DNA of 44,305 bases from Caldisericota bacterium (GTDB taxonomy: Bacteria > Caldisericota > Caldisericia > Caldisericales > Caldisericaceae): NCBI GenBank assembly GCA_034717215.1, contig JAYELD010000047.1, positions 1 through 44,305 of the forward strand, read 5' to 3'. Below, in pieces: positions 1-44,305 of the stretch (positions are counted from its first letter, which is position 1; each line of letters starts with the position of its first letter). A program made the position numbers and the translations under genes. The notes under the pieces were generated by a model, which did no database searches, had not been told where the DNA came from, and saw nothing but the letters and a program-made list of their open reading frames with translations.

Positions 1-845
1 ATATTGCAGGAATGGTTGAGCAAGGTTTTGATGTAGTAGTTACACATGGAAATGGACCGCAAGTTGGATTTATATTGCGGCGTTCCGAAATTGCACATGA
101 CACAACAGGAATGCACCTTGTACCACTAGTAAACTGTGGAGCTGATACACAAGGCGCAATTGGCTATCAAATACAGCAAGCGCTTGACAATGAATTTAAA
201 AGAAGAAATATTGCAAAGAAAGCAGCAACTGTAGTAACGCAGGTCGTCGTGGATAAAAACGATGATGCATTTAAAAACCCGGCAAAGCCAATCGGTACAT
301 TTTATACAAAAGAACGGGCAGAAGAGCTGCAGAAAGAACATCCGGACTGGGTAATCGTGAATGATGCAGGAAGAGGTTACAGAAGAGTGGTCCCTTCACC
401 AATGCCTATAGAGATTGTAGAACAAGATGCGATTGAGCTGCTTGTAAAAAATGGTTTTAGCGTTGTCGGTGTAGGTGGTGGCGGTATCCCGGTAGTTTAC
501 AACGAAAATGGCGAATTGGAAGGGTCTCCTGCAGTGATCGATAAGGATAATGCGTCAAGTTTGTTGGCAATAAATATTAAAGCAGACATATTCATTATTT
601 CTACTGCCGTAGAAAAAATGTACCTAAACTTTGGTAAAGACGACCAAGTTGCCCTTGATAACATAAGCGTTGCAGATGCAAAAAAGTACATTGCAGAGGG
701 ACATTTTGCAAAGGGAAGTATGCTGCCAAAAATTCAAGCAATTGTGCGCTTCCTAGAGGCAGGCGGAAAAGAAGCCATCGTTACAAAACCTGAATTATTA
801 GAAAAGGCGTTGAAAGGTGAAACAGGTACACATATACACCCGTAA
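1..845 (+). CDS. arcC: Carbamate kinase, 5'-truncated by the window edge
   Basis: Carbamate kinase transfers phosphate between carbamoyl phosphate and ADP, giving ATP, ammonia and CO2 in the catabolic direction; it is cytosolic. The reading frame is open to the first base, and the first in-window ATG (position 12) lies inside the conserved domain, so the real start and the N-terminal GGNAL-type loop are upstream. Visible family features are the THGNGPQVG motif early on, a GRGYRRVVPSP stretch in the middle, the glycine-rich VGVGGGGIPV segment, and the C-terminal KGSMLPKIQA and TGTHI motifs. The 277 residues present fit a family length of about 310. It ends in a strong terminator, so it is the last gene of an upstream transcript. 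The downstream transporter and catabolic genes suggest carbamoyl phosphate made by degrading a nitrogenous compound, rather than only the arginine deiminase route (inference). Confidence 0.95.
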   Translation, partial: IAGMVEQGFDVVVTHGNGPQVGFILRRSEIAHDTTGMHLVPLVNCGADTQGAIGYQIQQALDNEFKRRNIAKKAATVVTQVVVDKNDDAFKNPAKPIGTFYTKERAEELQKEHPDWVIVNDAGRGYRRVVPSPMPIEIVEQDAIELLVKNGFSVVGVGGGGIPVVYNENGELEGSPAVIDKDNASSLLAINIKADIFIISTAVEKMYLNFGKDDQVALDNISVADAKKYIAEGHFAKGSMLPKIQAIVRFLEAGGKEAIVTKPELLEKALKGETGTHIHP

Positions 846-891
846 GTTGAATCTTTATTGTTTTATAATTGAACAATAATATGTGCTTTGA

Positions 892-924
892 AAAAAGAGC
901 TTTCTCATTATGAAAGCTCTTTTT
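892..924 (+). terminator. Rho-independent terminator after carbamate kinase
   Basis: Eight-base perfect stem GAGCTTTC/GAAAGCTC with a 7-nt loop, flanked by an A-run on the left and five Ts on the right. The flanking A/T runs extend the stem, so it could stop transcription in both directions. Confidence 0.85.
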
Positions 925-956
925 AAATTAAAAATGATAATTAAATTTATAAAGAA

Positions 957-985
957 TTGAATTCTTTTATAAATAATAGTATAAT
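957..985 (+). promoter_or_regulatory. Sigma70-type promoter of the BMP/ABC operon
   Basis: TTGAAT (957-962), 17-bp spacer, perfect TATAAT (980-985). It lies just after the carbamate kinase terminator and about 138 bp before the lipoprotein start, so the transcript would have a long leader of about 130 nt. Confidence 0.6.
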
Positions 986-1057
986 TTGAAAACTAACTAT
1001 TCTTAAATATTTTATGCACAAAAAAAAAGAATATATTATACTTTAAACAATTTTAAA

Positions 1058-1126
1058 AAGGAGGTGACTCAAAGAAGCAAATATTTGGAAATAACAAACA
1101 CAAAAAACAAGGAGGAAAGATTATGA
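1058..1126 (+). promoter_or_regulatory. Leader with orphan Shine-Dalgarno site upstream of the lipoprotein gene
   Basis: A near-perfect anti-SD match (AAGGAGGTGA, about 1058-1067) has no ATG, GTG or TTG at a usable distance downstream. The only candidate is a GTG overlapping the site itself. From that GTG a 20-codon frame runs to a TGA that overlaps the lipoprotein ATG as ATGA at 1123-1126. The true SD of the lipoprotein gene is the second one, near 1109-1115. It may be a ribosome standby site or a short leader peptide; this is inference. Confidence 0.35.
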
Positions 1127-2229
1127 AACGCATTAGGTCGTTGGTAGTAATTTTACTGCTTATCGCACTAGTAGGTGTACTTGGAGGTTGCGCGCCAAAA
1201 GAGAAAGAACCTGTGGAAGAGGAAACACTCAAGGTGGCATTCATCTATGTAGGGCCAAAAAATGATGGGGGCTGGAGCCAATCACATGATGAAGGAAGAT
1301 TGTATTTAGAACAACAACTCCCATATGTAGAGACTGCATATGCGGAAAACGTTCCAGAAGGAGCTCCATGTGAAAAGGTTGTAAGAGATTATTGCAATAA
1401 AGGTTATAATGTTATCTTCACAACAAGTTTTGGATTTATGGATCCCACACTTAATGTCGCAAAAGATTATCCTGATGTAGTTTTTGAACACTGCTCAGGA
1501 TTTAAAACAGCAGAGAATATGGGAAATTATTTTGGCAGAATGTACGAACCAGATTATTTAGCAGGACTTGTTGCTGGAATGATGACAAAATCTAATTATA
1601 TCGGATTTGTTGCTCCATTTTCAATCCCGGAAGTCGTAAGAGAAATTAATACTTTCACAATTGGAGTTAGAGAAGTAAATCCTAATGCAGAAGTACATGT
1701 TATCTGGACAAATTCCTGGTTTGATCCAGCACTAGAAGCAAGTGCGGCAGAAACATTCCTTGCAAACGGTGCTGATATTATAGCAAGCGGAGTTGATTCA
1801 CCCGCAGCACTTCAGGCAGCAGAAAAAGCAGGAAAATATGGAATAGGCTATGACATGGATATGGCTAGCTTTGCACCAGCTGCTGTACTCACCTCGCGTA
1901 TTTGGCACTGGGGCATCTATTACAAACAAGTGTTGGAAGCCGTTCATAATGGCACATGGACAGCAGGCGAATATTGGGATGGTATGGAAGCAGGTATTGT
2001 CGACTTAGCTCCATATGGGCCAATGGTGCCTCAAGAAGTGCAAGACTATGTTGAAAACAGAAAACAGATGATACTAAATGGTGACTATGACCCTTTTATG
2101 GGACCAATTTACGACCAGACCGGAACATTGCGAGTAAAAGAAGGGGAAGAACTTTCAGATGGTGAAAAATTAAGTATCCAATGGTTTGTTGATGGAGTTA
2201 TAGGCACAATACCTGAAGGTGGCTCTTAA
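1123..2229 (+). CDS. BMP-family (PnrA-like) substrate-binding lipoprotein of an ABC transporter
   Basis: Extracytoplasmic binding protein delivering substrate, probably purine nucleosides, to the permeases encoded next. The N-terminus is a lipoprotein signal: MKRIR, a hydrophobic core, then the lipobox L20-G21-G22-C23, so the mature protein would be lipid-anchored at Cys23. The body matches the basic membrane protein (BMP/Med/PnrA) periplasmic-binding fold, with an AFIYVGPKNDGGWSQSHDEG-like beginning, and its 368 residues are normal for the family. The start is fixed by an AGGAGG site a few bases upstream. Its gene is separated from the ATPase gene by a perfect hairpin, a usual arrangement that lets the binding protein be made in excess. 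Nucleoside specificity comes from characterised PnrA/YufN/BmpA relatives, not from residues I can verify here. Confidence 0.9.
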   Translation: MKRIRSLVVILLLIALVGVLGGCAPKEKEPVEEETLKVAFIYVGPKNDGGWSQSHDEGRLYLEQQLPYVETAYAENVPEGAPCEKVVRDYCNKGYNVIFTTSFGFMDPTLNVAKDYPDVVFEHCSGFKTAENMGNYFGRMYEPDYLAGLVAGMMTKSNYIGFVAPFSIPEVVREINTFTIGVREVNPNAEVHVIWTNSWFDPALEASAAETFLANGADIIASGVDSPAALQAAEKAGKYGIGYDMDMASFAPAAVLTSRIWHWGIYYKQVLEAVHNGTWTAGEYWDGMEAGIVDLAPYGPMVPQEVQDYVENRKQMILNGDYDPFMGPIYDQTGTLRVKEGEELSDGEKLSIQWFVDGVIGTIPEGGS

Positions 2230-2250
2230 TTTTTAAAACGAAGTAGTTTA

Positions 2251-2286
2251 TTAAATTTCCCAGGGCAATTGCCCTGGGAAATTTAA
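2251..2286 (+). terminator. Perfect 36-bp palindrome, intra-operon attenuator/terminator
   Basis: Two 18-bp arms with no spacer, centred on CAGGGCAATTGCCCTG. In RNA it forms a very stable hairpin with an AATT loop. No long U-tract follows, and the next gene's SD lies about 11 bp away, so partial termination or protection of the upstream mRNA end is more likely than full termination. Confidence 0.7.
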
Positions 2287-2306
2287 TATTATGCATGGAG
2301 GAACAA

Positions 2307-3824
2307 ATGGATGAAATCATTGTTCAAACCAAGGGTATAACAAAATATTTCCCTGGAGTTCTTGCCAATGACCACATTGACTTTGAACTAAAAAAAGGAG
2401 AAATCCATACACTGCTGGGAGAAAATGGCGCAGGCAAAAGTACTTTGATGAATATTTTAGATGGTATTTATCATCCGGATAAAGGCGAAATTTACATCAA
2501 TGGTAACGAGGTACACATACGAAGTCCATTCGATGCTATGACAAATAGCATTGGGATGATACATCAACATTTTATGCTTGTAGATACACTTACAGTTCTT
2601 GAAAATGTAGCATTAGGACTTAAATCTCAGGGTTTCTATATTAGAAAACCGGAAATTGTAAAACAAATAAAACAAATATCCCAAAAATATCATTTTAATA
2701 TTAACCCACATTCCAAAATATGGCAACTCTCCGTTGGCGAACAACAACGCGTAGAGATTATAAAAACTCTGTTCAGGGGCGCTGTGATATTAATTCTTGA
2801 TGAGCCCACAGCCGTCCTTACTCCCCAGGAATCAAATGATTTGTTTAAAATACTTAAAGGATTAGTAAAAGAAGGTAAATCAATTATTTTCATCAGTCAT
2901 AAATTAGATGAAGTAATGGAAATTTCAGACAGGATAACAGTTTTAAAAAAAGGAAAGGTAGTTGGAACAGTAAACAAAAAGGATGTAACTAAAAGTTATC
3001 TGGCTAAAATGATGGTGGGAAGAGAGGTACTGTTTAATTTAGAAAGAAAACCATTAAAAAGAAAAGGTGATGTTCTGAAAGTAAAAGAACTTGAAGCATA
3101 TAATGACAAAGGAATTAAGGCTCTGAAAAAAATAAGTTTTACAGTTGCTGCCGGTGAAATTTTTGGCATCGCAGGTATTTCAGGTAACGGCCAAAAAATA
3201 CTAGCCCAGGTTATCACCGGGTTAAGGCGAGCTACTAACGGGAAAGTAATCCTAAATGAAAAAGATATAACAAATGCTAGCCCAAAAGCTATTACAAGTA
3301 GCGGCGTAAATTATATTCCTCCGGATAGGCTTAAAGTTGGGCTTATTCCAAACCTTAATACAGTAGAAAATGCCATCCTTAGGTCCTACGACAGGGAACC
3401 AATTTCAAAAAGAAATTTTATTGATTATGAAAAAGCAACAGGGTACACCAAATCTCTCATTACAAAATTTAATATCACAGTGCCAAGAATAGATGCTCCG
3501 GCAAAGCTTCTTTCAGGTGGAAACCTGCAGAAGCTCCTTTTAGCACGAGAAATTGCCGAAAAGCCAAAACTACTTATTGCTGTTCATCCCACGCGAGGGT
3601 TAGATGTAGGAGCAACAGAATACATCAGAAAGCAGTTACTCAAGGAACGTGATAATGGTTTAGCAGTGTTGCTAATTTCAGAAGATCTGGATGAAATACT
3701 TATGGTGTCAGACAGAATTGGAGTAATATATGAAGGACAAATTATGGATGTTATCAACATCGAAGATGCTGAGAGAAATAAAATTGGATTACTTATGGCT
3801 GGAGTAGATTCTGTAAGAAATTAA
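2307..3824 (+). CDS. ABC transporter ATP-binding protein, duplicated (YufO/NupO-like)
   Basis: Energises import of the substrate bound by the upstream lipoprotein. It is a tandem ATPase of about 505 residues, with two ABC domains in one chain. The first half has Walker A GENGAGKST (38-46), signature LSVGEQQ and Walker B LILDEPTA. The second half is degenerate, as usual in this family: its P-loop region reads GISGNGQ without the GKS/T lysine, the signature is LSGGNLQ, and the Walker B region is VHPTRGLDVG. An ATG at 2295 is in frame, but the GGAGG at 2297-2301 sits 5 nt before the ATG at 2307, which gives the N-terminus MDEIIVQ; I choose that start. The gene follows the palindrome and precedes two permease genes, giving the standard BMP-ATPase-permease-permease order. 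Confidence 0.93.
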   Translation: MDEIIVQTKGITKYFPGVLANDHIDFELKKGEIHTLLGENGAGKSTLMNILDGIYHPDKGEIYINGNEVHIRSPFDAMTNSIGMIHQHFMLVDTLTVLENVALGLKSQGFYIRKPEIVKQIKQISQKYHFNINPHSKIWQLSVGEQQRVEIIKTLFRGAVILILDEPTAVLTPQESNDLFKILKGLVKEGKSIIFISHKLDEVMEISDRITVLKKGKVVGTVNKKDVTKSYLAKMMVGREVLFNLERKPLKRKGDVLKVKELEAYNDKGIKALKKISFTVAAGEIFGIAGISGNGQKILAQVITGLRRATNGKVILNEKDITNASPKAITSSGVNYIPPDRLKVGLIPNLNTVENAILRSYDREPISKRNFIDYEKATGYTKSLITKFNITVPRIDAPAKLLSGGNLQKLLLAREIAEKPKLLIAVHPTRGLDVGATEYIRKQLLKERDNGLAVLLISEDLDEILMVSDRIGVIYEGQIMDVINIEDAERNKIGLLMAGVDSVRN

Positions 3825-3843
3825 TTATGAAAGGACGTAAAAA

Positions 3844-4911
3844 ATGTTACTGTTTGAAAAACGAGAAAATGTTCCTACTAAATTAAAGGTAGCCATTCCG
3901 CTAATATCTGTATTTTTGGGTTTAGTGGCAGGAGGTATTGCAATCCTTTTTACGCGGACTAACCCACTTATAGTATATCAGGCACTGATCAAAGGTGCAT
4001 TTAGCAGCATCTATACGTTCTCAGAAACACTCGTAGTTGCCATTCCTCTAATCTTAATCTCAGCAGGGTTAATAGTCGCATTCAAAATGAATTTTTGGAA
4101 TATCGGAGCATACGGCCAATACATTATTGGAGCTATTTTTGGATCATTTTTCGCTCTCACTATGCCTGCTACAATGTCAAGGCCACTGCTCCTTACCATT
4201 ATGTGCCTTGCTAGCATTTTGGGAGGAGCTCTTTGGGGATTGATACCCGCTACGTTAAAAGCCCTCTGGGAAGTAAATGAAGTTATTTCTACATTGCTTT
4301 TAAATTATATCGCACTCTACATATTGAAATATTTGATGTATGGTCCGTGGAGAAATCCGGCAAGTCACGGCTTTCCACTATCAAAACCATTCGCATTAAA
4401 TGCCCAACTTCCACGGTTATTGGTGCACACAAGAGTTCATCTTGGCCTTATTTTTGGTATTATTGCTGTAATTATTGTCTATATTCTTATTACAAAAACT
4501 AAATTTGGATATGAAATACGGGTAGTAGGTGAGAATAAAAGAGCAGCAAGATATGGAGGAATCAACATCACAAAAAACATTTTCATAGCAATGGCTATAA
4601 GTGGAGGATTAGCTGGACTTGCTGGTCTGGCACAACTATCCGGCGTTATACATATGCTGCAGATAGAGATTAACCCGGGATATGGGTACACTGCCATCAT
4701 AGTTGCCTGGCTTGCTTCATTAAACCCAATTATAGCAATGTTTGTATCAGTCATTTTTGGTGGCCTGGAAGCTGGGGGATATCAGATACAAATGGCTATA
4801 AGAGTCCCGTTTGGCATTGTAGGTACTATAGAAAGTGCCGTTTTATTTTTCTTATTAGGCGGTGAAATATTAAAGAGATACCGAATAAGACTCAGGGGGA
4901 ATACATCATGA
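3844..4911 (+). CDS. ABC transporter permease (YufP/NupP-like)
   Basis: Integral membrane subunit of the BMP-linked importer, BPD_transp_2 family. The 355 residues are strongly hydrophobic with about eight to ten predicted helices. A cytoplasmic loop carries GYEIRVVGENKRAARYGG, resembling the conserved ATPase-contact stretch (G..R..G.N..AA.Y.G) of the family. An AAAGGA site lies before the ATG. The last 4 bp overlap the next permease gene as ATGA, so the two permeases are translationally coupled and likely form a heterodimer. Confidence 0.92.
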   Translation: MLLFEKRENVPTKLKVAIPLISVFLGLVAGGIAILFTRTNPLIVYQALIKGAFSSIYTFSETLVVAIPLILISAGLIVAFKMNFWNIGAYGQYIIGAIFGSFFALTMPATMSRPLLLTIMCLASILGGALWGLIPATLKALWEVNEVISTLLLNYIALYILKYLMYGPWRNPASHGFPLSKPFALNAQLPRLLVHTRVHLGLIFGIIAVIIVYILITKTKFGYEIRVVGENKRAARYGGINITKNIFIAMAISGGLAGLAGLAQLSGVIHMLQIEINPGYGYTAIIVAWLASLNPIIAMFVSVIFGGLEAGGYQIQMAIRVPFGIVGTIESAVLFFLLGGEILKRYRIRLRGNTS

Positions 4912-5849
4912 AATTAACGGCTACCACAATTCTAATAACACTACTCGCCACCACGGTACGTTCTGGCACCATACTTTTGTTCCCCACTATTGGCGAAATA
5001 TTTGCTGAAAGAACTGGAATACTAAACCTTGGCATAGAAGGAATGATGATTATAGGTGCATTTTTCGGTTTTGTTGTAGCATATACAACAAAAAATCCAT
5101 ACCTTGGATTCGTCGTCGGAATGTTTGCAGGGGGTATTGCAGCACTCATTCATGCCTTTATATCGATAACGCTCAGAGGAAACCAGGTAGTAAGCGGATT
5201 GGCTTTAACAATTTTTGGATTAGGTATCACCAGTTTTTATGGTCAGAGATGGATAAATAATAAACTGCCGGAAAGCATTCCTACTGTCGTAATACCCGGA
5301 CTTTCTAAAATACCATTTATAGGTTCGGTATTTTTTAGGCAAGATTATATTGTATATTTTTCTTATATTCTTGTACTTGCCATGTGGTTTATACTCTACA
5401 AAACAAAACCAGGGATACATCTACGAGCAGCCGGGCAAAATGCAAGAGCTGCTGATGCAATGGGAGTAAATGTAAATGCCACTCGTTATTTTTGGACATT
5501 CTTTGGTGGGCTCATGGCAGGTGCTGGCGGGGCATACCTGACAGTAGCGTATGCACCTTTCTGGTTAGAGGGAATTACAGCAGGCAGAGGATGGATTGCA
5601 GTTGCACTTGTTATCTTTGCCATGTGGAATCCCATTAATGCACTTATTGGTGCATACTTGTTTGGAGGGATAACTGCTTTGCAATTCCAACTTCAAGCAT
5701 CTGGCACTACAATACCTTCCTCTCTCCTTAGCATGCAGCCATACCTTCTCACTTTTATCATAATTATTATTGCAACACTCATTGTGCATGCCAGGCATCT
5801 TGGAGCGCCTAAAGAATTAGGAATACCATACACAAGAGAGGAGAAATAA
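4908..5849 (+). CDS. ABC transporter permease (YufQ/NupQ-like)
   Basis: Second membrane subunit of the importer. Its 313 residues start with a short hydrophobic helix, then an LFPTIGEIFAERTGILNLG-like segment followed by GIEGMM, highly conserved in this permease group. A family-typical loop GIHLRAAGQNARAADAMG contacts the ATPase. The gene overlaps the preceding permease by ATGA and is followed 2 bp later by the threonine-synthase-like gene. Transport and catabolic enzyme are therefore almost certainly on one mRNA. Confidence 0.92.
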   Translation: MKLTATTILITLLATTVRSGTILLFPTIGEIFAERTGILNLGIEGMMIIGAFFGFVVAYTTKNPYLGFVVGMFAGGIAALIHAFISITLRGNQVVSGLALTIFGLGITSFYGQRWINNKLPESIPTVVIPGLSKIPFIGSVFFRQDYIVYFSYILVLAMWFILYKTKPGIHLRAAGQNARAADAMGVNVNATRYFWTFFGGLMAGAGGAYLTVAYAPFWLEGITAGRGWIAVALVIFAMWNPINALIGAYLFGGITALQFQLQASGTTIPSSLLSMQPYLLTFIIIIIATLIVHARHLGAPKELGIPYTREEK

Positions 5850-5851
5850 GC

Positions 5852-7084
5852 ATGAGCTACATTAAAAAATTAAAATGTTTACTATGCGGAGCAGAATACA
5901 GCCCTGCAGAGGTAAAATATACCTGTCCCAAATGCGGAGACGAAGGTATTCTTGAGATAATATATGACTACAAAGAGATAAAAAAACATTTTACAAAGGA
6001 GTCTCTTGCAGATAGTAGAGATTATTCAATGTGGAGATATTTGCCTCTTTTACCTGTAGATGATCCATCTAAAATTGGACCTCTAAAAGTAGGATGGACG
6101 CCTCTTTATTCGGCTAAAAGGATAAGAAAAAATCTTGATATGCAATATCTCTGGATTAAAGATGACGGAAGAAATCCTACCGCGTCTTTAAAAGACAGAG
6201 CATCAGCCATTGCTATTGTTAAAGCACAAGAGCTTGGAGAAAAGACTATAACATGCGCTTCCACAGGAAATGCAGCATCATCTCTTGCAGGTGCTTCTGC
6301 TTCTGTAGGATTGAAAAATTATATATTTGTGCCCAAAACAGCACCAAAGGCAAAGATTGCTCAGCTACTCGTATTTGGAGCTACTGTGCTTGCAGTGAAT
6401 GGCACTTACGATGAAGCATTTGAATTATCTATAGAAGCAACAAAAAAGTTTGGCTGGTACAACAGAAATACCGCATTTAATCCATATATGGTAGAGGGCA
6501 AAAAGACAGTAGCGCTGGAGATTATCGAACAGATGAATTTTGAGGTTCCTGATTATGTGTTTGTATCAGTCGGTGATGGGTGCATTATATCTGGTGTCGC
6601 AAAGGGTTACTCCGACATGTATCACTTAGGTTTTATTAACCACCTTCCGAAGCTTGTCGCAGTGCAAGCCGAAGGATGCCAGCCTCTCGTAGATGCCTTA
6701 AATGGTGATGGCGCAGTAAAATTTGTGGAACCTGACACACTGGCAGACAGCATCGCAGTAGGCGTGCCTAGAAATAGAGTAATGGCTATCAGGGATATTG
6801 ACAACTCAGAGGGATTTGGCATTGCGGTCAGTGACGACGAAATAATTGAAGCCATCAAATACCTTGGCTCAACAGAGGGCATTTTTGCAGAACCTGCCGG
6901 ATCCACATCATTTGCGGGAGCACTGAAGGCCTTAAAAAATGGCAAGATATCAAAAAATGATAAAGTTGTAATAATTGTCACGGGAAATGGACTTAAAGAC
7001 GTTGAAAGCGCAATAAAAGCAGGAGGAAAACCTCTTGCAATAAATCCTGATATTGAATCCATAAAAAAAGCTTTAAATAAATGA
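5852..7084 (+). CDS. thrC: Threonine-synthase-like PLP-dependent enzyme with N-terminal zinc ribbon
   Basis: By family, threonine synthase converts O-phosphohomoserine to threonine using pyridoxal phosphate. The 410-residue protein opens with a zinc ribbon (C9, C12, C25, C28), as in the archaeal-type long form. The fold-type II core follows: Schiff-base lysine K114 in NPTASLKDRAS, the STGNAASSLA phosphate-binding loop, and a late GNGLKD motif. No homoserine kinase or homoserine dehydrogenase gene is nearby. Instead the gene lies between a nucleoside-type ABC importer and an M20 hydrolase, so a catabolic lyase role similar to YgeX diaminopropionate ammonia-lyase is possible (inference). SD GGAG precedes the ATG; the 3' end overlaps the M20 start as ATGA. 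The family call is secure, the exact substrate is not. Confidence 0.8.
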   Translation: MSYIKKLKCLLCGAEYSPAEVKYTCPKCGDEGILEIIYDYKEIKKHFTKESLADSRDYSMWRYLPLLPVDDPSKIGPLKVGWTPLYSAKRIRKNLDMQYLWIKDDGRNPTASLKDRASAIAIVKAQELGEKTITCASTGNAASSLAGASASVGLKNYIFVPKTAPKAKIAQLLVFGATVLAVNGTYDEAFELSIEATKKFGWYNRNTAFNPYMVEGKKTVALEIIEQMNFEVPDYVFVSVGDGCIISGVAKGYSDMYHLGFINHLPKLVAVQAEGCQPLVDALNGDGAVKFVEPDTLADSIAVGVPRNRVMAIRDIDNSEGFGIAVSDDEIIEAIKYLGSTEGIFAEPAGSTSFAGALKALKNGKISKNDKVVIIVTGNGLKDVESAIKAGGKPLAINPDIESIKKALNK

Positions 7085-8208
7085 CTTCGGAAGAAAAATT
7101 AGAAGTAACACAGCTACTAAAACAGCTTATTAATATAGAAAGCACAAACCCCCCTGGGAATGAGAACAAAATTGCAAATTTCATAAAAAATTATCTTTCG
7201 GAAAATAAAATACCAGCAGAACTTGTTTATCTTGCCGAAAATAGAAGCTCAATTGTCGGACGGATTGACGGTACCAGTAAACGCAATATTGCACTCTGTG
7301 GACATATAGATACTGTAAGGGTAAATAAAAATAAATGGAGCAAACCACCCTTTAAAGGAATTATAGAAAACGGAAAGATGTACGGACGCGGAGCATCTGA
7401 CATGAAGGGTGGCATCGCAGCAATTCTTTACGCCGCAATTCTCTTAAAAAGAAGAAATATTATACCAGATAAAACAATTGTTCTTGCGCTCACAGCTGAT
7501 GAAGAACAAAAATATAGCGGGGCAAAAAAACTCCTTGAAAGGGGCTATTTTGATGAAACTGAATTTCTTATTATTGCAGAACCCACAGATTCTAAAGTAT
7601 ATATAGGCGAAAAAGGAGAACTATGGATAAAAGCAATATTCCATGGAAAAGCTGCGCATGGTTCCACTCCGGAATTAGGAAATAATGCAATAATCGCAGG
7701 AAGTAAATTTGTGCTGCATGTACAAGAATTATCTGATAAAACCTTTACAGAACACTCTTATTTTGGCAAAACATCTCTTAATGTTGGGCAATTTAGTGGA
7801 GGCATCCAGGTAAACATCGTTCCTGATTACTCTGAAATAATGCTTGATTTTAGAGTAATTTCGCAGGAAAATAAAGAAAAAGCTGTTGCTCTTGTGAATA
7901 TTGCAGGTAGAAAAGCTGCAGATGAAACAAATATAAAGTTTGAAAGCGAAATATTTAGTTATCATCCTCCTATTTTCTCTGATCCGTCAAATTTTTTCGT
8001 AAACAAATTCATTCAAAAAACACAAATTGAACAAAGAGGAATAATAGGTTATTGCACTGATGGTGCCACAATCATACCAAAAAAACAAATACCATTTGTT
8101 ATTTACGGTCCGGGAGCAATTGCTCTGGCACATCAACCGGATGAATATATCACGCTAAATTCTTTATATGAAGCAGTCGACAATTTCGCTGCATTTTTAA
8201 TGAAATAA
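7081..8208 (+). CDS. M20-family metallohydrolase (ArgE/DapE/YgeY-like)
   Basis: Di-zinc amidohydrolase acting on N-acyl or N-carbamoyl amino acids or small peptides. Metal ligands and catalytic residues are visible: H75 and D77 in CGHIDTV, bridging D107 in GRGASDMKGG, the catalytic Glu pair at 141-142 in ADEEQ, E167 in AEPTD, and a late His in ALAHQPDEY. The dimerisation (lid) domain includes GKAAHGSTPELGNNA. Its 375 residues are standard. It overlaps the PLP enzyme by 4 bp, so the two products are made together and may act in sequence. Candidates include acetylornithine deacetylase, succinyl-diaminopimelate desuccinylase and the YgeY-type purine-pathway hydrolase. Context favours the last, without proof. 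Confidence 0.85.
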   Translation: MTSEEKLEVTQLLKQLINIESTNPPGNENKIANFIKNYLSENKIPAELVYLAENRSSIVGRIDGTSKRNIALCGHIDTVRVNKNKWSKPPFKGIIENGKMYGRGASDMKGGIAAILYAAILLKRRNIIPDKTIVLALTADEEQKYSGAKKLLERGYFDETEFLIIAEPTDSKVYIGEKGELWIKAIFHGKAAHGSTPELGNNAIIAGSKFVLHVQELSDKTFTEHSYFGKTSLNVGQFSGGIQVNIVPDYSEIMLDFRVISQENKEKAVALVNIAGRKAADETNIKFESEIFSYHPPIFSDPSNFFVNKFIQKTQIEQRGIIGYCTDGATIIPKKQIPFVIYGPGAIALAHQPDEYITLNSLYEAVDNFAAFLMK

Positions 8209-8249
8209 TAAAATAAGTTTGTTTTCTGTATGAATTGAATAAAAAATCT

Positions 8250-8501
8250 TTACTCTATTGGAGAAATACCTACAACTCTTTCTCTGTTAACTAACATAAA
8301 ATCAACTTTTTGGACTTCCATCGTTCCCTCTACCGATTCAATTTCTGCACCGGTTATTGCTAAAAAAGATCGATCTTTCATAAATTTATTTAATGCATCA
8401 GAAAACCTCATGTTTGCCGGAATATTTATTGTCCCTTTTATGATAAACGATTGAGTGAAAATCAAAACATGCATTCTCACGGTATTCAATCCTAATGCCA
8501 T
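8250..8501 (-). CDS. Small conserved-looking protein of unknown function
   Basis: 83-residue protein, beta-rich by eye, with no membrane segment or signal peptide: a MHVLIFTQSFIIKGTI-type opening, a helix with DALNKFMKDR, then FLAITGAEIES and VDFMLVNRERVVGI. This pattern (strand, 'sewing' helix, ITGAEI, hydrophobic tail) recalls short DUF6812-like proteins; I recall that family only loosely. A strong SD (AAGGAGG) lies 8 nt before the ATG on the minus strand, which supports a real gene. It is convergent with the M20 gene, with only 41 bp between them. It lies downstream of rpsU on the same strand, with the rpsU terminator in between, so it needs its own promoter or read-through. Confidence 0.7.
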   Translation of the reverse strand: MALGLNTVRMHVLIFTQSFIIKGTINIPANMRFSDALNKFMKDRSFLAITGAEIESVEGTMEVQKVDFMLVNRERVVGISPIE

Positions 8502-8565
8502 TTAAGATACCTCCTTTTTTTACTAAAAACTTACGTAACTACTTTAATAAATTTCCCTCTCTCAA

Positions 8566-8585
8566 AAACTTATATTTTTAAGTTT
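8566..8585. promoter_or_regulatory. Small inverted repeat upstream of the minus-strand small gene
   Basis: AAACTTA / TAAGTTT arms of 7 bp around a 6-bp TATTTT centre, between the rpsU terminator and the SD of the 83-aa gene. It could be an operator or part of its promoter; I see no clear -35/-10 pair. Confidence 0.25.
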
Positions 8586-8598
8586 ACAGGCATTAAAT

Positions 8599-8634
8599 AA
8601 AAAATAAAGCAGGGTTAACCCTGCTTTATTTTTT
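8599..8634 (-). terminator. rpsU terminator, perfect 36-bp palindrome
   Basis: Two 18-bp arms with no spacer, GC core GCAGGG/CCCTGC, flanked by A6 and T6 runs. It starts 4 bp beyond the rpsU stop. The A/T runs on both sides make it a potential bidirectional terminator. Confidence 0.85.
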
Positions 8635-8638
8635 ATAG

Positions 8639-8800
8639 CTACTTTTTCTTTGCGTCTTTTTGTTTTCTTTTTACACTAGGCGGCACATAAAATCGCCTCT
8701 TCTTCAACTCAGAGTACAATCCTTCTTTAATACATTCTCTTTTGAACCTTCTCAAAAGATCTTCAATAGACTCATTTCCTCTTTTTCTTACGTTTGCCAC
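8639..8800 (-). CDS. rpsU: 30S ribosomal protein S21
   Basis: 53-residue basic protein of the small ribosomal subunit, which helps initiation-site recognition by 16S rRNA. Translating the minus strand from a GTG gives [20 protein letters not shown], then an [18 protein letters not shown] stretch, PPSVKRKQ and a lysine-rich end. This is the classic S21 pattern (NE-S-[IL]-x-x-LRRFKR, SELKKR-x-x-[YF]-x-x-PS-x-KRK). It starts with GTG, with a GGAG site 7 nt before it. In proteobacteria rpsU heads the rpsU-dnaG-rpoD operon; here dnaG and rpoD are about 9 kb away on the other strand. An overlapping frame on the plus strand is spurious. Confidence 0.93.
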
Positions 8801-8867
8801 AATATTACTCCGACTCCCATAGAAGCCCGAACTTCGCCTCCCTTCACCTTTAACTTTTTATTTTATT

Positions 8868-8895
8868 AGTTTATAGGTTTATTGTTATGTGTCAA
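8868..8895 (-). promoter_or_regulatory. Promoter of rpsU
   Basis: Read on the minus strand: perfect TTGACA (8895 down to 8890), 16-bp spacer, TAAACT (8873 down to 8868). It lies about 70 bp upstream of the rpsU start. Confidence 0.5.
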
Positions 8896-8969
8896 GGGTA
8901 CGAATTGCCTCATCAAAAATCTATACGAAATAGTACGCCCATTCATTGAAATCTATATGAAAATTTTTC

Positions 8970-8997
8970 TTGACCTAATCTAGAAAAACTGTAAACT
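8970..8997 (+). promoter_or_regulatory. Promoter of the deoC-recO operon
   Basis: TTGACC (8970-8975), 16-bp spacer, TAAACT (8992-8997), the same layout as the divergent rpsU promoter. The expected transcript start, near 9004, lies inside the deoC SD, giving a leader of about 12 nt. Confidence 0.45.
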
Positions 8998-9015
8998 TTG
9001 CTGGAGGTGGTAAAG

Positions 9016-9690
9016 ATGTTTTATATTTCATTAGATAAGCAAATGACAAAAAACGATATAGCAAAAATTATTGATCATACTCAATTAAAAGCAGAAACTA
9101 CTTGTAATGATATTATTCGCCTTTGCAATGAAGCAAAAAAATATTCTTTTGGCGCCGTATGTGTAAATTCAGGATATGTTGCTCTTGCAAAAAAACAATT
9201 AACAGATACTTCGGTAAAAATTGCATCCGTAGTAGGATTTCCTTTGGGAGCCATGGATAGCGCTGCAAAAGCTTTTGAGGCAGAAAGAGCAATTACATTA
9301 GGGGCTAATGAGATAGATATGGTAATGAACATAGGAGAGTTCAAATCTGAAAATTATAAAAAGGTAGAAGAAGATATAAAATATGTTGTAAAAGCCGTAA
9401 GTCCCGCCATAGTAAAGGTCATCATAGAAACAGCTTTGCTTACTGCAAAAGAAAAACCAATTGCATGTTCAATAGCAGTGTCAGCGGGAGCCAAATATGT
9501 AAAAACATCCACAGGTTTTAGCAAAGGTGGAGCTGCAATTGAAGACATAAAATTAATGCGTATGGTAGTTGGAAAAAATATAGGCGTAAAAGCATCGGGG
9601 GGAATTCATAGTTTTGAAACAGCAGTTAAAATGGTCGAGGCTGGTGCTTCCAGAATTGGTGCAAGTAAAAGTGTCGAGATAATAAGTTAA
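9016..9690 (+). CDS. deoC: Deoxyribose-phosphate aldolase
   Basis: Cleaves 2-deoxyribose 5-phosphate to glyceraldehyde 3-phosphate and acetaldehyde, the last step of deoxynucleoside catabolism. The TIM-barrel sequence shows the Schiff-base lysine K163 in VKTSTGFSKGG and the second catalytic lysine K192 in VKASGGI, with the early IDHTQLK motif. The frame is open back to a TTG at 8998, but the SD GGAGG at 9003 positions the ATG at 9016 as the start, giving 224 residues, normal for the family. Its stop overlaps the recO start by 1 bp (TAATG). It complements the nucleoside importer upstream and the uridine phosphorylase near 20.5 kb. Confidence 0.95.
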   Translation: MFYISLDKQMTKNDIAKIIDHTQLKAETTCNDIIRLCNEAKKYSFGAVCVNSGYVALAKKQLTDTSVKIASVVGFPLGAMDSAAKAFEAERAITLGANEIDMVMNIGEFKSENYKKVEEDIKYVVKAVSPAIVKVIIETALLTAKEKPIACSIAVSAGAKYVKTSTGFSKGGAAIEDIKLMRMVVGKNIGVKASGGIHSFETAVKMVEAGASRIGASKSVEIIS

Positions 9691-10391
9691 TGGGGTACCT
9701 CTCGGTTAAAGGTATAACAATATCTGCCTACCCGCATAAAGAAAAGGATAGAGTCGTGATACTTTTTTCCGATGAATTAGGGAAAATTAAAGCAAACATG
9801 CGCTCCGTGAGATCCGTTAGCTCCAAGAGATCCGGCCTCTCAGATGAATTTTTATATGAAAAAATTCTCCTTTACCGGAAAAACAACTGGTTTACCGTAA
9901 CGGATGTAACCCTCATAGATGCATTTGTGGAAGCCAAAAGCAAGATTGATAACTACAAAGTATTTTCATATATAAGAGAGCTCGTTATATTGCTAATGCC
10001 TTTTGAACAACCGGACCATAGAATATTTAATTTAATCTTAGATACTCTTAGAATGCTTGAATTAATAGATGCCCCGGATACGATACTGGTTTCTTTTGTT
10101 CTGCATTTTTTAAAATACATCGGCTTTCCAGTAAAAATACCCGAAGAAACGAGAGATATCTATTACTTCCTACCGGAGTCAGGAGGATTTAATAATTTTA
10201 AAGGCATAGCCGTAGATCAAGAAGTAGTTAAAGAAATTATTTTTCTCTTCGACACGCCCATAAAAAATATTAATCCAGTAGATAATGCAAAAATAATTTT
10301 ACGATTACTAAACAATTTTATTGCATATCATGCGGATTCAAGTCATTTTATTAAATTCCTTGAAACAATTGAAAAACTCAGTAATATATAA
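9690..10391 (+). CDS. recO: DNA repair protein RecO
   Basis: Recombination mediator that works with RecR/RecF to load RecA on SSB-coated DNA. 233 residues. The N-terminal OB-fold begins MGYLSVKGITISAYPHKEKD, with VVILFSDELGKIKA matching the family's D..v.l.t...G....a pattern, followed by the helical domain. The Cys4 zinc motif of many RecO proteins is absent. It starts in the deoC stop codon (TAATG), so translation is coupled and no strong SD is seen. The order recO-glyQ-glyS is as in Bacillota and supports the call. Confidence 0.85.
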   Translation: MGYLSVKGITISAYPHKEKDRVVILFSDELGKIKANMRSVRSVSSKRSGLSDEFLYEKILLYRKNNWFTVTDVTLIDAFVEAKSKIDNYKVFSYIRELVILLMPFEQPDHRIFNLILDTLRMLELIDAPDTILVSFVLHFLKYIGFPVKIPEETRDIYYFLPESGGFNNFKGIAVDQEVVKEIIFLFDTPIKNINPVDNAKIILRLLNNFIAYHADSSHFIKFLETIEKLSNI

Positions 10392-10414
10392 TAAATTTTA
10401 GCTAGAGGTGATTT

Positions 10415-11278
10415 ATGGATTTTCAAGAAATGATTTTTAAATTAGAAATGTTTTGGAAAAAACAAGAATGCGTACTATTGCTTCCATTTGACGAACAAAT
10501 AGGAGCAGGGACACTAAGTCCTTACACATACTTAAGAGCGTTAGGGAAAAAACCGTGGGCAACTGTATATTTACAACCTTCCAGAAGACCTGCAGATGGA
10601 AGGTACGGAGAAAATCCCAATCGGTTATATATACATCATCAAATGCAAGTCATCATGAAACCCCCACCGAAAGATATCCGGGAAATATATCTCAATAGCC
10701 TGAGGTCATTAGGGCTCAAACTTGCTCAACATGAAATTAAATTTATTGAAGATAATTGGGAAACAGCAGTGCTGGGTGCACAGGGCATCGGCTGGGAAAT
10801 AAGGCTTGATGGACTAGAAATCACACAATTTACGTATTTCCAGCAGGCAGCCGGCATTGATCTTGATCCGGTCTCAGTAGAAATAACATATGGCTTAGAA
10901 AGACTTGCAATGTTTATTCAAAAAAAAGACAGTGTGTTTGATATCCAATGGAATGATGATTATACATACGGCGACTTAAGAAAAGACATGGAGCGTGAAG
11001 AATGTGTTTATGCCTTTGAAACAAGCAACCCGGACAAACTCTTTAATCTCTTTAATATATATGAAGAAGAGGGGGTAAACAATCTAAAAAAAGGAATTCT
11101 TTACCCCGGATATCAATACCTGTTAAAATGTTCCCACATCTTCAATTTGTTAGATGCAAGGGGTGCCATAAGCATATCCGAGAGAGTGCAAATTATTTCA
11201 CGGATACGAAAAATGGCAAATCTTGCCGCAAACATTGTGCTAAGTAAGGAGGAAAATAATGAAGGATTATCTGCTTGA
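10415..11278 (+). CDS. glyQ: Glycyl-tRNA synthetase alpha subunit
   Basis: Catalytic subunit of the bacterial alpha2beta2 glycyl-tRNA synthetase, which charges tRNA-Gly. 287 residues, the usual size. Recognisable segments are FWKKQECVLLLPFDEQIGAG, then GTLSPYTYLRALG; PSRRPADGRYGENPNR; and FTYFQQAAG with SVEITYGLERLAMF. SD GAGGTGA precedes the ATG. The end overlaps the beta-subunit start by 20 bp, which helps keep the two subunits stoichiometric. Confidence 0.98.
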   Translation: MDFQEMIFKLEMFWKKQECVLLLPFDEQIGAGTLSPYTYLRALGKKPWATVYLQPSRRPADGRYGENPNRLYIHHQMQVIMKPPPKDIREIYLNSLRSLGLKLAQHEIKFIEDNWETAVLGAQGIGWEIRLDGLEITQFTYFQQAAGIDLDPVSVEITYGLERLAMFIQKKDSVFDIQWNDDYTYGDLRKDMEREECVYAFETSNPDKLFNLFNIYEEEGVNNLKKGILYPGYQYLLKCSHIFNLLDARGAISISERVQIISRIRKMANLAANIVLSKEENNEGLSA

Positions 11279-13355
11279 GATATATGTCGAAGAAATCCCT
11301 GCACGCTTCCTAAATAATGCAGTAAAAGATCTTAAAACGATTGCTGAAAGTGAATTAACAAAATACAATCTGCACTACGAAGATATTTCTGCATTCGGCA
11401 CTCCACGGAGACTTACTGTTTATATTAAAAATTTGGATGAAAACGAATCTGATATAGAAGAAGAAATAAAAGGTCCGCCAACATCCATTGCAATAGGAAA
11501 AAACGGAGAACATCTCGTGCCGTTTAAAAAGTTTGCACTTTCAGCGGGTGTTCCCGAAGAAAGCCTTTATATAAAAGAAACTTCGAAAGGCAACTATTTA
11601 TTCACCAAAAAAATAGTCAAAGGAAGGAAAACAGAGGACATTCTGAAAATATTTTCCCCACGGTTAATCAAATCTTTAAAATTTCCAAAAACAATGCATT
11701 GGGATAGTAAAAGTATTAAATTTGTTAGGCCTATTCGTTCTCTTCTTTCACTATTTGGAGAAGACCTGATAAATTTTACTTATGCAGGAGTAGAAACAGA
11801 AAACAGCACATATGGCCTCGGAATCAACCAATCAAACAAAATCCAAGTAAAAAACCCGGCTGATTACTTTAAAAAACTTAAAGAGAATTACGTTATTCTT
11901 TCATACGATGAAAGAAAAAATAATGTCGAAAAAAATGCATTTGCCCTTGCCAAAAAAATCAATGGGACGCCGCTATATTCACATGATTTTTTAGAGGAAG
12001 TAGTAAATCTCACGGAATATCCTACGCCCTTCCTTGCAACGATTGAGAAGGAAGAATTTTCAATACCGCAATGTATTTCTATACGCGTCATAGAAGACCA
12101 CATGAAATCTTTCCCTTGCGTAGATAAAAACGGAAAGCTTCTTCCATACTTTATTGGAGTAAGAAATGGTTGTTCTGATTTCATTGAAATTGTCAAAGAA
12201 GGATACGAAAAAGTAATTAAAGCAAGAATGCTTGACGGAAAATTCTTTTTTGAGGAAGATAAAAAAATCTCCTTGCCAACCCTTGTTAATAAACTTTCAG
12301 AAGTTGTTTTTTTGAAAGAGTTGGGCACAATGAAAGACAAAACTGACCGATTAACAATACTTTCGGATTTCATTTCCACAAAAATCGGATTAAATAATAA
12401 CCAGAACAAAGCATTGAAACGAAGTGCGTACCTATCTAAAGCAGATCTTTTAACAAATGTCGTCAGAGAATTTCCTGATTTGCAGGGAGAAATAGGAGGA
12501 ATATATGCCGAGTTACAAGGCGAAGAAACAGAAGTATATGAAGCAATAAAAGACCAGTATCTTCCACGCTTTGCCGATGACAAATTTCCAAAAACATTAA
12601 TAGGCACTTGCCTTTCTCTTATCGACAAAATAGACACGTTGACAGGTGGCTTCGTCATAGGCATTGCCGTTTCTGGCTCTAAAGACCCATACGGGCTCAG
12701 AAGGGTTGGCAACAGCGTAGTACAGTTACTCTTTTCTATTGATATGGAATCTTTCCCTTTGAAAGAACTCGTGCAAGTATCAATTGGCTTACACAAACCA
12801 AAAAAAGAAATAGAATCCGAAAAAATATCAAAAAATATTGATTCTTTTTTAAATGAAAGGGTCAAAGGAATATTAAAAGAAAAAAATATCAGATATGATA
12901 TAATAAATGCCGTTACGGCGCTACCACTTGACCTAATCACTACATACAAAAAAAGGGCAGAGATATTAATGAATCATATAAACGACGAAGAACTTGCATC
13001 TATAGTGCTAACAAACAAGCGAGTAAACAATATCCTGTTAAACACAAATATCTTTTCAAAAACCATAGACAAAAAATTTCTTTTTGAGAAAGAAGAAGAA
13101 GGTCTCTTTGACACAATTCAACATACCAAAACAAAAGTTGAAAATGGACTTAAACAAATGAATTATGAAGAAATTATAAAATTGCTTTACAGTTTGTCCC
13201 CTGTAATTTCGAAATTCTTTGATAAAGTACTGGTTATGGATAATGACGAAAAAATCAGAAAAAATCGGCTTGCTATGCTAATAAATTTAAAAGAACTGTT
13301 TCTCAAATTTGCGGATTTTTCGACAATCGTTATTGAAAAAGAAAAAAATGTATAA
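11259..13355 (+). CDS. glyS: Glycyl-tRNA synthetase beta subunit
   Basis: tRNA-recognising subunit of heterotetrameric GlyRS, 698 residues, full length. It starts MKDYLLEIYVEEIPARFL, the hallmark opening (LLLEI.tEEiPa). Later come KSLKFPKTMHWDS and an FVRPIRS segment, the HD-like region GEIGGIYA, PYGLRR, and a C-terminal anticodon-binding DALR-like domain ending near DFSTIVIEKEKNV. It overlaps glyQ by 20 bp, with its own SD AAGGAGG inside the glyQ coding end. Confidence 0.97.
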   Translation: MKDYLLEIYVEEIPARFLNNAVKDLKTIAESELTKYNLHYEDISAFGTPRRLTVYIKNLDENESDIEEEIKGPPTSIAIGKNGEHLVPFKKFALSAGVPEESLYIKETSKGNYLFTKKIVKGRKTEDILKIFSPRLIKSLKFPKTMHWDSKSIKFVRPIRSLLSLFGEDLINFTYAGVETENSTYGLGINQSNKIQVKNPADYFKKLKENYVILSYDERKNNVEKNAFALAKKINGTPLYSHDFLEEVVNLTEYPTPFLATIEKEEFSIPQCISIRVIEDHMKSFPCVDKNGKLLPYFIGVRNGCSDFIEIVKEGYEKVIKARMLDGKFFFEEDKKISLPTLVNKLSEVVFLKELGTMKDKTDRLTILSDFISTKIGLNNNQNKALKRSAYLSKADLLTNVVREFPDLQGEIGGIYAELQGEETEVYEAIKDQYLPRFADDKFPKTLIGTCLSLIDKIDTLTGGFVIGIAVSGSKDPYGLRRVGNSVVQLLFSIDMESFPLKELVQVSIGLHKPKKEIESEKISKNIDSFLNERVKGILKEKNIRYDIINAVTALPLDLITTYKKRAEILMNHINDEELASIVLTNKRVNNILLNTNIFSKTIDKKFLFEKEEEGLFDTIQHTKTKVENGLKQMNYEEIIKLLYSLSPVISKFFDKVLVMDNDEKIRKNRLAMLINLKELFLKFADFSTIVIEKEKNV

Positions 13356-13358
13356 ATC

Positions 13359-13386
13359 TTTGTTTTTTCTATTAAATACGTATAAT
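13359..13386 (+). promoter_or_regulatory. Possible promoter before ppdK
   Basis: Perfect TATAAT at 13381-13386 in the 68-bp glyS-ppdK gap. The -35 is poor (TTTGTT at 16 bp or TTGTTT at 15 bp). It may give extra transcription of ppdK on top of read-through. Confidence 0.35.
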
Positions 13387-13423
13387 AAATAGGTGCTAAA
13401 ATTGCTAAGGAGGTTATACGATA

Positions 13424-16075
13424 ATGGCAGATAAAAAAGTTTATGCCTTTGAAGAAGGCAATGGTAGTATGAAAAATCTTTTGGGTGGAAAAGGCGCAGG
13501 GCTTGCAGAAATGACAAAAATTGGGCTTCCTGTTCCTTCCGGGTTTATTATTACTACAGAAGTTTGTAAGGAATATCAAAAAACAAAAAAGATAGACGAA
13601 GATCTAACCGGTGAAATATTAGAACATCTTCATAAATTAGAAGAAAAAGCTGGCAAGATATTCGGCGATAAAACAAACCCTCTACTTGTATCAGTTCGCT
13701 CAGGCGCGCCAGTCTCCATGCCGGGCATGATGGATACCATTTTAAACCTTGGCTTAAATGACGACACTACAGAAGGATTGAAAGAGCTCACAAATAACGA
13801 GCGATTTGCATATGATAGCTACAGAAGATTTATTCAAATGTTCGGGGAGGTTGCAATGGGAATCCCTCATAGTGAATTTGCAAAAATCCTTGCTAACCAT
13901 AAAGAAAAACATGGATTAAAAAACGACACAGATCTCACTTCTGAAATGCTAAAAGATATAATAGCAGACTATAAAATACTTTACCGAGAAAAAACAGGAG
14001 AAGAATTTCCGCAAGACCCGATAACGCAATTATTCAACTCCATTGAAGCTGTTTTTAAATCATGGAACAATCCAAGAGCCATTTCATATAGAAACATTAA
14101 TAAAATTAGTGATGAATTAGGTACTGCAGTAAATATTGTAATGATGGTATTTGGAAATATGGGTGATGATTCTGCAACAGGTGTTGCTTTTACAAGAAAC
14201 CCTGCCACAGGAGAAAAAAAACTATACGGTGAATTTCTTACCAATGCGCAAGGAGAGGACGTAGTAGCAGGAATAAGAACTCCACTCCCAATTGATAAAC
14301 TAAGAGAATTTTCCCCTCAGATATTTAATCAACTTAAAGAAGTGGGAGATAAATTAGAACAACATTATAGAGATATGCAGGATATGGAATTCACTATAGA
14401 AAAAGGAAAGCTCTACATGCTTCAGACAAGATCAGGTAAAAGAACTGCACAGGCAGCCGTAAAAATCGCCGTTAATATGATTAATGAAAATCTCATAACA
14501 AAAGAGGAAGGTATTCTTCGCATTACTCCAGTGCAAATTGACCGCTTGCTCCACAAAATGATTGACCCAACCGTGAAAGTAAATCCAATTACAAAAGGCC
14601 TTCCTGCTTCACCTGGTGCTGCAAGTGGCAAAGTTGTATTTGATGTAAAAGAAGCTACCAGGCGAGGAAAGGATGGAGAGGCAATAATACTTGTGCGCTT
14701 GGAAACTACTCCGGAAGATATTGAAGGTATGGCACATTCAGAAGGCATTCTCACTACACGTGGGGGTATGACAGCTCATGCCGCAGTAGTAGCGAGAGGA
14801 ATGGGCAAACCTTGTATTGTAGGCGCAGAAGATATAAAAATTGACGCAGAAGGTAATAATTTCACCACAAATGGAATTGAAGTTAAAAAAGACGAAATTA
14901 TTACAATAGATGGTTCAATGGGAAATGTTATTCTTGGAGAAGTGAGAATGATAGAACCAGAACTCACACCAGAATTGAAGCAGTTACTCGCCTATTCAGA
15001 CGAATTAAGAGAATTGGGAATAAGAGCAAATGCAAATACGCCAGAGGAAGCCATAAAAGCGTTAGATTACGGCGCTGAAGGAATTGGATTATGCAGGACC
15101 GAAAGAATGTTTCTGAGTCCTGAGCGACTTCCTCTCATGCAGGACATGATTATCTCGGAATCAAAAGAAGAGCGCAGTATATCGCTCGGTAAATTGAAAG
15201 ATATGCAGAAGAAAGATTTTTACGATATCCTAATAGCAATGGACGGACTTCCTGTCATCATAAGACTTTTAGATCCACCACTTCACGAATTTTTACCTCA
15301 AAAAGAAAGGCTCGAAAAAGAAATTGCAGATCTCAGAGAAAACGGAAGTGATCCGGAACTTCTTAAGAAAAAAGAAAAAGAGCTTCAACGATCACAGGAA
15401 CTTGCTGAATTTAATCCAATGATTGGTTTTAGAGGTTGTCGAGTTGGCATTGTTTACCCTGAGATTTATGAAATGCAAGTAGCTGCAATAATTGAAGCTG
15501 CGATTCAGTTGAAAAAGGAAGGACGCGATCCTAAACCCAAGATTATGCTTCCACTTATTGGTCATGTCAATGAAATGAAAGTCCTCAGAGAAAGAGCTAC
15601 AACTGTCATAACAAACATATTTAGAAAAGAAGGTACAACCATCGATTACCAAATAGGAACAATGATAGAAGTGCCACGTGCTACTCTAACTGCTGATCAA
15701 ATTGCAGAATACGCTGATTTTTTCTCATTTGGCACAAACGATCTTACGCAAGCAACATTTGCATTTAGTAGAGATGATGCCGAGGCCACATTTATTCCAA
15801 CTTATCTCAAGGATGGAATACTCCCCACAGAACCTTTTATCACAATAGACCAAGATGGTGTGGGAAAACTTGTCAGGATAGGTGTTGTACTTGGAAGAAA
15901 AGCAAAAAACAATCTCGAAATAGGTATTTGCGGTGAACATGGTGGTGATCCGAAATCTGTTGAGTTTTTCCATTATGCAGGCCTCGATTATGCAAGCTGC
16001 TCGCCCTTTAGGGTTCCAATTGCTCGCCTGGCAGCTGCGCAAGTAGCCGTAAAAGAAAAACTCGGAAAGGAATAA
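13424..16075 (+). CDS. ppdK: Pyruvate, phosphate dikinase
   Basis: Interconverts pyruvate + ATP + Pi and PEP + AMP + PPi; in anaerobes it usually serves glycolysis (PPi-dependent ATP gain) or gluconeogenesis. 883 residues: N-terminal ATP-grasp nucleotide domain (SVRSGAPVSMPGMMDT), central phospho-histidine domain with catalytic H452 in TRGGMTAHAAVVARG, and C-terminal PEP/pyruvate TIM barrel with acid-base C836 in GICGEHGGDP, followed by SCSPFRVPIARLAAAQ. SD AAGGAGG and ATG are well placed. The dgt gene follows 1 bp later. In Bacillota a ppdK regulator gene often sits between glyS and ppdK; it is missing here. Confidence 0.98.
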   Translation: MADKKVYAFEEGNGSMKNLLGGKGAGLAEMTKIGLPVPSGFIITTEVCKEYQKTKKIDEDLTGEILEHLHKLEEKAGKIFGDKTNPLLVSVRSGAPVSMPGMMDTILNLGLNDDTTEGLKELTNNERFAYDSYRRFIQMFGEVAMGIPHSEFAKILANHKEKHGLKNDTDLTSEMLKDIIADYKILYREKTGEEFPQDPITQLFNSIEAVFKSWNNPRAISYRNINKISDELGTAVNIVMMVFGNMGDDSATGVAFTRNPATGEKKLYGEFLTNAQGEDVVAGIRTPLPIDKLREFSPQIFNQLKEVGDKLEQHYRDMQDMEFTIEKGKLYMLQTRSGKRTAQAAVKIAVNMINENLITKEEGILRITPVQIDRLLHKMIDPTVKVNPITKGLPASPGAASGKVVFDVKEATRRGKDGEAIILVRLETTPEDIEGMAHSEGILTTRGGMTAHAAVVARGMGKPCIVGAEDIKIDAEGNNFTTNGIEVKKDEIITIDGSMGNVILGEVRMIEPELTPELKQLLAYSDELRELGIRANANTPEEAIKALDYGAEGIGLCRTERMFLSPERLPLMQDMIISESKEERSISLGKLKDMQKKDFYDILIAMDGLPVIIRLLDPPLHEFLPQKERLEKEIADLRENGSDPELLKKKEKELQRSQELAEFNPMIGFRGCRVGIVYPEIYEMQVAAIIEAAIQLKKEGRDPKPKIMLPLIGHVNEMKVLRERATTVITNIFRKEGTTIDYQIGTMIEVPRATLTADQIAEYADFFSFGTNDLTQATFAFSRDDAEATFIPTYLKDGILPTEPFITIDQDGVGKLVRIGVVLGRKAKNNLEIGICGEHGGDPKSVEFFHYAGLDYASCSPFRVPIARLAAAQVAVKEKLGKE

Positions 16076-16076
16076 A

Positions 16077-17189
16077 GTGCTGCGGCAAGAATACGAAAAA
16101 TTAGAAACAGAGTTGTTCTCGCCCTTTGCTACACTGAGCAATAAAACAAAGGGGAGAACAACTCCGGAAACAAAAGATTCTCATCGCACAGAGTTCCAAA
16201 GAGATGTGGACAGAATTCTTTATTCCAAAGCATTCCGTAGATTACAATATAAAACTCAGGTATTCATAGCCCCCAAGGGTGATCACTATCGCAATCGTCT
16301 CACGCATACGCTTGAAGTAATGACGATCAGCAGATCAATTTCTCGGACTCTACGCTTAAATTCGGACCTTACCGAAGCCATCGCGTTAGGACACGACCTG
16401 GGACACTCGCCGTTCGGACATGCCGGAGAAGCAATTATCGACAAAAAATGCAAAGAGTATAGTTCGCGCATACATTTTTCCCATCCCGAGCAAAGCCTAA
16501 GAGTCGTAGATATTTTAGAAAAAAGACTAAAGTCAAACGGGAAAACCGTTTTTGGATTAAACCTTACATATGAAGTAAGAAATGGAATATTAAAACACAG
16601 TAAGGGGTTAGCAAATCTATCGGAATTAAAAAATGTTGATATGCCAGCAACCCTGGAGGGACAAATAGTAAGAATCGCCGATCGTATTGCTTATATTCAC
16701 CATGATATTGACGATGCAATACGAGCAAAAATTATAAACGAAAAAGACATACCCAATTCAATACGTCAAATATCGGGAAAATCAAATTCAAAAAGACTTT
16801 CGACAATGATTCTTGATACAATAGAGGCAAGTAAAGGTAAAGATAAAATTTGCATGAGCAAAAATATAGAAAATACTATGGATGAACTGAAAAATTTTCT
16901 TACAAAGAAAGTATATATCGGTTCATCTCCCAAAAAAGAAGAGAAAAAAGTATTCAGAATGATGGCATACCTATTTGACCATTATTACAATAATCCAAAA
17001 GACATGGGAGATTACTTAAAATATCATCCAAGCGTACTTAAAATTAAAAACCCAATAAAATATATCAAAAAAGACAAAGAAAAAAGGCTACAGGTAATTT
17101 GCGATTACCTTTCATCAATGACAGATCGCTTTGCAATTCAAAAATTCTACAATATCACCACCCCAAATCCATTGCCGATAAGCGATTAA
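16077..17189 (+). CDS. dgt: dGTP triphosphohydrolase-like HD-domain protein
   Basis: dNTP triphosphohydrolase, releasing deoxynucleoside and triphosphate and thereby controlling dNTP pools. 370 residues. HD metal site: H77 in RLTHTLEV, H106-D107 in ALGHDLGHSPFGH, and a later Asp in RIADRIAYIHHDIDDA. The family signature RDVDRILYSKAFRRLQYKTQ lies just before the HD domain. It starts with GTG; AAAGG inside the ppdK end gives an SD about 6 nt upstream, and only 1 bp separates the genes. A position between ppdK and dnaG is common in Clostridia. The specific dNTP preference cannot be read from the sequence. Confidence 0.92.
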   Translation: MLRQEYEKLETELFSPFATLSNKTKGRTTPETKDSHRTEFQRDVDRILYSKAFRRLQYKTQVFIAPKGDHYRNRLTHTLEVMTISRSISRTLRLNSDLTEAIALGHDLGHSPFGHAGEAIIDKKCKEYSSRIHFSHPEQSLRVVDILEKRLKSNGKTVFGLNLTYEVRNGILKHSKGLANLSELKNVDMPATLEGQIVRIADRIAYIHHDIDDAIRAKIINEKDIPNSIRQISGKSNSKRLSTMILDTIEASKGKDKICMSKNIENTMDELKNFLTKKVYIGSSPKKEEKKVFRMMAYLFDHYYNNPKDMGDYLKYHPSVLKIKNPIKYIKKDKEKRLQVICDYLSSMTDRFAIQKFYNITTPNPLPISD

Positions 17190-17316
17190 TCCCGGTTAAT
17201 TCGCCGCTGAACCACATAATGCAGCTCCATAAGGATTATTTGTGTAGTATATATCGTATATATTTTATTTTTAAAAATTAAAGGAAATTTATCTATTTCT
17301 TACGTATTTATATATA

Positions 17317-19029
17317 ATGAGAGACTTAAAAGATTATATCGATGAATTGCACGAAAAAGTAGACATTGTATCCACAATAAACCAGTACGTCAAATTAAAA
17401 AAAAGAGGACGCAACTATGTGGGATTATGTCCTTTTCACGAAGAGAAAACACCTTCATTTGTAGTAAGCCCTGAAAAACAAATATTCCATTGTTTTGGCT
17501 GCGGAGCAAGTGGAGATGTGATAAAATTCCTTATGAAAATAGATGGAATGGATTTCAAAGAAGCAATCACTATACTTGCCCGGGATGCTGGAATGCCTCT
17601 CCCGACATTTTCAGGCAAAAAAACTGACAAAACAGAAAAAGATAATTTACGTGAAGCAATACAAGCCACGTCAAGTTTTTTCCAGAAACAAATTACAAAA
17701 GATGTCTTACTGTACCTTTCACAAAGAGGAGTAACTAAAGAAAGCATCGAAAAATTTCAGATCGGTTACGCTCCTCAAAACGGAGATAAACTCATTACTG
17801 CTATGAAAAAGAAAGGCATTTCACAAAATTCACTACTTGCTGCTGGTATCTTAAAAAAAATGGATGATGGAAAAATCAAAAGTTACTTCAGAAATAGAAT
17901 TATGCTCCCCATATTTGATATCCAGGGAAAAATTGTTGCATTCGGTGGAAGAGTATTTGGAAAAGGAGAGCCAAAATACCTAAATTCTCCCGATACCCCA
18001 ATTTTTTCAAAAGGAAATTTGCTCTATCCAATTAACATCGCAAAGGAAGGTATAAGAAAAGAAAAACAAGCAATTATTGTAGAGGGGTACTTCGATGCAC
18101 TTATTTTGCATCAATCAGGTATTAAAAATGTAGTATCGTCGATGGGAACATCCTTTACAAATGCACAAGCAGGACTAATCAAACGCTACACAGACAATGT
18201 TTGCTTTTTTTATGATGATGATGAAGGCGGAAGAAGGGGAGCTGAACGAGCAATAGAAATATGTAGCAAAAAAAATCTTACTGTAAAGATAATAGTAGAA
18301 GGCAGTGGGCATGATCCAGATGAAATCGTATTGAAAAAAGGTAAAGATAGTATTTTGAAGCTTATCGACAATGCAAAAGATCCTCTGGATTTTATTACTT
18401 CCTTTGAATTAAAAATAGAGGGAAACAATCCTTCGGGAAAAGGAAGAGTTGCAAAAAAAGTGCTGGAAATTATAGATAAAATATCTAACAAAATAGAGGC
18501 ATATGAATACATCAAACAATTAGGTACAATTTTGAACATTGACCCTTCTATTCTTTTCAATCAATATACTCCTGCGTCAACAAAATACGGGAGACAAAGA
18601 GAAAAATTAAATGTAAATAATATAATGTCAAATACGGAAAAATTACTCACACAGGCAGTTATTCAAAGACCAGAAACATTATATAAAATATTAGAAAAAG
18701 TGGACATTAATTATTTTCCAGATTCTCGTTACAGAAAAATATTCAATAGGGCAAAAAAAGACATCGAAAAAAAAGGAATACCGGATACCAGGAATTGGAA
18801 TGACCTTGCAGAGGATGAATTTTCATTAGCTACAGCACTTTCCATGGGAGATCCCTCTTTAGTAAGCGATGAAGCAATAGAACAGGCAATAAAGAGAATG
18901 AATAATTATATTACTCAAGCCGAAGCACTAGAACTATACAACGAAATAAAAGAGACAAAAGACGAAGACGAACTTAGAAAAAAATTGGAAAAATATCAAC
19001 AAATCATTGAAAAATTAAAAAAGAGGTAG
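17317..19029 (+). CDS. dnaG: DNA primase
   Basis: Synthesises RNA primers at the replication fork. 570 residues: N-terminal CHC2 zinc ribbon (C38, H41, C59, C62), the RNA-polymerase-like core, TOPRIM at about 250-335 with IVEGYFDAL and the acidic DDDEGG, and a C-terminal DnaB-binding helical domain. The N-terminus [18 protein letters not shown] aligns with known DnaG starts, so the ATG is right, although no SD is visible close to it: AAAGGA is about 30 nt away. Weak initiation keeps primase levels low in other bacteria. It is followed after 5 bp by rpoD, a conserved pair. Confidence 0.97.
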
Positions 19030-19034
19030 CAACT

Positions 19035-20171
19035 ATGGAAGAAAGCAAAGCAAAACCTTTAAAAATGATTAAGAATTATCAGAAAAAATTAAAAAATCTT
19101 ACAAAAGAGGAAAAGGAAGTAGTTAGAAAACTCTTTGAAAGAGGCAGAATAACTGGATTTCTCACATATGACGAAATAGCAGATTCTCTTGAAAAAATTC
19201 CACTTTCAATAAAGAGACTTGATGAATTTTACACTCTTCTTACACGAGCAAACGTTCTATTTTGCAGCAGCAAAAATATAACAAAAGTAAGGGGATGTTT
19301 AACTTCAGCACGAGAATCATTAGTGCACGCTGAAATATCCGAGCTTAAAAATCCGATCCAATCATATCTTGCAAATATTGGCGCAATAGATTTACTCACA
19401 GCAGAAAAAGAACAAGAATTGGGAAAACGCGTAATTGAAGGAGACATACAAGCAAAAAAGGAACTTACCGAGGCAAACTTACGACTTGTAGTAAGTATTG
19501 CAAAAAGATACACAGGACATGGATTGTCGTTTCTTGACCTGGTACAAGAAGGAAACTTAGGACTGATTCGTGCTGTAGAGAAGTTTGATTACAGCAAAGG
19601 TTATAGGTTCTCCACATATGCTACCTGGTGGATAAGACAGGCAATTACAAGAGCCTTAGCAGATCAATCAAGATTAATCCGGGTACCGGTACATATGGTA
19701 GAAAGTATAAATAGAATTGAAAGAGCCTCAAAAGAATTAATGCAAGAACTAGGGCGCGAGCCTTCATACAAAGAAATTTCAGAAAGAACAGAAATACCCG
19801 AAAAGAAAATCAACAAATACCTGCGCCTTGCACAACAACCGCTGTCCCTGGAAATGCCAGTAGGAGATGAAGAAGAAAGTAGATTAGAAAATTTTATCTC
19901 AGATAATCGCAATCTTACACCTGAAGGTGAGACCTTTAACAAATACTATAACAACCAACTGACTAAAGTGATGGAAAAGCTCACTGAAAGAGAAAGAGAA
20001 ATACTCAAACTCCGTGCAGGGCTTGACAAAGAGTACCCGCACACACTAGAAGAAGTAGGTACAATTTTTGGAGTAACACGAGAAAGAATACGACAAATTG
20101 AAGCAAAAGCAAAAAGAAAACTCACAAAAGCGCTAAAAGAACTCGAGAAAACAGAAGTAAAAATTGAATAA
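19035..20171 (+). CDS. rpoD: RNA polymerase primary sigma factor
   Basis: Housekeeping sigma70/SigA that directs RNA polymerase to -10/-35 promoters. 378 residues: a short region 1.1-like N-terminus (about 1-80, basic then helical), region 1.2 from [11 protein letters not shown], region 2 with [19 protein letters not shown] and [15 protein letters not shown], region 3 with [11 protein letters not shown], and region 4.2 with [20 protein letters not shown]. The length resembles B. subtilis SigA rather than the long proteobacterial form. SD GAGG precedes the ATG. Promoters proposed in this window mostly carry 16-bp spacers, which would be this protein's targets. Confidence 0.98.
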
Positions 20172-20391
20172 TCACAATAAACATGCTCTACTTAATGAAA
20201 CACGCCCAACCAGCACCAGTAATTCCATTTTATCCATTTTCTCGTTTAATATAAAGATTCATGCCTTGGATTATCAAATAAAATTCTAATTTGCTAACAT
20301 CGTTCATACAGAGTAACTTGCTAGTCTAAAAATACATTAAGGTTAATATATTTTCACACCAAAAAATATCAAATATACATCCAACCTTTGC
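20172..20391. other. Intergenic region after rpoD, no feature seen
   Basis: AT-rich, without a convincing terminator, RNA gene or open frame with an SD on either strand. The longest candidate is a 23-codon frame near 20193 without an SD. The promoter of the next operon begins at 20392. Confidence 0.4.
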
Positions 20392-20419
20392 TTGTAAGTT
20401 TTGTTAAACAATTTATAAT
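20392..20419 (+). promoter_or_regulatory. Promoter of the udp-psuG-methyltransferase operon
   Basis: TTGTAA (20392-20397), 16-bp spacer, perfect TATAAT (20414-20419), about 31 bp before the start codon. Confidence 0.6.
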
Positions 20420-20450
20420 TAAAAAATAAACAATTACTAGGAGGCAAATA

Positions 20451-21182
20451 ATGGCTGAATTTCATCTAAAATGCGAAAAAAGAGATATAAGTGAATATAT
20501 CATACTGGTTGGTAATCCGCAAAGGGCAAATAAAATATCCAGCCTTCTCGAAAATCCTATCCTTGTAAGTGAAAATAGAGGGCTTTTAGTACACACCGGT
20601 GTTTATAAAGGGGAGAGGATTACCGTTGCAACAACAGGGATGGGAGCACCTTCTACCGCTATCGTGTTAGAAGAGCTTGCCAACCTCGGAGGAAAAGTTT
20701 TTATAAGAGTTGGCTCTGCTGGTGGTATCAATCCAAATTTAGATGTCGGAGATGTAGTCATTGCAACAGGAAGCATTAGAGACGATGGTACGTCTCCGAT
20801 GTATCTTCGATCAAGTTTTCCAGCAGTTCCTAACTTTGACGTCCTCCAAGTAATGATCGCAACAGGAAAGAGAATAAAAGAAAACATAGAATATGGCGTA
20901 GTAATCGCCGAAGACGCATTTTACATCCCATACTCAAGAGAAGAAATGGATTGCTTTGTAAAATCTGGCGTGAAAGCAATTGAAATGGAAAGTGGTTGCG
21001 TATTTATTGTTTCACAGTATAGAAATGTAAAAGCCGGAGCAATATTTGCCCTTGATGGTAATGTTGCATTAAATAAAATAAAACCGGAAGGCGCAGAAGA
21101 AGTTTATAAAAAGGGAGAGGAGGTTGCAATTCAAATTGGCCTTGAATCGCTTTATACTCTTTCGAAAAACAACATAAAATGA
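20451..21182 (+). CDS. udp: Uridine phosphorylase-like nucleoside phosphorylase
   Basis: Phosphorolyses uridine (or a related nucleoside) to base and ribose 1-phosphate. 243 residues of the PNP_UDP_1 fold: the phosphate-binding GNPQRA loop, TTGMGAPSTAIV, RVGSAGGI, and the ribose-binding EMES. The stretch IRDDGTSPMYLR followed by FPAVPNFDV, and EMES rather than EMEA(A)G, favours uridine phosphorylase over DeoD-type purine phosphorylase. SD AGGAGG. It overlaps psuG by ATGA, so the two nucleoside-cleaving enzymes are coupled. Confidence 0.8.
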   Translation: MAEFHLKCEKRDISEYIILVGNPQRANKISSLLENPILVSENRGLLVHTGVYKGERITVATTGMGAPSTAIVLEELANLGGKVFIRVGSAGGINPNLDVGDVVIATGSIRDDGTSPMYLRSSFPAVPNFDVLQVMIATGKRIKENIEYGVVIAEDAFYIPYSREEMDCFVKSGVKAIEMESGCVFIVSQYRNVKAGAIFALDGNVALNKIKPEGAEEVYKKGEEVAIQIGLESLYTLSKNNIK

Positions 21183-22075
21183 AAATAAATAAGGAGATTT
21201 TAGACGCAATAAATACGGGGAAACCAATTGTTGCACTTGAGTCGACGATCATTGCCCAGGGAATGCCATATCCCAAAAACATCCAAATTGCCCTTGCAGT
21301 TGAAGAAGAAGTGCAAAAAATTGGCGCAATACCAGCAACTATCGGTATTATCAACGGAAAAATTATCATTGGTATGACCCAAGAAGAAATTCATCACCTT
21401 GGGCACGCTGAAAACGTACTAAAACTTTCTACCCGCGAAATTCCATTTTGCATAGCAGAAAAAAGGGATGGAGCTACAACTGTTTCTGCTACATCCTATA
21501 TTGCAGAGCTCGTCGGAATCAGAGTTTTCGCAACTGGTGGTATTGGTGGAGTTCATAGGAATGCAGAACATTCCTTTGATATTTCACGGGATCTGGACGA
21601 ACTTGCAGCAAGAAATATTATTGTTGTTTCTGCGGGAGCAAAATCAATACTCGACCTTGCAAAAACCCTGGAATACCTTGAAACCAAGGGCGTACTCGTT
21701 ATGGGATTTAAAACTAACGAATTTCCTGCATTTTATACAAGAAAATCAGAATTAACCATACCACAAGTAAATTCAGCCAAAGAAATTGCAAATGTTTATA
21801 ATACTAAAATTTCATTAGGTATTTTTTCGTCAATTCTTGTTGCCAATCCAATACCACAGGAATATGAGATCCCTAAAGCAAAAGTTGACCAGTGGATTGA
21901 CATCGCTGTTTCAGAATCACAGAAAAAGGGAATAAAAGGGAAAAAAGTAACACCATTTCTTCTATCTCGCATAGTTGAGCTTAGCAAGGGAGAAGCTCTT
22001 GATGCTAATTTTGAACTTGTAAAAAACAATGCAAGAGTTGCAGCAGAAATTGCTAAAGCTCTCCATGACAACTAA
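21179..22075 (+). CDS. psuG: Pseudouridine-5'-phosphate glycosidase
   Basis: Splits pseudouridine 5'-phosphate into uracil and ribose 5-phosphate, reversing the C-C glycosidic bond from RNA breakdown. 298 residues of the IndA/PsuG family: VALESTIIAQGMPYPKN near the start, the DGATTVSATSYIA segment, ATGGIGGVHR, and FYTRKSEL. No PsuK-type pseudouridine kinase gene is seen in the window, so the substrate's kinase is either elsewhere or unrecognised. The gene sits between uridine phosphorylase (4-bp overlap) and the methyltransferase (1-bp overlap). Confidence 0.93.
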   Translation: MKINKEILDAINTGKPIVALESTIIAQGMPYPKNIQIALAVEEEVQKIGAIPATIGIINGKIIIGMTQEEIHHLGHAENVLKLSTREIPFCIAEKRDGATTVSATSYIAELVGIRVFATGGIGGVHRNAEHSFDISRDLDELAARNIIVVSAGAKSILDLAKTLEYLETKGVLVMGFKTNEFPAFYTRKSELTIPQVNSAKEIANVYNTKISLGIFSSILVANPIPQEYEIPKAKVDQWIDIAVSESQKKGIKGKKVTPFLLSRIVELSKGEALDANFELVKNNARVAAEIAKALHDN

Positions 22076-22806
22076 TGGACTGGACAAAAGATTATTTTGA
22101 TGAATTTTATCTTCGTTATTTTCTTCAAACTCAAAAAGAAGAAATAACAAAAAAACAGGTAAATTTTGTCACAAAATTTTTCAATACAGGAAACTATCTG
22201 CTCGACGCTGGCTGCGGCATTGGTAGACACGCACTTTTACTGGAAGAAAAGGGTTTTAAAGTATTAGGGATAGATAGCTCTCCTCTATATATAAAATTAG
22301 CAACAGCTGAAGCAAAAAAAAGAGGCCTCAAAAATGTTCAATTTGTACAGCAGGACATAAGAAAACTCTTCCTGCGCCATAAATTTGATGGAATATTGAG
22401 CCTGTGGTCTTCATTTGGATATTTTGACGACGGCACAAACTTTAACATTTTGAAGAGGTTCTATAATTCATTAAAGAAAGACGGCAAAGTCATCGTTGAC
22501 ATTGAAAATAGAGATTACATTCTAAAACATTTTGTCCACGAAACTTTCAAAGAAAAAGAAGATATTTTCATCTTAGAAAGAAGACATTATCTCCCTCTTA
22601 CCTCAATTGTCACGACTCACCGTTTCGTTATCGGAAAGGATTTAAGAAAAGAATATCTGCGAAACATCCGCATATATTCCGCAGCAGAGATGATCAATTT
22701 GTACCGAATTATTGGGTTTAAAAATATCAAAGTTTTTGGAGATTATACAGATAAAAAATTTTCAGAAGATTCAAAACGAATCATAATCTGCGGCGAAAAA
22801 AATTGA
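22075..22806 (+). CDS. Class I SAM-dependent methyltransferase, substrate unknown
   Basis: 243-residue Rossmann-fold methyltransferase. Motif I is LLDAGCGIGRHALLLEEKG; the acidic ribose-binding residue follows in GIDSSP; QQDIRKL is motif II/III-like; the motif IV-like region is FDGILSLWSSFGYF. The methyl acceptor cannot be read from the sequence. It begins in the psuG stop codon (TAATG). Its own stop codon lies inside the -35 box of the next promoter, so the operon ends here with no hairpin. Partnership with nucleoside catabolism is unproven; it may act on a modified base, tRNA or small molecule. Confidence 0.8.
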   Translation: MDWTKDYFDEFYLRYFLQTQKEEITKKQVNFVTKFFNTGNYLLDAGCGIGRHALLLEEKGFKVLGIDSSPLYIKLATAEAKKRGLKNVQFVQQDIRKLFLRHKFDGILSLWSSFGYFDDGTNFNILKRFYNSLKKDGKVIVDIENRDYILKHFVHETFKEKEDIFILERRHYLPLTSIVTTHRFVIGKDLRKEYLRNIRIYSAAEMINLYRIIGFKNIKVFGDYTDKKFSEDSKRIIICGEKN

Positions 22807-22830
22807 CTCACGATAAAAAATTGCTAAAAT
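22803..22830 (+). promoter_or_regulatory. Promoter of the Rrf2-mrp operon
   Basis: TTGACT (22803-22808), 16-bp spacer, TAAAAT (22825-22830), overlapping the stop codon of the methyltransferase gene. Confidence 0.6.
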
Positions 22831-22872
22831 ATGACCAAAGCTGTAATATATAAATAGGAGGGTTATTAGGTA

Positions 22873-23283
22873 ATGTTGGTCACAACACTCGAAGGATATG
22901 CGCTAAAAGCACTAATTTATCTTGCAGAAAAAAAGAATAAAAGGGCAACAATCAGGGAAATTTCAAAAGAAAATAATATCTCTTTTTCATATATTCTGAG
23001 AATATGTTCAATGCTTCGCAGTAATGGCTTATTGGACAGTGTGAGGGGGAGAAGTGGAGGATATATCCTCACACGCGATCCAGCAGATATTTCTCTGTAC
23101 GAAATAATACAAGCTGTTGGAAGAGAAACAGTAGAGATAAAGTGCAATTATGGGAAAAGAAAAGACATACCATGTATAACAACGGACTGCCTTGCTCTAC
23201 TCCCATGGGAAAAAACAAAATCAAAAGTTGATAAGTTATTTAAAAGTATCACACTAAAAATTTTAATGGAGGGTAAAAGATAA
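22873..23283 (+). CDS. Rrf2-family transcriptional regulator
   Basis: 136-residue winged-helix regulator of the Rrf2/IscR family. The N-terminal HTH opens TTLEGYALKALIYLAE, with a recognition helix around FSYILRICSMLRSNGLL and the wing GRSGGYIL. Three cysteines in the C-terminal half (IKC, IPC, TDC) match the spacing region that binds an Fe-S cluster in IscR/NsrR-type members, so redox, iron or sulfur sensing is plausible. It is followed after 2 bp by an Mrp-type Fe-S carrier ATPase gene, which supports an Fe-S theme and probable autoregulation of the operon. SD GGAGGG. Confidence 0.88.
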   Translation: MLVTTLEGYALKALIYLAEKKNKRATIREISKENNISFSYILRICSMLRSNGLLDSVRGRSGGYILTRDPADISLYEIIQAVGRETVEIKCNYGKRKDIPCITTDCLALLPWEKTKSKVDKLFKSITLKILMEGKR

Positions 23284-23285
23284 AG

Positions 23286-24290
23286 ATGCCATTACAACAA
23301 ACTCAAGTTATCAATGTATTAAAAACAACATTCATTCCCGGATTAAAAAAATTACTTCTTAGCTTCGGGACACTGCAAAAAATAGATATTCGTGGAGATG
23401 AAGTCCTGATCTCCATTGTAATTCCTGAAATTCCTGCTGGAGATGTTAATACACTTAAAAATACGATTACAAAAAGATTGAAGGATATAGGTGCAAAAAA
23501 GGTAGGATTAACTGTTTCATTTAAAGTAGAACAAAAAATAAAAGACATTATTGCCATAGCATCAGGTAAAGGTGGCGTTGGTAAATCAACTGTAAGCACA
23601 AATATTGCTATAGCGCTTGCAAAATTAGGCAAAAAAGTTGGCGTGCTTGATGCAGATATACACGGTCCAAACCTACCTATTATGTTTGGCATCCATGAAA
23701 AACCTTTTGTTAACGAAAACAAAAGAATTATTCCACTTGAGAGATACGGAGTTAAAGTAATATCCATCGGCTTCTTGGTTGAAAGCTCTACACCCGTCAT
23801 ATGGAGAGGCCCTCTTGTAACAAAAGCCATAGAGCAACTATACAATGATGTAGAATGGGGAGAACTAGACTATCTCCTTATAGACCTCCCGCCTGGAACA
23901 GGAGATGCTGCACTTACCGTTGCACAAAGTTTACAACTTAAATACGGCATAATAATCACCACACCTCAAGATGTTTCAATTGCTGACGCATCAAAAGCAT
24001 TGAAAATGTTTAAGAAAATGAACATACTTGTATTAGGCGTTATAGAAAATATGTCTTACTTTATTTGCCCGAAATGCGGTGAAAAAACTGCAATATTCGG
24101 ACACGGCGGTGGTGAGAGGATGAGCTTAGAAAACGAAGTGCCACTTCTCGACAAAATTCCATTAGACACAAGAATAAGAGAAAGTGGAGATAACGGTATG
24201 CCAACTGTTGCATTGAGTGAAGAAACAGAAACTAAACGCATCTTCATGGATATAGCAAAGAAACTTATAAAAAACACTCAAAAAGATTAA
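23286..24290 (+). CDS. Mrp/NBP35-family Fe-S cluster carrier ATPase (ApbC)
   Basis: Scaffold or carrier that binds a [4Fe-4S] cluster and hands it to apoproteins. 334 residues: an N-terminal MIP18/DUF59-like domain (about 1-85), then a deviant Walker A P-loop ASGKGGVGKST, switch regions DADIHGPNLP and DLPPGTGD, and a C-terminal CPKC motif (ICPKCG) that would hold the bridging cluster in a dimer. Cytosolic. It starts 2 bp after the Rrf2 stop; the SD (GGAGGG) is about 12 nt away, slightly long. The next gene starts 1 bp after its stop. Confidence 0.93.
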   Translation: MPLQQTQVINVLKTTFIPGLKKLLLSFGTLQKIDIRGDEVLISIVIPEIPAGDVNTLKNTITKRLKDIGAKKVGLTVSFKVEQKIKDIIAIASGKGGVGKSTVSTNIAIALAKLGKKVGVLDADIHGPNLPIMFGIHEKPFVNENKRIIPLERYGVKVISIGFLVESSTPVIWRGPLVTKAIEQLYNDVEWGELDYLLIDLPPGTGDAALTVAQSLQLKYGIIITTPQDVSIADASKALKMFKKMNILVLGVIENMSYFICPKCGEKTAIFGHGGGERMSLENEVPLLDKIPLDTRIRESGDNGMPTVALSEETETKRIFMDIAKKLIKNTQKD

Positions 24291-24291
24291 A

Positions 24292-25575
24292 ATGAAAAAA
24301 ATTATCATCTGGATACTTGTAGTAATGTTAGTGCTTGGCTTTGTATATGTAGCAAATAATATCTTAATAAAATATACAGAAAGCCAAACAAAGTTCTCCT
24401 ATCAATACATTCCGGATGTACCTTTTTTGCTTGAATTTAATCAAGAATCCGAACAACTTGCAAAAGAATGCTACAATGCCCCTATTTTCACTTCTGATAT
24501 AAGTAATTTTAGCAACAGTTATTTAATGATCTTTGATGATGATTCTCAGCTTGTTATATCCAAAATAGAAAACAGCGTAAGGTGGGAACTAGACAAAATA
24601 GCCATAATACTAAAATACAAAGAAGCATTTGAAATAAACCGGACATGGAAAAGAGGTTTCCCTATTCTACAAGCAAATAAAGCAAACAAAAAATATTTCA
24701 TTTCAGGATGGAAAAACAATTTATTTATTGCTCAAAATTCTGATGCACTGAACTACATGTTCGATAGCATAACTCAAAAGGAAAAGTTATTGTCAGATAA
24801 TCCATTATTTAAGAAATTATGGGATGAAGACAGTAACTGTACCACTTTTGCCACAGAGCCGAAATGTCTTTTCGTTGAGGACATTCTAAGTATACCTTTC
24901 TATAGTTTTAATTACCCACTAAGTTTTACAATAGAAAACGGAACAATAAACATCCGCTCAATCGCTGACAACACCACAAAAAAGCTTTCGGTGCCAATTT
25001 ATAGCTTTGAAAACGCATTGATAGAAGTTGCACTACCAGAGGCCGTAAACATCAAGGAAAAACTTATCGAAAGCAGGCTGTCTACCATTCTGGCAGAAAA
25101 AAATGGAATCTTAATTGAACAGTATTCTTTTTTCTTCTCAGATAAATCAGCGGAATTTATTCTTCATAACAATGATGGATTTTCTTTCATTCTTTCATCG
25201 AATAGTCTTGAAAATAAAAAATATGAAAATGAAATAAAAATACATCTTCCTAAGGCCCAAATTATAGAAAAAAAATTAGGTAATTACACACTCCGCGAAT
25301 ATAAAGATAATCATGCCAGTATCTATACTTTGGACCTTCCAAACCTGTTTATAATCTCTACGGAAGAAGAAATCTTTGAAGAGATTATTTCAAGCAACAA
25401 CAATCTCAAAAACAAATCTGCGTATATAAAAGTAAAAAATGAGTTCAACGATCTAATCGCTCTCTATCATCTTAACTTAAATAAAGTTGTATTCCCTGAT
25501 AATTTCACTCAATGCACTTTAATTCAAAAAGATGCTACCCAGGAAATTGTAGAAACTGAAATAAAATTTAAGTAA
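24292..25575 (+). CDS. Membrane-anchored extracytoplasmic protein of unknown function
   Basis: I do not recognise this 427-residue protein. It has one N-terminal hydrophobic helix (about 4-24, after MKK) and no lipobox, so it is a signal anchor or signal peptide, followed by a long soluble extracytoplasmic region. The region begins YQYIPDVPFLLEFN, reminiscent of DUF3352-like proteins whose repeats start with a 'P...P..le.n' turn, but similarity is weak. Two cysteines lie in the middle (NCTTF, EPKCLF). It follows mrp after 1 bp and is the last gene of the Rrf2 operon, so it would be co-regulated with Fe-S functions. Confidence 0.75.
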   Translation: MKKIIIWILVVMLVLGFVYVANNILIKYTESQTKFSYQYIPDVPFLLEFNQESEQLAKECYNAPIFTSDISNFSNSYLMIFDDDSQLVISKIENSVRWELDKIAIILKYKEAFEINRTWKRGFPILQANKANKKYFISGWKNNLFIAQNSDALNYMFDSITQKEKLLSDNPLFKKLWDEDSNCTTFATEPKCLFVEDILSIPFYSFNYPLSFTIENGTINIRSIADNTTKKLSVPIYSFENALIEVALPEAVNIKEKLIESRLSTILAEKNGILIEQYSFFFSDKSAEFILHNNDGFSFILSSNSLENKKYENEIKIHLPKAQIIEKKLGNYTLREYKDNHASIYTLDLPNLFIISTEEEIFEEIISSNNNLKNKSAYIKVKNEFNDLIALYHLNLNKVVFPDNFTQCTLIQKDATQEIVETEIKFK

Positions 25576-25625
25576 TTACAAAATAACAAGAATAAAGCAT
25601 TGTCTGTATAATTATTTTTTATCTA

Positions 25626-25653
25626 TTGACAAAAAGTATATATGTACTAAAAT
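25626..25653 (+). promoter_or_regulatory. PadR-operon promoter with overlapping operator-like dyad
   Basis: Perfect TTGACA (25626-25631), 16-bp spacer, TAAAAT (25648-25653). The spacer contains GTATATATGTAC (25636-25647), a near-palindrome of the ATGT/ACAT flavour bound by PadR regulators, suggesting repression by the first gene's product. Confidence 0.6.
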
Positions 25654-25690
25654 CAATTTAATCAAAAATAATTGAAGGAAAAGGCAAAGA

Positions 25691-26056
25691 GTGAAACATA
25701 GGAAAAAATGCACAAACTTAGGGCTTAAATCAGGCAATATTTTATTGGCCGGACTCCTATTTTTATTGATAGATAAGCCAACCTACGGATATATACTTGT
25801 AGACAAGCTGAAAGATATTGGAATAAATCCTTCTTTTGTACCATACAGTATTGTTTACAGGTTACTGCATGGTATGGAAATAGAAGGGTTTGTTACATCA
25901 AAGTGGGATGTAGAAGTAGCCGGACCATCAAAAAGAGTCTATTCTATAACAGATGAGGGTATCCAATATTTGAAAGAATGGATGGTTGAAACACGCAAAA
26001 ATGTAAAAGTAATAGAAAACCTAATTAAAAAAATAGCGAAGGTTGTAAATGAGTAA
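25691..26056 (+). CDS. PadR-family transcriptional regulator
   Basis: 121-residue winged-helix repressor. The PadR core is evident: LLAGLLFLLIDKPTYGYIL, then DKLKD, SIVYRLLHGMEIEGFV, and the wing GPSKRVYSITDEGIQYL; a short C-terminal helix would make the dimer. It starts with GTG after an AAGGAAAAGG site. It is the first gene of a cluster with a NifX-like protein and two half-permeases, so it probably controls their expression in response to a metal, metalloid or small toxic molecule. The inducer is unknown. Confidence 0.88.
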   Translation: MKHRKKCTNLGLKSGNILLAGLLFLLIDKPTYGYILVDKLKDIGINPSFVPYSIVYRLLHGMEIEGFVTSKWDVEVAGPSKRVYSITDEGIQYLKEWMVETRKNVKVIENLIKKIAKVVNE

Positions 26057-26092
26057 AAAAGTCATCTTAATTTTATTTAAGGAGGTATTACA

Positions 26093-26569
26093 ATGAAAAT
26101 TTGTTTTACTGCAGATGAATCAAATGATTTAGAGAGTGTGCTCAGTTATCACTTTGGACACTGTCCTTACTATGTTATCGTTGATGTCGACGGGAATGTA
26201 GTAGAAAATGTAAGATCTATACGCAATCCAATGGTAAATGAGCACAATCCCGGAGACTTACCTGCGTTTATGAAAGAACAAGGAATTAATGTAATTATTA
26301 CGGGTGGTATGGGATCTAAAGCGCAGCAGTATTTTGAAGGTTATGAAATTAAACCAGTTACAGGTGCTCATGGAAGAGTAAAAGATGTACTGGAAGAATA
26401 TCTGCACGGTAAAGTAAGTTATGGAGCTGCTAAAGCAGTAGAACCTTGTGAGCATAAAAAAGAAGAAAATGATAAAGTAGAACAACTAAAAAAGGAAGTT
26501 GCAGCTTTAAGAGAACAATTAGCCGAATTAAAATCTACTCTAAAAGGAGTCGAAGAAAAACTAAAATAA
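26093..26569 (+). CDS. NifX/NifB-domain (dinitrogenase FeMo-cofactor-like) protein with coiled-coil tail
   Basis: 158 residues. Residues 1-115 form an RNase-H-like NifX/NafY-type domain, with MKICFTADESND, a YHFGHCPYYVIVDVDG segment, and ITGGMGSKAQQYFEG. Relatives bind Fe-Mo or other metal-sulfur cofactors, but many such proteins occur in organisms without nitrogenase, and no nif gene is seen here. The tail (about 122-158) is a heptad-like coiled coil rich in Lys, Glu and Leu. Cysteines at about 4, 19 and 118, with nearby histidines, could bind metal. SD AAGGAGG; the permease ATG follows directly after its TAA. A metal or metallocofactor sensing or chaperone role for the permease is inference. 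Confidence 0.85.
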   Translation: MKICFTADESNDLESVLSYHFGHCPYYVIVDVDGNVVENVRSIRNPMVNEHNPGDLPAFMKEQGINVIITGGMGSKAQQYFEGYEIKPVTGAHGRVKDVLEEYLHGKVSYGAAKAVEPCEHKKEENDKVEQLKKEVAALREQLAELKSTLKGVEEKLK

Positions 26570-27070
26570 ATGAACATTTTGGGCACCATAATTTATAGTA
26601 TTATCGTTATTGCAAGCTATATATACGCTGTCAACAAAAGTAAAAGTAGCACGAAAAAGGCTTTCAAGAAGGGGTGGCTGCAATTATTAAAGCGGCTTCC
26701 CCTTATTACTGCCATTTTCCTTCTTATCAGTTTGTTTGATGTATTTGTACCAAAAAATATAGTTGCTGCTGCCATCGGGAGAGGCAAAGGTTTTTTTTCA
26801 ATTCTGCTTTCTGCTCTTTTCGGAACAATTATTGCAGGCCCTGTTTCATCTTCATATCCTCTTGGTGCAGTACTACTTAAAAAGGGTACGACAATTGCTG
26901 TTACTGCTGTATTCTTGAATTCCTGGGTAATGGTGGGATTCGTAACAATACCATTTGAAATCTCCATATTTGGAAAACGTTTCACCTTCGCAAGAAATAC
27001 ACTTGCATTTCTTGGCGCACTTATTATTGGAATATTAACAGGATTAATTCTTACGGGAAGTGCGTTATGA
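26570..27070 (+). CDS. Half-size YraQ/ArsP-like permease, subunit 1
   Basis: 166-residue membrane protein with about four hydrophobic segments. It contains the family signature GTIIAGPVSSSYPLGAVLL followed by KKG, and NSWVMVGFVTIPFE. Full-length YraQ/ArsP permeases (about 300 residues or more) contain two such halves; here they are two genes. Substrates of relatives include organoarsenicals and possibly thiosulfate-like or other small compounds; the substrate here is unknown. Its stop overlaps the second half-gene as ATGA, strongly implying a heterodimer. Confidence 0.82.
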   Translation: MNILGTIIYSIIVIASYIYAVNKSKSSTKKAFKKGWLQLLKRLPLITAIFLLISLFDVFVPKNIVAAAIGRGKGFFSILLSALFGTIIAGPVSSSYPLGAVLLKKGTTIAVTAVFLNSWVMVGFVTIPFEISIFGKRFTFARNTLAFLGALIIGILTGLILTGSAL

Positions 27071-27558
27071 AAATACTAAAAAAATACTTATTTGAAGTTT
27101 TGGTTACAATAACCTATATTGTATTGCTCTTTCTATTTCCCCAGAAGACTTTTATTGCTTTTAAAGAAGGAATACTTCTCCTGATTAAAATGATTCCTAT
27201 TTTTATTTGTGTAATGTTTTTTTCTTCCTTCATTGCAGTATTTCTCTCACCAAAGACAATACAGCGTTATATGGGAAAAGAGACGGGATTCAAGGGGGTT
27301 GTGCTGGGTGCAATTTTGGGCACTTTTATTGTCGGCCCACTCTGGGTACTCTTTCCCCTGTTTAATACATTTTTAAAAAAGGGAGCACGTCTCGCAGTAG
27401 TTGGTGCTATGATAGGTACATTTGCAATAAAAACTCCCTGGATTCCTTATGCTGCAAGCTTTCTTGGATGGCCTTTCATTACAGTAACTGTTGTACTAAC
27501 ACTGAGTTATGGTATATTGGAAGGCATTCTAATAGAAAAAATACTCAAATCTATATAA
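27067..27558 (+). CDS. Half-size YraQ/ArsP-like permease, subunit 2
   Basis: 163-residue membrane protein with about four helices, homologous in layout to the preceding gene: GAILGTFIVGPLWVLFPLFN followed by TFLKKGARLAVVGAMIGTFAIKTPW mirrors the GT-I-GP...L-KKG...W core of subunit 1. This points to gene duplication and divergence. It overlaps subunit 1 by 4 bp. No fusion or frameshift is apparent, since each half has its own start region and a clean stop. The pair would assemble into one full transport unit. Confidence 0.82.
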   Translation: MKILKKYLFEVLVTITYIVLLFLFPQKTFIAFKEGILLLIKMIPIFICVMFFSSFIAVFLSPKTIQRYMGKETGFKGVVLGAILGTFIVGPLWVLFPLFNTFLKKGARLAVVGAMIGTFAIKTPWIPYAASFLGWPFITVTVVLTLSYGILEGILIEKILKSI

Positions 27559-27782
27559 CATTAAGTTAAGTAAAAGTATTTTTTTAAGCTTTTCTTAATA
27601 CGCACATCCATTACCAATTTGTTTTTCTTCATCTTTCACAAACAACTGAAAAAGGGAAGGCAATTTTTTTCTATGATTGTATCGCTGTGAGCATAATAAA
27701 GCAGTTTCTCTTTTAATAACGAGAATGTAACAAATAACAATATCTCATAAGCAAAACCTATATCTTGGGGCTAACTCCCTGG
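27559..27782. other. Intergenic region between convergent operons, no gene seen
   Basis: AT-rich, with T-runs after the permease stop but no solid stem. A 23-codon minus-strand frame starting MKKNKLVMDV has at best a weak SD. Nothing else is supported until the terminator at 27783. Confidence 0.4.
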
Positions 27783-27821
27783 AAAAAATAATCCCTGGCT
27801 TAATGCCAGGGATTATTTTTT
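27783..27821. terminator. Bidirectional terminator between convergent operons
   Basis: 17-bp perfect arms (core ATCCCTGGC/GCCAGGGAT) with a TTAAT loop, flanked by A6 and T6. It ends both the PadR/permease operon and the minus-strand sigma/anti-sigma operon. Confidence 0.88.
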
Positions 27822-27839
27822 GTTTATTCTAATATTTTA

Positions 27840-29231
27840 TTACGGTTTGCCTTTATCTTTACTGTTTCCGTTGCTTTCATTGTGATTATTCTCTTGCTGT
27901 TTATTTTTCTTGGTTGCAGTAATTTTTTCTACACTTACAGGTTCGCCTTCTTCTTGTTTTGTTCCAATAATTTCAACACTGTCACCTTCATTTATATCGC
28001 TAAGTTCTGCTCTCCCATTTGAAATAATAAGCGTATCTTCGGAAACTTTAAAAAGTATATCACAATCAACAATACTGAGTGTGCCATCCTCCGGATTAAT
28101 AACGCTTACTTCTCCTTTAAATCTTTCCTTCTTGGCATTTGATTTCTCAGTGTTGTTTGCTTCATTATTTTCTTCTTCATTATTACCGTTTTCCGGTTTT
28201 GCAAGAATAACAATTGAAGTTACATAATATTTATCATTGCTCTTTCGTATGTGTATTTGCACAGTATCGCCAACAACTAATACTGAAGGATCCGTTCTCC
28301 CTTCTCCTTTTTTCTGGATCTTTGTATTTTCGTCTACAAAAATTCCACCTTCAAAATCACTTATTGTTAAAATATTGCCATCAAAAGAAACAATATCGCT
28401 CCTTAATTCAAACTCTTTTGTTTCTTGTTCTGTTCCCTTACTTTCCTTCAAGTTAGTAAAAACAAGAATTGACTTAGCTTCAAAAACATCCTCCATTTTT
28501 GATGCCTTTACCAGCACCTCATTCCTAATCGAGAGATCCTCTACGTTAACAGATTTTCCTTTGCATTTAATAATGGTTTCTTCTGTCAGTAAAATTTTTG
28601 TCTCATTCACAGTAATTGTATTTCCATCTATTGCATTTAAAATTCCTTTTATAACAACAAATTTTAACTGATTTTGATTCTCTCTCTTCTTCTCTTTCCT
28701 GTTTTCTTCTCCTTCGCCATTACCCTCCTCTTCGCTGGTAACATCTTGAGCTTGTTCCATTGTATTTTTTATATTATTTACAGAAATGTTAAGCTCAGAC
28801 AAAATTTTCCCCCACCCTATTTTTTCATTTCTCATCTCAATAATTTCGTTGACTGACACTTCAGATTCTTTAAGCAACGCAACAATAATGATGCTGTCAA
28901 CAGGGGAAAGATCTTGATTCTCTAACTCCTCAATTATCCGACCCTCAGTGCTAAGAGAACCTTTGAAAGAATTTGCCGACCGCTCTAAACTAAGCCCCGC
29001 AATAACCTGCGGGAGTGTACCGCTCTTACCAAAAACAGGTGCAACCGAACTAACCACAAGAAAAGCTGCAATAGCTACGCTAACAAGCCCTAATAAAAAT
29101 TTCCTGTGATGAATCGATCGTTCCTTCTTTTCAATCATTCCTAACAACCTCCCCTCCATGTTTCCATTTAATTTGAGTCCGTTTTTAAAATCGTTCAATA
29201 TATCTTTTAATTTATCATCAGATTTCTTCAC
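27840..29231 (-). CDS. Membrane anti-sigma-like protein with three DUF5666-type repeats
   Basis: 463 residues. The N-terminal 43 residues are cytosolic and helical (KLKDILNDFKNGLKLN), as expected for binding a sigma factor, followed by one transmembrane helix (about 44-67). The outside part has a helical segment (about 75-150), a Glu/Asn/Lys-rich linker, then three beta repeats at about 193-260, 275-345 and 372-442. Each repeat reads 'G.i..idgnt..v......i.v...T.i......i...lv.GD.V.i'. It ends in an Asn/Lys/Gln-rich tail. It starts with GTG 14 bp inside the sigma gene, with SD AAGGAGGTGAT, so synthesis is coupled. This gene order and topology make it the probable anti-sigma factor. No zinc anti-sigma HxxxCxxC motif is seen. 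Confidence 0.78.
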   Translation of the reverse strand: MKKSDDKLKDILNDFKNGLKLNGNMEGRLLGMIEKKERSIHHRKFLLGLVSVAIAAFLVVSSVAPVFGKSGTLPQVIAGLSLERSANSFKGSLSTEGRIIEELENQDLSPVDSIIIVALLKESEVSVNEIIEMRNEKIGWGKILSELNISVNNIKNTMEQAQDVTSEEEGNGEGEENRKEKKRENQNQLKFVVIKGILNAIDGNTITVNETKILLTEETIIKCKGKSVNVEDLSIRNEVLVKASKMEDVFEAKSILVFTNLKESKGTEQETKEFELRSDIVSFDGNILTISDFEGGIFVDENTKIQKKGEGRTDPSVLVVGDTVQIHIRKSNDKYYVTSIVILAKPENGNNEEENNEANNTEKSNAKKERFKGEVSVINPEDGTLSIVDCDILFKVSEDTLIISNGRAELSDINEGDSVEIIGTKQEEGEPVSVEKITATKKNKQQENNHNESNGNSKDKGKP

Positions 29232-29730
29232 TGATAATCACCTCCTTTAATTTTTTCCTCGCTCTAAAAAGCCTTGACTTAACACTTCCCTCTTTTTCGT
29301 TGACAAGCACACTAATTTCTTTAACAGGTGTGTTGCCTAAATAATGAAGCACTAGAACAATACGATCTTTCTCGTCTAGTTTTTTAAGCGCTTCTTGTAC
29401 CAACTCTTTAGTTCCCTCATCCTTTGAAAAAGAAGTTTCTTTTATTGCCACTTTTCTCTTCTGTCTCTTCTGTCTCATCTGCTTAAAAGCATAATTTATT
29501 GCAATTCTTTTCATATATGCCAGAATGGATTCCTCGGGATTTATTCTTTTTCTAACTACATAAAGCTTAAGATATGTATTTTGAACAACATCCTCGGTAT
29601 CTTCGTTTGACAAAAGATAAGCATAAACAACACTATAAACATATCTAACGGTTAATCGATAAAACTCCGTAAAAGCATCTTTATCTCCACTCTTAATTTG
29701 TAGAACAAGCATTTTTAACTTATCTTCCAT
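29218..29730 (-). CDS. ECF-type RNA polymerase sigma factor
   Basis: 170-residue extracytoplasmic-function sigma factor. Region 2 is about 15-85 (DAFTEFYRLTVRYVYSVVYA, NEDTEDVVQNTYLKLY, and the 2.4 segment ESILAYMKRIAINYAFKQMR). A basic linker (QKRQKRKVAIKE) follows. Region 4 is about 105-165 (LDEKDRIVLVLHYLGNTPVKEI, then VLVNEKEGSVKSRLFRARKKL). The downstream overlapping gene encodes its likely membrane anti-sigma partner, so the pair would respond to an envelope signal. SD GGAG precedes the ATG; an ECF-like promoter lies upstream. Confidence 0.93.
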   Translation of the reverse strand: MEDKLKMLVLQIKSGDKDAFTEFYRLTVRYVYSVVYAYLLSNEDTEDVVQNTYLKLYVVRKRINPEESILAYMKRIAINYAFKQMRQKRQKRKVAIKETSFSKDEGTKELVQEALKKLDEKDRIVLVLHYLGNTPVKEISVLVNEKEGSVKSRLFRARKKLKEVIISEEI

Positions 29731-29745
29731 CTTCCACTCCTATAA

Positions 29746-29776
29746 ATTATATCCTTTACTCGGCAAAAAGGTTTCA
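29746..29776 (-). promoter_or_regulatory. Candidate autoregulated ECF promoter of the sigma/anti-sigma operon
   Basis: On the minus strand: TGAAAC (29776 to 29771) continuing as TGAAACCTTTTT, then about 17 bp and GATATAAT. TGAAAC resembles the -35 of SigW-type ECF promoters. The transcript would begin about 13 nt before the start codon. Confidence 0.45.
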
Positions 29777-29799
29777 TTAATATAATTTATTATATTAAT
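29776..29799. promoter_or_regulatory. Perfect inverted repeat between divergent operons
   Basis: ATTAATATAA / TTATATTAAT, 10-bp arms with a 4-bp TTTA centre. It abuts the ECF -35 box on one side and lies about 48 bp from the ccdA -35 on the other. It may be an operator serving both directions; because it is pure A/T, chance cannot be excluded. Confidence 0.35.
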
Positions 29800-29846
29800 T
29801 TTTTTGATACATCCTAAAATAAATAGAGGCTAAACATCTGTTTCCA

Positions 29847-29874
29847 TTGATTTTTTTAATATATTCTCTATAAT
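29847..29874 (+). promoter_or_regulatory. Promoter of the ccdA-rbfA-nrnA operon
   Basis: TTGATT (29847-29852), 16-bp spacer, perfect TATAAT (29869-29874), about 57 bp before the ccdA start. Confidence 0.6.
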
Positions 29875-29931
29875 ATTATTTAAAAAGTAAAGTATTAACC
29901 TATACAATAATGAAAAAATTGGAGGTAGTAT

Positions 29932-30612
29932 ATGACTAATGTTTCTATCGCGATAGCACTGTTTGCTGGGATTTTATCTTTTGTTTCACCATGTGTCCTG
30001 CCGCTTATCCCTGCATATGTTTCTTACATATCAGGAGTATCGCTGCAGGAAATACAATCCGGAACTGCATCAACAAAAAGAATTACAATCAGTGCAATTT
30101 TATTTGTTTTGGGTTTTTCAACAGTTTTCATTGCTCTTGGCGCATCTGCCACTACTCTTGGTAAACTGTTAGCAACAAATATGAGGACGTTTCGCATTAT
30201 TGCGGGTAGTATCATCATCTTATTCGGCTTGCACATTATTGGCATCCTCAAGTTAAAATTCTTAAATTACGAGAAAAAAATGCAAATAAAAAGCAAAAAA
30301 ACTTCCCTGATAGGAGCATATCTAATGGGATTCGCCTTTGCATTTGGCTGGACACCATGTGTTGGTCCTATCCTGGGGGCAATACTTGCAGAAACAAGCA
30401 CATACACCACTATGAGCAAAGGAATTATCCTGCTCTCGTTCTATTCACTCGGACTGGGTATTCCCTTTATTCTCACAGCAATTGCTATTAATAAGTTCTT
30501 TTTCTTATTTAAAAGAATCAAAAAATATTTTCATACCATTGAAATTATATCTGGACTACTACTCATTACTCTTGGTCTCTTGCTTATTTTTGGAAATAGC
30601 ATACACTTTTAG
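29932..30612 (+). CDS. ccdA: Cytochrome c biogenesis / thiol-disulfide transmembrane protein CcdA
   Basis: Membrane protein that carries reducing power from cytosolic thioredoxin to extracytoplasmic thiols. 226 residues, six predicted helices. The redox cysteines are in FVSPCVLPLIPAYVSYISG (first half) and FGWTPCVGPILGAIL (second half), the paired P-C-[VI] motifs of the family. SD GGAGGT. In an anaerobe it may serve disulfide or heme-protein maturation rather than oxidase assembly (inference). It is divergent from the ECF operon and directly upstream of rbfA. Confidence 0.93.
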   Translation: MTNVSIAIALFAGILSFVSPCVLPLIPAYVSYISGVSLQEIQSGTASTKRITISAILFVLGFSTVFIALGASATTLGKLLATNMRTFRIIAGSIIILFGLHIIGILKLKFLNYEKKMQIKSKKTSLIGAYLMGFAFAFGWTPCVGPILGAILAETSTYTTMSKGIILLSFYSLGLGIPFILTAIAINKFFFLFKRIKKYFHTIEIISGLLLITLGLLLIFGNSIHF

Positions 30613-30618
30613 TGTATG
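30600..30618 (+). promoter_or_regulatory. Hairpin covering the ccdA stop and rbfA start codons
   Basis: CATACACT / AGTGTATG, 8-bp perfect arms with a TTT loop. The right arm holds the rbfA ATG (30616-30618), and the ccdA TAG (30610-30612) spans the loop/arm junction. No SD precedes rbfA. Ribosomes finishing ccdA would open the hairpin, giving translational coupling. Confidence 0.5.
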
Positions 30619-31005
30619 AGCAAACTAAGACAAGCCCGAATAGAATCGGCAATAAAAAGAGAAGTTTCAAAATATTTACTTGAATTGGATGACTCGAGAT
30701 TGAGAGGTATTACTATCACATATGTCGATCTCTCCAGCGATCTTCATTATGCAAAAATTTATTTCACTGCAATCAACAACGAAGATAGAAGCCAGGAAAT
30801 TTTAGATACTCTCTCGCATGCCTCAAAAAGAATACAAAAGGATATAGCTCATAGACTAAAATCTATGAGACACGTCCCACTTATTTCGTTTCATTTTGAC
30901 CTCTCAATACAAAAAGGAGACGAAGTGATCAATATACTCAATAAGATTAAAGAAGAACTACAAAATAAGGAAGAACAAAATAATGAAAAACCACCAACTA
31001 ATTGA
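30616..31005 (+). CDS. rbfA: 30S ribosome-binding factor A
   Basis: Late-stage maturation factor of the 30S subunit, KH-like fold. 129 residues. The start MSKLRQARIESAIKREVSKY matches RbfA N-termini, followed by LRGITITYVDLSSDLHYAKI and AHRLKSMRHVPLISFHFD, the family's R..P.l.F..D motif. There is no SD, and the ATG lies in a hairpin with the upstream stop codon. It overlaps nrnA by 23 bp; rbfA-nrnA adjacency is common in Gram-positive-type genomes. The C-terminal tail (KEEQNNEKPPTN) is low complexity. Confidence 0.93.
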   Translation: MSKLRQARIESAIKREVSKYLLELDDSRLRGITITYVDLSSDLHYAKIYFTAINNEDRSQEILDTLSHASKRIQKDIAHRLKSMRHVPLISFHFDLSIQKGDEVINILNKIKEELQNKEEQNNEKPPTN

Positions 31006-31960
31006 AATCGGCAATGTGTTAAAAAAATATAGCAGTTTTGCATTATTCAGTCATGCAAATGCTGATGGCGATGCATTCGGCTCTATACTCGGTCTTGGTA
31101 TGTCATTAAAACTCCTTGGCAAAAAAGTTTCTTATTTTCTGCCTGAGCCAGTACCAAAGGCGTACGCATTCCTTAAGGACTACGATTTAATTAATGCGAC
31201 CCATTTAAATCATAATGATGTTGGCATACTATTAGATTCATCGGATATAGGAAGAATAGATCAGCTCGGCGATCATTTTAAATCTTTTAAGGTAACAGTA
31301 AATATTGATCACCATGAAACGAATGATTACTTTGCAACCTACAACTATATGGACAAGAATGCCCCCTCTACTACATGCATTATATTAAAACTCATAGAGG
31401 ACATGCAGCTTCCGCTGAATTCAGATATAAGTAATGCTCTTTATGTAGGCCTCCTTACAGATACAGGCTCATTTCATTATGCCAATACAACAATAAACGC
31501 TTTTTTAACTGCAACAAAACTCGTTAAATATGGTGCAGATCCTTCATCCATGGCAAAAAAGATCTTCGAAGAAGAAACATTAGCACACCTCAAGCTCATT
31601 GGCGTTGCACTTGGACGGATGAGCTTAAGAAACAAAATAGTATTTTCATATGTCACTTATGCCGATATGAAATCTCTAAACGCATCAGAAGAAGATGCGG
31701 AAGGCATTATAAACCTGGTTAGAAAATATAAAGATGCAGATGTCGCTATTCTTTTCAAAGAAGTCGGTAATAAAGTAATAAGAGTAAGTTTGAGAAGCAA
31801 GCGAAAAAATATCAATGTACAAGATATTGCAGTTTTATTCAATGGAGGCGGACATGCAGCAGCATCAGGCTGCACACTGCACGGAGATTTGCACGAAGCA
31901 ATGGAGCAATTGCTCTCGAAAGCAGAAATTCTGATAAAAGATGCCGCTAAAAACAAATAA
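30983..31960 (+). CDS. nrnA: DHH-family oligoribonuclease / pAp phosphatase (NrnA-like)
   Basis: Degrades nanoRNA to mononucleotides and dephosphorylates 3'-phosphoadenosine 5'-phosphate. 325 residues: the DHH domain has SHANADGDAFGS (about 23-34), DSSD, the name-giving NIDHHETND (about 110), and a TDTGSF motif; the C-terminal DHHA1 domain ends with FNGGGHAAASGCTL, which binds substrate. It overlaps the end of rbfA by 23 bp. No truB follows, unlike in many genomes; the transcript seems to end before sppA. Confidence 0.93.
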   Translation: MKNHQLIEIGNVLKKYSSFALFSHANADGDAFGSILGLGMSLKLLGKKVSYFLPEPVPKAYAFLKDYDLINATHLNHNDVGILLDSSDIGRIDQLGDHFKSFKVTVNIDHHETNDYFATYNYMDKNAPSTTCIILKLIEDMQLPLNSDISNALYVGLLTDTGSFHYANTTINAFLTATKLVKYGADPSSMAKKIFEEETLAHLKLIGVALGRMSLRNKIVFSYVTYADMKSLNASEEDAEGIINLVRKYKDADVAILFKEVGNKVIRVSLRSKRKNINVQDIAVLFNGGGHAAASGCTLHGDLHEAMEQLLSKAEILIKDAAKNK

Positions 31961-32091
31961 TATTCTGCTGTTTTCTGTAAATAAAATCAAATTTATTGGA
32001 TTTCCCTCAAAAAAGGCAGAAAAAACCAGATTATATTAATCACCTTCAGTTGGAATTGCGCAAATGAAACAATAAATCGAGAGGAGGAAAA

Positions 32092-33006
32092 ATGGAAAAA
32101 AATAAAATATTCGGCATTATCGTTTTTATACTAATAATTTTTGTAGTATTATTTTCAATATTTAAAAGCAATACTCCTACTCCTTCTGTCTCACATAATC
32201 TTGTGCGAACAGGCGATAATATCTCGCTCATTAAAATTGAAGGAACAATAGGGACAAGCACTCTTGGCCAACAAGGGATATCACCAGATAACATAAAAGA
32301 GTTGCTTAATAAGGCAAAATCAGATGCTTCCAGGGCATTAATCATCCAAATAGATAGTCCCGGAGGTGCAGTAGAGCCAACACAAGAAATCTATAATAAT
32401 ATACAGCAGTTTAAAAAAGAAACAGGAAAAAAAGTATATATATCGATGAGAAGCGAAGCAGCATCTGGTGGGTATTACATCGCATGCGCCGGAGATAAAA
32501 TCATTGCTATGCCAACAACTTTAACAGGAAGCATTGGTGTAATTATGAGACTTACAAACTATCAAGGATTACTGGAAAAAATTGGATTGAAAGAAACTGT
32601 AATAAAGAGTGGCACATATAAAGATATAGGTTCGCCTACAAGAGATATTACAGAGGAAGAACAAAAAATGCTACAAGAAATTATTGATGAAACATACACC
32701 CAATTCCTTGATACGGTTTTAAAAGCAAGAAATATTCCTTTGGATGATCTTAAAAATATAGCCCGGGGACAAATATACACCGGGATACAGGCCCAAAGAT
32801 TAGGCCTTGTAGATGATCTTGGAAATCTACAGGATACAATTGAAATCGTTAAAAAAGATTTGAATATTCAGGGAACGCCAATTATTATTATCCATGAAAA
32901 AAAACAAAGTATCTTATCCTTATTAAATTTTAAAAGTAATATTCCCGAACTTAATTTACTTAACAATCTTAAACCTGTAAAACTCGAATATATTATGATA
33001 CCATAG
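32092..33006 (+). CDS. sppA: Signal peptide peptidase SppA (S49 family)
   Basis: Membrane-bound serine protease that degrades cleaved signal peptides. 304 residues, the short Gram-positive-type form with one S49 domain. There is an N-terminal transmembrane helix (about 7-24), oxyanion region IDSPGGAVEP, nucleophile S125 in SEAASGGYYIACAGD, and general-base K177 in KSGTYKDIGSP (Ser-Lys dyad). The C-terminal RGQIYTGIQAQRLGLVDDLG is typical. SD GAGGAGG. The B. subtilis orthologue protects against membrane stress, which fits the envelope-related genes further downstream. Confidence 0.93.
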   Translation: MEKNKIFGIIVFILIIFVVLFSIFKSNTPTPSVSHNLVRTGDNISLIKIEGTIGTSTLGQQGISPDNIKELLNKAKSDASRALIIQIDSPGGAVEPTQEIYNNIQQFKKETGKKVYISMRSEAASGGYYIACAGDKIIAMPTTLTGSIGVIMRLTNYQGLLEKIGLKETVIKSGTYKDIGSPTRDITEEEQKMLQEIIDETYTQFLDTVLKARNIPLDDLKNIARGQIYTGIQAQRLGLVDDLGNLQDTIEIVKKDLNIQGTPIIIIHEKKQSILSLLNFKSNIPELNLLNNLKPVKLEYIMIP

Positions 33007-33017
33007 GAGGTAGATAG

Positions 33018-33686
33018 ATGAATACAATGTTTGAATTAATCTGGTTAACAATAACGCATCCAAAAGAAGCGTTTAAGCGCATAAGAGAGAAAAAACCATT
33101 ATATGCCGCATTAATATTTCTCCTTATCTATGGTTTAGTCTCAATAGTTGCTGGCTACATTGCAGGTAAAAACAATCTTAATCTGCTCCCACAAATAGCT
33201 GACAGTGAAATTGCTCCATACATTGGTGAGTTTTCAAAGAACTTAAACAACCTTATTAGCGCATACTTTTCCTCCATGTTCTTTTTTGCTTTTGGGCTCA
33301 TTACCCCGTACTTAACCACTTTTATTTCAACTGCAATTTACGATTTAATTGCTCAGTTCTTTGTAAAAAAAGGGGCTGGCATTACGTTATTTATTGCATG
33401 GAGCTTCGCTGCCATACCAATGCTTGTATATAAAGTACTTAATCTTACTACTCTTGCTCTCTTTAGTTATAGTTTGCCAATATACATCGAGCTAATTTTT
33501 ATTATATGGAGTCTGTATATGTATATAACAGCAATTAAAGAAACGTATGAAATAAACACAGGATTATCTATCGGCGTCTACTTAACCCCGGTTATAGTAA
33601 TTTTTGTGTTGCTTGCAATATACATGGCTCTACTATTTCCTTTAATTAGCAAATATTTACTATCAATGGCCCCGGGAATTATTTAA
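33018..33686 (+). CDS. Yip1-domain-like integral membrane protein
   Basis: 222-residue polytopic protein with about five hydrophobic helices. The N-terminal amphipathic stretch FELIWLTITHPKEAFKRIRE ('...p...f..i.e') followed by helices is the pattern of bacterial Yip1 (PF04893) proteins; function is unknown. SD GGAGGT precedes the ATG. It starts 11 bp after sppA and ends 2 bp before the TTG of the helicase gene, so the three genes are cotranscribed. Confidence 0.7.
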   Translation: MNTMFELIWLTITHPKEAFKRIREKKPLYAALIFLLIYGLVSIVAGYIAGKNNLNLLPQIADSEIAPYIGEFSKNLNNLISAYFSSMFFFAFGLITPYLTTFISTAIYDLIAQFFVKKGAGITLFIAWSFAAIPMLVYKVLNLTTLALFSYSLPIYIELIFIIWSLYMYITAIKETYEINTGLSIGVYLTPVIVIFVLLAIYMALLFPLISKYLLSMAPGII

Positions 33687-33688
33687 TT

Positions 33689-35791
33689 TTGAAAAATTTC
33701 TTAAAGGACCTAAACAGCAAACAAAGAGAAGCTGTTCTCTTCAACGACAGCTCGTTGCTTATATTTGCAGGGGCAGGTTCAGGAAAAACCAAAGTAATCA
33801 CCTACAAGATAGCATACCTCGTAGAATCCCTTTTAGTTCCTTCGTCACGCATTCTTGCAGTAACCTTTACAAACAAAGCGGCAAATGAAATGAAAGAAAG
33901 AGTGGAGAGTCTCATAGGAGAACACATTAAAGGTCTTTGGATAGGCACATTTCACTCTATGTGTGTAAGAATATTGCGAAAAGAGATTCATCTACTTGGA
34001 TATGACAAGGATTTCACGATTCTTGATCAAGATGATTCTACCCGTGTAATAAAAAAAGCAATGCAACAATTAGATATAAGCACGGAATACTTTAACGCTA
34101 AAAAAATAGGCCAATACATTTCAACTGCAAAAAGAAGGCTTATGGACAGTAATGAATTTAGAGAAAACGCAAAAGAATACATAGAAAAAATAGTTTTATC
34201 AATTTATAAAGAATATGAAAAAATTCTCAAAGAAAGCAATGCATTAGACTTTGACGACCTTATTATGCTCACGGTGAAACTACTTAAAAATCATAAAGAT
34301 GTTGCATATTATTATAAAGACAAATTTAAATACATTCTCGTCGATGAATATCAAGATATCAATAGATCGCAATACGAACTATTAAAAATTCTTGCAGAAA
34401 AACATAAAAAAATTATAGCAGTAGGAGACGATGACCAAAGTATCTATTCATTCAGAGGCGCAAATACTGAATTTTTACTATCATTTCAAGAAAATTTTCC
34501 TAACGTAAAAACAATAAAGTTAGAAAGAAATTATCGCTCGCCGCAAGAGATATTAAATGTTGCAAACGAACTTATCACACATAATAGGAAAAGAAGCGAA
34601 AAAAAACTTTACACCAAAAAAAAGGTGCCAGATGCAGTAAGTTTTTACGAAGCGGCAAACGGGACAGATGAAGCAAGATTTATCATTAAAAAAATCAAAG
34701 ACCTCCACGGGGATAAAGGAAAACAGTTTAGCGATTTTGCAATACTGTACCGAATGAATTCCCAATCAAGATTATTTGAAGAGCGCCTTTTAGAAGAAGG
34801 TATTCCATACCAGATTATCGGAGGTACAAGGTTCTACGGAAGAGAAGAAATAAAAGATATAATTGCATATCTCGCTGTTCTAAACAATCCTTATGATGAT
34901 ATAAACCTTCGAAGAATAATTAATGTGCCTCACAGAAAAATTGGCAAAGCAACAATGAATAAAATAGAAGCAATCAAAAACAAGCAAGGTAGCACATTAT
35001 ATAAAGCCGTACATTATATAATAGAAAATGAAGAATTATCTCCTATAACAAAGAAGCTCCGAGAATTTTATCAATTGATGGAAGACTTGAAAGAAAATAG
35101 CAATAAATTATCTTTAAGACAACTCGTAGAAGAAATTCTATCAAGAACAGGATACATTCCATATTTGTTAAAAAAAGGGATAGAAGGAGAAAATAAGGTA
35201 GAAAACGTAAAGGAATTTATCAGTGTAATAAAAGAATTCTCAGAAATTTCAGAGGATGATTCCCTTCCATCCTTTCTGGCCCATCTTTCACTCATCACAG
35301 ATATCGATAGTGCCCAGGGTGATAATCGTGTGATGCTGATGACCTTACATAGTGCAAAAGGCCTTGAATTTCCTGTAGTATTTTTGGCAGGTATGGAAGA
35401 AGGTTATTTACCGCATTACCGGTCAATGGAATTCGACCACACGATAGAAGAAGAACGAAGACTTTGCTACGTCGGAATAACAAGAGCCCAGGAAAAGTTG
35501 TACTTAACTTACGCATACAGAAGAAACAGATATGGGACACAATCTCCAGTAGTAGCATCACGTTTTCTTTCGGAAATACCAAAAGAAACAGTTTCGGAAG
35601 CAAAAGAAGAGCATAAAGAAACAAAACTTGCAGAAGGGGAAAAAGTACTACATAGAATCTGGGGAGTTGGAAAAGTCCTTGAAGTACATCTCGATAACTC
35701 TGACATACCTTATGCCATAATTGATTTTATAAAAATAGGTAAAAAGAAATTGGATTTAAGATATGCGCCAATAGAAAGGCTTACAAAATGA
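33689..35791 (+). CDS. pcrA: ATP-dependent DNA helicase PcrA/UvrD
   Basis: Superfamily 1A 3'-5' helicase for repair and displacement of RecA or RNA polymerase. 700 residues. The Q-motif region LNSKQREAV is followed by Walker A AGAGSGKT (27-34), motif Ia TFTNKAANEMKER, motif II VDEYQDINRSQ, motif III VGDDDQSIYSFRGA, motif IV ERNYRS, motif V TLHSAKGLEF and motif VI VGITRAQEKLYL. A C-terminal Tudor-like extension (GEKVLHRIWGVGKVLEV) is typical of PcrA and contacts RNA polymerase. It starts with TTG, weakly preceded by GGGA, 2 bp after the Yip1-like gene; no downstream Met preserves the Walker A region. It overlaps the thioesterase gene by ATGA. Confidence 0.96.
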   Translation: MKNFLKDLNSKQREAVLFNDSSLLIFAGAGSGKTKVITYKIAYLVESLLVPSSRILAVTFTNKAANEMKERVESLIGEHIKGLWIGTFHSMCVRILRKEIHLLGYDKDFTILDQDDSTRVIKKAMQQLDISTEYFNAKKIGQYISTAKRRLMDSNEFRENAKEYIEKIVLSIYKEYEKILKESNALDFDDLIMLTVKLLKNHKDVAYYYKDKFKYILVDEYQDINRSQYELLKILAEKHKKIIAVGDDDQSIYSFRGANTEFLLSFQENFPNVKTIKLERNYRSPQEILNVANELITHNRKRSEKKLYTKKKVPDAVSFYEAANGTDEARFIIKKIKDLHGDKGKQFSDFAILYRMNSQSRLFEERLLEEGIPYQIIGGTRFYGREEIKDIIAYLAVLNNPYDDINLRRIINVPHRKIGKATMNKIEAIKNKQGSTLYKAVHYIIENEELSPITKKLREFYQLMEDLKENSNKLSLRQLVEEILSRTGYIPYLLKKGIEGENKVENVKEFISVIKEFSEISEDDSLPSFLAHLSLITDIDSAQGDNRVMLMTLHSAKGLEFPVVFLAGMEEGYLPHYRSMEFDHTIEEERRLCYVGITRAQEKLYLTYAYRRNRYGTQSPVVASRFLSEIPKETVSEAKEEHKETKLAEGEKVLHRIWGVGKVLEVHLDNSDIPYAIIDFIKIGKKKLDLRYAPIERLTK

Positions 35792-36192
35792 AAAAGGTAA
35801 ATTACTGTTTTGTGTGCAGCAAAACCAACCCAAAAGGATTGCATATAACATTTGAGAGAATTGAAAATATGACTCTCGCAAAATTTGTGCTAGAAAAAGA
35901 ATATGAAGGATATCCTGGCATCGTTCATGGAGGAATTCTTGCTGCGATTCTCGATGATGCAATGGGCAATATAAAGTATCTTGAAGAGTATATAGCATAT
36001 ACTGTAGAAATGAGCACAAGATATATAAATCCATCATTTATAGGAGAAGAACTGCAAGTAAGAGCATGGCTTGAAAGCGCTCAGCACAAAATCGTCAAAA
36101 CGATTGGGGATATCAGAGATAAAAAAGGTATTATAAAAGTACGAGCAAAAGCCAAATATTATATCAAAGAAAAAATTGAAGAGCACCAATAA
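35788..36192 (+). CDS. Hotdog-fold thioesterase (PaaI/THEM4-like)
   Basis: 134-residue single hotdog domain, probably hydrolysing an acyl-CoA. Features: an N-terminal NYCFVCSKTNPKGLHITF (the 'CF.CG..NP.GL' opening of this subgroup), the catalytic-loop region PGIVHGGILAAILDDAM on the central helix, and a C-terminal strand. The substrate is unknown. It starts with a 4-bp overlap of the helicase gene and ends the sppA transcript; the next promoter begins 5 bp after its stop. Confidence 0.82.
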   Translation: MKKVNYCFVCSKTNPKGLHITFERIENMTLAKFVLEKEYEGYPGIVHGGILAAILDDAMGNIKYLEEYIAYTVEMSTRYINPSFIGEELQVRAWLESAQHKIVKTIGDIRDKKGIIKVRAKAKYYIKEKIEEHQ

Positions 36193-36196
36193 AGTT

Positions 36197-36224
36197 TTGA
36201 ACCTGAGACTTCTTATTGTATAAT
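36197..36224 (+). promoter_or_regulatory. Promoter of the SPFH/DUF2207 module
   Basis: TTGAAC (36197-36202), 16-bp spacer, perfect TATAAT (36219-36224), 22 bp before the first start codon. Confidence 0.6.
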
Positions 36225-36246
36225 AAAAAGATAAGGAGAGAGAAAA

Positions 36247-36750
36247 ATGGAAGATTTAAATAAAAAAATTAATGAAATGGAAAACCAGTATCAAAAGATT
36301 ATCGAGAAAATTCCGGGATTTGCAGGTTATTTTACCAGAGAAAAACGAAGAACTGCAGATAAATTGCTACGTCAATATCTTGCAGACAGGCTAAGAAAAA
36401 CGAAAGATGAACTGCTATCCAAAGGGAATACGTTACTGAAGAACAATGAATTTAATGCACTGGAGGAACTAAATGAATTGATTAAAAATTTCCAATTCAT
36501 TGTCGATAAGATAGAATATGCGCCACAGGGATACTCGGGATTTTTTGGCTCCATAAAAGCTGATACAAAAATGCTTGATAAACTTTATGCAGTTGATGCC
36601 TCACTCCTATCCCTTATAGAGGAATCAGAAAAAATTGTAGCAAACGAAACAAAAACAGTAAAAGAAATTATAAGCAATATGAAAAACAACCTCAAGGATT
36701 TCAAAACCTTCTTAAACGAAAGACTCGAAATCCTTTCAGGTATAAAATAA
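36247..36750 (+). CDS. Coiled-coil cytosolic protein of unknown function
   Basis: I do not recognise this 167-residue protein. It is almost entirely helical and charged, without membrane segment or cysteine. Notable elements are an early KIPGFAGYFTREKRRTADK and a mid-protein EYAPQGYSGFFGSIKAD; two such 'GF/YxGYF' turns between long helices suggest an antiparallel coiled-coil bundle. It heads the operon, 10 bp before the SPFH protein gene. PspA-like proteins often accompany SPFH/zinc-ribbon proteins, but this one is shorter than PspA (about 220 residues) and I cannot show homology. SD AAGGAG. Confidence 0.75.
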   Translation: MEDLNKKINEMENQYQKIIEKIPGFAGYFTREKRRTADKLLRQYLADRLRKTKDELLSKGNTLLKNNEFNALEELNELIKNFQFIVDKIEYAPQGYSGFFGSIKADTKMLDKLYAVDASLLSLIEESEKIVANETKTVKEIISNMKNNLKDFKTFLNERLEILSGIK

Positions 36751-36760
36751 GGAGGTGGAT

Positions 36761-37825
36761 ATGTTTTTAGAAATTATACAATGGTTTGATAAAACCGGCA
36801 CGGAAATTATACACAGAATCCCAGAACAGGGATCTGCCGACATAAAAATGGGCGCACAACTCATCGTAAGAGAAACAGAAAGTGCAATCTTTTTCAGAGA
36901 CGGAAAAGCAATGGATGTTTTCGGACCGGGAAGGCATATACTTTCCACGCAAAACTTGCCCGTCATTACAAGGCTTCTTTCTCTGCCATACGGCTTCAAA
37001 AGCCCATTTCAATCCGAAGTTATCTTTGTTGATAGAAAAGTATTTCCCAACTTAAAATGGGGAACAAGCCAGCCAATTCTTTTTAGAGACAAAGAACTCG
37101 GAGCAGTGAGACTTCGCGCATTTGGAATTTTCAGTGCAAGAATTATTGACCCATATCTATTTACGAATACAATTGTCGGAACACAAGACATATACACAAC
37201 CGGGCAACTCCAGGAATTCTACAGATCTATCATTCTCTCACGGTTTACAGATACATTAGGCGAATCTCTCACTTCTATCTTTGATTTGCCACGAGTATAT
37301 GATGAACTGAGTGGAGCTGCAAAATCACGCATTGTAACTGATTTTAACAAGTATGGAATAGAACTTGTTGATTTTTACGTTTCATCCGTTACAGTTCCTG
37401 AAGAAATCCAAAAAGTTATCGATGAAAAGACCGGAATGAATGCAATTGGAAATATGAACCAATATCTACAGTTTAAGGCAGCTAAAGCAATTGAAGAAGC
37501 AGCAAAAAATCCTACTCCGGGCGGAACAGCTGCAGCTGGAGCCGGGCTTGGCATGGGAATGGGAATGGGAATGATCATTCCCGGAATGATGCAACAAGCA
37601 ATGAGCACCGAAAAAGAAAAAGAGCAACTAATGATTAAATGTCCCAACTGTGATGCTATCATTCCGGCAGATTCAAAATTCTGTCCTAAATGTGGATACA
37701 AACTTGCTGTAGATACACCTAAAACGATTGAATGCCCCAACTGTCATAAACAAATTCCTGCCGACTCACTATTCTGCTCTTACTGTGGACACAAAATTGC
37801 AAAAGGAGAAAAGAAAAAAGAATAA
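36761..37825 (+). CDS. SPFH-domain protein with two C-terminal zinc ribbons (YdjI-like)
   Basis: 354 residues. Residues 1-235 are an SPFH/band-7-like domain starting MFLEIIQWFDKTGTEIIHRI, with MGAQLIVRETESAIFFRDGK and FGPGRHILSTQN, matching 'virion core protein-like' YdjI proteins. A Gly/Met-rich linker (GMGMGMGMIIPGMM) follows, then two zinc ribbons: CPNC...CPKC and CPNC...CSYC (about residues 289-345). In B. subtilis YdjI helps recruit PspA to the membrane. The frame is open to a GTG at 36755, but that overlaps the SD GGAGGT; the ATG at 36761 is the start. The 56-aa membrane protein begins immediately after its stop (TAAATG). Confidence 0.88.
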   Translation: MFLEIIQWFDKTGTEIIHRIPEQGSADIKMGAQLIVRETESAIFFRDGKAMDVFGPGRHILSTQNLPVITRLLSLPYGFKSPFQSEVIFVDRKVFPNLKWGTSQPILFRDKELGAVRLRAFGIFSARIIDPYLFTNTIVGTQDIYTTGQLQEFYRSIILSRFTDTLGESLTSIFDLPRVYDELSGAAKSRIVTDFNKYGIELVDFYVSSVTVPEEIQKVIDEKTGMNAIGNMNQYLQFKAAKAIEEAAKNPTPGGTAAAGAGLGMGMGMGMIIPGMMQQAMSTEKEKEQLMIKCPNCDAIIPADSKFCPKCGYKLAVDTPKTIECPNCHKQIPADSLFCSYCGHKIAKGEKKKE

Positions 37826-37996
37826 ATGTTTCTCTGGATTGTCATTGCCGTATGGTTTACCTGCGGTATTATAAGTAATATAATTGCAAAAGAAGAAAAC
37901 CTTTCTTCGGGATATCGTTTTCTGCTTTTTTTAGAAGGCTTTATTGGATTATCTTTTTTACTTATTTTTAAGGACAAGAAAAATGAAAAAAAATAA
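37826..37996 (+). CDS. Small two-helix membrane protein (56 aa)
   Basis: Starts directly after the SPFH stop codon (TAAATG): MFLWIVIAVWFTCGIISNII, a short charged loop with KEENLSSGYR, a second hydrophobic helix (FLLFLEGFIGLSFLLIF), and a lysine-rich end KDKKNEKK. It has a clear two-transmembrane hairpin topology and a positive C-terminus. There is no SD of its own; coupling to the upstream gene is likely. Its last 14 bp overlap the DUF2207 start. I know no family, but the uninterrupted, membrane-like composition and tight packing favour a real gene over chance. Confidence 0.55.
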   Translation: MFLWIVIAVWFTCGIISNIIAKEENLSSGYRFLLFLEGFIGLSFLLIFKDKKNEKK

Positions 37997-39863
37997 AAAA
38001 TACATCATCATCTTGATCTTTACTTTATTTATAATCTCATTTCTTATACCTATGGAAAATGCTTTTGCATCTTACCACTACAAAGAATGGAACGATGAAA
38101 TAACCCTGAGCAAAGATGGCACAATAAATGTTACTGAAAACCTGTCAATATATTTTGGTTCGCACGATGGCGGGACAGCCTACCATTGGTTCGAAAGATG
38201 GATTGATCTTAATCAGATTCAAAATATCACAGATGTGGAAGTCTTTGAGAATGTTAACGGAACACTTATCCCTTACGAAAGGAGCAGCAACGGAACACTA
38301 GAAACATTCAGCGTAAGAACAAAGAATAACAGCTTTTATATAAAATTAAACTACGAGGCAAAAAACACAGTAAAACACTTTGTGATAAAATACCAAATAT
38401 TAGGAGCTACCAAATTAGGCACTGTTGCATTTTATGAAGATGATGCCTCGTTCAACTACATCGCAATACCCTCAAAGAATGAAGTATCAATTGATAAAGC
38501 AATTGTTACAGTTCATATCCCCGACGGTGCACTAAAAGAAGAAATAAAAGCCTGGGGAGCAGGATTGCCAATAGGTAGTGGGAATGTAACCATAGTAAAT
38601 GGAAATGAAATTACATTGACAGGTTCAGAACTTGCACCGGGAGAATTTATAGAGTTCTATATCGCATTTCCAAGGGGACTGGTGGAAGAACCTCCAGGAA
38701 TTACTATCTATCCGGGAAGCGCGAGAGATAAAGCACAACAGCAAGCAGAAGCTGCTACAAGAGAAGCAAAAATAGCAGGTTTAAAAACTTTACTCGGTTT
38801 TTTACTTTTCATCATCATTGTATTATGGATATTCCTCACCTGGTACAAAAAAGGAAAAGATATCATTTTGCCTAAATACGCAGAATACATAAAGGATCCT
38901 CCATCAGATCTTCCACCTGCCGTTGTAGGTGCATTGTTAAAACAAGGAGCGACACTAAAAGAAGTAATTGCAACTATATTAGACCTTGCAGATAGAGAGT
39001 ACATAAAAATTGAAGAAGTAAATGAGGTTTTTAGGAAAAATGATTATATCTACAAACGTACAGATAAAGATACCTCCACTCTTAATGCCTATGAACAAAC
39101 GTTGATGAGATATGTATTTGAAGAGCTAAACTCCATCCACTTATCTGATTTGAAGTATGAATTTTCGAAATATCTCCATAAAATATATAGCAAAATCAAC
39201 CGGGAACTAGTATCAAATGAATTTTATGAAGGCGGTAGCCCTGCAAAAGTAAAAGGAAAATACATTGGAATAGCCATATTTATGATAATACTTGGATCAA
39301 TCTTTCTCTTTGCGATCGGGACTTCGCTTGGCGTAAGATTCCTTGCATGGCCTCTCATTCCTGGAGGTATTATTGTGCTATTCTTCGCGCCTGCCATGCC
39401 AAGAAAATCGATGAAGGGGGCAAAAGAACGAATGAAATGGCTTGCCTTCAAAAAATATCTTGAAGGCCTCGTTAAATATAAAAAGGCAGAAGAAGCACAG
39501 AACCTTTTCTCACAATACCTTCCATTTGCGGTTGTGTTTGATATAGATAAACATTGGATAAAAGAATTTTCAAGAGCAAATACCCCTGCACCAGTCTGGT
39601 ATATTCCATATCATAGAGCTGGATATGGTTATTCAAATACAGGAGGACTCTCTTCGGCAAAAGGGTTTGGTGGCACAAGTAACAATATTGCAAATAGTAT
39701 GAAAGGGTTTTCCCTTGATTCGATATCACATGGTCTTAATTCATTATTAAATAGTTCTGCGACAGTATTTACCGCTTCAAAATCTTCTTCCGGTGGAGGT
39801 GGCGGATTCTCCGGAGGTGGTGGTTTTGGCGGCGGCGGTGGAGGAGGTTCCTCGGCAGGATAG
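37983..39863 (+). CDS. DUF2207-family membrane protein with glycine-rich tail
   Basis: 626 residues from the ATG at 37983; an in-frame upstream ATG at 37944 is rejected because the signal peptide (MKKNKK, hydrophobic core, cleavage after AFA at about residue 29) and an AAGGA site fit the later start. The extracytoplasmic beta-rich DUF2207 domain covers about 30-240 (YHYKEWNDEITLSKDGTINV). A transmembrane helix follows (about 272-292) with cytosolic KKGKD, a winged-helix-like segment with PPAVVGALLKQGATLKEVIA, two helices near 430-475, and a C-terminal run of Gly and Ser (GGGGGFSGGGGFGGGGGGG). The SGGGGFGGGGGGGSS end is common in DUF2207 and TPM-domain proteins. Function is unknown; association with SPFH/PspA systems points to envelope homeostasis. 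Confidence 0.88.
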   Translation: MKKNKKYIIILIFTLFIISFLIPMENAFASYHYKEWNDEITLSKDGTINVTENLSIYFGSHDGGTAYHWFERWIDLNQIQNITDVEVFENVNGTLIPYERSSNGTLETFSVRTKNNSFYIKLNYEAKNTVKHFVIKYQILGATKLGTVAFYEDDASFNYIAIPSKNEVSIDKAIVTVHIPDGALKEEIKAWGAGLPIGSGNVTIVNGNEITLTGSELAPGEFIEFYIAFPRGLVEEPPGITIYPGSARDKAQQQAEAATREAKIAGLKTLLGFLLFIIIVLWIFLTWYKKGKDIILPKYAEYIKDPPSDLPPAVVGALLKQGATLKEVIATILDLADREYIKIEEVNEVFRKNDYIYKRTDKDTSTLNAYEQTLMRYVFEELNSIHLSDLKYEFSKYLHKIYSKINRELVSNEFYEGGSPAKVKGKYIGIAIFMIILGSIFLFAIGTSLGVRFLAWPLIPGGIIVLFFAPAMPRKSMKGAKERMKWLAFKKYLEGLVKYKKAEEAQNLFSQYLPFAVVFDIDKHWIKEFSRANTPAPVWYIPYHRAGYGYSNTGGLSSAKGFGGTSNNIANSMKGFSLDSISHGLNSLLNSSATVFTASKSSSGGGGGFSGGGGFGGGGGGGSSAG

Positions 39864-39877
39864 GATAAGGAGCAGAT

Positions 39878-42328
39878 ATGAGCAAAAAAAAGAAAAAATC
39901 TATCATTCGAACTACGTTTAAAATCATTCTCTTACTTATTGTGGCGATAATACTTGCCGGAGGCATTTTTGCTGTTACATACATAAACAGGTGCGCAAAA
40001 GATCTACCTAACATATCAAGATTAACGTACAACCCAGAGCAATCATCTCAAATTTTTGACTACGAAGGAGAACACATAACAAATGTTTATGCTTTTGAAA
40101 ATAGGATTTACACACCACTAAACAAAATTTCTGATGTTGCAAAAAAAGCTGTTATCGCTGAAGAAGACGAAAGATTCTATCAGCATGGCGCGTTAGATTA
40201 CAAAGGCATAGCAAGGGCTTTCTGGACAAACCTTAAATACAAAATGATAGTCGAAGGAGGAAGCACGATCACCCAGCAGCTTGCAAGGAGTTTGTTTCTC
40301 ACAATGGAGCAAACACCAGAAAGAAAAATTAAAGAAGCTCTGCTTGCAATTGAGCTTGAAAAGAAATTTACAAAGGATCAAATATTAGAAATGTATCTAA
40401 ATGAAGTGTATTTCGGTGCAAGAGCAAATGGAATTGAATCAGCAGCTGAAACATATTTTGGCAAACATGCAATCGAATTAAATCTGGCCGAATCTGCAAT
40501 GCTTGCAGGAATACTAAAAGCACCTTCTGAAATTAATCCATTCATTAACCTGGAAGCAGCAAAAGAAACACAAAAGATTGTACTCCAAAAAATGTTAAAA
40601 AATGGCTACATCACAGAAGAAGAATTAAAAGAAGCAGAAGAACTTGAATTGCATTATGTAGAAGAAACAAGAGTAAACGATAATATGGGGTATGTTATTG
40701 ATTATGTAAAAGAAGAAGTGGCAAAGAAATTTGGAGAAACAATGCTCTACTCAGGCGGATTAAAAATATATACCACAATTCGCCCGGAATTACAGCTTGC
40801 CGGAAGTAAAGCAATTAATAAAGTTCTTACAAAAGCAGAAGATGATGGCATTTTTCCAAAAGACACAAGAAATTCGAAAGATGCTATTCAACCACAAGCT
40901 GCTCTTACCGCTTTAGACACAAAAACCGGAGCAATACTTGCAATGGTTGGAGGAAGAGATTATGATAATACGAAGTTTAACAGGTCGACTGCATTAAAAC
41001 AACCGGGTTCATCATTTAAAATTTTTGACTATACTGCCGCCATTTCATCTGGTTCTATTACCCCTTCTTCCATACTTCTTTCAGCTCCGTACAAAGTCGA
41101 CGATTGGGAACCACACGAATGGATAGGAGAAGATAAATACTTTGGCGATATGACAGTAAATCAGGCACTAGCGAAATCATCAAACATATGCGCAACAAAA
41201 ACATCCCTGAGAGTTGGATTGGACAGAGTGGTATACTTTGCACGGAAATATGGGATTACTACTCCATTAAAACCATATCCATCTGTTGCGATTGGAAGCT
41301 TTGAGGTAAAACAATTGGAAATGGCTGCCGCCTATGCAACTCTTGGTAATTCTGGCATTTATCACACTCCTTACATTATCGAAAGAATTGTTTCTCCCGG
41401 TGGGCAAATATTATACGAACATCAAGATCTTTCATATAGAGCAGTATCTCAAGAAACAGCATATCTTATGAATAAAATCTTTACCTACGTGATGTCTACA
41501 GAGGTTAATGCAAAGATTAAGGGATTGCCGTCAGCGGCAAAAACAGGAAGCACTGATAACTGGACTGACGCATGGTTTGACGGATACACACCCAATATTT
41601 CAGTTAGCGTAGTGGTTGGTCCAGACTCTCAGGAAATAACTTTCCCAAACGTACTTAATGCAGGAAATCGGTTTCCAGCAATGATATGGCGTGAATTTAT
41701 GCTAACAGCAATGAATCAATTTCCAAAAGATAATTTTACAAAACCTGATTCAGGGATTACCACAAGACTTGTCTACAAAGATACAGGATATATGGCAAAT
41801 TTGGATACTGCAGACAAGGACACTCTGTATTACAGCTTTTTAGAAAATGTAGTTCCCCATGAAGACATACGGGCCAGGGGTTTTACAACAGTACTTATAT
41901 GTAAGGATTCAGGGCTACTTGCACCTCCAAACTGCCCGGAAGAATTAACGGAACAACGTACATATATAAAGGGTATGGAACCTACAGAAATAGATCCAAG
42001 AAAGTTTGAAGAAACTGAACCGCCCAAATGGCAAAATCTACAATTTGATTTTACAAGTGATAAAGATGTATACGAAATAGGTGATTATATAGAAATGAAG
42101 GCAACCGTCAGTAATGTAGAAGACCTTACAGACCTAAAGGTAACGTTCTTTATGTACGATTTTCCGCTCGCTACCCTTAACCCACCAACAGAAGGAAATA
42201 CCTATACCTTTAAGCTTATCGCAAACATTAAAGGAGATGCCACGATACGCGCAGTACTAAAAGATAAAGAAGGAACTACTATTGCATCGGAAGAAAAAGA
42301 TATTATCATAGAAGATAAAAAACCCTGA
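39878..42328 (+). CDS. Penicillin-binding protein 1A-type bifunctional peptidoglycan synthase
   Basis: Class A PBP that polymerises and cross-links peptidoglycan outside the membrane. 816 residues: a basic cytosolic start and one transmembrane helix (about 14-36); GT51 transglycosylase with E96 in EEDERFYQHGALD, GGSTITQQLARSLF, and RKIKEALLAIELEKKFTK; transpeptidase with nucleophile S378 in QPGSSFKIFDY, SSN in AKSSNICATK, and AAKTGSTDNW. A C-terminal beta domain (about 730-816) with FTSDKDVYEIGDYIEMKATV looks Ig-like and may bind cell wall or partner proteins. SD AAGGAG. It starts 14 bp after the DUF2207 gene and is followed by serS. Confidence 0.95.
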   Translation: MSKKKKKSIIRTTFKIILLLIVAIILAGGIFAVTYINRCAKDLPNISRLTYNPEQSSQIFDYEGEHITNVYAFENRIYTPLNKISDVAKKAVIAEEDERFYQHGALDYKGIARAFWTNLKYKMIVEGGSTITQQLARSLFLTMEQTPERKIKEALLAIELEKKFTKDQILEMYLNEVYFGARANGIESAAETYFGKHAIELNLAESAMLAGILKAPSEINPFINLEAAKETQKIVLQKMLKNGYITEEELKEAEELELHYVEETRVNDNMGYVIDYVKEEVAKKFGETMLYSGGLKIYTTIRPELQLAGSKAINKVLTKAEDDGIFPKDTRNSKDAIQPQAALTALDTKTGAILAMVGGRDYDNTKFNRSTALKQPGSSFKIFDYTAAISSGSITPSSILLSAPYKVDDWEPHEWIGEDKYFGDMTVNQALAKSSNICATKTSLRVGLDRVVYFARKYGITTPLKPYPSVAIGSFEVKQLEMAAAYATLGNSGIYHTPYIIERIVSPGGQILYEHQDLSYRAVSQETAYLMNKIFTYVMSTEVNAKIKGLPSAAKTGSTDNWTDAWFDGYTPNISVSVVVGPDSQEITFPNVLNAGNRFPAMIWREFMLTAMNQFPKDNFTKPDSGITTRLVYKDTGYMANLDTADKDTLYYSFLENVVPHEDIRARGFTTVLICKDSGLLAPPNCPEELTEQRTYIKGMEPTEIDPRKFEETEPPKWQNLQFDFTSDKDVYEIGDYIEMKATVSNVEDLTDLKVTFFMYDFPLATLNPPTEGNTYTFKLIANIKGDATIRAVLKDKEGTTIASEEKDIIIEDKKP

Positions 42329-42341
42329 TGAGAGGTGATAT

Positions 42342-43619
42342 ATGTTAGACCCGGATGTTATAAGAACAAAAACAGATTTCGTTAAAGAAAGCATCGCGAA
42401 AAAAGGAGCAGATGTATCTATTATAGATAAGTTTCTAAAAGTAGATAATAAAAGGAAAAAGTTAGTAAAAGAGGTTGATGCCCTGAGACATGACAGAAAA
42501 GTACTCTCAGAAGAAATAAGAAAAAAGATTGCAGCAAAAGAAAGCACAGAAGAAATTAAAGAAAAAGTAAGAAAAATGGGAAGCGATATTAAAGAAAAAG
42601 ATAAAATTCTTACCGACTTAAACAAACAGTTTACAGATCTATCACTGCGTATCCCTAACATTCCTCATCACTCTGTCCCGTATGGAAAAGATGAAACAGA
42701 AAACACAGTAATCAAAAGATGGGGAGAAATAAGAGATTTTGACTTTGAGCCAAAACCGCACTGGGAAACTGCTGAAAATTTAGGTATCATCGATTTTCAA
42801 AGAGGGGTAAAAATTTCAGGTACAAGATTTTACACACTAAAAGGAATGGGAGCAAAGCTTGAAAGAGCTCTTATCTCCTGGATGATTGACCTACATGTTG
42901 AAAAACACGGATACAAAGAGGTCTTTCCGCCATTTCTTGTAAACCGTACCTCAATGACGGGTACAGGACAATTGCCCAAGTTCGAAGATGATCTGTACCA
43001 TTGTGAAAAAGATGATTTATTCCTTAACCCTACAGCGGAAGTACCCCTTACAAATATTCATAGGGATGAAATACTAAACGAAGAAGACCTTCCCATTAAG
43101 TATGTGGCATATGCAGCATCGTTTAGAAGAGAAGCAGGTGCTGCCGGCAAAGATACAAGAGGCATTATAAGAGTGCATCAATTCAATAAAGTGGAAATGG
43201 TTATGTTTGTCAAACCGGAAGAATCTTATAGCTACCTTGAAAAGCTCATTGATAATGCGGAAGATGTCTTACGGCTTTTAAATATACCTCATCAACTAAA
43301 GAAAATGTGTACCGGGGACCTTGGATTTGCAGCAGCGATAAAGTTTGATCCGGAAGCTTACTTCCCATCACAAGACAAATATGTAGAAATCTCTTCTTGC
43401 AGTAACTTTGAAAGCTTCCAGGCAAGACGTGCAAACATTCGCTTCCGCACAAAGAAAGGCAAACTAAAATATGTGCATACTTTAAACGGCTCAGGACTTG
43501 CCATCAGCAGGACAATGGCAGCCATATTGGACAACTATCAACAAAAAGACGGCACCGTGCTTATACCAAAAGTATTGCAAAAATACACAGGAACTGATAG
43601 AATAACCCCAGAAATTTAA
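42342..43619 (+). CDS. serS: Seryl-tRNA synthetase
   Basis: Charges tRNA-Ser. 425 residues, standard length: [18 protein letters not shown] start, a long N-terminal antiparallel coiled coil (about 30-100) that grips the long variable arm of tRNA-Ser, then the class II core with [14 protein letters not shown] (TxE serine-site motif), motif 2 [21 protein letters not shown] and motif 3 [28 protein letters not shown] tRNA-Ser gene lies 9 bp downstream and may share its transcript. Confidence 0.98.
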
Positions 43620-43628
43620 TACAGCAAT

Positions 43629-43715
43629 GGAGGGGTGGCCGAGCGGTTGATGGTACCGCACTTGAAATGCGGCAAGTGATGAGCTTCGGAGGTTCGAATC
43701 CTCTCCCCTCCGCCA
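43629..43715 (+). tRNA. tRNA-Ser (UGA anticodon)
   Basis: Acceptor stem GGAGGGG/CCCCTCC with discriminator G and encoded CCA. The anticodon stem CCGCA/TGCGG encloses loop CTTGAAA, anticodon TGA at 43663-43665, reading UCA-type serine codons. A long variable arm of the serine type and T-loop TTCGAAT are present. It directly follows serS, so synthetase and substrate tRNA may be cotranscribed. Confidence 0.96.
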
Positions 43716-43883
43716 ATGCATAGGATTAAAAAGATTATTTTGGAAATTTAATATAATATTTTAATTGTATTTTATCATTCCTAAAACAAAACTGTCATTT
43801 CAAGACCTGCCATTTTATTGTTTATCGAGTGATTCACACAAAACATTGCAATGCTCTTGATCTTTCTCTTTTATGTTCTTCTT

Positions 43884-43942
43884 TGTCATTCTGCTCTTTT
43901 CCTTGGCATGCATTACGCCAAGTCTGAAGTGAAGAATCTCTC
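43884..43942 (+). repeat. Nested-palindrome repeat, unit A
   Basis: TGTCATTCTG start, GAAGAATCTCTC end. Outer arms ATTCT/AGAAT; inner arms CTTGGC (43902-43907) and GCCAAG (43917-43922). Confidence 0.6.
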
Positions 43943-43977
43943 TTTTAGTCTTTTTTCTTTGTCATTCCGTTTTTCCC

Positions 43978-44016
43978 TGTCATTGCGAGCCTGCGTAAGC
44001 AGGTGAAGCAATCTCC
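43978..44016 (+). repeat. Nested-palindrome repeat, unit B
   Basis: TGTCATTGCGAG start, GAAGCAATCTCC end. Outer arms ATTGC/GCAAT; inner arms CCTGC/GCAGG around GTAA. It is the most canonical copy. Confidence 0.75.
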
Positions 44017-44073
44017 TCCTTAACAACGAAACAATTGTTTTATAAAAACAAAAATTTAAAGAAATATTACTAT

Positions 44074-44112
44074 GGGACTGCCGCGGCAACAAGTTGCCTC
44101 GCAGTGACAGGG
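44074..44112 (-). repeat. Nested-palindrome repeat, unit C, inverted
   Basis: Opposite orientation to the others: on the minus strand it begins CCCTGTCACTGCGAG. Outer arms ACTGC/GCAGT; inner arms GGCAAC/GTTGCC around AA. The outer stem has changed on both sides (A-T kept, T to C with A to G), a compensated substitution. Confidence 0.7.
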
Positions 44113-44114
44113 AG

Positions 44115-44151
44115 AGTCATTCTGATGGAGCGCAGCGACAGAAGAATCCCG
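44115..44151 (+). repeat. Nested-palindrome repeat, unit D
   Basis: GTCATTCTGA start, GAAGAATCCC end. Outer arms ATTCT/AGAAT; the inner part GGAGCGCAGCGACAG is only weakly paired. Confidence 0.65.
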
Positions 44152-44168
44152 TTTTCTCTTTTTTTCTT

Positions 44169-44197
44169 TGTCATTCTGAACTTGTTTCAGAATCTCT
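44169..44197 (+). repeat. Nested-palindrome repeat, unit E, short
   Basis: TTGTCATTCTGAA, then TTCAGAATCTC. Arms ATTCTGAA/TTCAGAAT (8 bp) around CTTGT, with no separate inner stem. Confidence 0.7.
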
Positions 44198-44262
44198 CAA
44201 AACAAATTTGGAAATATTTTGTAAAGGGATAGAATAGAGAAGAAAGAAGACAGGAGGCGAAA

Positions 44263-44305
44263 ATGATAAGCAGTGATTCTCATTTTTTTACGAACAAAGA
44301 AGGAG
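44263..44305 (+). CDS. Start of an unidentified protein gene, cut by the window edge
   Basis: ATG with a strong SD (AGGAGG at 44252-44257, 5 nt spacing), followed by 14 open codons (MISSDSHFFTNKEG). This is too little to assign a family. It lies just after the repeat cluster. Confidence 0.55.
   Translation, partial: MISSDSHFFTNKEG

Follow-up and report, generated by a model that had tools for sequence, protein, structure and literature searches.

Palindromic repeats of the CGTC type were defined by Di Nocera, De Gregorio and Rocco (2013; PMC3733652), who, in the sections of that paper available, also noted TGTC variants, equated the Neisserial dRS3 repeat and two Rickettsia repeats with CGTC REPs, and concluded that these lack a dedicated transposase; the string GIY is absent from the paper's text. 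As the same sections describe them, CGTC REPs are intergenic, occur in several phyla and consist of an unpaired tag (CGTC, with TGTC or CCTC as variants), a stem of 8-9 bp with an AT foot, a loop of 4-5 nt and a 3-nt tail, mostly CCA. dRS3, of which there are about 700 copies, is a short hairpin with a free middle and the conserved foot ATTCCC(N8)GGGAAT, and in NIME mosaics such hairpins alternate with linker repeats of 30-160 bp in intergenic arrays (PMC3898611, extracts). In REPIN/RAYT systems the replicating unit is a spaced inverted doublet of GTAG-tagged hairpins, found beside the gene of a small DNA-cutting enzyme, the Y1 transposase (Bertels and Rainey 2011, PMC3116915, extracts).

The window analysed here, 44,305 nt long, is one whole contig of the 1.49-Mb, 184-contig MAG of a Caldisericota bacterium. 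It holds five hairpin units, A to E, at 43884-44196, of which one, as the sequence-only reading had stated, is inverted (unit C, Table 1).

Table 1. Repeat units and neighbouring features in the window.
Feature	Position	Strand	Description
tRNA-Ser (TGA)	43629..43715	+	ARAGORN; upstream neighbour of the cluster, after serS
Composite block	43865..44269	+	unit order same as in the 90%-identical duplicate at G000:C146:2660-3053
Unit A	43884..43940	+	57 nt; rim TGTCATTCTG...AAGAATCTC around inner hairpin CTTGGC-ATGCATTAC-GCCAAG
Isolated 5' rim	43960..43969	+	TGTCATTCCG; truncated unit
Inverted pair	43978..44109	+	units B and C around an AT-rich linker; corresponds to the unit-GIY-YIG-unit cassette of G000:C148 without its gene
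Unit B	43978..44015	+	outer stem ATTGC/GCAAT, inner stem GCCTGC/GCAGGT
Linker	44016..44073	+	CTCCTTAACAACGAAACAATTGTTTT...AAAGAAATATTACTATGG, 58 nt, conserved in other copies
Unit C	44074..44109	-	inverted; outer stem ACTGC/GCAGT, inner stem GGCAAC/GTTGCC
Unit D	44115..44150	+	AGTC tag, outer stem ATTCT/AGAAT, weak inner stem, tail CCC
Unit E	44169..44196	+	TGTC, 8-bp stem, 5-nt loop, tail CTC; exact 28-mer in many phyla
Leader	44200..44262	+	promoter-like, with ribosome-binding site, outside the repeats; similar stretches precede unrelated genes
Gene start	44263..44305	+	truncated where the contig ends; the G012 relative, with an open frame of 945 aa, is helicase-like

The rims shared by the five units are looser than had been proposed. 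The strict form TGTCATT-NYG...RNAATCTC is matched only by B and E (2 in the 44-kb window against 0.02 expected), the tag being TGTC in A, B, C and E and AGTC in D, which ends in AATCCC, and C combining TGTCACT with AGTCCC. A finder based on rim plus stem returned four units in the window, all within 43884-44196 and with D missed; the same finder returned a mean of 1.35 units (maximum 4) in dinucleotide shuffles of the whole window and of 0.04 (maximum 1) in shuffles of 43716-44305 alone. The cluster at 43884-44196 is thus far beyond chance. The statement that outer stems pair in every copy (ATTCT/AGAAT, ATTGC/GCAAT, ACTGC/GCAGT) holds for 5/5 units, and the inner stems, described as different yet paired in A, B and C, do pair there and weakly also in D, with sequences unrelated between units; E forms one continuous 8-bp stem. 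Folding z-scores against mononucleotide shuffles were -2.1 for A, -4.0 for B, -1.6 for C, -0.9 for D and -3.75 for E, so that the folding of C and D is not significant taken alone. Compensated stem changes, likewise noted before, were recovered among 23 distinct 28-nt units of the E type, in which 92.4% of stem cells pair and 17 cells are doubly changed against a shuffled mean of 5.5 (0/500 shuffles as high), in a test limited by the gathering of most of these units with a pattern that fixes several positions.

Compared with the CGTC REPs described in the available sections of PMC3733652, the window units share the unpaired tag, the intergenic position and the spread over several phyla, and unit E fits the AT foot and the stem and loop lengths given there; in contrast, A to D are built in two tiers, an outer stem of only 5 bp and longer arms inside it, and a 3-nt tail is present but reads CTC or CCC rather than CCA. 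Short hairpins that keep their foot while the middle varies, and their alternation with a linker (related linkers occur in 22 copies), recall dRS3 and NIME as the extracts of PMC3898611 present them, although the feet differ (ATTCT, ATTGC and ACTGC in the window) and the linker is unrelated to the Neisserial one. The spaced inverted doublet B-C likewise recalls a REPIN (PMC3116915, extracts), with TGTC in place of GTAG.

Further copies, which the sequence-only reading had led us to expect, are present in the host genome (17 by the strict pattern and 40 by a looser one; reversed-pattern control, 0). With the looser pattern, 1 to 67 units were found per genome in 18/18 genomes of the host family, and 0 to 6 in each of 36 other genomes of the phylum, 19 of which have any. 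The exact 28-mer of unit E occurs in at least 119 stretches, and the taxa among the matches listed include Flavobacteriia, Gastranaerophilales, Caldiserica, Dehalococcoidia, Nitrospirota, WOR-3, Planctomycetota, several CPR groups, Spirochaetia, Ignavibacteriae and others, which bears out, for the unit E family, the statement that unrelated bacteria carry TGTCATTGCGAG-type elements. The 28-mer was found in no phage record and in two short viral contigs (L235, L236), both from one metagenome and possibly misassigned host DNA; 12 plasmid records match unit E imperfectly. The suggestion of an insertion hot spot behind the tRNA gene drew weak support: G012, of another genus of the same family, has a cluster there, and in three congeners of the host (G001, G003, G004) tRNA-Ser is followed directly by a coding frame, with no cluster.

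Comparison of the composite block with its duplicate on contig C146 of the host genome (G000) revealed that the foot of unit B is kept and the flanks agree, and that the inner arms are wholly different. The linker behind unit B recurs at 24 places in the fetched part of the host genome, and the left unit could be parsed in 22 of them; the window's own copy, which has one inserted base, lies outside these 22 and was identified separately. Across the 22 copies mean identity is 90% for the linker and 55% (0.546) for the inner arms, against 49% for shuffled arms, and 90 of the 119 copy pairs with linkers at least 92% identical have arms less than 60% identical. Since the linkers are near-identical and the arms near the shuffled level, inner arms have been exchanged beneath a constant foot and linker, an exchange that could alternatively reflect ordinary recombination between repeats. 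The inner module of unit A recurs elsewhere in the genome inside other outer stems (ACTGC, ATTTT), units nested in another's loop (L295, L297) resemble unit A, and at a site common to G000 and its congener G003 the flanks agree and the hairpins differ. A 232-bp composite of two units stands in tandem duplicate at L035:3740-4150. The MITE/REP-like character first proposed is supported by the dispersal of the copies, by inverted pairs whose linker is conserved, by a composite duplicated elsewhere in the genome and by arm swaps under conserved rims. Comparison of the sites at 0.4 and 18.1 kb of contig C148 with congeners yielded no clean empty site showing a target duplication: the former aligned poorly with G004, and the latter is a replacement, not an empty site, because G003 also has a unit there, with different arms.

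Two observations concern what follows the cluster. The duplicated block ends before different defence-like genes, the helicase-like one in the window and another at C146 (L040:3026-5056), which we take to resemble HsdM. A leader of the AAATTTGGAAATATTTTGTAAAGGGATAAAATA type (that of the window; L040, L100-L103, L114) precedes many unrelated genes in the genus, and the idea that the leader after unit E marks a defence-gene cassette was rejected on that ground.

A small GIY-YIG gene was first met twice on contig C148 of the host genome, with units beside both copies. On one side of these genes stands a unit followed by the linker start CTCCTTAACAACAAA, on the other the linker end ACTATGRGACTGC with an inverted unit, the two ends lying about 360 nt apart; in gene-less copies, the B-linker-C pair of the window included, the same linker ends stand about 60 nt apart. 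The cassette stands to the gene-less pair as an autonomous element does to a deletion derivative, or as a RAYT does to its REPIN. In 21 relatives, 28 matches to PF01541 were found, of which six are single-domain GIY-YIG genes, the rest being UvrC-sized or, in one case, a 276-aa frame, and units lie near all six when read by eye, degenerate units included. Five of the six aligned proteins were tested in a protein scan and all match PF01541 (E 1e-14 to 1e-18). Y8, Y19, G21, R28, R29, H33, E66 and N85 are invariant in the six, positions that we take to be the catalytic ones of GIY-YIG enzymes; judged from this fit, the small enzyme is probably active.

The association extends beyond the phylum. 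A unit lies within 200 bp on at least one side of 61/73 small GIY-YIG loci (46/53 and 15/20 in two sets), on both sides of 40/73 (29/53 and 11/20), and as an inverted pair, with the tags pointing away from the gene and the tails facing it, around 30/73 (22/53 and 8/20); these counts retain three loci whose gene ends were miscalled by script (L286, L291, L311). The set of 53 comprises 7 Caldisericota loci (of 10 matches, with degraded, cut and overlapping ones left out), 16 from a plasmid collection (of 32 records) and 30 from genomes picked for unit E's 28-mer, with units within 200 bp at 6/7, 13/16 and 27/30, respectively; the further 20 are good matches from the same unit-E-picked genomes, in which 41/50 have a small GIY-YIG match. 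A different GIY-YIG subfamily, represented by 20 weak matches from that genome set, had units at 0/20, both the strong and the weak sets being hand-picked from listed rows by score and absence of stops. Shuffled flanks gave 0/53, and UvrC genes 0/21, a control fair for the upstream side only because the 3' end of the gene often lies beyond the stretch. Among other ORFs in unit-picked stretches, 6/594 have units on both sides and 4/594 an inverted pair (Fisher test of the 30-locus set against these, 1e-20 and 8e-16). Upstream and downstream units of one locus are more similar to each other (0.80) than to units of other loci (0.63), and CCA-tailed units flank GIY-YIG genes in other bacteria. In N. 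gonorrhoeae, dRS3-like repeats surround a small GIY-YIG gene, as in the cassette described here.

Some loci have neighbours of their own. In Azospirillum and Shinella (L280, L289) a GIY-YIG gene with CGTC repeats lies between sufB and sufC, possibly a shared insertion site, and the two nucleases are 48% identical; in Planktothrix (L276) the gene sits between a type IIL restriction-modification gene and the DISARM gene drmA. A toxin-antitoxin-like gene pair (L238:330-1008; L323:819-1497) adjoins the G012 cassette and takes the cassette's place in G003.

The Ssn family of GIY-YIG single-strand nucleases, together with the Neisserial NTS repeat that they bind, is reportedly the subject of a Nature Communications paper of 2025, which is said to tie the small GIY-YIG protein to a repeat with hundreds of copies. 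A repeat of the Ssn type would have its cognate GIY-YIG gene in the same genome, with the repeat on its flanks, as is seen for the two genes of C148, and would be bound and cut by the nuclease in single-stranded form. Part of the nuclease-repeat link is therefore probably already in print; as far as the retrieved portions of the literature on GIY-YIG with palindromic repeats, REP or Neisseria go, no paper linking them was apparent.

Gene and repeat do not always coincide. There is no GIY-YIG gene inside the window, none near unit E copies in 121 stretches, and the 7 ORFs bracketed by units around those 121 loci included none recognised as a transposase by reading. With the strict finder an inverted pair was detected at 0/7 Caldisericota cassettes, where the pairs consist of degenerate units read by eye. 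Within the host family only 6/18 genomes have the GIY-YIG gene (two degraded or cut), against units in 18/18, and G007, 99% complete, has 39 units and lacks the gene. Enzyme loss after spread, missing contigs or the lack of any dedicated enzyme could account for this gap.

We consider it probable that the cluster is a REPIN/NIME-like mosaic of TGTC-tagged hairpins of the CGTC REP superfamily, spread by a homing-like GIY-YIG single-strand nuclease, and the small nuclease is likely the long-missing partner of these repeats. Its architecture would be that of two hairpins, B and C, in inverted order around a short linker, with extra units alongside, and the partner a stand-alone nuclease encoded between the same hairpins, which turn their tags away from the gene and their tails to it. 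The nuclease would recognise the constant foot of the hairpin on single-stranded DNA, namely the TGTC tag, the ATT..AAT stem base and the CTC tail, and would cut there; repair templated by another copy would then, in the manner of homing, convert or insert a hairpin. With recognition confined to the foot, the inner arms could be replaced by any others that still fold, so that the rims would stay constant while the inner stems, though paired, would be unrelated. B-linker-C and other gene-less inverted pairs would be non-autonomous derivatives of the unit-gene-unit cassette. Foot cutting with copy repair would account for the constancy of the feet, the freedom of the arms, the inverted pairs and the nesting of units alike. 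The features that place the units in the superfamily, their dispersal, their association with the gene, the linker ends common to cassette and pair, and the exchange of arms are seen in the sequences themselves; that the nuclease would cleave the units, that cutting would drive their spread and which strand it would use, we infer.

The partner suggested by the sequence-only reading was of the TnpA type, which would make the units REP elements that depend on a Y1 tyrosine transposase (RAYT) for their mobility. Spacer-separated inverted doublets do resemble REPINs (PMC3116915, extracts) and Y1_Tnp is present in 11/21 relatives; the units, however, lie at 0/17 Y1_Tnp loci by one pattern and within 200 bp of 1/17 by another, the copy-rich genomes G005, G006, G010 and G012 have no Y1_Tnp match, the tag is TGTC rather than GTAG, and CGTC repeats are described as not associated with transposase genes in the available sections of Di Nocera 2013 (PMC3733652), so that this proposal is already largely refuted and most improbable. 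We give as little weight to the units being chiefly landing sites for other elements, on the model of dRS3 as integration target of phage Nf1 (PMC3898611, extracts): a target role leaves their spread unexplained, and the unit E 28-mer is almost missing from viral contigs and phage records. That the units are intergenic, paired and compensatorily changed would also suit a role in RNA, as terminators or as stabilisers of mRNA kept for the shape of the hairpin, yet identical 28-mers across phyla, arm swaps, duplicated blocks and the bracketing of one gene family speak for mobile DNA and make this very unlikely as the primary explanation; units may still take on a function after insertion.

A more serious contender, though still an unlikely one, dispenses with a dedicated enzyme: replication template switching and ordinary recombination would copy and perfect the hairpins, and the GIY-YIG protein would merely use or tolerate them as targets, for example in modulating DNA uptake during transformation. 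Palindromes can be perfected by template switching in the absence of selection, the GIY-YIG gene is missing from many unit-rich genomes of the host family, and the composite at L035 stands in tandem duplicate. However, it leaves unexplained why one GIY-YIG subfamily is bracketed across phyla and another at 0/20 loci, and why cassette and gene-less pairs have linker ends in common.

Spread by the GIY-YIG nuclease, if true, would supply the missing mobiliser of the CGTC superfamily: when these repeats were described in 2013, no enzyme was named that mobilises them, and one gene family bracketed inversely across many phyla is a testable answer. More tentatively, and with rather less confidence than in the reading of this cluster, CGTC and TGTC REPs across bacteria may be the termini and gene-less remnants of a single class of mobile element, which would encode a GIY-YIG single-strand nuclease and no transposase and home into hairpin feet, its two-tier hairpins arising when arms are swapped or one hairpin inserts into the loop of another. 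The pattern of arm exchange would illustrate how a hairpin repeat can change inside while its recognised foot stays the same, and would join REP, NIME and homing-nuclease biology.
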